Positions 1 to 32,191 of a DNA stretch of 32,191 bases are shown in pieces (positions within the stretch are counted from its first letter, which is position 1; each line of letters begins with the position of its first letter). The notes beneath the pieces are model-generated. The model was not told the origin of the DNA. It did not search any database and was given only the letters and a program-made list of their open reading frames with translations. Source of the stretch: Alphaproteobacteria bacterium MarineAlpha9_Bin1 (lineage in GTDB: Bacteria; Pseudomonadota; Alphaproteobacteria; TMED109). The position numbers and the translations under genes are program-made. The stretch covers positions 1 through 32,191 of the forward strand of contig PTKJ01000005.1 of assembly GCA_002937675.1 (NCBI GenBank). Reading direction: 5' to 3'.

Positions 1-119
1 AAATTTTAAATATATAATATAAAGTTATATCAATTATTATTAATCATTCTATTGTTTTATTCATTTTGAAGGTATATGTTCTTGAGCAATTACCTGAAAT
101 ATTTGTAGTAAGAGTGGAT

Positions 120-686
120 ATGAAAATTAATGGCAGTTCCATAAGATCGGGAAATATTATTTTACACCAAGGTACTAATTGGCGTGCAATAAAATGTCAG
201 GCTGTAAAACCCGGGAAAGGGGGAGCTTTTAATCAAGTGGAATTACGTAATCTGGAAAATGGCTCAAAATTAAATGAAAGATTTAGGGCAAATGAGGTGG
301 TAGAAAAATTAAGTATAACAACTAAGACTTATCAATTTTTATATGGTTCAGGCAATATTTTAACTTTTATGAATACAGAAACTTATGATCAAATTGAACT
401 TTCGAAAAGCCTGATAGGTGATCAAAAATTCTTTTTACAAGATGGAATGGAGGTAAGTTTAGAGATAGTAGAAGAAAAACCAGTAGGAATATCTTTGCCT
501 GAACAAGTTGTTCAAGAGGTATTGGAGACAGAAGCTGTTGTTAAAGGCCAAACTGCTTCTTCATCCTATAAGCCTGCTATGGTAGATAATGGATTACGTA
601 TAATGGTTCCGTCGCATATTGAGGTAGGAGTAAAAATTATAGTTTCTACTATAGATTGCACATATGTTGGCAAGTATAAATCATAA
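120..686 (+). CDS. efp: Elongation factor P
   Basis: MKINGSSIRSGNIILHQG..VKPGKGGAFNQVELRNL..KLNERF and C-terminal VVKGQTASSSYKPA..GLRIMVPSHIEVG are EF-P hallmarks. The ORF track starts at TTG 66, but the family start is the internal ATG at 120. Confidence 0.95.
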   Translation: MKINGSSIRSGNIILHQGTNWRAIKCQAVKPGKGGAFNQVELRNLENGSKLNERFRANEVVEKLSITTKTYQFLYGSGNILTFMNTETYDQIELSKSLIGDQKFFLQDGMEVSLEIVEEKPVGISLPEQVVQEVLETEAVVKGQTASSSYKPAMVDNGLRIMVPSHIEVGVKIIVSTIDCTYVGKYKS

Positions 687-702
687 GGAGTGAGAAAAAT
701 TA

Positions 703-1488
703 ATGATCAGATATTCTCCAAATATTAGTGTTATGTTTGATGCCTCAAGAAAGGCTTCAAAGCATATACTTAGAGATTTTGGGGAGTTGGAGCATCTACA
801 AGTATCAGTTAAAGGTCAAAATGATTTTGTTACAAATGTTGATCTTAAAGTCCAAGAAATAATTCACAGAGAATTATCAAAAGCTAGACCGGGTTTTGGA
901 TTTATCATGGAGGAAGGTCAATCTGAGAAAATAGATTCAGAAAACGTATGGATAATAGATCCAATAGATGGAACAATAAATTTGATGCATGGACTTCCAT
1001 TCTTTGCTATCTCTATAGCTTTGAGATCTAATAACAAAATAATTGCAGGAGTAGTATATAACCCTATTCAAAATGAATTTTACTGGGCTGAAGATGGAAT
1101 GGGTGCATATTTAAATAATAAAAGGTTAAGAGTTTCTGCTAGAAAAAATCTCGATGAGTCTTTAATGTCATTGGGCCTGCCTGCCTTAGGAAGAAAAGAT
1201 CAAGAAAAACGTTTAAAAATGCAAACTTTGATAATGAATAAAGTAGCGGGGCTTCGAAGTTTTGGTGCTGCCTCTCTTGCTTTGGCATTAGTAGCCGGTG
1301 GAAAATTGGACGGATTTTGGGAGTTGGGCTTAAGTATTTGGGATATTGCTGCAGGGGTCATCCTTGTACGTGAAGCAGGGGGGCTAATACTCGGAATAAA
1401 AAAAAATGAAGATCCTTTAGCAACCGGAAATATTATAGCTGGAAACCCAAACATAGTTTATGAACTTCAAAAAGTATTAGCCACTTAA
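703..1488 (+). CDS. suhB: Inositol monophosphatase family protein (SuhB-like)
   Basis: IMPase motifs: EEGQ, WIIDPIDGTINLMHGLPFFAISIAL, and WDIAAGVILVREAGG. Confidence 0.88.
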   Translation: MIRYSPNISVMFDASRKASKHILRDFGELEHLQVSVKGQNDFVTNVDLKVQEIIHRELSKARPGFGFIMEEGQSEKIDSENVWIIDPIDGTINLMHGLPFFAISIALRSNNKIIAGVVYNPIQNEFYWAEDGMGAYLNNKRLRVSARKNLDESLMSLGLPALGRKDQEKRLKMQTLIMNKVAGLRSFGAASLALALVAGGKLDGFWELGLSIWDIAAGVILVREAGGLILGIKKNEDPLATGNIIAGNPNIVYELQKVLAT

Positions 1489-1582
1489 TACCACATTATG
1501 TATATTTTGTAATGGGTAAGTAATAAATTTTGTTTAGAAATTTTAATATTAATAAGTTTAATTTAAGTTTTTTGGAAAAAAA

Positions 1583-2764
1583 GTGAATAGTCCGATAAGA
1601 TTTATTCAGAGAATGGTAGTTTTTATAGTAGTTACCTCTCTGATAGGAGCTTTTTTGGTGCATTCTTTACTGGATGCCTTTTACACAAACCCAATGCTTA
1701 ACGGGTTAATAATCTTCGTTTTATTCTTCGGTATTGTCGTTATTTTTCGTCAAGTTTTTACATTAAAACCTGAAATATCTTGGGTTGAATCATATAAAAG
1801 AAGTCAAACTAAAGGGCTCACTTCTTCAGTTAATAATCATAAATTGGTATTACTGGCTCCTATGTCTAGTATGTTAGAAGAGCATAAGGGGCGACCTGCA
1901 ATGTCTTCGATAGCAATGCGTTCCTTATTAGATAGTCTAAATCTCAGATTAGATGAAAGTAGAGAGATTTCTAGATATATGATAAGTCTTTTGGTTTTTT
2001 TGGGATTATTAGGAACATTTTGGGGATTATTAATTACGATAGGTTCTGTAGGCTCTGTAATAAGTTCTTTAGGTATTAATGATGATGATGCAACAACCAT
2101 GTTTCTTACACTCAAGGAAGGATTAAAGGAGCCTCTAAATGGAATGGGCACTGCATTTTCATCTTCTTTATTTGGTTTATCAGGTTCACTAATTCTAGGA
2201 TTTTTAGACTTGCAGGCTTCTCAAGCTCAAAACCAATTTTATAACGATGTAGAAGAATGGTTGTCTTCTATGAGTTTAATTTCAACTTCTCGTGCTTCTA
2301 CATCAAAATTATTAGCAAGTGAAGAAGAAGGTGTTCCAGTCTATGTACAGGCTCTTCTTGAACAGACAGCGGAAAGTGTGGATGCTCTTCAACGGACTCT
2401 GGGAAGAGGAGAAGATGAAAGGAAACAATTTGCTGACAACTTTGCTAATCTTGCAGAGAAAATGGGTGCAGTTGCGGACCAAATAAAAAATAATCAGAAG
2501 TTACTAAGTAATTTTTCTGGTGGAATTGATGATGCCACTAAAGATCATATTAGAAATCTAGATGTTTCAATGGGAAGATTAATAGAGGAAAGTAGCCAAG
2601 GAAATAAACAGCTTATATACGAACTCAGATCTGAAATAAAAATTTTAGCTAAAACTGTGGCAATGGCATTAGATACTAGTGTCTCCGGCAAAAAACTTTC
2701 TACTTCTACGAAGATTAGCGAAGAAAAAACAAGAAGCAAGCCTATTTCAGCAAAGAAGGAGTAA
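1583..2764 (+). CDS. MotA/TolQ/ExbB-type proton channel family protein (non-flagellar context)
   Basis: GTG start. TM segments with LGLLGTFWGLLITIGSVG and LKEPLNGMGTAFSSSLFGLSGSLILGF. Followed directly by a MotB/OmpA-like gene. Confidence 0.8.
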   Translation: MNSPIRFIQRMVVFIVVTSLIGAFLVHSLLDAFYTNPMLNGLIIFVLFFGIVVIFRQVFTLKPEISWVESYKRSQTKGLTSSVNNHKLVLLAPMSSMLEEHKGRPAMSSIAMRSLLDSLNLRLDESREISRYMISLLVFLGLLGTFWGLLITIGSVGSVISSLGINDDDATTMFLTLKEGLKEPLNGMGTAFSSSLFGLSGSLILGFLDLQASQAQNQFYNDVEEWLSSMSLISTSRASTSKLLASEEEGVPVYVQALLEQTAESVDALQRTLGRGEDERKQFADNFANLAEKMGAVADQIKNNQKLLSNFSGGIDDATKDHIRNLDVSMGRLIEESSQGNKQLIYELRSEIKILAKTVAMALDTSVSGKKLSTSTKISEEKTRSKPISAKKE

Positions 2765-2770
2765 TTTTTT

Positions 2771-3883
2771 TTGATTCGTAGCAAGAATAGGCATACAGCT
2801 GATATCTGGCCTGGGTTTGTTGATGCTATTGCTACACTTTTGTTAGTTTTAGTATTTCTCTTAGGACTATTTTTCATTTCTGAGTCAGTTTTGTCTAGAT
2901 TACTATCTAATAAAGAAGATGTTATGCAAGGTCTTAATTCTCAGATAAAACAATTATCTGAATTGTTATCGCTAGAACGAAGAGAGAATAGAGATTTATC
3001 GGATACTATATCTCAACTGAATAGACAAATTAATCAAGCAGACGCTAATACTGATTTTTTAACCTTAGAAAATACTGAATTAAAAAATAAAAATGAAGAA
3101 TTTATTGTTCTTTTGAAAAATATAGAAAAAAAATCTTCAGAATTGGATTATAAGAATAAAGATTTGAGAAGTTCCTTTGAAGAATTATTGGCGACATTTA
3201 ATGCAACTAAAGTTAAATTAGTCGACGCTGAAGAAGAAATAACATTGTCAGAAGCTGCGAAGAAACAAGTCGTAATATTAAACGCTCAAATTGCTAGTTT
3301 AAGAAATCAATTAGCTAGTATTCAGAAAATATTAGATGATACAGAGGAAAAAATTAAGGAAAAAAATATTAAAATAGTGGACTTAGGAAAAAAGTTAAAT
3401 ACTGCATTAGTTTTGAAAGTAGGAGAGCTCAATCAATATAAATCAGAGTTTTTTGGCCGATTGCGAAGTATTTTAGGAGATAGAAAGGATATAGAAATAG
3501 TAGGTGACAGATTTATATTCCAATCAGAGGTTTTATTTGATTCAGGATCTGCTGATCTAGGAAAGGAAGGTTTAGATCAACTTTCACAATTATCACAAAT
3601 TTTATTGGATATAACGAAAAAGATTCCCGATGATATTCCTTGGGTGATACAGATACAAGGGCATACAGATCCAAGACCAATTAGTACATTTCATTATCCC
3701 TCTAATTGGGAGTTGAGTACAGCCAGAGCAATATCTGTCGCAAAAGTTTTTATGATGTCAGGATTGTCCTCAGAAAAAATTTCGGTGGCAGGTTTTGCCG
3801 AATTTCAACCATTAACGAAGGGCGTGGATGAATCTTCATATAGAAGGAATAGACGCATAGAAATTAAACTAACTCAGCCATAA
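2771..3883 (+). CDS. MotB/OmpA-like peptidoglycan-binding protein
   Basis: TTG start. Single N-terminal TM with conserved Asp (IWPGFVDAIATLLLVLVFLL), long coiled coil, C-terminal OmpA domain (IQIQGHTDPRPI..NWELSTARAISVAKVF..RRNRRIEIKL). Confidence 0.85.
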   Translation: MIRSKNRHTADIWPGFVDAIATLLLVLVFLLGLFFISESVLSRLLSNKEDVMQGLNSQIKQLSELLSLERRENRDLSDTISQLNRQINQADANTDFLTLENTELKNKNEEFIVLLKNIEKKSSELDYKNKDLRSSFEELLATFNATKVKLVDAEEEITLSEAAKKQVVILNAQIASLRNQLASIQKILDDTEEKIKEKNIKIVDLGKKLNTALVLKVGELNQYKSEFFGRLRSILGDRKDIEIVGDRFIFQSEVLFDSGSADLGKEGLDQLSQLSQILLDITKKIPDDIPWVIQIQGHTDPRPISTFHYPSNWELSTARAISVAKVFMMSGLSSEKISVAGFAEFQPLTKGVDESSYRRNRRIEIKLTQP

Positions 3884-3901
3884 ATGATTAATTTAATCTT
3901 T

Positions 3902-5041
3902 TTAAAGATGAAGGGTATCTGGGTATATGGATTCGTTTTCTAAATAAGTTGGCCATTTTTTTCCTGTAACCAGGCACTCAATGATTTTTGAAATTGCCGG
4001 TGATGTCATTATCCCATAACCGCCTTGTCCAATTAACCAGAAAAAACCTTTTTGAATAGGATCTTCAAATACGGCAGGGGACCTATTCGGAAGAAAAGAT
4101 CTTAATCCGGCCCACTTATGATCAATAGTATTTATTTTAAATTCTGTTGCATTTTCAATTCTATCTACAGTTAAAGCTATATCAATCTCCTCAGGTTGTG
4201 CGTCACAAGGAGGACTATCAGTTTCGTCTGCAGGTGAAGCAAGAATTTTTCCTGCCTCGGGTTTAAAATAAAACTTGTCTTCTATATCAATAACTACGGG
4301 CCAATCATAAGTACGTATATCTTTTGTGTGTTTAAATATTATAACGGTTCTTCTTTTAGGAGTTAGACCCAAAGTGTTACAGCTTGCAATTTTTCCTATT
4401 TCGTCGCCCCAAGCGCCTGCAGCATTAATTATATAACTTGCTGAATAACTTCCCTCTCTGGTTATAATTTTCCATTTATTATTATTTTTTTCAATATTAG
4501 TGACTTCTGCATTTAAAACAATTTTTCCTTCATTATTTTTAAACCCCTTCAGGAACCCTTGATGAATTAGATCAACATCTATTGTCTTACCATCTGGTTC
4601 AATTAAAGCACGGTGAATATATTCTTTTTTTATAACTGGAACTATACCTAATGCCTCTGATTGTGAAATTTCAAAAACATTTGTTTTGTTGGATTTGGCA
4701 TATGCTAATTCTCTTTCTATAGCATAATTTTGATCTTTATTAGAAATAAATAATGATCCCCCTGAATCTTGCATTAGTTTATTATTTCCAAAGCATTCTG
4801 GAGGGCTTTCTAAAAAATTACGACTAGCTCTGGTTATGGCTCTTATTTTTGCGTTCCCATAATTTTCTGTAAAAAAGGCAGCCGATCTTCCTGTAGTGTG
4901 ATAACCAGGAACAGATTCTTTTTCAAGTATTATTACTTTTCCATGTTTTGAAAGCCTATAGGCTGCAGATGAGCCTGCAATGCCAGCACCTACTACTAAA
5001 AAATCAGCTTTGGTTATTTGTTCAGATTTCTTGAAGTTCAT
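3902..5041 (-). CDS. FAD-dependent oxidoreductase (DAO / glycine oxidase-like family)
   Basis: N-terminal dinucleotide-binding VVGAGIAGSSAAYRLSKHGKVIILEKE; INAAGAWGDEIG; C-terminal GQGGYGIMTSPA. Confidence 0.82.
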   Translation of the reverse strand: MNFKKSEQITKADFLVVGAGIAGSSAAYRLSKHGKVIILEKESVPGYHTTGRSAAFFTENYGNAKIRAITRASRNFLESPPECFGNNKLMQDSGGSLFISNKDQNYAIERELAYAKSNKTNVFEISQSEALGIVPVIKKEYIHRALIEPDGKTIDVDLIHQGFLKGFKNNEGKIVLNAEVTNIEKNNNKWKIITREGSYSASYIINAAGAWGDEIGKIASCNTLGLTPKRRTVIIFKHTKDIRTYDWPVVIDIEDKFYFKPEAGKILASPADETDSPPCDAQPEEIDIALTVDRIENATEFKINTIDHKWAGLRSFLPNRSPAVFEDPIQKGFFWLIGQGGYGIMTSPAISKIIECLVTGKKWPTYLENESIYPDTLHL

Positions 5042-5043
5042 TA

Positions 5044-8000
5044 TTATTCTGCTATTTGCGGAGATTGGTTTTCATCGTATTCGTTTTCCAATCCTCTTAG
5101 TCTATCTGCCACATGACTAGAGGGTTTTGTAAATCTAGCAAGCAAGTTATATAATGCAGGGACTAGCAAAAGACTTAGAATAGTGGAAAAAGTTACACCC
5201 CCAACTATCACCCATCCTATTGAAGCTCTGCTTTCTGCTCCTGCTCCTGTTGCTAAAGCAAGTGGCATTGCCCCTAGAACTGTAGCAATAGTTGTCATGA
5301 GTATTGGTCTTAATCTAGCTAGCGAGGATTCTTTTACTGCGTCCTTGATTGATCGTCCTTGTTCGCGGAGTTGATTTGCAAACTCTACGATAAGTATAGC
5401 ATTTTTTGCTACCAAGCCTATTAACATTACAAGACCTATTTGGCTATAGACGTTTAGTGTAATACCAGTAAAGTACAAAGTAGCTAATGCCCCTGTTAAA
5501 GCGAGGGGTACAGAAAGTAAAATAATAAAAGGATGAATAAAACTTTCAAATTGTGCAGCAAGGACAAGAAAAACAATTATTAGTGCTAATGCAAAAGTTA
5601 GGGCTAAAGAACTTGAAGAGTCTCTGAATTCTCGAGATTGACCAGCATATGATATTCTTGCTTCAGGAGGCAGCGAAGTTCGTGCAAGGTTATCAAGGTA
5701 ATCTAAAGCCTGCCCTAAACTATAACCTGGACCTAAAGATGCAGAAATAGTCACTGAACGCATTCTGTCAAATCTATTTAATTCTTTAGGAGCAGCTGTC
5801 TCTCTGGTAGTGATAAGGTTATTTAGAGGGATTAATTTATCCTTGGTATTACGGACATATATATTTTTTAGATCGTTAGGAGTAATCCGGTCCTGTTTTC
5901 TAGCCTGTAAGACTACATTATATTGTACTCCTCTATCATTAAATGTAGTAACGAAACGTGATCCCAACATAGTTTCTAGTGTCCTTCCTATATTAGAAAT
6001 AGAAACTTCCATACTTGCGGATCTATCTCTGTCGATATCTACTTTTAATTCAGGCTTAGTCTCCTTATAATCAGCGTCTATGCTGAGAAGTTGAGGATTT
6101 TCATCTCTCGCTTTTTCTATAATAATTTTACTCCAGTCTTTTAAGGTATCATAGCTTGGTCCTCCGATTACAAATTGAACTGGAGATTTTCTACCAGGTT
6201 GATTCAAGCTAGGAGGGTTTATCGCGAAAACATTTGCTCCTGGAATTGCAAGTAATTTAGGAAAAAATTCTTTTACAATGGCTTGTTGACTTCTAAGACG
6301 TTCCTTCCAAGGTTTAAGTACTACGAAAGCAATGGCAAAATTTACAGGACTAGGTCTACTCAATCCAGGAGCTAAAACGGCAAACAGTGTATCTATTTCA
6401 TTTGATCCAGAAGGTCCTATAGTTGATAATGTGTCTTCAACTTCAAGTAAATAATCTCTAGTATAGTTCAAGGTGGCACCCTCAGGAGCCATTAAAACTA
6501 CAAGAAATACACCTCTATCCTCTGTAGGAGCGAACTCCTTAGGAATTTTTTCATAAAAATTATATGCAATAGCTGAAAATGCTATGGCTACTGAAAAAAC
6601 TATAATTGGAAAACTAAGTGATTTATTAAGTAACCACTCGTATCCAATATTAATGCCGGTAAATATTTTTTCTGAAAATCTAAAAATCAAATTATTTGAT
6701 TTTTTTTCCTTAAGAATTCTTGAACACAGCATGGGAGTTAAAGTTAGAGCTACTATACTTGAAAAAAATACTGCCCCTGCAATAGATATTCCGAACTCAC
6801 TAAATAACCTTCCTGTGTTTCCTCCCATCATAGAAATTGGAATGAATACTGCGATCAGCGATAAGGTAGTAGCAATTACAGCAAATCCTATTTGACGAGT
6901 TCCTCTATATGCGGCTAATAAAACAGGCTCTTTGTTTTCGATCCTTCTGTGAATATTTTCAAGAACTATTATTGAATCATCCACTACTAGTCCTACAGCA
7001 AGTACATATGCTAAAAGTGTTAAGACATTTATGGAAAAACCAAAAATATTAAGTATTATAAATGATGATATAAGAGAGACTGGTATTGCAATAGCAGGAA
7101 TAAGTGTAGCCCACAGAGATCTCAAAAATATAAAAATTACTGCTATTACAAGGCACATTGCAATACTTAAAGCTTTAAAAACTTCTTTTATTGAAGCATC
7201 AACAAATCTAGATTTATCGTATGCTATAAAAAGTTCTATTTGTTTTGGTAGATTGTTTTTTACATCTTCCAATTTAGCTCTTATCCCATTAGAAATTTCT
7301 AATTCGTTTGCTTTTGATTGTTTTATTACACCTAAACCTATTGCAGGTTCTCCATTAGCCCTAACTTCATACCTTTCTTCTTCAGTACCTAATTTTACTT
7401 CGGCTATATCACTTAGTCTGATCAGATAGTCTGATTTTTGATCAATAACTATTCTTCTAAATTGTTTTTCTGTTACTAAACCGGAATCAGTTCTGACTGC
7501 AAATTCTCTTCTATCAGACTCCACTCGCCCAGATGGTAGTTCAAGGTTTTGTTTTTTTAGTGCATCTTCTACATCACTTACAGTAATTCCTAGAGCAGCC
7601 ATAGATCTCCTGTCTAGCCATATTCTCATAGCTGGCTTTCTTTCACCACCGATCATAACTTTTGCCACTCCGGGAACTACTGAAAAAATATCTACCAAAT
7701 ATCTGTCAGCATAATCACTAAGTTGTATAGCGTTCCATTCTTTGCTTCTCATTCCTATCCATATAAAGGGACTTGCATCAGCTTCTGTTTTCATTACTAT
7801 GGGAGTTTCTGTATCTAATGGAAGATTTCCAATATTTGCAGAAACTTTGTCTCTAACGTCGCTTGCCGCATCATCTATATTCCTAGAAACTACAAATTCA
7901 ATAGTTACTTCAGACCTTTCTTCTCTGCTTTTGGATGTAATTTGTTTGACGCCCTCGATGCCGCTGACTGATTCTTCTATAATTTGTGTCACTTGACTTT

Positions 8001-8211
8001 CTATGATTGTTGCAGGAGCGCCTTTATAAAGAGTTATAATAGAAACAATAGGTGCATCAATATCCGGATATTCTCTTATAGCCAAATCTTTCATTGAAGC
8101 TAGACCAAATATTACTAATATTAAACTTATGACAGCAGCAAATACAGGTCTTTTGATGGAAATATCTGACAGTATAAGTGTTTTTTTATTTAATTGTTTT
8201 TTCTCTGTCAT
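5044..8211 (-). CDS. RND efflux transporter permease (AcrB/HAE1-like)
   Basis: 1055 aa. ISIKRPVFAAVISLILVIFG, GLVVDDSIIVLENIHRR (TM4 DD pair), GLVAKNAILIVEFANQLREQG, repeated RND halves. Confidence 0.95.
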   Translation of the reverse strand: MTEKKQLNKKTLILSDISIKRPVFAAVISLILVIFGLASMKDLAIREYPDIDAPIVSIITLYKGAPATIIESQVTQIIEESVSGIEGVKQITSKSREERSEVTIEFVVSRNIDDAASDVRDKVSANIGNLPLDTETPIVMKTEADASPFIWIGMRSKEWNAIQLSDYADRYLVDIFSVVPGVAKVMIGGERKPAMRIWLDRRSMAALGITVSDVEDALKKQNLELPSGRVESDRREFAVRTDSGLVTEKQFRRIVIDQKSDYLIRLSDIAEVKLGTEEERYEVRANGEPAIGLGVIKQSKANELEISNGIRAKLEDVKNNLPKQIELFIAYDKSRFVDASIKEVFKALSIAMCLVIAVIFIFLRSLWATLIPAIAIPVSLISSFIILNIFGFSINVLTLLAYVLAVGLVVDDSIIVLENIHRRIENKEPVLLAAYRGTRQIGFAVIATTLSLIAVFIPISMMGGNTGRLFSEFGISIAGAVFFSSIVALTLTPMLCSRILKEKKSNNLIFRFSEKIFTGINIGYEWLLNKSLSFPIIVFSVAIAFSAIAYNFYEKIPKEFAPTEDRGVFLVVLMAPEGATLNYTRDYLLEVEDTLSTIGPSGSNEIDTLFAVLAPGLSRPSPVNFAIAFVVLKPWKERLRSQQAIVKEFFPKLLAIPGANVFAINPPSLNQPGRKSPVQFVIGGPSYDTLKDWSKIIIEKARDENPQLLSIDADYKETKPELKVDIDRDRSASMEVSISNIGRTLETMLGSRFVTTFNDRGVQYNVVLQARKQDRITPNDLKNIYVRNTKDKLIPLNNLITTRETAAPKELNRFDRMRSVTISASLGPGYSLGQALDYLDNLARTSLPPEARISYAGQSREFRDSSSSLALTFALALIIVFLVLAAQFESFIHPFIILLSVPLALTGALATLYFTGITLNVYSQIGLVMLIGLVAKNAILIVEFANQLREQGRSIKDAVKESSLARLRPILMTTIATVLGAMPLALATGAGAESRASIGWVIVGGVTFSTILSLLLVPALYNLLARFTKPSSHVADRLRGLENEYDENQSPQIAE

Positions 8212-8244
8212 ATTGAGTACCTAAAAATATATGCAATTCATTGT

Positions 8245-9324
8245 CTATTGATCCACTGCGTTTCTAATGGTTACTTTAGTTCCATCTCTAACTTTTTGGA
8301 TTCCTCCAACTATTACGATAGATGTTTCTTCTAATCCGCTTGTAACTTCTACTTCTCCAAAGAACCTTTCTCCTAATTTTACTGATCTTGCTTTAGCTCT
8401 ACCCTCTTCTATTGTATAGACTGTTCTTTGAGTGCCATCCGCAATTACAGCTTCTTCAGGAATAATTATAGCTTCTTTCCGATTAAAAATTGGAAGTTTT
8501 ACAATCATAAACATTCCTGGCTTAAGTCTGCTATCCAGGTTTTTTATTTGTGCTCTTACGGTAATAGATCTAGATTCTTTATTAACTCTGCTATTTATAG
8601 ACTTTATTTTTCCAGTAAACAATTCTTCACCCCAGGCTCTGGTGTATGTACTGACTTTGGTTCCTATCTTCAAGGTGGAAATGGCTGACTCTGGAACCTC
8701 AAAGTCTAATTCTATGGGGTTTGTAGCGTCTAGTGTAGTAGCAATTTCCCCCGGCTCTAAATATTCACCAATACTTATATTATTTAGGCCAATCATCCCT
8801 GCAAAAGGTGCTTTAATTACTTTTTTATTTAGCTTAGCCTTAGCTATTGTTAGTTCTGCTATTGCTTCACTGACATCAGTTGCAAGCTGGTCTACTTTTG
8901 TTTTTGCAATATTATTTGTTTTTGAAAGTTTTTCAGCACTAGCCAATAATCTTTTTCTTCTTTCTAGTAATGCACTCCATCGTTCAACTTCTGCTTGTTC
9001 AATTTTAGAATCTAGAACAAGCAAAATTTCATTTTTTTCAACCGTTTCACCTTCAACAAATTTTATATTCTTAATTATTCCACTTACTTCGGTGGTAATG
9101 TCAATTGCATCTGAAGCTTTCAGATTTCCTACTACTTCTATTTTTACCACAACTTTATCTATTCTAACTGACTTTGCATCAACGGCAGTAGGTGGACGTT
9201 CAGCTTTTTTGTTATTTTGGTTGGCATTACTTTGTCCTAAAAGAGAGTCCCAATTATCCCAAATATACCAAGAAGTTAGTCCAATAAATGCAACTATTAC
9301 AATTTGTACTAAAGTAGATCTCAA
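8245..9324 (-). CDS. RND efflux periplasmic adaptor (membrane fusion protein)
   Basis: N-terminal TM, biotinyl-lipoyl-like VGNLKASDAIDITTEVSGIIKNIKFVEGETVEKNEILLVLDS, hairpin region, KAPFAGMIG. Immediately upstream of the RND permease. Confidence 0.92.
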   Translation of the reverse strand: MRSTLVQIVIVAFIGLTSWYIWDNWDSLLGQSNANQNNKKAERPPTAVDAKSVRIDKVVVKIEVVGNLKASDAIDITTEVSGIIKNIKFVEGETVEKNEILLVLDSKIEQAEVERWSALLERRKRLLASAEKLSKTNNIAKTKVDQLATDVSEAIAELTIAKAKLNKKVIKAPFAGMIGLNNISIGEYLEPGEIATTLDATNPIELDFEVPESAISTLKIGTKVSTYTRAWGEELFTGKIKSINSRVNKESRSITVRAQIKNLDSRLKPGMFMIVKLPIFNRKEAIIIPEEAVIADGTQRTVYTIEEGRAKARSVKLGERFFGEVEVTSGLEETSIVIVGGIQKVRDGTKVTIRNAVDQ

Positions 9325-9474
9325 AATTGTACTCCCTTAATAAACAAAAACTGTCTAGGTAATGTTTGATTTAGACTTTAAGATGGTGATACTCCTATAT
9401 AATTTAATTTTTTTCAAGCAGTTGTGATACAATTTAGTTATTAATATTTAAATATTAGGAGATGTATTTATAAA

Positions 9475-9732
9475 ATGACGGGTAAAATATTTAAAAAAGA
9501 GGAACTAAATAACTTAAGTTTCGAGGATTCTTTAAAACAATTGGAAAAAATAGTTGAAGAACTAGATTCTGGCTCTATGGATCTAGAAAAAGCTGTAGAA
9601 GCCTATGAAATAGGAACTCAACTTAAGAAACATTGTGAAACCAAATTAAAGGAAGCCCAAGAACGTATAGAAAAAATAGAAGTAGGAGAAGATGGAGAAC
9701 TCAGTATAAGTCCTCTAGAAATAAAGGAATAA
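9475..9732 (+). CDS. xseB: Exodeoxyribonuclease VII small subunit
   Basis: LSFEDSLKQLEKIVEELDSGSMDLEKAVEAYEIGTQLKKHCETKLKEAQERIEKI is the XseB signature. AGGAG Shine-Dalgarno upstream. Confidence 0.93.
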   Translation: MTGKIFKKEELNNLSFEDSLKQLEKIVEELDSGSMDLEKAVEAYEIGTQLKKHCETKLKEAQERIEKIEVGEDGELSISPLEIKE

Positions 9733-9735
9733 ATT

Positions 9736-10620
9736 TTGAAAGACAAGAATTTGTTACTTCATTTAGGTGACTTTTGTAAAAAATTTGATGTTTATTTACA
9801 GCTTTGGTCAAAAAATTCAAATTTTCCTGATAGACTAATTAATAGTATTTCATATATAAATAGTTCAGGGGGAAAAAGAATAAGGCCCTTTATAGTGTGC
9901 CAAACAGCTAATTTATTTGGAGTAAACTTTAAAAAATCAATAGCAGCAGCAGTTTCAATAGAAATGCTGCATACTTATTCTTTAATACATGATGATTTGC
10001 CTTCTATGGATGATGATGACTTAAGAAGGGGTAAAAAGACTCTTCATAAAAAATATGATGAAGCAACAGCTATATTAACTGGGGACAGTCTATTAACTGA
10101 ATCTTTTTTATTGCTTGCTATGAATTATGGAGACAAGAATCCCAATATGTGTGTGAATTTGAGTTTACATTTAGCTAAATCTGCAGGAGGAGAAGGTTTG
10201 GTAGGGGGACAAATTCTGGATTTATATCCTGAGAAAAAGACTTTCAAAAGTATGACTAAAATGCAATTTATGAAAACAGGAGAATTAATTTCTTGTTCCG
10301 CAGCCTTTGGGGCAATATTGGGAAATGCTTCAAAAAAAGATTACGATAATATGATTCTTTTTGGAGATAAGATAGGAAGAGCTTTTCAAATTACTGATGA
10401 TCTGTTAGATCTTTCTGGCAATGTAAAAGTTTTAGGAAAAAAAACAAAAAAAGATAAAAAACAAGGGAAACTCACTCTTGTAGATTTTAAGGGAGTAGAT
10501 AAATCAAAAATTATAGCTCAGCAGTATATTCAAGAAGCAATAGAGTTATTATCAAAGTATGGTAAAAAATCAAACGTGTTAGTTGATTTATCCAATTATA
10601 TAATTAATAGAAGTATATGA
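9736..10620 (+). CDS. ispA: Polyprenyl synthetase (farnesyl/geranyl diphosphate synthase)
   Basis: First Asp-rich motif DDLPSMDDDDLRRG, second motif DDLLDLSG, GGKRIRPF. TTG start. Confidence 0.9.
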   Translation: MKDKNLLLHLGDFCKKFDVYLQLWSKNSNFPDRLINSISYINSSGGKRIRPFIVCQTANLFGVNFKKSIAAAVSIEMLHTYSLIHDDLPSMDDDDLRRGKKTLHKKYDEATAILTGDSLLTESFLLLAMNYGDKNPNMCVNLSLHLAKSAGGEGLVGGQILDLYPEKKTFKSMTKMQFMKTGELISCSAAFGAILGNASKKDYDNMILFGDKIGRAFQITDDLLDLSGNVKVLGKKTKKDKKQGKLTLVDFKGVDKSKIIAQQYIQEAIELLSKYGKKSNVLVDLSNYIINRSI

Positions 10621-11357
10621 AAAAAATTAACTTACGCTTAGATGATCTTTTAGTTAAAAAGGGTATGGCTAAATCCAAGTCATTTGCACAGTCTCTAATT
10701 ATGTCTGGTAAGCTACTTGTGGACAATAAAATATCAGATAAGCCTGGTCGCTCTGTCCTTTTAGACTCAAAAATAGAATTAAAAACCCCATTGTATCCTT
10801 GGGTTTCAAGAGGAGGGGTTAAATTAGATTATGCACTAAATGTTTTTAATATATCACCGCTTGATTTGGTAACTCTTGATTTGGGATCTTCTACTGGAGG
10901 GTTTAGCCATGTATTGAAGGAGAGAGGAGCTAAGAAAATTTTTGCCGTTGATGTTGGATATGGGCAGTTCGATTTAAGTTTGAGAAAAGAATCCAATATT
11001 ATTTTATTAGAAAGGACAAATGCACGTTATCTTACTATAAAACATATTTCAGAAAAAATAGATTTAGTAGTATGTGATGTAAGTTTTATAAGCTTGAAAA
11101 AAATACTTGTTTCCCCATTAGATCTTACTTCAAATAAAGCTCAATTAGTTGCTCTTATAAAACCACAGTTTGAAGTTGGTAAAAAAGAGGTTAGTAGAGG
11201 AGGGATAGTTAGAGATGAATCGGTTAGAAAAAAATGTTGTACTGAGATTCATAATTGGCTTGAAAGCAAAATGAACTGGAAAGTAATGAATGTAATTGAG
11301 AGCCCCATAAAGGGAGCTAAAGGTAATATAGAATATTTCATATATGCAAAAAAATAG
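10617..11357 (+). CDS. tlyA: TlyA family RNA methyltransferase (S4 + FtsJ-like domains)
   Basis: RLDDLLVKKGMAKSKSFAQSLIMSGKLLVD (S4), SRGGVKLDYAL, LDLGSSTGGFSHVL, CDVSFISL, LIKPQFEVGK. ATGA overlap with ispA. Confidence 0.9.
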   Translation: MKKINLRLDDLLVKKGMAKSKSFAQSLIMSGKLLVDNKISDKPGRSVLLDSKIELKTPLYPWVSRGGVKLDYALNVFNISPLDLVTLDLGSSTGGFSHVLKERGAKKIFAVDVGYGQFDLSLRKESNIILLERTNARYLTIKHISEKIDLVVCDVSFISLKKILVSPLDLTSNKAQLVALIKPQFEVGKKEVSRGGIVRDESVRKKCCTEIHNWLESKMNWKVMNVIESPIKGAKGNIEYFIYAKK

Positions 11358-11361
11358 ATAT

Positions 11362-11946
11362 TTACCTGTTCATTTTGTGATATTCATTGTTTGGTCTCAT
11401 ATCGGTTGCTAGGGCTATTCTATTTGACATATTGAAGAAGCCAGTAACTTCAGCTATTTCTAAAATTTCTTCATCCGAAAAATTTTCTTGTCTTAATTTA
11501 TTTCTATCTGAATCTTCAACTTTATCAGGAAATTCAGTTAATTTTGCAGAAAAATCTAGCATTATTTTATGTTTTTTTGAAATTCTAGAAGATCTATAAT
11601 TCATAACTAGTTCTTCACCTAAAATCGGATCATTAGACAACTTTCTTAATGAAGCTCCATGAGCTACAAGACAATAAAAACATTTATTTATACTTGAAAC
11701 AACTACAGCAATCATTTCTCTTTCCATTTTTGTAAGAAATCCCTCATCTAACATCAATCTATTATAGAAATTAACAAAAGTTTTTAATCTTTGAGAGTCA
11801 GTAGCATTGGCTTTTATAACATTAGGAATGAATCCAAGTTTTTCTTTGCACACTTCTACATAATGTTTCATGTCTTCTTCTAGAAGTTCAAGCTTTGGTT
11901 CTAGATTTAGATCCCAGATATAATCTTTGTTATTTTCTTTTTTCAT
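11362..11946 (-). CDS. Peroxidase-related / AhpD-like carboxymuconolactone decarboxylase family protein
   Basis: LGFIPNVIKANA..REMIAVVVSSINKCFYCLVAHGASLR (CxxC with downstream His). Confidence 0.85.
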   Translation of the reverse strand: MKKENNKDYIWDLNLEPKLELLEEDMKHYVEVCKEKLGFIPNVIKANATDSQRLKTFVNFYNRLMLDEGFLTKMEREMIAVVVSSINKCFYCLVAHGASLRKLSNDPILGEELVMNYRSSRISKKHKIMLDFSAKLTEFPDKVEDSDRNKLRQENFSDEEILEIAEVTGFFNMSNRIALATDMRPNNEYHKMNR

Positions 11947-11951
11947 CTAAT

Positions 11952-13055
11952 TTATTCTTTTGAGGACATTTTTTTTGATATAGAGATGTGTTGCATTACA
12001 TGGTCTGCAAGAACACAAGCAATCATGGCCTCGCCAATAGGAACAGCTCTTATTCCTACACACGGATCATGTCTCCCTTTAGTTATTATTTCCTTTTCTT
12101 TGTTTTTAGTATCAATTGTCTTGATAGGTCGTAAAATAGAACTAGTAGGCTTCACTACAAATCTACTTATTATGTCCTGCCCACTCGATATACCACCAAG
12201 GATTCCCCCAGCATGATTAGAGGTGAATTTAGGATCGTTGTTTTTATCTATAATAATTTCATCTGCATTGGTTTCACCTGTAAGATTGACAACGCCAAAC
12301 CCATCACCTATTTCTACTCCTTTGACTGCATTGATACTCATTAGTGCACTAGCAATATTAGAATCTAATTTATCATATATAGGCTCTCCTAATCCGACGG
12401 GAATATTGTTAGCTTCAATTTCTATGATTGCTCCACAGGATAATCCTTGTTTTCTAATTTTTTCGAGATGAGTTTTCCATTTGCTTACGCAATCCTTGTC
12501 CGGACAGAAAAAGTCATTTTGATTAATTTCAGCCCAGTCCCAATTATTTCTGTTGACTTTTATAGGTCCTACTTGAATTACTGCGCCTCTTATCTTTACT
12601 TTATCATTCATTATATGGGCTAAAATTTTTTTTGCTACTGCCCCTGCAGCAACTCGCATGGCTGTTTCTCTCGCTGAAGATCTTCCTCCACCTCTATGAT
12701 CACGTATGCCGTATTTCATTTGGTAAGTGTAATCAGCATGTGAAGGCCTATATATATTTTTTATGTTTTCATAATCTTTTGGACGTTGATCTTCATTAAT
12801 AATGTGGAGTGCAATAGGTGTACCAGTAGTTTTGCCTTCGAAAACTCCTGAGATTATTTTTATAGAGTCTGATTCTTTGCGTTGGGATACAAATTTTGAA
12901 GAGCCAGGCCGTCTTTTGTCTAAGTCAACCTGAATATCTTTTTCATTAATATTTATTCCAGGAGGTACTCCATCCAGGACACAACCTATTTGTGCTCCAT
13001 GACTTTCCCCATAAGTAGTAAATTTAAATAGCTTGCCAAAAGAATTGCTTGCCAT
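11952..13055 (-). CDS. aroC: Chorismate synthase
   Basis: [89 protein letters not shown]. Start reset from 13082 to ATG 13055 (MASNSFGK). Confidence 0.96.
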
Positions 13056-13056
13056 T

Positions 13057-13884
13057 TTAAACCACCGAAATATCTGGTGCATCTGGGGATTTCATTCCTA
13101 CAAGATGATAACCACAATCTACATGTAAGACTTCACCAGTAGTCCCGGAAGCTAAATCAGATAATAAAAAAACTGCTGCCTTACCTACATCTTTTAGAGT
13201 TATATTTCGTTTAAGAGGTGCATTATATTCATTCCATTTAAGTATATATCTGAAATCTCCTATCCCTGATGCTGCCAAGGTTCTTATAGGACCAGCAGAA
13301 ATTCCATTAACGCGAATATTATCATTTCCTAGATCTGCTGCTAAATAACGCACGCTAGATTCTAAAGCTGCTTTTGCTACGCCCATAACATTATAGTGGG
13401 GTATAACTTTCTCTGCTCCCATATACGTAAGAGTAATCATACTGCCATTAGGATTCATAATTTTAGATGCTTCTCTGGCGACAGAAGTAAATGAATAACA
13501 CGAAATTTCCATAGTTTTTAAAAAATTATCTTTTGTTGTATCTATATATTTACCTTTAAGCTGCTCTTTGTCAGAAAATGCAATAGCATGAACAAGAAAA
13601 TCTATTTTACCCAAGTTGTTTTTGATTGTGCTAAAAGTTTTTTGGACTGATTTTTCATCAGAAACATCACATTCAAATATAGCAGGAGATTTAATTTTTT
13701 CAGCTAAAGGCTTTACTCTTTTTCCTAGCATTTCCCCTTGATAGGTAAGTATTACCTTCGCACTGTTATCAAATAATTTTTCGGCAATACCCCAGGCTAA
13801 GGATTTATCATTAGCAAGCCCCATAACCACGCCTAATTTATTTTTCATCAGTTCTGTGTTCTTATTATTATTTTTGTCAGTCAT
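13057..13884 (-). CDS. fabI: Enoyl-[acyl-carrier-protein] reductase (NADH), FabI type
   Basis: [21 protein letters not shown]-x6-K motif in [41 protein letters not shown]. Confidence 0.94.
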
Positions 13885-14055
13885 TTTAATCTCATTTGCC
13901 TAAGTTTAAGAACTTGTACAGATATAATATAAAAATAAACTTTTTGTCTTATTTTATAATTGGAATTTTCAAGTTTAATAATAATATATATAATAATTTG
14001 TTCAAAAGTAAGTTATTTTATGAAATAAACTTTCTAAATGTGAGTAGGGCATAAT

Positions 14056-14652
14056 ATGAAAAGTAAACAAAATAAGTTAGATCCTATAAAGATTTTTGAA
14101 AAATGGTATTTGGAAGCTAAAAAATCTGAGCTAAATAATCCTAATGCTTGTTGTTTAGCTACTTCAGATTTAATGGGATATCCTTCAGCAAGAATGATTT
14201 TAGTAAAAAAATTTGATGAAAGAGGCTTTATATTTTACACCAATCTTAATAGTAAGAAGGCTGAAGACTTTAGCAGAAACATAAAAGTCGCGTTGTGTTT
14301 TCATTGGAAGTCTACAGGCAAACAAGTTCGAATAGAGGGTCCTGTAATAGATTTGCCTGATCAAGAAGCTGATGATTATTTTGAATCCAGAGAAAGAGAA
14401 AGCCAAATAGGGTCCTTGGTTAGCAAACAATCAAAACTATTGACTGACGGAATTTCAGGATTAGATAAAGAGTTTATGATAGAGAAAAGAAAACTAGGAA
14501 ATAAAAAAATACTGCGTCCTTCGTTTTGGTCAGGAAAAATAGTTGTACCTGAGAAAATAGAATTTTGGAAATCAAGAAACTACAGGTTACATGAACGAAT
14601 TTTATTCACGGCATTTAATAATGAATGGAAAAAGGAGTACTTATATCCATAA
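14056..14652 (+). CDS. pdxH: Pyridoxamine 5'-phosphate oxidase
   Basis: DPIKIFEKWYLEAKKSELNNPNACCLATSD..PSARMILVKKFDERGFIFYTNLNSKKAEDF..RQVRIEGPV, PSFWSGKIVVPEKIEFWKSRNYRLHERI (divergent toward the extreme C-terminus). Confidence 0.9.
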   Translation: MKSKQNKLDPIKIFEKWYLEAKKSELNNPNACCLATSDLMGYPSARMILVKKFDERGFIFYTNLNSKKAEDFSRNIKVALCFHWKSTGKQVRIEGPVIDLPDQEADDYFESRERESQIGSLVSKQSKLLTDGISGLDKEFMIEKRKLGNKKILRPSFWSGKIVVPEKIEFWKSRNYRLHERILFTAFNNEWKKEYLYP

Positions 14653-14658
14653 ATATGG

Positions 14659-15132
14659 TTATTCTTCGGGATATAAGACTCCAATGGTCTGGGCAATGCA
14701 AGCTGGTCTTTCTTCGTTTTCAATTTCTATAGTCAGCTCATTTTTAATGCGATATCCACTACCTTTAAACTCTTCTACTTCTAGTAATTTATAACTACCT
14801 TTTACTTTAGATCCAGCCTTAACCGGAGATAAAAAACGGACTCTATCAAGTCCATAATTAACGCTGTGTGCAATATTTTTTACCTCATATGTATTGTATC
14901 CCATCCAAGGAGCAAGAGATAGTGTAAGAAATCCATGGGCTATAGTTGTACCAAAAGGGCCTTGCTTAGCTTTAGCCTCATCTAAATGTATCCATTGATA
15001 ATCTTCAGTAGCTTTTGCAAACTCATTTATTCTTTCTTGCGTCACCTCTATCCATGGACTTGTTCCTGTAATTTTGCCAATATAACTTTTTAATTCATCT
15101 ATTGAATTTAAACTTAACATGAAATTCCCCAA
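14659..15132 (-). CDS. MaoC-like (R)-specific dehydratase family protein
   Basis: SPWIEVTQERINEFAKATEDYQWIHLDEAKAKQGPFGTTIAHGFLTLSL (hot-dog fold hydratase motif). Confidence 0.88.
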   Translation of the reverse strand: MGNFMLSLNSIDELKSYIGKITGTSPWIEVTQERINEFAKATEDYQWIHLDEAKAKQGPFGTTIAHGFLTLSLAPWMGYNTYEVKNIAHSVNYGLDRVRFLSPVKAGSKVKGSYKLLEVEEFKGSGYRIKNELTIEIENEERPACIAQTIGVLYPEE

Positions 15133-15217
15133 AAAATATTTCTTACTAATTATTCATGATATATTATAATAACTTAAATTCTATAATTTTTTTGGTAGTT
15201 AAGAGAAGTACAATATT

Positions 15218-15595
15218 TTGTCAAAAAAAGTTAAAAGAAATAAATTAACTAAAGACCAATATATGGTTGCTGTTGAAGGTTCTACTGAAATGCCTTTTTC
15301 TGGTGCTTACAATTATGAAAAACGCCAAGGTGTTTATCTATGTGTATGCTGTGATGAAAAATTATTTGGATCGGACAGCAAATTTAATAGTGATACAGGT
15401 TGGCCCTCTTTTCACTCTACCTTCAAAAAGGGAGCTGTTGTAGAGTACATAGATGAAAGTCACGGAATGATAAGAAAAGAAGCAAGGTGTGGTTCATGTG
15501 ATGCGCATTTAGGACATGTTTTTGATGATGGTCCTAAACCTACTGGTTTAAGATATTGTATTAACTCTGTAGTATTAAATTTTAACCCAGATTAA
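15218..15595 (+). CDS. msrB: Peptide-methionine (R)-S-oxide reductase
   Basis: Two CxxC zinc motifs (CVCCDEKL, CGSCDAHLGHVFDDGP) and catalytic GLRYCINSVVLNF. TTG start. Confidence 0.95.
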   Translation: MSKKVKRNKLTKDQYMVAVEGSTEMPFSGAYNYEKRQGVYLCVCCDEKLFGSDSKFNSDTGWPSFHSTFKKGAVVEYIDESHGMIRKEARCGSCDAHLGHVFDDGPKPTGLRYCINSVVLNFNPD

Positions 15596-17109
15596 TTTTT
15601 CACCAGTGTTAATATTTTCTTAGAAGGAATAAAGCGAGGGCCTAAATTTTCGGCAAAATCATTACTTTCTTCGATAAATTTTTCTATACCATAATTTTTT
15701 ATCCAACTATAAGGTCCGCCTGTCCATGCCGGAAAATTGCATTTTTTAATGGAAAAGTAGTCTTGCTCTTCTATTTTATTGTTTTTCATATAATTGTCTG
15801 CTTCACTGCTAAATTTATTCACGAGTATAAATAAAAGTCTTGTTTCAATTTTAAAAACTTCTGGCTGTGTTTTTGATAAGGCAACAAGCTCTTCTAATCC
15901 TTTCCAAATTTTTATTCTTACTGTATTTTTATAATCATAGAACCCTGCACCTGATGACTTTCCTTTTCTGCTCTTTTGTTCCATTAGACCAATAAATGCT
16001 GTAACATTTGCATCAGAAAAATCTAGTTGGTTTATAATATTTTTAATTTCTATCGTATCTGCAGTAGCTAACGGCCCTTCAGAACAACCAATTCTTTTTC
16101 CTGCATTTTCAATTATTGCTGGAGATACTCCCTGTAATAAAAGTCTTATTCCTTCAGCAGCATAATTTTTTCTTAATATGTTTGCTAATTCTTTGATACT
16201 AGAATTTAGTAAATTTTTTCGAGGCTTATTGATTACTAATGTTTTTATCATCGCTTTTGTCTCTTGATGGTTTAATAGCCATACAAAATTTCGAGATTCA
16301 ATTTTAGTACCTGAATCAATATTGCTATTTAAACCTTCAAATAAGCAGCTCATAAAGGTTTTAACTCCTGGGTAATGGTTTTTTGTTATGGAATGTGTTT
16401 TTGAGATAGTACCAATAAAAAATCCAAAATTTTTTTCATCAAAAGGTTTTAGTTTACTATCTTTGTTATTTTTATCATCCCAAGGTTGAACAAAAGTACT
16501 ATCATCAAGTATTATTTCTTTGGCTCTTTTCATCAATTGATTTTTAGCAACTATTTCATTAACTATTTTTATTTTCAACGCCTCTGATGCTGTTAGCGAT
16601 TTTCTATTTATAATTAAGTCTATCGTTTGATTTATTCCTATTAATCTTGGAAGCCTTTGTGATCCCCCCATTCCCATACATAATCCAAAATTTAAATCTT
16701 TTATTGCAAATAAAGTCTCTGGATCATCAGCAGCAACTCGGTAATGGCTTGATAAAGCAATTTCTAACCCACCCGAAAATGTTTTTCCTTTCAGTATTGA
16801 AACTACTTTCTTTCCGGAAGATTCTAAAGTTCTAAGTATTTTGTTTTGCTTTATTATGATATTAAATAGTGTTTCCTTATCTTTAATTTTTAATAATTCT
16901 TTTAAATTATAGCCAAAGTGAAAATCTTTTTTTAGAGAATTGATTATTACTCCCTTAATATCTTCGTCATTCGTAAGTTTATTTACTACATACTCAAATT
17001 CATTAATAACGCTTGTATTGACAGTGTTGATCTCAGAATTTTCAGTATCTATTGAGAGAATACAAATACCTGTTTTCTCAACTTCTAATTTAAAATTTTT
17101 TAGAATCAT
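15592..17109 (-). CDS. FadJ/FadB-like fatty-oxidation protein: crotonase-like N-terminus plus 3HCDH C-terminal region, apparently without the NAD-binding Rossmann domain
   Basis: N-terminus: GGLEIALSSHYRVAADDPETLFAIKDLNFGLCMGMGGSQRLPRLIG. C-terminus: AAEGIRLLLQGVSPAIIENAGKRIGCSEGPLATADTIEI, KSSGAGFYDYKN, FPAWTGGPYSWIKNYG. No GxGxxGxxIA-type Rossmann motif between them; total 505 aa. Confidence 0.82.
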   Translation of the reverse strand: MILKNFKLEVEKTGICILSIDTENSEINTVNTSVINEFEYVVNKLTNDEDIKGVIINSLKKDFHFGYNLKELLKIKDKETLFNIIIKQNKILRTLESSGKKVVSILKGKTFSGGLEIALSSHYRVAADDPETLFAIKDLNFGLCMGMGGSQRLPRLIGINQTIDLIINRKSLTASEALKIKIVNEIVAKNQLMKRAKEIILDDSTFVQPWDDKNNKDSKLKPFDEKNFGFFIGTISKTHSITKNHYPGVKTFMSCLFEGLNSNIDSGTKIESRNFVWLLNHQETKAMIKTLVINKPRKNLLNSSIKELANILRKNYAAEGIRLLLQGVSPAIIENAGKRIGCSEGPLATADTIEIKNIINQLDFSDANVTAFIGLMEQKSRKGKSSGAGFYDYKNTVRIKIWKGLEELVALSKTQPEVFKIETRLLFILVNKFSSEADNYMKNNKIEEQDYFSIKKCNFPAWTGGPYSWIKNYGIEKFIEESNDFAENLGPRFIPSKKILTLVKN

Positions 17110-17115
17110 AAATAT

Positions 17116-18324
17116 TTAGACACGCTCAATGATAGTTGCAGTACCCATACCTGCACCCACACAGAGTGTAACAAGTCCAGTTGAGAGATCTTCTCTTTCT
17201 AATTCATCAAGGATTGTTCCCATAATCATTGCGCCTGTTGCACCTAATGGATGTCCCATAGCAATGGCGCCGCCATTAACATTTACTTTGGAGTGATCAA
17301 TGTTGAGTACATCCATGAATCTAAGCACGACTGCTGCGAATGCTTCATTCATTTCAAAAAGATCAATATCAGAAACATCCATTTTTGCACGTTTAAGAGC
17401 TTTTTCTGCAGAAACAGCTGGACCTGTTAACATTATTGTTGGTTCTGAGCCAATAGATGCAAATGAACGAATTTTAGCTCGAGGCCTAAGGTTATATTTT
17501 TTTCCCATTTCCTTATTTCCTATTAAAACCGCAGCTGATCCATCAACTATACCTGAAGAGTTTCCGGCATGGTGAACATGTTCAAGTCTCTCAATTTCTG
17601 GGTATTTTAATATTGCAACATCATTAAAACCTTGTAGCTTACCAATTTTAGAGAATGATGGCTCTAAGGAGGCGAGAGACTGCATTGTAGTTTCAGGTCT
17701 CATATATTCATCATGACTTAAAATTTCAATTTTATTTTGATCTTCTACAGAAACTATAGAATTTTTAAATCTTTTTTCTTTCCATGCTGTAGCAGCTCTT
17801 TTCTGGGAATCCACGGCATATTTATCCACATCTGTTCTAGAATAACCATACTTAGTTGCTAATAGGTCTGCAGATATTCCTTGCGGAACAAAATAAGTAT
17901 GATACGCAACATCAGGATCCGCCATCCAGGCTCCCCCAGAACTTCCCATTGGCACTCTTGACATCGATTCTATTCCTCCACCTATGGTCATATCTGATTG
18001 GCCACTCATTATCTGTCCTGCAGCAATATTAATTGCTTCAAGTCCTGAGGCACAAAATCTATCTACCTGAACTCCTGCCACAGATTCGTGCCAATTTGCT
18101 TCTAATACCGCTGTTCTTGCTATATCTGCTCCTTGTTCTCCAACGGGATGGACACATCCGAGAATTACATCATCAACATCTTCTGTATTAATATTATTTC
18201 TTTTTTCTATAGCTTTTAAAACTTGTGATGCAAGTTTAACAGGAGCAACTTCATTTAGAGAACCATCTTTCTTGCCTTTGCCTCTAGGTGTTCTCAAGGC
18301 GTCATATATATATGCTTCATCCAT
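17116..18324 (-). CDS. Acetyl-CoA C-acyltransferase (thiolase)
   Basis: VDRFCASGLEAINIAAGQI (active Cys), EMNEAFAAV, NVNGGAIAMGHPLGATGAM (His), CVGAGMGTATIIERV (second Cys). Confidence 0.94.
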   Translation of the reverse strand: MDEAYIYDALRTPRGKGKKDGSLNEVAPVKLASQVLKAIEKRNNINTEDVDDVILGCVHPVGEQGADIARTAVLEANWHESVAGVQVDRFCASGLEAINIAAGQIMSGQSDMTIGGGIESMSRVPMGSSGGAWMADPDVAYHTYFVPQGISADLLATKYGYSRTDVDKYAVDSQKRAATAWKEKRFKNSIVSVEDQNKIEILSHDEYMRPETTMQSLASLEPSFSKIGKLQGFNDVAILKYPEIERLEHVHHAGNSSGIVDGSAAVLIGNKEMGKKYNLRPRAKIRSFASIGSEPTIMLTGPAVSAEKALKRAKMDVSDIDLFEMNEAFAAVVLRFMDVLNIDHSKVNVNGGAIAMGHPLGATGAMIMGTILDELEREDLSTGLVTLCVGAGMGTATIIERV

Positions 18325-18344
18325 TATCTTAATCCTTGTTACTG

Positions 18345-19484
18345 TTATAGAGTACGACTAATTATTTCCTTCATAATTTCATTTGTTCCACCGTAGATTC
18401 TCTGAACTCTTGCATCTTCATAAGCTTTTGCAATAGGGTATTCTCTCATATAACCATATCCTCCATGTAGTTGTACACATTCATCGATTATTTTACACTG
18501 TAATTCAGTAGTCCATAGTTTAGCCATAGCACCTTGTACCGCATCAAAATCTCCTTTTAAGTGTTTACTTATACATTCATCAATATAAATGCGTGCCACA
18601 GAAAGTTGTGCTTTAATTTCAGCCAGCTTAAACTTAGTATTTTGAAATTCTATAATTTTTTTTCCAAAAGCATTTCTTTCACTTACATATTTAATAGTCC
18701 AATCCAAAGCCGCCTCGGCAGCAGATACTGCACCGACGCCTATGCTAAGTCTTTCTTGCGGTAATTCATCCATTAAATGGTAAAAACCTTTACCTTTGCT
18801 TCCTAATAGATTTTCTTTAGGTAGTCTTACATTATCGAAGAATAACTCTGAAGTGTCTTGGGCTTTAAGGCCTATTTTGTCAAGATTTCTACCTCTTTTA
18901 AAACCCTCTCTATCTCCTTCACAAACAATAAGAGATATTCCTTTTGCGCCTGGACTTGATTCTGTTTGTGCTACCACAATGATTATATCAGCAGACTGTC
19001 CGTTGGTTATAAAAGTTTTTTGGCCATTTAGTATTATTTCATCATTTTGGTATTTTGCTGTTGTTTTTACTGACTGTAAGTCACTTCCTGTTCCTGGTTC
19101 TGTCATGGCTATAGCACTAATTAATCTTCCCTCACACATTCCTGGTAACCAAGAACTTTTTTGTGATTCTGTTCCATAGTGCAAAATATAAGGAGAAACT
19201 ACATCGGAATGAACTTGAATCCCAGGACCTGATGCACCTACTTTCATCATTTCTTCCAAAACTATTACATTATGTCTAAAATCTCCTCCAGGTCCTCCAT
19301 ATTTGGTTGGTAAATCAGGGCATAAAATACCTGCAGCTCCAGCTTCTAACCAAAAGTCCCTAGAAACAACTCCTAATTTTTCCCATTCTTCATGATATGG
19401 AACCACATGTTTTTGAATAAATCGTTTTACACTTTCTCTAAAAATATTGTGAGTTTCTTCAAAAAGAGTGCGATTTGCTGACAT
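18345..19484 (-). CDS. Acyl-CoA dehydrogenase (long-chain-type by active-site layout)
   Basis: IAMTEPGTGSDLQSVKTTA, TFITNGQSADIIIVVAQT, ELPQERLSIGVGAVSAAEAALDW, QLHGGYGYMREYPIAKAYEDARVQRIYGGTNEIMKEII. Confidence 0.93.
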   Translation of the reverse strand: MSANRTLFEETHNIFRESVKRFIQKHVVPYHEEWEKLGVVSRDFWLEAGAAGILCPDLPTKYGGPGGDFRHNVIVLEEMMKVGASGPGIQVHSDVVSPYILHYGTESQKSSWLPGMCEGRLISAIAMTEPGTGSDLQSVKTTAKYQNDEIILNGQKTFITNGQSADIIIVVAQTESSPGAKGISLIVCEGDREGFKRGRNLDKIGLKAQDTSELFFDNVRLPKENLLGSKGKGFYHLMDELPQERLSIGVGAVSAAEAALDWTIKYVSERNAFGKKIIEFQNTKFKLAEIKAQLSVARIYIDECISKHLKGDFDAVQGAMAKLWTTELQCKIIDECVQLHGGYGYMREYPIAKAYEDARVQRIYGGTNEIMKEIISRTL

Positions 19485-19617
19485 TTTAAAATTCCTAATC
19501 TATCTAATCTGATATAGTCATTATTATAATAAATGATTGGGCTTTAAAAAAGGTAAATTTTTATTTTAGTATATTATTCGTTGTGATAATTAAATTTTTT
19601 ATGTTTATCAATGATAG

Positions 19618-21024
19618 TTGGTTTTTATGAATACAAATAATTTAATAAAATTCGTCATCAATTTTAGCTTTATTTTTTTTGTTAATATCAGTCTTGTCAA
19701 TTCTGCCAGTTATGAGTTTATTAAACAGAAAATAATTGAACTAAGAGAAGGGGACCTACAAAAACGAATAGAAACAGTTCAAATTTTGGGTTCTCTTTCT
19801 TCTAATGCTAATTTTGCAATTGCAGAGATGATAAACATTTTAAAAAATGATGAAAATCATGAATTAAGAATGCAAGTTATTAGAGCCTTAGAAAGAATAG
19901 GAGGTCAGGCAAATCTTACTGTTCCCGCCTTAATAGAAGCGCTTTCTGATAAGGACTGGCAGATAAGGTGGTCTGCGGCAGGAGCTTTAGAATCATTTGG
20001 TAAGAAAGCAGCAATGGCTGTTCCGGAACTAGTCATACTTTTACGAGATGATGAAAAATTTGTGAGAAATGCAGCTCTGAGTACTTTAGGGAAAATGGGG
20101 TCCATATCTGTATTGGCAATGATGAACGAAGTAGAAAGACCTTTATCTTACTCAGAAAATCAATTAGAGATAAAAATTATGTGCATAAGATCTTTGGGTG
20201 CATTAGGAGCTAGAGCCGTAATCGCTGTTCCTTTATTAATAAAACAAGCACAAAGTGATAATCCGGTGATCCGTAGGGATGCTCTCTACGCTTTAAGAAG
20301 AGTAGGAAGGGGTACTACTTTTCCAGGGCAAATAAGATGGTTAGCAGATCCCGATGAATTAGTTTGGCCTACCACTAGTACTGAAAATAATTCTAGCTTA
20401 GATATAGATTTTACAGAGGCTAAGAAACAAGTTATGGGAGTAATTATAAAAGCTCATTTAGATGCAATATCCGATCCAGATATGGAAGTTCGTTATGCTG
20501 CAGTAAAGGGATTAGCTGATTTTGGATTAGAATCTATGCCTGCAAAAGATAGGTTAATAATTTTTATGTATGACGAAGATCCATTAATTAGAAGAGTTGC
20601 TATAGATGTGTTTGCTTCGATGGGGCCTGATGCAGTTGATGTAATTCCTGATCTAGTAAGTGCACTAGGTGACTTTGATGTAAATGTTCAGTGGTCTGCA
20701 ATACAAGCTCTTCGTTTAATAGGGAAAGAATCAGTGCCAGAGTTAATTTATATGCTAGAATATGATGAAGAAATTATTACGCCAAATATATTACGTACAT
20801 TTGCTGAGCTGGGGCCATTAGCTTCTGATGCAACAGAAGTTCTTTTGGCAAAACTAAAACATACTAACCCAGAGTACAGAGCATTAGCAGCTGAAGCTTT
20901 AGGTGAAATAAGGAATCCGTCAAAAGAAGTTATTCGTTCTCTTAACTTATTATTAACAGATCCTAATAAAAATGTAATGCAATCTGCAAGTTGGTCGTTA
21001 AAAGAATTAGAAAAAATTAATTAA
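19618..21024 (+). CDS. Exported HEAT-repeat protein
   Basis: N-terminal hydrophobic signal, then repeated HEAT/PBS-lyase-like units (e.g. ALSDKDWQIRWSAAGALESFGKKAAMAVPELVILLRDDEKFVRNAALSTLGKMG). The first in-frame ATG of the ORF may not be the true start. Confidence 0.82.
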   Translation: MVFMNTNNLIKFVINFSFIFFVNISLVNSASYEFIKQKIIELREGDLQKRIETVQILGSLSSNANFAIAEMINILKNDENHELRMQVIRALERIGGQANLTVPALIEALSDKDWQIRWSAAGALESFGKKAAMAVPELVILLRDDEKFVRNAALSTLGKMGSISVLAMMNEVERPLSYSENQLEIKIMCIRSLGALGARAVIAVPLLIKQAQSDNPVIRRDALYALRRVGRGTTFPGQIRWLADPDELVWPTTSTENNSSLDIDFTEAKKQVMGVIIKAHLDAISDPDMEVRYAAVKGLADFGLESMPAKDRLIIFMYDEDPLIRRVAIDVFASMGPDAVDVIPDLVSALGDFDVNVQWSAIQALRLIGKESVPELIYMLEYDEEIITPNILRTFAELGPLASDATEVLLAKLKHTNPEYRALAAEALGEIRNPSKEVIRSLNLLLTDPNKNVMQSASWSLKELEKIN

Positions 21025-21038
21025 AAAAGGATTATAGC

Positions 21039-21728
21039 TTGGGTTATATTTCAAAAAACATAATAATATTTATGCTATTTTTGTTTATTAATAAAAACTT
21101 ATTATCGCAAGAGATAAATGTTGATCTAGAACTTGTTCTTGCAGTTGACGTTTCTTCTAGTGTAGATGAAAAAGAATACCAATTACAAGTAAGAGGAATT
21201 GCTGCTGCTTTTAGACATCCAGATGTGGTTTCTGCTATCCAGGCAAGTGGGGAAAATGGAATTGCAGTTGCGATGGTTCAGTGGTCAGATAATGAGGAAC
21301 AAGCTCTTGTAGGAGGGTGGCATGTAATCAGAGATAGTGCCGATGCAGCTGAATATGCTAGAATTATTAGACGTTCTCCAAGGATTATTCCTGGAGGTCA
21401 AACATCTATTGCTGGGGCCTTGTCTTTTGCAATTGATGAAATAGAAAATAATAATATAAATAGTTCTAGAAGAGTAATTGATGTTTCAGGAGATGGGAGG
21501 TCTAATAATGGAATACATCCAATGTCTATTAGGGATAATGCCATAGATAATAATATTACCATTAATGGATTGGTAATATTAAATGAAGAACCATTTTTGG
21601 GAGGATATTTTGAGAGAAGCGTGATAGGAGGTCATGGAGCTTTTATGATGGTAGCCGAGGATTATCGAGACTATGCCGCTATGATATTGCAAAAACTTCT
21701 TAGAGAAATAGGACTTCCGGTAAGCTAA
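21039..21728 (+). CDS. DUF1194 family (von Willebrand factor A-like) exported protein
   Basis: VDLELVLAVDVSSSVDEKEYQLQVRGIAAAFRHPDV..VAMVQWS, GGQTSIAGALSFAIDEI, VIDVSGDGRSNNG. MIDAS-like DxSxS, T and D are all present. TTG start, 14 bp after the HEAT-repeat gene. Confidence 0.85.
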   Translation: MGYISKNIIIFMLFLFINKNLLSQEINVDLELVLAVDVSSSVDEKEYQLQVRGIAAAFRHPDVVSAIQASGENGIAVAMVQWSDNEEQALVGGWHVIRDSADAAEYARIIRRSPRIIPGGQTSIAGALSFAIDEIENNNINSSRRVIDVSGDGRSNNGIHPMSIRDNAIDNNITINGLVILNEEPFLGGYFERSVIGGHGAFMMVAEDYRDYAAMILQKLLREIGLPVS

Positions 21729-21758
21729 AAAGAGTAATTTATAAAAGTTACTCCTTTT
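21727..21758. terminator. Bidirectional intrinsic terminator between convergent genes
   Basis: AAAAAGAGTAA-ttataaaag-TTACTC(c)TTTT inverted repeat with flanking A- and T-tracts, in the gap between stops at 21728 (+) and 21774 (-). Confidence 0.6.
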
Positions 21759-21773
21759 AACAAAAGTATAAAA

Positions 21774-22235
21774 TTAAGGATATACCCCATACTCGAATTT
21801 ACTACCTGCCGCTTTTCTGTCTTTATATTCTTGACGTAAATAGGCAATAATTTTCCAAATATTTTCATCGGATATGGTCCTAGAGAAAGCACCCATTTGT
21901 GTTGGCTGGCCATTTACCTGTAACCCTGAAGCTATAACTGAATAAAGATTTATATTAGAACCCCCGCTTTTTTTATAATAACCTCTTGTCAGAGGTGGAC
22001 CTTTTGCTCCTACTCCTCTCATTCCATGACAATAAGAGCAACGTTGATTAAATTTTTCATAGCCTTCTGCTATGGCTTCAGCATTGCCTTCAAACGGGTT
22101 TTCCACATCATCTTCTCCTCCATAGTCTTGGACTTTACCTGCAGATAATGCAGGTGATAAGTAGAAATTGCTAGTAAAGGTTGTTCCTATTATCACAAAA
22201 AAAGTTATAAAAAATATATTTTTAATTAAACCCAT
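21774..22235 (-). CDS. xoxG: Cytochrome c associated with PQQ methanol dehydrogenase (XoxG/cL-like)
   Basis: Signal peptide, CSYCHG haem motif, MRGVGAKGPPLTRGYYKKSGG..GQPTQMGAFSRTISDENIWKIIAYLR. Located downstream of xoxF and xoxJ. Confidence 0.85.
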   Translation of the reverse strand: MGLIKNIFFITFFVIIGTTFTSNFYLSPALSAGKVQDYGGEDDVENPFEGNAEAIAEGYEKFNQRCSYCHGMRGVGAKGPPLTRGYYKKSGGSNINLYSVIASGLQVNGQPTQMGAFSRTISDENIWKIIAYLRQEYKDRKAAGSKFEYGVYP

Positions 22236-22262
22236 TTTTTATTTCTCCTAAATATATAAATT

Positions 22263-23138
22263 TTAGTCTTTCGCTGTGTATGAGGAACCAACTTTATCAA
22301 AAGGTTTAAAATAAGGAATATTATACTTTTCAACTATCTCCTGCAGAGTTCCATTTTCGATAAGTATTTTTAAATTTTTATTTATCATGTCTTTGAACTC
22401 TTTGTCTTTAGGCAGCACACCAGCAATATTCCATCTCAATTCTGTAGGTGGCTCAAAAGACTTAATTACTCTAAAAGGAGCATCTTTATATTTTCTTCTA
22501 GCTTTTGCAACTTGAGTAGACATAACAAAGGCTATAGAAATTTCCTGAGTAGCTACACCATCAATTTCTGTAGGTTTTCTAGACCACAAATCACGGTCAT
22601 AGCCATTATAAAAAAAATACCCATCTATTGCCGTGGACATTGCTACACCAGGCTTATATTTCCCTTTAATTTCTTCTATCTTAATAAAATCTGGAACATC
22701 TGGATTTGCTATTGGAATGTAGGCTACTCCCATATAGGGTATAGTATATTCAAGATTTTTCTCTTCGATTTCTTCTTCCATGCTATCACTGGTGGTAATT
22801 CCCATATACAAATGGCAACGTCCTTTGCTTATTGAATGACGAAGAGCTTTTCCTAAACCCCCTCGCATTTTTTGTTCTGCCCAGTAAATATCTAAATACA
22901 AATCTTCATTAGCAGCAATTCTTTCGATAATTTCTATATCAAATCCTCTTGGGTAATTAGCGGAAGAAGTATAAGGCCATGCGTACGGACCTGCACATAA
23001 AATTAACTTGTGTGTTTCCTGTATTTTATCCAATAGTTCTCCAGCGAAAACCCTTTTATAATCCATTGAAAATAATTGTAGTATAAACGCAGTTGCTATA
23101 ACAAAAAGACTAAAAACTCTCATCTTCAATTGCTCCAC
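22263..23138 (-). CDS. xoxJ: XoxJ-like quinoprotein dehydrogenase-associated periplasmic binding protein
   Basis: Periplasmic SBP fold (LILCAGPYAWPYTSSANYPRGFDIEIIERIAANEDLYLDIYWAEQKMRGGLGKALRHSISKGRCHLYMGI) between xoxF and xoxG. Confidence 0.85.
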   Translation of the reverse strand: MEQLKMRVFSLFVIATAFILQLFSMDYKRVFAGELLDKIQETHKLILCAGPYAWPYTSSANYPRGFDIEIIERIAANEDLYLDIYWAEQKMRGGLGKALRHSISKGRCHLYMGITTSDSMEEEIEEKNLEYTIPYMGVAYIPIANPDVPDFIKIEEIKGKYKPGVAMSTAIDGYFFYNGYDRDLWSRKPTEIDGVATQEISIAFVMSTQVAKARRKYKDAPFRVIKSFEPPTELRWNIAGVLPKDKEFKDMINKNLKILIENGTLQEIVEKYNIPYFKPFDKVGSSYTAKD

Positions 23139-23197
23139 TTTTAATGAGTTTGATTAATTTGTTTTTACTTCTTAACTTTGCTTTCGTCAAATTAAAA

Positions 23198-23221
23198 GGG
23201 AAGGTGGATTTCCACCTTCCC
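23198..23221 (-). terminator. Strong GC-rich hairpin (terminator or attenuator) immediately downstream of xoxF
   Basis: GGGAAGGTGG-attt-CCACCTTCCC perfect 10-bp stem, followed on the minus strand by TTTTAATTT. Confidence 0.75.
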
Positions 23222-23250
23222 AATTAACAAAAAGTTCTAGCTATATACTT

Positions 23251-24978
23251 TTAGTTTAATCCAAAAGTAAATACGCCACCACCTTTGGTGTGTTTTTTAA
23301 GCCATTCGCCATAACTTAGAGGCCATATTCCACCGCCACCAGCACCTACTACGACAGACACTTGTTGTTGTCCATCAACAGTGTAAGTTGTTGGGTTTCC
23401 GTGTACGCCTGTACCTACGTTGAACTGGAATAGTTCTTCACCGGTATCGTCACGTACTGCATGGAAATAACCTTCAGCGTCACCATAAAACACCAATCCA
23501 CCAGCTGTACATAGTGTACCACCAGTAGCTGGAGTGCTATGTGGACGAATCCACATTAGATCACCATTTGATGCGTTAAAGGCTTTAATAGATCCATTAC
23601 CTGAGTTAAAGGTAATAACTTTAGCACCTAGGTACCATTCACCACGGCGCCATTCCATTTTCTTCGCTTGGAGATCCATGGAGAAGTTATATAATGGAAC
23701 AACAGCTGCGTTTACACGTGGAGAATAACACATTGGATGCCATTCTTTACCACCATCAAGTGATGGATAAATATTTTTAGTTACACGATCGTAAACAACA
23801 TCCATTGCTGGATCACCACCTTCTTCCCAAGCCATAATTGGACGACAATTGTCGCGGAATCCAGGTGTCCAATTGATTCTACCCATTGCAACAACCCAGT
23901 TACAACGTGAGTTTGTACGATCAATTGAGTACAAGTGACCATTACGATCACCATGTAACCAAACTTTCTTACCATCAATATCAGCAAGGATAACTTCGTT
24001 TACACCGTCATAGTCATATGGATCGTTTGGTGTATACTGGAACCAACTTACGATAGCACCATCATTAGGATTTAATACTAAAGTTGAGTTTGAGTATAGA
24101 TTGTCACCTAAACGAACGTGACGATCAAAGTCGGGTCCAGGGTTACCGATTGGCCAATAAAGCAAGTCTAAATCTTTATCGTATGAACCAGTTATCCATC
24201 CAGAACCACCACCGTATTTCCAAGACTCTCCAGCCCAGGTGTCTACGTTTGGCTCACCTTCAGCTGGAATTGTGTATGTATTCCATATAACACTTCCATC
24301 TTCAGCTGATAATTTACGTACCCAACCACGAACACCATATTCAGCACCAGCGGTTCCTTGAATTAGGCCGCCATCAAGTGCCATAGGCATAATAGTTGAA
24401 GTTTCCGCGTATGTGTAGTCACCTACAGCTACGTCGAATAGAACTTCACCACTGTGGTTAGCAAGACGTACCAAGTGTGAATCTAGAGTTGCTAAGTATA
24501 CGCTATCTCCATATGGAGTAGCTCCACGGTTAACAACGTCACAGCAAAGTTCTGGATAAACGTCAGCTGGTAGCTCACGCTCATATTTCCATATAATGTC
24601 GCCTGAAGCTGTGTCCACAGAAATCACACGGTTAAATGATGTGGTGACATAACCTTGTCCTCCAACAACATTCAACTGACTGTCTTGACCTTCAAGGGTA
24701 CCAAATGACAGATACCATTTAGCTACTAGATCTCCCGCATTACCTTGGTTGATTTGAGAAGCTTGATGATAACGAGTTGATTGGTAATCTTTACCATAAT
24801 GCAACCAGTTCATTGGATCCTTGTCTGCATTTAAAAGCATGTCATCTGTTACATAGTGAGGTTGCGCACCGCCACCTCCTCTAAGAACATCAACACCCTG
24901 CGCAAAAGCGCCTGATACCATGCTTAGTGTAGCTGCAAATACCACAGCTACGAAGCCATATTTCAATATCTTTGACAT
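23251..24978 (-). CDS. xoxF: Lanthanide-type PQQ-dependent methanol/alcohol dehydrogenase (XoxF)
   Basis: PQQ beta-propeller motifs, adjacent Cys pair (ELCCDVVNRG), catalytic-Asp region DPYDYDGVNE with a second Asp at +2 (the XoxF Ln-coordination signature). Start reset to ATG 24978 (MSKILKYGFVAVVF signal peptide) with GGGAGG upstream. Confidence 0.93.
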   Translation of the reverse strand: MSKILKYGFVAVVFAATLSMVSGAFAQGVDVLRGGGGAQPHYVTDDMLLNADKDPMNWLHYGKDYQSTRYHQASQINQGNAGDLVAKWYLSFGTLEGQDSQLNVVGGQGYVTTSFNRVISVDTASGDIIWKYERELPADVYPELCCDVVNRGATPYGDSVYLATLDSHLVRLANHSGEVLFDVAVGDYTYAETSTIMPMALDGGLIQGTAGAEYGVRGWVRKLSAEDGSVIWNTYTIPAEGEPNVDTWAGESWKYGGGSGWITGSYDKDLDLLYWPIGNPGPDFDRHVRLGDNLYSNSTLVLNPNDGAIVSWFQYTPNDPYDYDGVNEVILADIDGKKVWLHGDRNGHLYSIDRTNSRCNWVVAMGRINWTPGFRDNCRPIMAWEEGGDPAMDVVYDRVTKNIYPSLDGGKEWHPMCYSPRVNAAVVPLYNFSMDLQAKKMEWRRGEWYLGAKVITFNSGNGSIKAFNASNGDLMWIRPHSTPATGGTLCTAGGLVFYGDAEGYFHAVRDDTGEELFQFNVGTGVHGNPTTYTVDGQQQVSVVVGAGGGGIWPLSYGEWLKKHTKGGGVFTFGLN

Positions 24979-25024
24979 ATGGGCATTCCTCCCGTTTTTA
25001 ATTTTTACATAACTTAAAATAAAG

Positions 25025-25078
25025 CTAAGTGTAAAAATAACATTAATGTTATATCGTTCAAGGATGAACGACACTTAG
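25025..25078 (-). promoter_or_regulatory. Nested inverted-repeat element in the xoxF leader (possible three-way-junction RNA or multi-operator site)
   Basis: Outer arms CTAAGTGT (25025-25032) / ACACTTAG (25071-25078) enclose the 14-bp palindrome TAACATTAATGTTA (25038-25051) and the hairpin CGTTCA-AGGA-TGAACG (25055-25070). Confidence 0.55.
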
Positions 25079-25094
25079 TATTGGTTATAAGAAA

Positions 25095-25126
25095 AACCTA
25101 TTTTAAAAATTAGTTCAACCTATTTT
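25095..25126 (-). repeat. Direct repeat AACCTATTTT x2, 22-bp period, upstream of xoxF
   Basis: Identical AACCTATTTT at 25095-25104 and 25117-25126 (minus strand AAAATAGGTT), two helical turns apart. Confidence 0.5.
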
Positions 25127-25208
25127 TTGTAAAAGAACTTCTTTTTTTTTCCTTACTGTGGATAACTTTTAAAAACTACTATATATAGTATGGTGCATTT
25201 TTTAAATA

Positions 25209-27413
25209 CTATACATTTAACGAATTTTTAAACACAAGTGGGGGGCATTTTTTATTGTCATAATAGTCTAGTTCGCAATCAAGGCATTGAAAACACTCAT
25301 TCATATTTATTTTTCCTTTGGTATCTATAGCCTGGACAGGACAAGATTTTTCACATAAATGGCAGGGATTTCCACATTCTGGTCTCCTGGGAATCATATT
25401 GAATATATGGAAGCGTCCTAGAAAAGCTAAGGCAGCACCTAGAGGACACATAAAACGACAGAAAAAACGCTCGGAAAAAATTCCGATAAACACAAGTATT
25501 GAAGCATATAAAACGTAAGGTAGGCTTCTATTAAAATATGAAGTAATGGCTGTTTTAAAAGGCTCTATTTCAATTAAACCGTAAGAATAACTACTTCCTA
25601 AAATTGTTGTGCAAGCTATTGCCATAAGAATAATGTATTTTATCACCCATAGTCTTTCATTTAGCCAGTATGGAATATCAATAGTTGGTAATTTAATGAT
25701 TTTTCCTAATTTAAAACACAATTCTTGAAGCACACCAAATGGACATAGCCACCCACAATATACACCTCTTCCTAATAAAATTAGGGAAACTAGTGTATAG
25801 ATAAAAATTATGACCATTAATGGCTCAAATAAAAATTGTGTAAATCCTTTTCCTAAAACTAATGCTTGTGCATAAGATATGATATTAACTATGCTTAGTT
25901 GGGACTGGGCAATCCAGCCTATCCAAGTTAATGTAATAGTCAAAAAACCTAATCTTATATAACTATGGATTTTTCTATTAGAAGAAAGTTTTTTTTGAAA
26001 TCCTAGAATTAAAGTTAATATAATAAGGAGAAAACATAAAAATATTATGGAATAGTCCTGATTTGCCCATTCCGATTGCCATCCATTTAATTTACTTTCT
26101 CTAACAAGTCCCAAAAAAGCAGTTTCAATTTGTCTCAATCCAGCATCTTCTAATGCTACAGGGTCTCCTGTTATTAATTCTTTAGGTAAAACATAATTTA
26201 GAGAAAAAATTCCACTAGCAAAGCTTTCATTAACGGAAAATTCTAACGTCCATTTTTCTAGAGGATTAAATCCCCATTCCTTTGGAATACGCAACAAACC
26301 TATCGATGAAACATTAGGTTTATTTGCTATTCTGAGAGCAGTAGACTGTAATGTTTCATTTTGACTAAATTTAAATACCTTATCTTTTTGAATTAATTGA
26401 ATACGACTGTATTGATTTTTTTTCCATGACCATAAACCTGATCCCATTACGACTAATAAATTGTCGCCAGTTGCTATCTGCGAAACATGATAAGAATACC
26501 ATTTGTCGCCAAAAATATTTCTTCCTACAGATGCTGGATTAGCTAATCCTGCATAAATATTTATAAATTTTTTATCGGGGTCTTTTAAATAATCTTCGTT
26601 TTCCGGGTTTAACTTTTTTCTAATTTCTTTTTTAGTAAAGGTTTTGCCTACTACCCCTCCCCAATTTACTAATGCAGGCCAGTCACGTTCTTTATAGTTA
26701 TCGACATCAAGATAAAATGGTCCTTCATTAGAGGCTAAACCAGTTTGGCGTAAAACTTTTTTTGCAGCGGTAATAATACCATTAGTTGTAAGAGTTGCAC
26801 TAATAGTTGCTCCCGTTACTCCATCATAACCTCTTCCACCGCCAGTACCTGAGTTTAAATTTACTCTTCTATTAATATTAGTACCTACGAATGTTTCGTG
26901 AAGAGCTTCTAGTAATGTTTGAGGTACACAAGTTGGACAAATCATGGGTTCATGAAGTTCTAATATAACGGATCCTGCTAATCTTCCATCTGGCTTTAAT
27001 CCAACAATAATATCAAAATGATCTCCTGAATATCCTTTAGCCTTTGTCGTTTCATAAGTTGAAAATAAGAAACCAATTTCCTTTTGGGTTCCTTTCGTTT
27101 GAAGAGCTGTAATTTTTTCTGCCGTTTCAGCTTCAGTCGGCTCTCGAGCGTAAACTTGTAAAAATTCAATTCTCCATTTGGCAAGTAGTTTTTCATCTAT
27201 AGTTGTTTTTTCTGCAGCAGTACCTAATACTGGAATGTATGGAGGATTTCCTTGAGGGGATCCCAGAGCTTCTGCTTGCGGAAAAATTTTAGCAACAATT
27301 CCAGGGTTTATTCTACTTTGAAGAGGATCGTTCATATCAGCATATGTAACTTTTATTAAAAATATTAAAGATAAAAGAAAAACCCCAAATATTTTTAATA
27401 ACAACTGTTTCAT
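25209..27413 (-). CDS. NosR/NirI-like membrane flavoprotein-polyferredoxin (FMN-binding domain + TM + [4Fe-4S])
   Basis: Flavinylation-type motif YDGVTGATISAT, GVYCGWLCPFG and FFCRFMCPLG (Cx3CP), ferredoxin-like CGNPCHLCEKSCPVQAI and CFQCLDCELDYYDNKKCPP. Confidence 0.88.
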   Translation of the reverse strand: MKQLLLKIFGVFLLSLIFLIKVTYADMNDPLQSRINPGIVAKIFPQAEALGSPQGNPPYIPVLGTAAEKTTIDEKLLAKWRIEFLQVYAREPTEAETAEKITALQTKGTQKEIGFLFSTYETTKAKGYSGDHFDIIVGLKPDGRLAGSVILELHEPMICPTCVPQTLLEALHETFVGTNINRRVNLNSGTGGGRGYDGVTGATISATLTTNGIITAAKKVLRQTGLASNEGPFYLDVDNYKERDWPALVNWGGVVGKTFTKKEIRKKLNPENEDYLKDPDKKFINIYAGLANPASVGRNIFGDKWYSYHVSQIATGDNLLVVMGSGLWSWKKNQYSRIQLIQKDKVFKFSQNETLQSTALRIANKPNVSSIGLLRIPKEWGFNPLEKWTLEFSVNESFASGIFSLNYVLPKELITGDPVALEDAGLRQIETAFLGLVRESKLNGWQSEWANQDYSIIFLCFLLIILTLILGFQKKLSSNRKIHSYIRLGFLTITLTWIGWIAQSQLSIVNIISYAQALVLGKGFTQFLFEPLMVIIFIYTLVSLILLGRGVYCGWLCPFGVLQELCFKLGKIIKLPTIDIPYWLNERLWVIKYIILMAIACTTILGSSYSYGLIEIEPFKTAITSYFNRSLPYVLYASILVFIGIFSERFFCRFMCPLGAALAFLGRFHIFNMIPRRPECGNPCHLCEKSCPVQAIDTKGKINMNECFQCLDCELDYYDNKKCPPLVFKNSLNV

Positions 27414-29446
27414 ATTAAGCTTTTTTCAGAAATAAAGGCATCTCTTATTGAATTCTTTTGTTTTTTATTATTACATTTAATATTTTTATCATTATAAACT
27501 ATCTGACAAGATAAACATTGGATGCATTCTTTTTTATTTATAGAACCATTCTTTGCAATAGCTTTAGTAGGACATTTAGGTAAACATGCATTACATGATT
27601 CGGATCCGCAGGATTTTACTGTGGTTAACCAATTAATAACTTGAAATTGGCTTGCTAATCCTAATGCAGCACCAGTTGGACAAAGATATCTACAAAAACC
27701 TCGTTCAACAAAAACAACAAATGATAGTATTGCAAGTGACCATAAAATAAAAATAATGGATCTATCAAATTTATATTCTATGACTGTTTTAAAAGGTTCA
27801 AATTCAAAAAATATGTTATTCCCTGTTGTATAAATAGCACTCAAAATAATGGAACCTAATATTACATATTTTAAGTATATTAATTTACTATGGACATAGT
27901 TAGGTATTTCAAAACTCTTAAATTTTAAGGCCTTAGAAATTTTATGTATTAAGTCCTGAATTGTTCCAAATGGACACAACCACCCGCAAAAAATACCTCT
28001 TCCCCAAATGGGAGTTGTAATTATTATAAAAGTTCCTAAAATTATATATATAGGTTCAAATAATATGTTATCCCACATACCGTTATCCAGTTTAAAAGTA
28101 TTATACGATTGATAAATTTTTTGCGTTCCTATTTGCAGGCTTTGAAATACACCGAACCAAAGGAATATAATTCCGGTAAGGAAAATTTTAATATATGTTA
28201 TTTTTTTTCTATATTGAGTAAGTTTTCTAGCAAATAAAGTAATTGTTAGAATTCCTAGTAAAAGCAAACTAGTAAAAAATATAGCGTATTTTTGATGTAT
28301 CCATTCTCTCCACCAATCAGGTCCCCATGCATCTATAAAGCCACTCTTATTAGGCATAATTATATTTGTGAGTGTTTTAGCATTAATATTATCAGTTTTG
28401 TTTATTATTTTATTTGTATAAAGGACGTAAGCTGTAACAGCATATGCTTCGTCATTAGTGAGAGATTGTGGTTCAAAGTATGGCATTGCTCTTCGAATGT
28501 AATCAAATAAAGTTGTGGCATAAGGCCAAAAAGACCCAACAGTTCTTACAGGAATTTCTGTATTTAAAGTGCCTAATCCACCAGATAGAGATTCAAAAGC
28601 TATAATTTTTACTGCATTTGATGTTCCTCTAAAGCTCTCGATCTCGCTTGAAAGTACTTCTGCTTTTCCCTGTGTTCCATGACAAGATAGGCACCGTTCT
28701 TGATATACTTTTTCTCCTATTTCAGCTGTGCCATTTCCTTCAGGTAGGTTCTTACTTGTTGGGCTTATTGAAATGTCTTCTGCAATAATTTTTTTCTCTA
28801 TATAGTCCTTACTTAAACTATTATTATACCAATTTATTTTTTCATTTTGTTTGTTTAATAATTTGGATAGTTTAAAAAATAATGAAGAAGTTTTATGATT
28901 TGAAGAATTAATAATAGTATCTTTTTCTGTATTCCAATTAGCAAGGAAAGTATCTTTGGAAGCGGAATTAATATTTAATAAAGATACTTTATCTAATTTT
29001 TCATCAAAATTTAATATATTATTTTTATAAAGTAAGAAGGCTGTTAAAGCATATGTTTCATTACTGGTTAATGTTTGTGGAGTGTTGTAAGGCATAGTCT
29101 TTCTAATATAATCATATAAAGTTTTAGGATAAGGCCAATCTAAGTTAATTGGTACAGAATTAATATTATCCTTTTCTATTATTTTTGTTTGATTAAAAAA
29201 ATCTTTCTCTGAATGGCATGACACACATTTATTTATAAAAATTTTTTCACCTACTTCAGCGTTGCCTGCGCCATCAGGTAAGTTTGACCCCACAGCATCT
29301 ATAGTAATATCTAATTTTGAAATTATATTCTGGCCAATATTTTTACCAAAATTAAAATCTACATGTTCTTCTGCTTGTACTGCTGATATAAAAAATAAGT
29401 TAGTAAAAATTATTAAAAAAGTTAGGTATTTTTCAAACATATTCAT
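27410..29446 (-). CDS. Fusion: tandem SoxD-like cytochrome c domains + NosR-type membrane polyferredoxin
   Basis: Two similar haem domains (NLPDGAGNAEVGEKIFINKCVSCHS..WPYPKTLYDYIRKTMPY and NLPEGNGTAEIGEKVYQERCLSCHG..WPYATTLFDYIRRAMPY), then TMs, RGIFCGWLCPFG, GFCRYLCPTG, CGSESCNACLPKCPTKAI, CIQCLSC. ATGA overlap with the downstream NosR-like gene. Confidence 0.85.
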   Translation of the reverse strand: MNMFEKYLTFLIIFTNLFFISAVQAEEHVDFNFGKNIGQNIISKLDITIDAVGSNLPDGAGNAEVGEKIFINKCVSCHSEKDFFNQTKIIEKDNINSVPINLDWPYPKTLYDYIRKTMPYNTPQTLTSNETYALTAFLLYKNNILNFDEKLDKVSLLNINSASKDTFLANWNTEKDTIINSSNHKTSSLFFKLSKLLNKQNEKINWYNNSLSKDYIEKKIIAEDISISPTSKNLPEGNGTAEIGEKVYQERCLSCHGTQGKAEVLSSEIESFRGTSNAVKIIAFESLSGGLGTLNTEIPVRTVGSFWPYATTLFDYIRRAMPYFEPQSLTNDEAYAVTAYVLYTNKIINKTDNINAKTLTNIIMPNKSGFIDAWGPDWWREWIHQKYAIFFTSLLLLGILTITLFARKLTQYRKKITYIKIFLTGIIFLWFGVFQSLQIGTQKIYQSYNTFKLDNGMWDNILFEPIYIILGTFIIITTPIWGRGIFCGWLCPFGTIQDLIHKISKALKFKSFEIPNYVHSKLIYLKYVILGSIILSAIYTTGNNIFFEFEPFKTVIEYKFDRSIIFILWSLAILSFVVFVERGFCRYLCPTGAALGLASQFQVINWLTTVKSCGSESCNACLPKCPTKAIAKNGSINKKECIQCLSCQIVYNDKNIKCNNKKQKNSIRDAFISEKSLI

Positions 29447-29496
29447 TTAATATTCTATCTTTTGGAGTTATCCTTCAAGTCTCTATGAAATTATTA

Positions 29497-30819
29497 TTAT
29501 TTCTCAGACCAAGTAGAACTTTGAGCAACATCATCATACTCATTTAATATTTTGCCTTTAGCAGTTATTCTCCAAATCTGTATAGAATTGTTATGATATA
29601 AATGTCCTAAACCATATTTTACAGACCAAATAGACCTTTGAGGTTGTGTATTACTCTTACTATCTGTCGCTCTACTTTGTAGTGAGCATTCTTCCCCATT
29701 CCACATCCAGTTATAGCGAAATCTGACCGGAGATAAAGGCTGGTTACTTCCCTCTATTTTTGCAATATTCCAAGTTTTGCCTTTATCGGTAGAAACCTCC
29801 ACTTTTTTAATATTTCCAAGACCTGACCATGCAAGACCCGTAATATGAACAGGTCCTTTCTTTAGGGGAACTGGACCGGCTGTTGGATGAGTAATTACTG
29901 ATTTTACTTCCATCGGAAAGGTAAATTGCAATGTTTTTCCGTTCGTTAGTAAGTCACTATATTTAGAAGTTTCATCTTTAGTATATGTAGGTTTTTTTGT
30001 TACCTTTATTCTTCTTAGCCACTTAATACTTATGTTTCCTTCCCACCCAGGAACAACTAGTCTCATAGGGTATCCTTGCTCAGGTCTTATGCGTTCACCA
30101 TTCTGGTATAATGCTATTAGCGTATCATCTAGTGCTTTTTCCAAAGGTATACTTCGACTCATAGCAGAAGCGTCGGATCCCTCAGCAAGTATCCATTTTG
30201 CCTCTTTCTTTATACCTACTTCGTTTAAAATTATTTTTAGAGGAATACCCGTCCATTCAGAGGTTGACATAAGTCCATGAATTGTTCCGCAGGTTCTATC
30301 TATAGCTATAGGAAAAGCGTTAGAATTATAAAAACTATTTCCAGCACATTCTATAAAATAAGTTTTAGTTTTCATTGGATATTTTAAAAGATCTTCCGTT
30401 TTAAATACTAATGGTCTTTCAACAAGTCCATGAATGAGTAATTCGTGTTGTAACGGGTCTATAGCTGGAATTCCATTATGACTTCTTTCAAAATGCAACC
30501 CATTGGGAGTTATGATTCCTTCAAGCTTTTCTAAGGGAGTCATAGACGCTCCTGTCCCTGGTGCATATTCTTTATATGGCTGAAATATTTTTCGTTTTGT
30601 GTTTACTTCCTGTTGTGCAGGGACCCCGTATTCACTGAAAGTTTTACCAGGAGTAGTCATCCAGGAAGGAGACCCCTCTTTTATAGATTCTGCATTTATA
30701 GAAGCTGGTATAAGACTAGCTGCGGAAGAGAATAATAAAGTTCTCCTGGAGATTTCTATTTTGTTTTTAAAAAAAAAATTACTCTGCTGCTTTTTCATCT
30801 TTTTCATGAAGCTTTCCAT
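29497..30819 (-). CDS. soxC: SoxC-like molybdopterin sulfite dehydrogenase subunit (Tat-exported)
   Basis: Twin-arginine SRRTLLFSSAASL, Mo-cofactor Cys in YFIECAGNS, WTGIPLKIIL, EGSDASAMSRSIPLEKALDDTLIALYQNGERIRPEQGYPMRLVVPGWEGNISIKWLRRI, C-terminal dimerisation domain. Exact start uncertain (30819, 30807 or 30798). Confidence 0.9.
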   Translation of the reverse strand: MESFMKKMKKQQSNFFFKNKIEISRRTLLFSSAASLIPASINAESIKEGSPSWMTTPGKTFSEYGVPAQQEVNTKRKIFQPYKEYAPGTGASMTPLEKLEGIITPNGLHFERSHNGIPAIDPLQHELLIHGLVERPLVFKTEDLLKYPMKTKTYFIECAGNSFYNSNAFPIAIDRTCGTIHGLMSTSEWTGIPLKIILNEVGIKKEAKWILAEGSDASAMSRSIPLEKALDDTLIALYQNGERIRPEQGYPMRLVVPGWEGNISIKWLRRIKVTKKPTYTKDETSKYSDLLTNGKTLQFTFPMEVKSVITHPTAGPVPLKKGPVHITGLAWSGLGNIKKVEVSTDKGKTWNIAKIEGSNQPLSPVRFRYNWMWNGEECSLQSRATDSKSNTQPQRSIWSVKYGLGHLYHNNSIQIWRITAKGKILNEYDDVAQSSTWSEK

Positions 30820-31267
30820 ATATTACATATCGGAGAATGGCAACAACTTCTTCTACCGATCTGCATGTAGCAAGTGATGCCTGATCTATCTCCTTTAGAG
30901 CATGGTCGAGATTGTAGTCGTGCAAAGTAATTACGGCTTTTCCTTGTGCGGCGGCTAACCCAACATCAAATGCAGCATTCCATTGTTTATATTGATCTCC
31001 AAACTTTACAATTAAAATGTCTGTTTCCTTTAATAATATGCTATTTCTAATAGAATTTATAGCCGCACCTTTTCTGTCATGCCAAAACTTATTTGATTCA
31101 TTTCCTAAAATCGTTACACCACAATCATCTGAATTTGAATGGTTTGTATTTGGTGAATTTATAATTACAGGCAGTTCATCGTGTTTACATAATTTTTTTA
31201 TTTCTTCTCTCCAGTTAGTATGAATTTCTCCCGACAGATAGATTTTCCATATCCTATCTTTAGACAT
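30779..31267 (-). CDS. ytoQ: YtoQ family protein
   Basis: WKIYLSGEIHTNWREEI..ADILIVKFGDQYKQWNAAFDVGLAAAQGKAVITLHDYNLDHALKEIDQASLATCRSVEEVVAILRYVI. Start reset to ATG 31267 (MSKDRIWK). Confidence 0.85.
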   Translation of the reverse strand: MSKDRIWKIYLSGEIHTNWREEIKKLCKHDELPVIINSPNTNHSNSDDCGVTILGNESNKFWHDRKGAAINSIRNSILLKETDILIVKFGDQYKQWNAAFDVGLAAAQGKAVITLHDYNLDHALKEIDQASLATCRSVEEVVAILRYVIYGKLHEKDEKAAE

Positions 31268-31287
31268 ATTTTTCTCCTTATTATAAA

Positions 31288-32094
31288 TTAATTTAAATGA
31301 CTCCCAAATTTTGCATAAAGTTTTCTCATACCTCCTAGCCACCTTGGGTAATTGCTGGTTTTAAGTTTTATATATTCTCCTACTTGAGGGTGGGGAAGTA
31401 TTAAAAATTCTCCCTTAGAGACTGCATCCAAAGTGATCGAAGCGACCTCATTTGCTTCTAACATCCCATCTATTCCTGCTACATTTCCATCTTTCATGTT
31501 GGCCGTCATAGCAGTCTTAACTCCTTGAGGACATAAACATGATATACGCACTGCATTTCCATTATCATCATCTTTTCCATACACTATGGATAAATATTCT
31601 GCAAAACCAACGGCCGCATGTTTGGTAAGAGAATAAGAAGCAGAGTTGATTTCAGAAAGTAATCCTGCCGCAGAGGCAGTGGTTACAAAACGACAATCTT
31701 TTCTTTTACGCATTTTAGGAATTACAGTTTTTGCTGCCCATACGTGATGCCATGTATTGACATTCATTGACAAATCCCAATCTGCATCACTAGTAGAAGA
31801 TAGGTCACCTAAGCATGCTACACCAGCATTCGCAAAAAAGGCGTCAATACCTCCAAGATTGTCCTCTGTCTCGGAGACAAATTTTACTATTTCACTTTCT
31901 TTTCCAACATCACAATTATTTGTTAGGAAGCCATGCTCATTTGAAACGCTATTTAAATCATTTTCGTTGATATCACATACGGATATTTTTGCTCCTCTGG
32001 TTTGGGCTTCTAATGCAATAGCTTTTCCAATTCCTCTGCTTCCTCCCGTAATAGCAACAACTTTATTTTCCCAGTTGAAAGAATTGGTTTCCAT
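31288..32094 (-). CDS. Short-chain dehydrogenase/reductase
   Basis: VAITGGSRGIGKAIALEA, FFANAGVACLG, catalytic Ser/YxxxK in TTASAAGLLSEINSASYSLTKHAAVGFAE. Confidence 0.9.
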   Translation of the reverse strand: METNSFNWENKVVAITGGSRGIGKAIALEAQTRGAKISVCDINENDLNSVSNEHGFLTNNCDVGKESEIVKFVSETEDNLGGIDAFFANAGVACLGDLSSTSDADWDLSMNVNTWHHVWAAKTVIPKMRKRKDCRFVTTASAAGLLSEINSASYSLTKHAAVGFAEYLSIVYGKDDDNGNAVRISCLCPQGVKTAMTANMKDGNVAGIDGMLEANEVASITLDAVSKGEFLILPHPQVGEYIKLKTSNYPRWLGGMRKLYAKFGSHLN

Positions 32095-32151
32095 ATTTTC
32101 CTCCCTATGATTTTGAAGTAAGTATTATTAATGATTAATACTAGTGATGAA

Positions 32152-32191
32152 TGGTGCCGCCTGCAAGATTTGAACCTGCGACCCCGTCATT
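32152..32191 (-). tRNA. 3' part of a tRNA truncated by the window end (probably tRNA-Thr)
   Basis: The minus strand reads AA-TGACG-GGGTC-GCAGG-TTCAAAT-CTTGC-AGGCGGC-A-CCA: anticodon-arm 3' half, 5-nt variable loop, perfect T-arm, acceptor strand, discriminator A and encoded CCA. The anticodon lies just outside the window, so identity is inferred only. Confidence 0.8.

Follow-up and report, generated by a model that had tools for sequence, protein, structure and literature searches.

In TMED109, an uncultured order of marine bacteria, a SoxCD-type enzyme wired to NosR-like membrane proteins and a lanthanide-type PQQ dehydrogenase are encoded in one conserved gene order, which was analysed here in a contig stretch of 32,191 nucleotides (the window) and its relatives. 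We give an even chance to the reading that these are two periplasmic electron-input modules inherited together. In the first module, SoxC would oxidise sulfur at the sulfane or sulfite level, its likely carrier being the swinging arm of a SoxYZ encoded elsewhere in the genome, and would pass the electrons to a SoxD-like heme domain. This domain, fused to a NosR-type membrane ferredoxin and paired with a NosR-like flavoprotein, would thereby tie the SoxCD-type enzyme to the membrane, where electron exchange with the quinone pool may be possible. In the second module, the substrate of the PQQ dehydrogenase would be an alcohol, an aldehyde or a thiol-type compound, and the electrons would go to an XoxG-like cytochrome.

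Organisation of the locus

The locus runs along the minus strand of the window in the order SDR, YtoQ, SoxC, SoxD-cytochrome/NosR-ferredoxin fusion, NosR-like flavoprotein, PQQ dehydrogenase, J and G, and all eight open reading frames were found exactly where a first-pass annotation of this DNA had placed them, confirming that they are co-directional from SDR to G. The first two genes, encoding a short-chain dehydrogenase (SDR, 31288..32094, PF00106) and a YtoQ family protein (30779..31342, TIGR03646, 195 bits against a cut-off of 155), are optional members. SDR orthologues occupy the equivalent position in genus g6 (69–71%) and in some genomes of genus g8 (43–44%); YtoQ is kept at the locus in g6, and none was seen at the g8 loci. 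The true start of YtoQ is probably the ATG near 31267. The SoxC gene (29497..30819) is followed after 50 nt by the fusion gene (27410..29446), which overlaps the NosR-like gene (25209..27413) by 4 nt. A spacing of about 230 nt, counted to the ATG at 24978, precedes the quinoprotein gene (23251..24978), and a gap of 112 nt lies 3′ of it, before the genes for J (22263..23138) and G (21774..22235), themselves 27 nt apart. On the plus strand, two convergent neighbours encode a DUF1194 von Willebrand A protein (21039..21728, PF06707) and a HEAT-repeat protein (19618..21024, PF13646), both of which are conserved with the quinoprotein block in genera g2, g6 and g8 and in the sister family f125. An Rfam search of the locus gave no match.

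SoxC and its heme partner fused to a NosR-like ferredoxin

SoxC matches the sulfane/sulfite dehydrogenase model TIGR04555 with 519 bits (cut-off 420), and its best relative in the PDB is 2xts_A, the molybdenum chain of the Paracoccus SoxCD sulfane dehydrogenase. The Mo-Cys lies in ECAGNSF, which aligns to ECAANGG of 2xts, as opposed to QCAGNRR in sulfite oxidase; the Arg that comes after the Mo-Cys in sulfite oxidase is missing, and STSEWTG aligns to STARWGG of 2xts. Judged by this alignment, the Mo-Cys and its pocket are of the SoxC type, not of the sulfite oxidase type. The fusion protein carries CxxCH heme motifs at residues 74 and 252, and its residues 211–371 match 2xts_B (1.5e-24), showing that the SoxD partner is encoded beside SoxC as part of the fusion. 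Thus, SoxC and the second heme domain have as best PDB relatives the two chains of one complex. Unlike in the Paracoccus enzyme, the TMED109 heme domain continues into a NosR-like membrane ferredoxin, with the NosR-like flavoprotein joined to the same chain in g8, and SoxC and SoxD are encoded apart from soxXYZA in an order of bacteria lacking SoxB.

Residues 376–660 of the fusion match the NosR model NF046105 with 218 bits over about 280 residues, and the C-terminus shows CGWLCP, CRYLCP and CxxCxxxC motifs together with hydrophobic segments. The separate NosR-like protein reaches 499 bits over about 640 residues and carries CGWLCP, CRFMCP, CHLCEKSC and a flavinylation-like TGATISAT motif, the last being kept in g6 and present as GATISATL in g8. 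The CxxxCP motifs, cysteine clusters and flavinylation-like motif are those of the NosR/NirI family; however, both scores are below the equivalog cut-off of 1000, and the locus is without nosZ. In seven g8 (sponge-type) genomes, the SoxD-ferredoxin and the NosR-like protein form a single open reading frame, bearing out the earlier view that the two belong together. A strict need for every Fe–S cluster is disfavoured, because the g6 SoxD-ferredoxin has lost cysteines of one cluster motif.

A SoxD/NosR fusion was found neither in the sample of the class outside TMED109 nor among the matches listed in a scan of 84,980 species, and no such fusion is described in the titles and abstract openings of the literature on SoxC with NosR or polyferredoxin. 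The SoxD–NosR fusion presents a testable case of a membrane-wired Sox enzyme. Four more NosR-like genes lie elsewhere in the source genome. One candidate orthologue, a NosR-like gene of genome G254 (contig C49), was rejected, since no quinoprotein gene adjoins it. A search for NosR-like proteins on plasmids returned generic NosR/NirI matches.

The direction of electron flow may also be the reverse of that proposed. In NosR, electrons travel towards a periplasmic reductase, and if the potentials here are as in that protein, electron flow from the c-heme to the low-potential Fe–S/FMN centres is uphill, which counts against the direction proposed above. Quinol electrons would then pass through flavin and Fe–S clusters to the heme domain and on to SoxC, which would act as a reductase or keep a sulfur carrier or a quinoprotein disulfide active. 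The flavinylation-like motif is consistent with such a reducing arm, as is an ApbE-like gene elsewhere in the source genome (a weak match, 19.8 bits). However, the model that SoxC matches is an equivalog of an oxidising enzyme, and the presence of soxXYZA suggests an oxidative Sox route, making the reducing arm very unlikely.

The quinoprotein and its flanking repeat and terminator

The PQQ dehydrogenase, which the first-pass annotation had called XoxF, matches TIGR03075 with 490 bits (cut-off 480). Its start is the ATG at 24978, and a longer open reading frame begins at a GTG at 25074. It carries the lanthanide-type D-x-D motif (PYDYDG) and the CC disulfide motif (ELCCDVVNRG), and it is followed by genes for a XoxJ/MoxJ-like periplasmic binding protein (TIGR03871, 33 bits, far under the cut-off of 212) and a XoxG-like cytochrome c (PF13442, with a weak match to the MoxG model TIGR03872), each assigned with the aid of its conserved position. 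This is the layout of a XoxF/XoxJ/XoxG set. However, the quinoprotein is only 34–35% identical to XoxF5 or XoxF2, and in the tree it stands outside both the XoxF5 + XoxF2 clade (support 0.96) and the wider XoxF clade with Methylocella (1.0), so that the name XoxF does not hold, although the lanthanide Asp motif is kept. Its best PDB relative is PedH, yet it also falls outside the PedH/ExaF clade of 6zcw and the Methylorubrum, Ciceribacter and Thioclava proteins (support 1.0). By phylogeny, the quinoprotein is a member of a clade of its own, neither XoxF nor PedH/ExaF. Cys391 and Cys410 are specific to this clade and are also present in its f125 members. At E ≤ 1e-20, the window protein is the sole PQQ dehydrogenase of the source genome.

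Within the 230-nt leader of the quinoprotein gene lies a conserved tandem repeat, AATAGGTT-14 nt-AATAGGTT (25095..25124, minus strand). The identical pattern occurs at the equivalent place in the window and in four other genomes (G013, G008, G014 and G011), and a scan of 3.07 Mb, in which overlapping loci were counted, gave one further locus with the repeat, there at a different spacing. On the other side of the gene, the 112-nt gap contains a strong intrinsic terminator (23198..23221, minus strand; 10-pair stem, T-rich tail), and a similar hairpin is found in five relatives; the earlier annotation had noted neither this terminator nor the repeat. With a conserved repeat before it and a terminator behind it, the quinoprotein gene is probably regulated separately.

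Co-inheritance of the two modules

The comparison covered 28 TMED109 genomes from plankton and sponge-derived members, ten of which are at least 90% complete. The core order SoxC, SoxD-ferredoxin, NosR-like protein, quinoprotein, J and G is kept in genera g1, g6 and g8, across which SoxC and the quinoprotein are 60–92% identical, indicating that the arrangement is more than chance. Twelve TMED109 genomes have a SoxC orthologue, always as part of this locus, and the genomes without SoxC are also without the quinoprotein orthologue, the exceptions being G001 and G011, in which the contig ends at the quinoprotein gene; no intact counterexample was seen among the 28 genomes. The linkage of the two gene sets proposed in the first-pass annotation is thus upheld within TMED109. 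Separation in close relatives had been named there as grounds for doubt, and the sets do stay together within TMED109, whereas in f125 the quinoprotein block is present without SoxC, indicating that the two modules need not serve one pathway. Together with the repeat and terminator, the f125 block argues for two separable modules that were joined in TMED109.

The same observations are compatible with a plainer explanation, in which a set of genes for an alcohol or aldehyde dehydrogenase and a set for sulfite/sulfane detoxification travel as one genomic island and share neither a pathway nor an electron chain. The two sets are separable outside TMED109, and the quinoprotein gene is flanked by an upstream element and a terminator of its own. 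However, gene order and orientation persist across genera whose proteins share 60–75% identity, the arrangement spans both plankton-type genomes of 1.4 Mb and sponge-type genomes of 2.5–3.8 Mb, and presence and absence are shared within g6, where G009 and G010 lack both SoxC and the quinoprotein. Mere neighbourhood is considered unlikely.

Sox and C1 genes elsewhere in the genomes

The rest of the genome, which the first-pass annotation had proposed to check for pqq and sox genes, does contain pqqE and soxXYZA, the latter apart from the locus in the source genome and in the other TMED109 genomes read, where SoxY bears a C-terminal GACS arm (one copy has an unread base). In the source genome, SoxX, SoxZ and SoxA score above cut-off and SoxY reaches 91 of 125 bits. 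The canonical thiosulfate set (SoxXA, SoxYZ, SoxB, SoxCD) is not complete in TMED109, SoxB being absent from 28/28 genomes, and without it the Sox cycle cannot proceed in its canonical form. As a guess, a SoxH-like hydrolase could stand in place of SoxB. Fae is likewise absent from 28/28 TMED109 genomes, and glutathione-formaldehyde dehydrogenase is above cut-off only in g8, none reaching it in the pelagic members. An assignment to TMED127, weighed on account of that group's XoxF methylotrophy, is disfavoured by the Fae result, which points to TMED109. A simple methanol-to-formaldehyde route, and with it the C1 pathway suggested earlier, is weakly supported by this gene content, as the second-step genes are missing or confined to g8.

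A functional link between a Xox-type quinoprotein and Sox enzymes has precedent. In the citing papers PMC9774590, PMC10301885 and PMC6548844, ThdT, a XoxF homologue of Advenella kashmirensis, is described as working with SoxBCD in a tetrathionate pathway (Pyne 2018). By that description, as distinct from its sequence, ThdT resembles the present case in pairing a XoxF-type quinoprotein with SoxCD, and the differences are the missing SoxB and the membrane ferredoxin arm of TMED109. By analogy, the TMED109 quinoprotein might be no alcohol dehydrogenase and act instead on thiosulfate, tetrathionate or a thiol, with the SoxCD-type enzyme then oxidising the adduct. Its co-inheritance with SoxC in TMED109, the gaps in the formaldehyde-handling genes and the clade-specific Cys391/Cys410 point the same way. 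However, TMED109 lacks SoxB, on which the Advenella pathway draws, and in f125 the clade stands without SoxC while retaining both cysteines; we consider this role unlikely. The stronger version, a single sulfur-oxidising respiratory chain that does without SoxB and is made up of the quinoprotein and the NosR-wired membrane SoxCD, the quinoprotein acting on sulfur or thiols instead of methanol, is quite doubtful.

Two electron-input modules inherited together, the reading preferred here, add an independent example to the recurring Xox/Sox association. Ocean surveys usually take XoxF-like genes to indicate methanol oxidation, and counts of xoxF and soxC could mislead, because the gene tied to SoxC here, in bacteria without Fae and SoxB, is XoxF-like but belongs to a distinct clade.

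The first-pass annotation did not recognise the arrangement as a described system. That stands for the exact arrangement, for which no description was found in the literature searched, but not for the Xox/Sox link as such, given ThdT and the quinoprotein-associated SoxYZ/SoxH; the arrangement is a variant on these links. The quinoprotein-associated SoxYZ/SoxH association has been published (PMC11237559, PMC12997753) and is represented by TIGR04557, TIGR04558/9, PP_2677/PP_2678 and SoxYZ-S4 with xoxF. The source genome possesses a similar SoxYZ-like/SoxH-like pair, with 131.6 of 140 and 216 of 300 bits, both below the curated cut-offs; however, this pair is on another contig (C94), and the window locus has SoxC/SoxD in place of SoxYZ/SoxH. 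In g8, a quinoprotein-associated SoxYZ-like carrier scores above cut-off (280 bits) and lies near a XoxF5-like gene.

Locus organization

The window is the entire contig C61 of a 1.42-Mb genome that is 83% complete and comprises 115 contigs. The eight co-directional minus-strand ORFs running from 32094 to 21774 are present as the first-pass annotation described them, and family searches assign them, in order, to an SDR, YtoQ, SoxC, a SoxD-ferredoxin fusion (27410..29446), a NosR-like flavoprotein (25209..27413), a PQQ alcohol dehydrogenase (the quinoprotein, 23251..24978), a MoxJ-like binding protein (J) and a c-type cytochrome (G). These searches resolve the SoxD-like part of the fusion as a two-heme cytochrome and the remainder as a NosR-like membrane ferredoxin. 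In the Paracoccus SoxCD structure 2xts, one chain matches SoxC and the other the fusion's second heme domain. Convergent to the locus lie genes for a DUF1194 VWA protein (21039-21728) and a HEAT-repeat protein (19618-21024), both kept beside the quinoprotein gene in TMED109 and in the sister family f125 and both possibly encoding maturation factors.

In the proposed mechanism, a SoxCD-type enzyme would be anchored at the membrane by the fused ferredoxin and the NosR-like flavoprotein. Protein identities, motifs, gene order, the fusion and co-inheritance are directly observed; that they amount to a membrane-tied enzyme of this kind, inherited together with a lanthanide-type quinoprotein, we regard as an even chance.

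Conservation in TMED109 and f125

The TMED109 sample consists of 28 genomes from one family and 8 genera, many of which are incomplete MAGs, making absences in them provisional; several g8 contigs come from MAGs that appear, from isolate names, to be sponge-derived. SoxC, SoxD-ferredoxin, NosR-like, quinoprotein, J and G genes keep the same order and strand in genera g6 and g8, a few positions in g8 resting on neighbours or on separately listed match positions, as at some loci of that genus the simple ORF caller skipped a gene or reported the wrong strand. Identities to the window proteins are 82% (SoxC) and 87-92% (quinoprotein) in g6 (G008, G013, G014), and 60% and 75% in g8. The SoxD-ferredoxin and NosR-like proteins form a single ORF of about 1160-1290 aa in seven g8 genomes. 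At least nine further SoxD-ferredoxin fusions were found in a scan of 84,980 species, all from the TMED109 order among the matches listed, and among 385 genomes sampled from the class it was found only in the TMED109 family. In three g6 orthologues (L035, L036, L037), neither the first heme motif nor the C-terminal CxxCxxxC cysteines of the window protein are present.

A SoxC orthologue occurs in 12 TMED109 genomes, always at this locus, and a quinoprotein orthologue in the same 12 plus G001 and G011; two g6 genomes (G009, G010) have neither. Because SoxC is found only here and the contigs of both quinoprotein-only genomes stop at the quinoprotein gene, no intact case of the two being apart was seen among the 28 genomes. 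In G012 the contig also stops at this gene, and SoxC lies on a separate contig. Outside TMED109, the closest quinoprotein relatives are encoded in three genomes of f125. Downstream of the quinoprotein gene, G408 carries J, G, DUF1194 and HEAT genes in turn; in G254 J, DUF1194 and HEAT are labelled nearby and the contig stops upstream, and the G410 contig stops just downstream. Upstream of the quinoprotein, G408 and G410 carry cell-wall cluster genes in place of SoxC. The suggested linkage of the two gene sets in relatives thus holds within TMED109 but not in G408 and G410 of f125.

Identity and control of the quinoprotein

The quinoprotein had been named XoxF, which the phylogeny reduces to a resemblance. 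It shares 34-37% identity with XoxF5, XoxF2 and PedH, and in a tree of 34 sequences (one FastTree run, with PDB sequences taken from HMMER output and hence partial) the window clade groups with the f125 proteins (support 1.0) and with paralogues of 43-46% identity (0.996), whereas XoxF5 + XoxF2 (0.96) and PedH/ExaF (1.0) fall apart from it. The CC disulfide and DYDG motif are retained. Cys391/Cys410 (counted from the GTG at 25074) occur in 12/12 window-clade and f125 sequences and 0/22 others. Cys449 and Cys522 of the GTG-started ORF (23251-25074) are found only in TMED109 members of g1, g2 and g6.

The 230-nt leader before the gene holds a tandem repeat, AATAGGTT-14-AATAGGTT (25095-25124), a possible regulator site found at the same place in the window, G013, G008, G014 and G011; one further locus, with different spacing, carries a AATAGGTT repeat in the 3.07 Mb scanned, a total that counts overlapping loci repeatedly. 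An intrinsic terminator lies 3' of the gene, with like hairpins in five relatives. Together, the repeat and the terminator suggest that the quinoprotein is controlled separately from the SoxC module.

Sulfur and C1 genes elsewhere

The proposed search of the source genome for pqq and sox genes recovered pqqE, as well as soxX, soxY, soxZ and soxA on contig C29; contig C94 encodes a fused SoxYZ protein and a SoxH-like hydrolase, each under its curated cut-off. Across TMED109, pqqE is above cut-off in 24/28 genomes, the source genome among them, Fae was found in 0/28, and TIGR02818 is above cut-off in six, all g8. SoxY-family matches exceed the cut-off in 25/28 and SoxB was found in 0/28, a Sox system without SoxB. 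Among nine other genomes in which genes around SoxY matches were listed (G001, G005, G007, G009, G010, G014, G020, G022, G027), soxA adjoins soxY in all, and soxX and soxZ are also labelled in seven, G027 having soxZ without soxX and G022 neither. We infer the substrates, the direction of electron flow and the role of SoxYZ. At L073 and L077 in g8 genomes, a XoxF5-like gene lies near a quinoprotein-associated SoxYZ carrier, away from the window-type locus.

The arrangement had been called unrecognised. Links between Xox and Sox proteins are in fact published: according to three citing papers, the Xox-type quinoprotein ThdT of Advenella works with Sox proteins (PMC9774590, PMC10301885, PMC6548844), and quinoprotein-associated SoxYZ and SoxH-like proteins are described both close to xoxF and within the ped cluster (PMC11237559, PMC12997753). 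Searches of open-licence papers showed no description of the SoxD-NosR fusion.

Four more NosR-like genes lie on contigs C34, C43, C83 and C91 of the 1.4 Mb source genome (L045-L048); in none of the four does the flavinylation motif take the GATIS form, and the one on C34 adjoins an ApbE-like gene (weak match). A Methylorubrum extorquens plasmid (L263:1-1500) encodes a NosR-like 4Fe-4S protein with 23% identity to the window protein and, a few genes away, a dehydrogenase of the PedH/ExaF clade.

Follow-up and report, generated by a model that had tools for sequence, protein, structure and literature searches.

Gene Organisation of the Locus

The window, a stretch of 32,191 nucleotides from Alphaproteobacteria bacterium MarineAlpha9_Bin1 (PTKJ01000005.1:1-32191), carries on its minus strand a gene cassette in the order SoxC-like molybdenum dehydrogenase, haem–NosR fusion protein, FMN-type NosR, PQQ alcohol dehydrogenase, XoxJ-like protein and small cytochrome. 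The same order was found in three g5 and seven g8 genomes. The FMN-type NosR gene (25209–27413) overlaps the fusion gene (27410–29446) by 4 bp. Upstream of the SoxC-like gene, also on the minus strand, lie genes for a YtoQ-family protein (30779–31342; TIGR03646, 195/155 bits), kept as a neighbour in g5, and an SDR-family oxidoreductase (31288–32094; domain match and synteny), kept in both g5 and g8. A tandem pair encoding HEAT-repeat and DUF1194/VWA proteins (19618–21728, plus strand; domains and synteny) is convergent with the cassette and is likewise kept beside it. No nosZ was present among the identified genes of the window. The first-pass annotation had described a Tat-type SoxC-like ORF followed by a 678-aa ORF; this pair stands, both ORFs exactly where they had been placed, whereas the FMN-type NosR at 25209–27413 and the PQQ cassette had been missed.

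The SoxC-Like Molybdoenzyme

The SoxC-like gene (29497–30819, minus strand) encodes a 440-aa molybdenum dehydrogenase of the sulfite-oxidase fold with Oxidored_molyb and Mo-co_dimer domains and a Tat-type N-terminus (SRRTLLF). The protein scored 519 bits with the NCBIfam SoxC model TIGR04555 (cut-off 420), and its closest PDB entry was 2xts_A of Paracoccus SoxCD (334 bits). The MsrP model gave 30 bits; the SorA model reached 133 bits (cut-off 600) and the SorT model 120 bits (cut-off 570). In the alphaproteobacterial family that holds TMED109, the only SoxC above the cut-off was the fusion-linked one. Its gene directly precedes a related class I cytochrome domain, as in the monohaem SoxC-like dehydrogenases.

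In the SoxC tree (67 rows), the fusion-linked SoxCs formed a single clade (100/100), which joined the SoxCs of f129 and L069 in a clade (99/96) nested within the enzymes with monohaem partners. The SoxCs of sox clusters and those with dihaem partners formed a separate clade of 12 rows (100/99). The Mo-Cys motif and the loop that follows it also differed, reading ECAGNSFYNSNAFP in the window, whereas the classical SoxCs compared have EC(A/P/G)AN(G/S/T)G(M/L)(E/N)W. Given this position outside the classical clade and the altered loop, the name SoxC denotes a family resemblance, and the classical function should not be assumed; the earlier reading of the enzyme as SoxC in the strict sense is not borne out.

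The Haem–NosR Fusion Protein

The fusion gene (27410–29446, minus strand) encodes one polypeptide of 678 aa, in which a Sec-type signal peptide and two c-haem domains are followed by five further helices and Fe-S motifs. Pfam returned Fer4_5 twice together with cytochrome c domains, and NCBIfam placed the C-terminal half of NosR at residues 376–660. All the following parts are encoded on the minus strand. The first haem domain (28997–29284) was located by alignment and motif census and has its CxxCH motif at residue 74 (CVSCH). The second (28334–28816) has the motif at residue 252 (CLSCH), and residues 211–371 matched the SoxD chain of 2xts (2xts_B; E 1.5e-24). The five-helix membrane module (27677–28285), recognised by Fer4_5, hydropathy and the positive-inside count, carries CGWLCP at residue 487 and CRYLCP at residue 585. 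The C-terminal ferredoxin-like region (27473–27610) contains eight Cys (613/618/621/625 and 641/644/647/658), corresponding to two predicted [4Fe-4S] clusters. The distribution of positive charges fits a haem-bearing half in the periplasm and a ferredoxin tail in the cytoplasm, with the CX3CP motifs predicted on the cytoplasmic side. The periplasmic FMN domain with its flavinylation motif is absent, and c-haem stands in its place.

The second haem domain was invariant in the alignment across every fusion covering that region. It is likely the ancestral one, with Met321 in RRAMP as the likely axial ligand. The ORF, Pfam, NCBIfam and the motif census agree with the first-pass annotation that two haem domains are joined in one chain to a NosR-type module. 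The SoxD ancestry that it had assigned to the haem half was dropped after the SoxC tree and a comparison of the partners at SoxC-like loci; the domain is of the monohaem partner type of SoxC-like enzymes, and most relatives are monohaem.

The FMN-Type NosR and the PQQ Dehydrogenase Cassette

The adjoining NosR-like gene (25209–27413, minus strand) encodes a full-length flavoprotein of 734 aa with the flavinylation motif DGVTGAT at residues 197–203 (nt 26805–26825). Like the fusion, it has two CX3CP motifs and C-terminal ligands for 2x[4Fe-4S]. With the NosR equivalog model NF046105 (cut-off 1000), it scored 499 bits and the fusion 218 bits. No solved structure resembling it was found by sequence. 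In g8, the fusion and the FMN-type NosR form one ORF of 1,164–1,262 aa as called, although some of the called starts may make the protein too long. Along this single chain, haem and an Fe-S module are followed by an FMN-type domain and then by another Fe-S module. The AlphaFold mean pLDDT of 41 for the fusion and 40 for this giant chain was too low to judge packing.

The PQQ alcohol dehydrogenase (23251–25074, minus strand; 607 aa) scored 489.8 bits with TIGR03075 (cut-off 480). Its best PDB match was PedH (6zcv), with XoxF (6oc5) among the next, and alignment to PedH located the lanthanide-type Asp-x-Asp signature TPNDPYDYDGVNE, here Asp-Tyr-Asp. From these matches, the enzyme is XoxF/PedH-like. 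Since its identity to plasmid-borne relatives was only 33%–37% among the matches listed, it was neither placed in a named XoxF clade (XoxF1–5) nor given methanol as its substrate. The next genes on the same strand encode a XoxJ/MoxJ-like periplasmic binding protein (22263–23138), whose match to TIGR03871 was weak (33/212 bits) and whose position is conserved, and a small c-type cytochrome resembling XoxG/PedF by domain and profile matches (21774–22235), also at a conserved position. Among 29 genomes of the family, a PQQ orthologue (at least 76% identity) and the fusion or its SoxC were both present in 13 and both missing from 15; the fusion never occurred without the orthologue, and the orthologue occurred alone once, at a contig edge (Fisher p 2e-7, relatedness and genome incompleteness being ignored).

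Distribution of the Fusion and Changes in Its Cofactor Sites

The fusion was intact in the three g5 and seven g8 genomes of the TMED109-holding family, which stem from separate projects. Its identity between genera was 37%–62%, with the haem and most Fe-S ligands kept. TMED109 is a deep-branching alphaproteobacterial order (PMC12542740; PMC8879329). No full-span match was found outside the family in 395 alphaproteobacterial genomes, nor among the very strong matches in 399 genomes of the phylum. A contig pattern scan of GTDB r220 returned nine fusions among the best 80 matches, all in this family; in nearly all of the other 71, the gene after the SoxC-like one encodes a small cytochrome as a protein of its own, and no NosR lay near the SoxC–cytochrome pair in those 71 loci. 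The membrane-module tree also indicated a single origin of the fusion module (98/95). On this comparison of sequences, independent assemblies share a fusion of single origin, and an assembly artefact is ruled out. The carriers are uncultured marine and sponge-associated, apparently host-associated, Alphaproteobacteria.

The fusions of G013, G017 and G024 (g5) and all those of g8 have one haem, and the core of the first domain is absent. The first haem region also aligned with the partial N-terminus in G021 (partial contig). Judged from the alignment, the extra haem is lineage-specific; in the three g5 genomes, its absence looks like loss because the region after the first haem still aligns. 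In these three, the ferredoxin tail is also without Cys 1–3 of motif 1 and the final Cys of motif 2, which we take, from the standard 2[4Fe-4S] pattern, to be the ligands of one cluster. The other four ligands are kept there, and all eight are kept in the window, G027 and g8. Absence of the haem and of the cluster coincides in this one lineage. The loss of one cluster in three relatives indicates that a two-cluster chain is not indispensable.

Unfused counterparts were found in f129, another alphaproteobacterial family, where a NosR gene lies directly before SoxC in five genomes (G156, G261, G780, G782 and G783) and in a fragment (G781). The f129 SoxC shares 57%–59% identity with that of the window and is followed by a monohaem cytochrome wherever the contig reaches that far. 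A second NosR lies upstream in G156, G261 and G780, with a partial one in G781. In the alignment, the flavin acceptor motif was lost from all six SoxC-adjacent NosRs and kept in all three complete upstream ones. Loss of the flavin site next to SoxC suggests that haem replaces flavin. The membrane-module tree, in which long branches meet at this point, did not demonstrate that the fusion module is the orthologue of the flavin-less f129 NosR. In G271, SoxC (40%), a cytochrome, a 193-aa ORF, NosR and ApbE occur in one run. The recurrence of the same partners unfused in f129 agrees with the original proposal of a genetic link between a SoxC-like enzyme and a NosR-type membrane module.

Sox Genes and Sulfite Enzymes Elsewhere in the Genome

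Another contig of the window's genome (G000:C29) carries soxX, a soxY-like gene, soxZ and soxA. The first-pass annotation had set the enzyme outside the thiosulfate cycle because the window holds no soxXAYZB; this argument is not supported as it stood, soxXYZA being present on that contig, although SoxB was not found in any of the 29 family genomes searched. SoxY-family matches occurred in 26 of the 29, some being quinoprotein-associated SoxYZ fusions, and roughly half of the family carries SoxY-type genes but no SoxC. The SoxY of the window's genome ends in GACS and lies below the cut-off for true SoxY. With queries from the window's genome, no soxXYZA was found near the SoxC–cytochrome pair in 80 loci (flanks up to 10 kb). 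The genome also encodes a separate SorA-like sulfite dehydrogenase; thus, sulfite oxidation need not fall to the SoxC–fusion unit.

Proposed Electron Route and Alternative Explanations

We tentatively propose, at somewhat less than an even chance, that the products of the cassette make up a respiratory dehydrogenase anchored in the membrane on the periplasmic side, whose electrons pass through haem and Fe-S centres into the membrane, probably to quinone. The Tat-exported SoxC-like enzyme would oxidise a small substrate of the sulfur oxyanion type, perhaps sulfite or a close analogue, and pass electrons to the c-haem domain, as the adjacency of the genes suggests; the two proteins may form a complex. 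The sequence shows this haem to be held covalently within the NosR-type module, where it stands in place of the periplasmic flavin domain, and electrons could continue through the CX3CP helices and the [4Fe-4S] clusters on the cytoplasmic side to the quinone pool. The FMN-type NosR may serve as the corresponding point of entry, with the co-inherited lanthanide-type PQQ alcohol dehydrogenase as its probable donor, in which case two periplasmic dehydrogenases would feed one membrane hub. The proposal is supported by the conservation and single origin of the fusion, the joined chain of g8, the arrangements in f129 and G271, the co-occurrence with the PQQ orthologue, the selective loss of the ligands of a single cluster in three relatives and the consistent topology; the dispensability of one cluster and the presence of a SorA-like enzyme speak against it. 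We favour the oxidative direction since the SoxC-like and PQQ enzymes, both periplasmic, come from families of dehydrogenases. In one study, a flavinylated NapH-like protein is predicted to pair with the PQQ alcohol dehydrogenase ExaA in the same direction (PMC8238504), whereas NosR, NapH and RdhC are thought to move electrons the opposite way, from quinol to periplasmic reductases (PMC5928378). A more specific version, which we consider rather unlikely, is that both enzymes feed a single hub of Mo, c-haem, [4Fe-4S], FMN and a second [4Fe-4S], possibly as energy-coupled branches in which donors of very different potential are joined before quinone. The last four of these cofactor sites lie on one chain in g8; against a shared hub, the PQQ dehydrogenase is accompanied by a cytochrome of its own and could do without NosR.

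The outward flow proposed for NosR, NapH and RdhC (PMC5928378) could also apply here, with the haem–NosR protein drawing quinol or cytoplasmic electrons for a SoxC-like enzyme working as a periplasmic reductase, comparable to MsrP, a member of the same superfamily that acts on sulfoxides. The altered Mo-Cys loop may indeed signal a new substrate. However, the sequence sides with SoxC (519 bits with TIGR04555) rather than MsrP (30 bits), the adjoining PQQ enzyme is a dehydrogenase, and elsewhere the monohaem cytochromes paired with SoxC are encoded separately with no NosR close by, so that we regard this reversal as unlikely. A modified Sox system, in which the enzyme would be a sulfane dehydrogenase acting on SoxYZ-bound sulfur with soxXYZA and sending its electrons to the membrane, gains from the soxXYZA genes on G000:C29, the wide occurrence of SoxY-family matches across the family and the lack of any other SoxC above the cut-off among its members. 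It is nevertheless distinctly unlikely given the negative search for SoxB in 29 genomes, the GACS ending and low score of SoxY, the placement of SoxC outside the classical clade and the many SoxY-type genes without SoxC; classical Sox function was demoted after the SoxB result and the SoxC tree and is kept as a rival.

Still less probable is an accessory role, in which the haem–NosR protein would maintain a periplasmic metalloenzyme, either SoxC or the PQQ dehydrogenase, correctly assembled or in its proper redox state, as in one role proposed for NosR towards NosZ. NosR has been tied to both NosZ activation and electron delivery (PMC5928378), and three relatives lack one of the Fe-S clusters; the covalent linkage of the presumed acceptor haem to the module, however, argues for electron flow in turnover. 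That the fusion is a functionless product of chance or misassembly might be suspected from a single window of a metagenome-derived draft genome, but the independent assemblies and the ligands kept at 37%–62% identity between genera refute it, and its probability is negligible.

If the proposed respiratory dehydrogenase operates, the covalent haem–NosR link would provide a direct membrane route for SoxC-type periplasmic oxidation and show that haem and flavin can substitute for each other at the front of the NosR module. The fusion could also help to tell the direction of electrons through NosR-type proteins because a dehydrogenase, not a reductase, lies at its periplasmic end. As the carriers are uncultured marine Alphaproteobacteria, the cassette potentially bears on sulfur and alcohol turnover in the ocean.

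Comparison With Known Systems

SoxC-type enzymes are understood to pass electrons to soluble cytochromes. Paracoccus SoxCD (2xts) provides the closest solved relatives of both the catalytic subunit and the haem domain, and shares the order of SoxC followed by its haem partner. However, SoxD is soluble, dihaem and encoded in soxXYZABCD clusters, whereas the haem in the window is membrane-anchored, and the window SoxC falls outside the classical clade with another Mo-Cys loop. The monohaem SoxC-like dehydrogenases, such as those of Methylosinus (pOB3b1), Bradyrhizobium and Burkholderia, share the enzyme group and the haem domain (about 41%–55% identity), but their cytochrome is a separate small protein. 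The sulfite dehydrogenases SoeABC and SorAB/SorT share the proposed reaction type. SoeABC, which faces the cytoplasm and belongs to a different enzyme family, feeds the membrane as well, and the SorA and SorT models score the window enzyme far below their cut-offs.

On the membrane side, NosR of nitrous oxide respiration shares the membrane module, the CX3CP motifs and the C-terminal ferredoxin; unlike NosR, the fusion has c-haem instead of an FMN domain, and both the fusion and its partner score far under the equivalog cut-off. In keyword searches of the literature, with most subscription papers and all preprints outside their scope, no paper joining NosR and SoxC was found, and a paper on TMED109 and xoxF mentions neither NosR nor SoxC (PMC12542740). 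The NapH-like protein and ExaA, as described in the passage devoted to them (PMC8238504), resemble the products of 25209–27413 and 23251–25074 in that a PQQ alcohol dehydrogenase has a flavoprotein of the NosR/NapH type as its neighbour; relative to that description, the molybdoenzyme and the haem–NosR fusion belong to the window system only. The fusion cassette is a new combination of modules that are known throughout, and the position of the fusion beside a rare-earth-type alcohol dehydrogenase suggests an undescribed route by which electrons originating outside the cell membrane enter respiration.

In the genome carrying the window, a soxX-soxY-soxZ-soxA operon was located at L175 (contig C29, 6137-8400). 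The operon also occurred at L177, L179, L180 and L182. Despite this operon, no soxB was found in the 29 genomes of the family. The SoxY it encodes scored below the cut-off for true SoxY and ended at its C-terminus in GACS, not GGCGG. Contig C94 of the window's genome encoded a SoxYZ-like fusion of the quinoprotein-dehydrogenase-associated type (L176, 10350-11255), which scored 131.6 bits against a cut-off of 140 and lay away from the window's PQQ dehydrogenase. The same genome contained a SorA-like sulfite dehydrogenase (L200, contig C56, 1315-2535), which might provide a second route for sulfite.

In family f129, another alphaproteobacterial family, a PQQ dehydrogenase (L297, G781:C235, 1390-3216; 33% to that of the window) was convergent with and adjoined a SoxC-cytochrome c. 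This arrangement offers an independent hint of a link between SoxC and PQQ dehydrogenases. At L254 (G715:C2), a SoxC match lay within a 1002-aa open frame, possibly representing another SoxC fusion or merely a long frame.

A 1.4-Mb genome encoded four more full-length NosR-like proteins (L001, L002, L004 and L006), and those of L001 and L004 had non-canonical flavin motifs. An ApbE-like gene adjoined the L001 protein. In the C-terminal half of the giant chain of genus g8 (L047, L048 and L051), the flavinylation motif was DGVRGAT, with Arg at the position usually occupied by Ser or Thr and the acceptor Thr retained.

Genes for a HEAT-repeat protein and a DUF1194/VWA protein (window 19618-21728) accompanied the PQQ cassette in relatives whose contigs extended that far; methanol dehydrogenase clusters also contain VWA proteins.

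Follow-up and report, generated by a model that had tools for sequence, protein, structure and literature searches.

What does a pair of NosR-type polyferredoxins, one with a flavin-binding domain and the other with hemes, do between a gene for a sulfite/sulfane dehydrogenase and a gene for a XoxF-type PQQ dehydrogenase? This arrangement was found in the window analyzed here (the whole stretch of 32,191 nucleotides from Alphaproteobacteria bacterium MarineAlpha9_Bin1), in which all of the features described below lie on the minus strand. Sulfite and sulfane dehydrogenases are generally regarded as donors to soluble cytochrome c. The host lineage is a little-known marine bacterial group.

Two polyferredoxins with different N termini

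The original prediction described two adjacent polyferredoxins with similar C-terminal halves and unrelated N termini, and the two reading frames and the motifs quoted for them were recovered in both translations. BLASTP similarity between P0001 and P0002, with 36% of residues identical across a 294-residue alignment (E, 1e-57), is far beyond chance and is limited to the C-terminal halves. The N termini differ as claimed, being NosR type with a flavinylation motif in P0001 and consisting of two cytochrome domains in P0002. The two genes share an ATGA overlap at 27410..27413, at which the stop codon of P0002 (ATA TGA) meets the start codon of P0001 (ATG AAA), and translational coupling of the two is possible.

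P0001 (25209..27413) is a full-length NosR-like FMN/4Fe-4S membrane protein. The NCBIfam NosR model (NF046105) covers residues 87 to 730 at 499 bits, against an equivalog cutoff of 1000. The N terminus contains DGVTGATIS at residue 197, in which T203, the Thr that ends DGVTGAT (26805..26825), is the predicted flavin acceptor, and the Pfam FMN_bind model matches it below threshold (15.9 bits versus 22). The motif agrees with the ApbE recognition pattern Dxx[ST]GAT, and the genome has two ApbE matches (214 and 89 bits), which makes P0001 a putative ApbE substrate. Together with the CX3CP transmembrane core and a polyferredoxin half (25239..26081) in which every cysteine for the two 4Fe-4S clusters is present, this gives P0001 the full architecture of the NosR/NirI superfamily in its broad sense. 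Unlike typical NosR and NirI, however, it falls in a clade separate from the nosZ- and nirS-linked members, and no nosZ or nirS is found at the locus, where the neighbors of the pair are soxC and xoxF.

P0002 (27410..29446) consists of a signal peptide, two SoxD-type c-heme domains, and a NosR-type membrane polyferredoxin half (27470..28315) with transmembrane helices, two CX3CP motifs, and eight cysteines for two 4Fe-4S clusters. Residues 376 to 660 match positions 391 to 673 of the NosR model at 218 bits, again below the cutoff, and of the superfamily architecture only the membrane and Fe-S part is present, with heme in place of FMN. The CXXCH motifs are at residues 74 and 252, and each cytochrome domain has an RxMPY methionine. 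The first domain (CVSCH; 28943..29335) is divergent, scoring 137 bits against a SoxD HMM and forming a separate clade (support, 100/100), and it occurs only in the window and in one other genome (G012). The second (CLSCH; 28334..28801) is common to all relatives and matches Paracoccus SoxD (PDB 2xts_B) at 1.5e-24. The tandem is a local trait, most relatives having a single SoxD domain.

P0002 occupies the position of SoxD in a conserved block

The gene directly upstream of P0002 is soxC (29497..30819), whose product belongs to the molybdenum cofactor-dependent sulfite/sulfane dehydrogenase family (TIGR04555, 519 bits; cutoff, 420) and has a twin-arginine signal (SRRTLLFSS) and a predicted Moco-ligand cysteine in YFIECAGN. 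P0002 begins 50 nt after soxC and thus fills the SoxD slot; SoxD directly follows soxC at all 38 of the other SoxC loci surveyed in the class. In having a SoxC above the cutoff and a homologous SoxD heme domain encoded directly after it, the locus resembles the SoxCD sulfane dehydrogenase of Paracoccus pantotrophus (PDB 2XTS). It differs in that SoxD here is not a soluble protein but a membrane protein, with transmembrane segments, that ends in a NosR-type polyferredoxin and is paired with an FMN-polyferredoxin, and in that SoxB is lacking from the whole order. A monoheme SoxD-type partner and, in the survey of the class, a 4-kb vicinity free of SoxYZ are features shared with stand-alone pairs of SoxC and a monoheme cytochrome (e.g., in Paraburkholderia), but a polyferredoxin was found near none of the 38 other SoxC loci, whether stand-alone or in Sox clusters.

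Within the order, true SoxC is present in exactly 12 of the 28 genomes, and these are the same genomes that hold the SoxD-polyferredoxin sequence. At every locus with readable flanks (11/11), soxC, the SoxD-polyferredoxin gene, the NosR-like gene, and xoxF form one block in which the P0001/P0002-type pair is adjacent. In one genus, all seven genomes encode SoxD, polyferredoxin, and NosR in one continuous reading frame, as a single protein of about 1200 residues. The example that was translated, a fusion of 1164 residues, shares 42% of its residues with P0002 and 48% with P0001. Chance adjacency is rejected by the 11 conserved loci and the seven fusions, and the occurrence of a single-protein fusion in seven genomes strongly supports the heteromeric unit that had been proposed.

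In a second alphaproteobacterial family, whose SoxC is sister to that of the window family (100/98), soxC-soxD is preceded by a separate flavin-less NosR2 in 6/6 genomes. NosR1 is found ahead of NosR2 in four of these, and the other two have no NosR1 beside the module. The flavin site is always absent from NosR2 and is kept in NosR1 wherever the region is readable. More distant matches (L100 to L110) are NosR-type proteins, several of them followed by a Tat-exported NosZ-like protein, and were judged irrelevant.

Origin of the pair

Tandem duplication followed by domain replacement was the origin first suggested for the pair. The evidence neither establishes nor rejects it. Orthologues of P0001 form an old clade (99/95), as do the SoxD-polyferredoxins (99/97), the latter on a very long branch. 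Because both polyferredoxin halves are older than the genus split, a recent lineage-specific duplication is rejected. AU tests retained both placements of P0002, as sister to P0001 (P = 0.16 to 0.22) and as sister to NosR2. The position of P0002 shifted when either half of its clade was omitted. For P0001, a grouping with the NosR1 of the second family is as good or better. Structure models made by AlphaFold2 for P0001 and for P0002, with alignments of six rows as input, were too poor to use (pLDDT, 30 to 31).

The heme arm of the original prediction is better read as SoxD itself, directly after soxC, than as a swapped N-terminal domain. The position of P0002 next to soxC, and the occurrence of NosR1, NosR2, SoxC, and SoxD as separate genes in a related family, would be explained better if SoxD had become fused to a NosR-type polyferredoxin that lacks the flavin site than by a domain swap in a duplicate. 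Given its very long branch, the P0002 polyferredoxin half is only a putative ortholog of NosR2.

Proposed electron route

We propose, with a probability of roughly 0.6, that P0002 serves this locus as its SoxD, joined to a NosR-type polyferredoxin without a flavin site, and that with SoxC and P0001 it forms a membrane-anchored molybdo-heme-iron-sulfur-flavin complex, from which electrons most likely go to quinone. Tat-exported SoxC would oxidize a sulfur substrate in the periplasm, perhaps sulfite or else sulfane sulfur bound to a carrier or a thiol. From Mo, electrons would pass to the SoxD heme or hemes and on into the membrane via the iron-sulfur cores with their CX3CP motifs and the FMN predicted to be bound covalently to P0001, with the quinone pool rather than a soluble cytochrome c as the most likely final acceptor. 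In one subset of the relatives (g6), half of the terminal ferredoxin cysteines of P0002 are lost and both CX3CP motifs are kept, which argues against an obligatory route from P0002 to a soluble cytoplasmic partner. Within the order, the unit is coinherited with the XoxF-type PQQ dehydrogenase.

Other possible clients and directions

Downstream of P0001 is a XoxF block. It encodes a XoxF-type PQQ dehydrogenase (23251..25074; TIGR03075, 489.8 bits; cutoff, 480) with a CC pair and a DYD lanthanide-type motif, a XoxJ-like periplasmic binding protein (22263..23138; TIGR03871, 33 bits), and a XoxG-like monoheme cytochrome c (21774..22235; TIGR03872, 44.7 bits), the last two scoring below their cutoffs. 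The DYD motif and these neighbors suggest a XoxF methanol dehydrogenase. The block adjoins the pair in 11/11 readable loci, so that the pair could have a different main client, with electrons from the PQQ dehydrogenase entering the chain via the FMN-polyferredoxin. Meheust et al. (2021; PMC8238504) suggested a route of this kind for the flavinylated NapH-like proteins encoded next to exaA and found such clusters in 172 genomes. In those systems, too, an FMN domain and a membrane Fe-S protein of PF12801 accompany a PQQ dehydrogenase. What is new here is the second polyferredoxin, which is flavin-less and carries SoxD. However, a XoxG-like cytochrome is encoded at the locus itself, the SoxC-linked module of the second family has no adjacent XoxF, and the partner exclusively linked to the SoxD-polyferredoxin is SoxC, not XoxF. 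We therefore consider service to XoxF unlikely.

Less probable still is an ordinary SoxCD of the thiosulfate-oxidizing Sox pathway that happens to be anchored in the membrane. The genome does encode soxX, soxY, soxZ, and soxA, with SoxZ above its cutoff. However, SoxB above the cutoff was found in none of the 28 genomes of the order, 13 of which have SoxY without SoxC; SoxY scores 91 against a cutoff of 125 and ends in IGACS instead of GGCGG; and the window SoxC falls in a branch of SoxC without SoxYZ neighbors (100/99).

Collaboration between Sox and Xox has reportedly been published by Pyne et al. in 2018 (listed among the references of PMC12542740), and soxC, soxD, and xoxF share one locus here. 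By analogy with tetrathionate oxidation in Advenella, XoxF might be a ThdT-like thiol transferase and SoxCD might oxidize its sulfur adduct. ThdT has been summarized as acting with SoxB, SoxCD, and SorAB (PMC10301885). With SoxB absent, and with a DYD motif and Xox neighbors that fit an ordinary Ln-dependent alcohol dehydrogenase, such a role is improbable.

NosR is thought to send electrons outward to a reductase, and for this reason the direction of flow cannot be read from the family. To our knowledge, SoxD is the electron acceptor of SoxC in every case described, and SoxC here scores as a dehydrogenase equivalog. It is thus quite doubtful that quinol or a cytoplasmic reductant exits via P0001 and P0002 to a SoxC acting as a reductase, although NosR and PceC-type relatives do feed periplasmic reductases (PMC8238504).

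Implications for sulfur oxidation

For the preferred reading, a SoxC-SoxD-polyferredoxin complex, our search of the literature for SoxC with NosR found no report, and the word "sulfite" is absent from the main text of Meheust et al. 2021 (PMC8238504). A broader claim, to which we give slightly less than even odds, is that SoxCD wired to heme- and FMN-bearing polyferredoxins would represent a new type of sulfur-oxidizing respiratory complex in marine Alphaproteobacteria. Such a complex would lead from Mo sulfur chemistry straight to the quinone pool and would be coupled genetically to methanol oxidation of the lanthanide type. The three-part fusion in relatives suggests an unrecognized route by which electrons from sulfur chemistry may pass straight into the cell membrane. 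If this is true, periplasmic sulfur oxidation would have a different electron exit, and flavinylated polyferredoxins would have a new client. The locus would also link sulfur oxidation with XoxF in a marine lineage, and transmembrane electron transfer by NosR-type proteins could be tested concretely on it.

Organization of the polyferredoxin pair

Two open reading frames on the minus strand, P0001 (25209-27413), which is NosR-like, and P0002 (27410-29446), which joins SoxD-type heme domains to a polyferredoxin, have aligning C-terminal halves, with the motifs and positions that the original prediction gave them. Their similarity (36% identity over 294 residues; E, 1e-57) is restricted to the C-terminal parts, and the NCBIfam NosR model covers P0001 almost throughout (499 bits) but in P0002 matches the final 285 residues (218 bits). 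P0001 has a flavinylation motif (DGVTGATIS) at residue 197, and its match to Pfam FMN_bind is subthreshold (15.9 versus 22). P0002 has heme motifs at residues 74 (CVSCH) and 252 (CLSCH), each with an RxMPY methionine downstream; the single solved relative found by phmmer is a Paracoccus SoxD (2xts_B), over residues 211 to 371. The first heme domain is a divergent SoxD-family copy (SoxD HMM, 137 bits), found besides the window only in G012, another genome of the order (contig C7, locus L114). The predicted ATGA overlap is also present, at a junction reading ATA TGA / ATG AAA.

A soxC gene (SoxC equivalog, 519 bits versus a cutoff of 420) whose product has a twin-arginine signal lies 50 nt upstream of P0002. 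Downstream of the pair come genes for a PQQ dehydrogenase of the XoxF type, which has two neighboring cysteines (CC) and a DYD motif, and then for a protein resembling XoxJ and a cytochrome resembling XoxG. A strong 10-bp stem with a T-rich tail (23198-23221, minus strand) is likely a terminator separating xoxF from xoxJ-xoxG. Genes for HEAT-repeat and DUF1194/VWA proteins (19618-21728, plus strand) are convergent with the XoxG end and retain this position in nearly every relative, GC-rich genomes included.

Conservation within TMED109

The genome containing the window (G000; 1.42 Mb, 115 contigs) has among its near relatives TMED109, a low-GC marine order. Among 28 genomes of the order, 12 encode a true SoxC (G000, G008, G012, G013, G014, and G021-G027); these same 12, and no others, carry SoxD-polyferredoxin sequence. 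A XoxF orthologue is found in 14 of the 28. The pair is kept together in related genomes, as had been anticipated: the NosR-like, SoxD-polyferredoxin, and SoxC genes stand in that order at all 11 loci with the 5' side of xoxF on the contig, a count that leaves aside G001, G011, and G012, in which contig ends cut this flank.

Throughout genus g8 (7/7 genomes), both polyferredoxin matches fall within one open frame of 1171 to 1290 residues. The fused protein at locus L035 (1164 aa; 42% identity to P0002 and 48% to P0001) reads SoxD (one heme), polyferredoxin, FMN domain (DGVRGATIS), and polyferredoxin. The best evidence for joint function of the P0001 and P0002 products comes from this natural fusion. 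Among the P0002 relatives of genus g6 (L003, L004, and L044), the C-terminal ferredoxin cysteines are down from eight to four, with both CX3CP motifs retained, and the P0001 orthologues retain all cluster cysteines; the Fe-S clusters of these P0002 relatives appear to be decaying in this one genus.

Origin of the pair

No SoxD joined to a polyferredoxin was found beyond this family among 289 genomes of the class (strict threshold) and 399 of the phylum. Among NosR-like proteins from outside the order, those closest to P0001 pointed to a second alphaproteobacterial family (f125), in which a NosR-like protein (NosR2) precedes soxC-soxD in six of nine genomes (one of these contigs ends inside soxC) and SoxD is mono-heme. 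The flavinylation site is no longer present in any of the six NosR2 proteins (e.g., HVRLGDSS and YGGRADIS). A second such protein, NosR1, precedes NosR2 in four of the six and keeps the site in the three of these that are readable (SVSGATIS and AISGATVS). The pairing of a flavin-bearing with a flavin-less polyferredoxin beside SoxC/SoxD is thus a theme common to both families. The SoxC proteins of the window's family and of f125 are sister clades (100/98) in a branch without SoxYZ neighbors. At 38 control SoxC loci of the class, read with 4-kb flanks where contigs permitted, SoxD directly follows soxC in every case and a polyferredoxin is near soxC in none.

The SoxD-polyferredoxins form one clade across genera (99/97), as do the P0001 orthologues (99/95), and the pair is therefore old. 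Tandem duplication with domain replacement, as originally proposed, would place the P0002 polyferredoxin, whose branch is very long, as sister to P0001 (approximately unbiased [AU] test, P = 0.16 to 0.22); a sister relationship to NosR2 fares similarly (P = 0.17 to 0.35), and the trees do not decide between the two. A constrained tree uniting P0001 with NosR1 of f125 genus g201 is as likely as the free tree or likelier. Fusion of SoxD onto a NosR2-like protein would be the more economical origin, given the gene order and the flavin-less state of NosR2.

Proposed function

In the family, SoxC is an established electron donor to SoxD. Here, SoxD is predicted to be anchored to a membrane Fe-S core that is paired with an FMN-bearing one, and a search for apbE found ApbE genes in the genome. 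On this basis, we favor a role in which the SoxC/SoxD unit would oxidize a periplasmic sulfur compound and the electrons would enter the membrane via the polyferredoxin/FMN pair. Four further NosR-like paralogues are encoded in G000 (C34, 5845-7893; C43, 4816-7062; C83, 27207-29510; C91, 1-2547), one beside ApbE, one after an ABC transporter set, and one after an acyl-CoA-synthetase-like gene; nosZ does not adjoin any of the four.

Flavinylated NapH-like proteins beside exaA have been proposed as acceptors of electrons from alcohol oxidation (PMC8238504), and the pair could likewise serve XoxF, but this alternative is weakened by the f125 module, which has no neighboring XoxF. Cooperation of Sox and Xox has been reported for tetrathionate (PMC10301885; also Pyne 2018, as cited in PMC12542740). 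The lack of SoxB in every one of the order's 28 genomes, together with the lack of SoxC in 13 genomes that have SoxY, makes a canonical thiosulfate (Sox) pathway unlikely.

SoxY itself occurs in 25 of the 28 genomes. In G000, SoxXA-YZ stands without SoxB, in a soxX-soxY-soxZ-soxA cluster (C29, 6137-8400; locus L084) whose SoxY is without the GGCGG arm and ends in IGACS. A fused SoxYZ-like carrier lies beside a SoxH-like metallohydrolase (C94, about 13423-15254; locus L085, 8424-10255). Both come close to the quinoprotein relay families TIGR04557/TIGR04558 but score below the cutoffs (131.6 versus 140 and 216 versus 300 bits); other authors connect these families with PQQ dehydrogenases that carry neighboring cysteines (PMC12997753).

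The arrangement is real, conserved, and apparently undescribed, although its parts are known. It represents a variant of both the SoxCD and the NosR-type systems.
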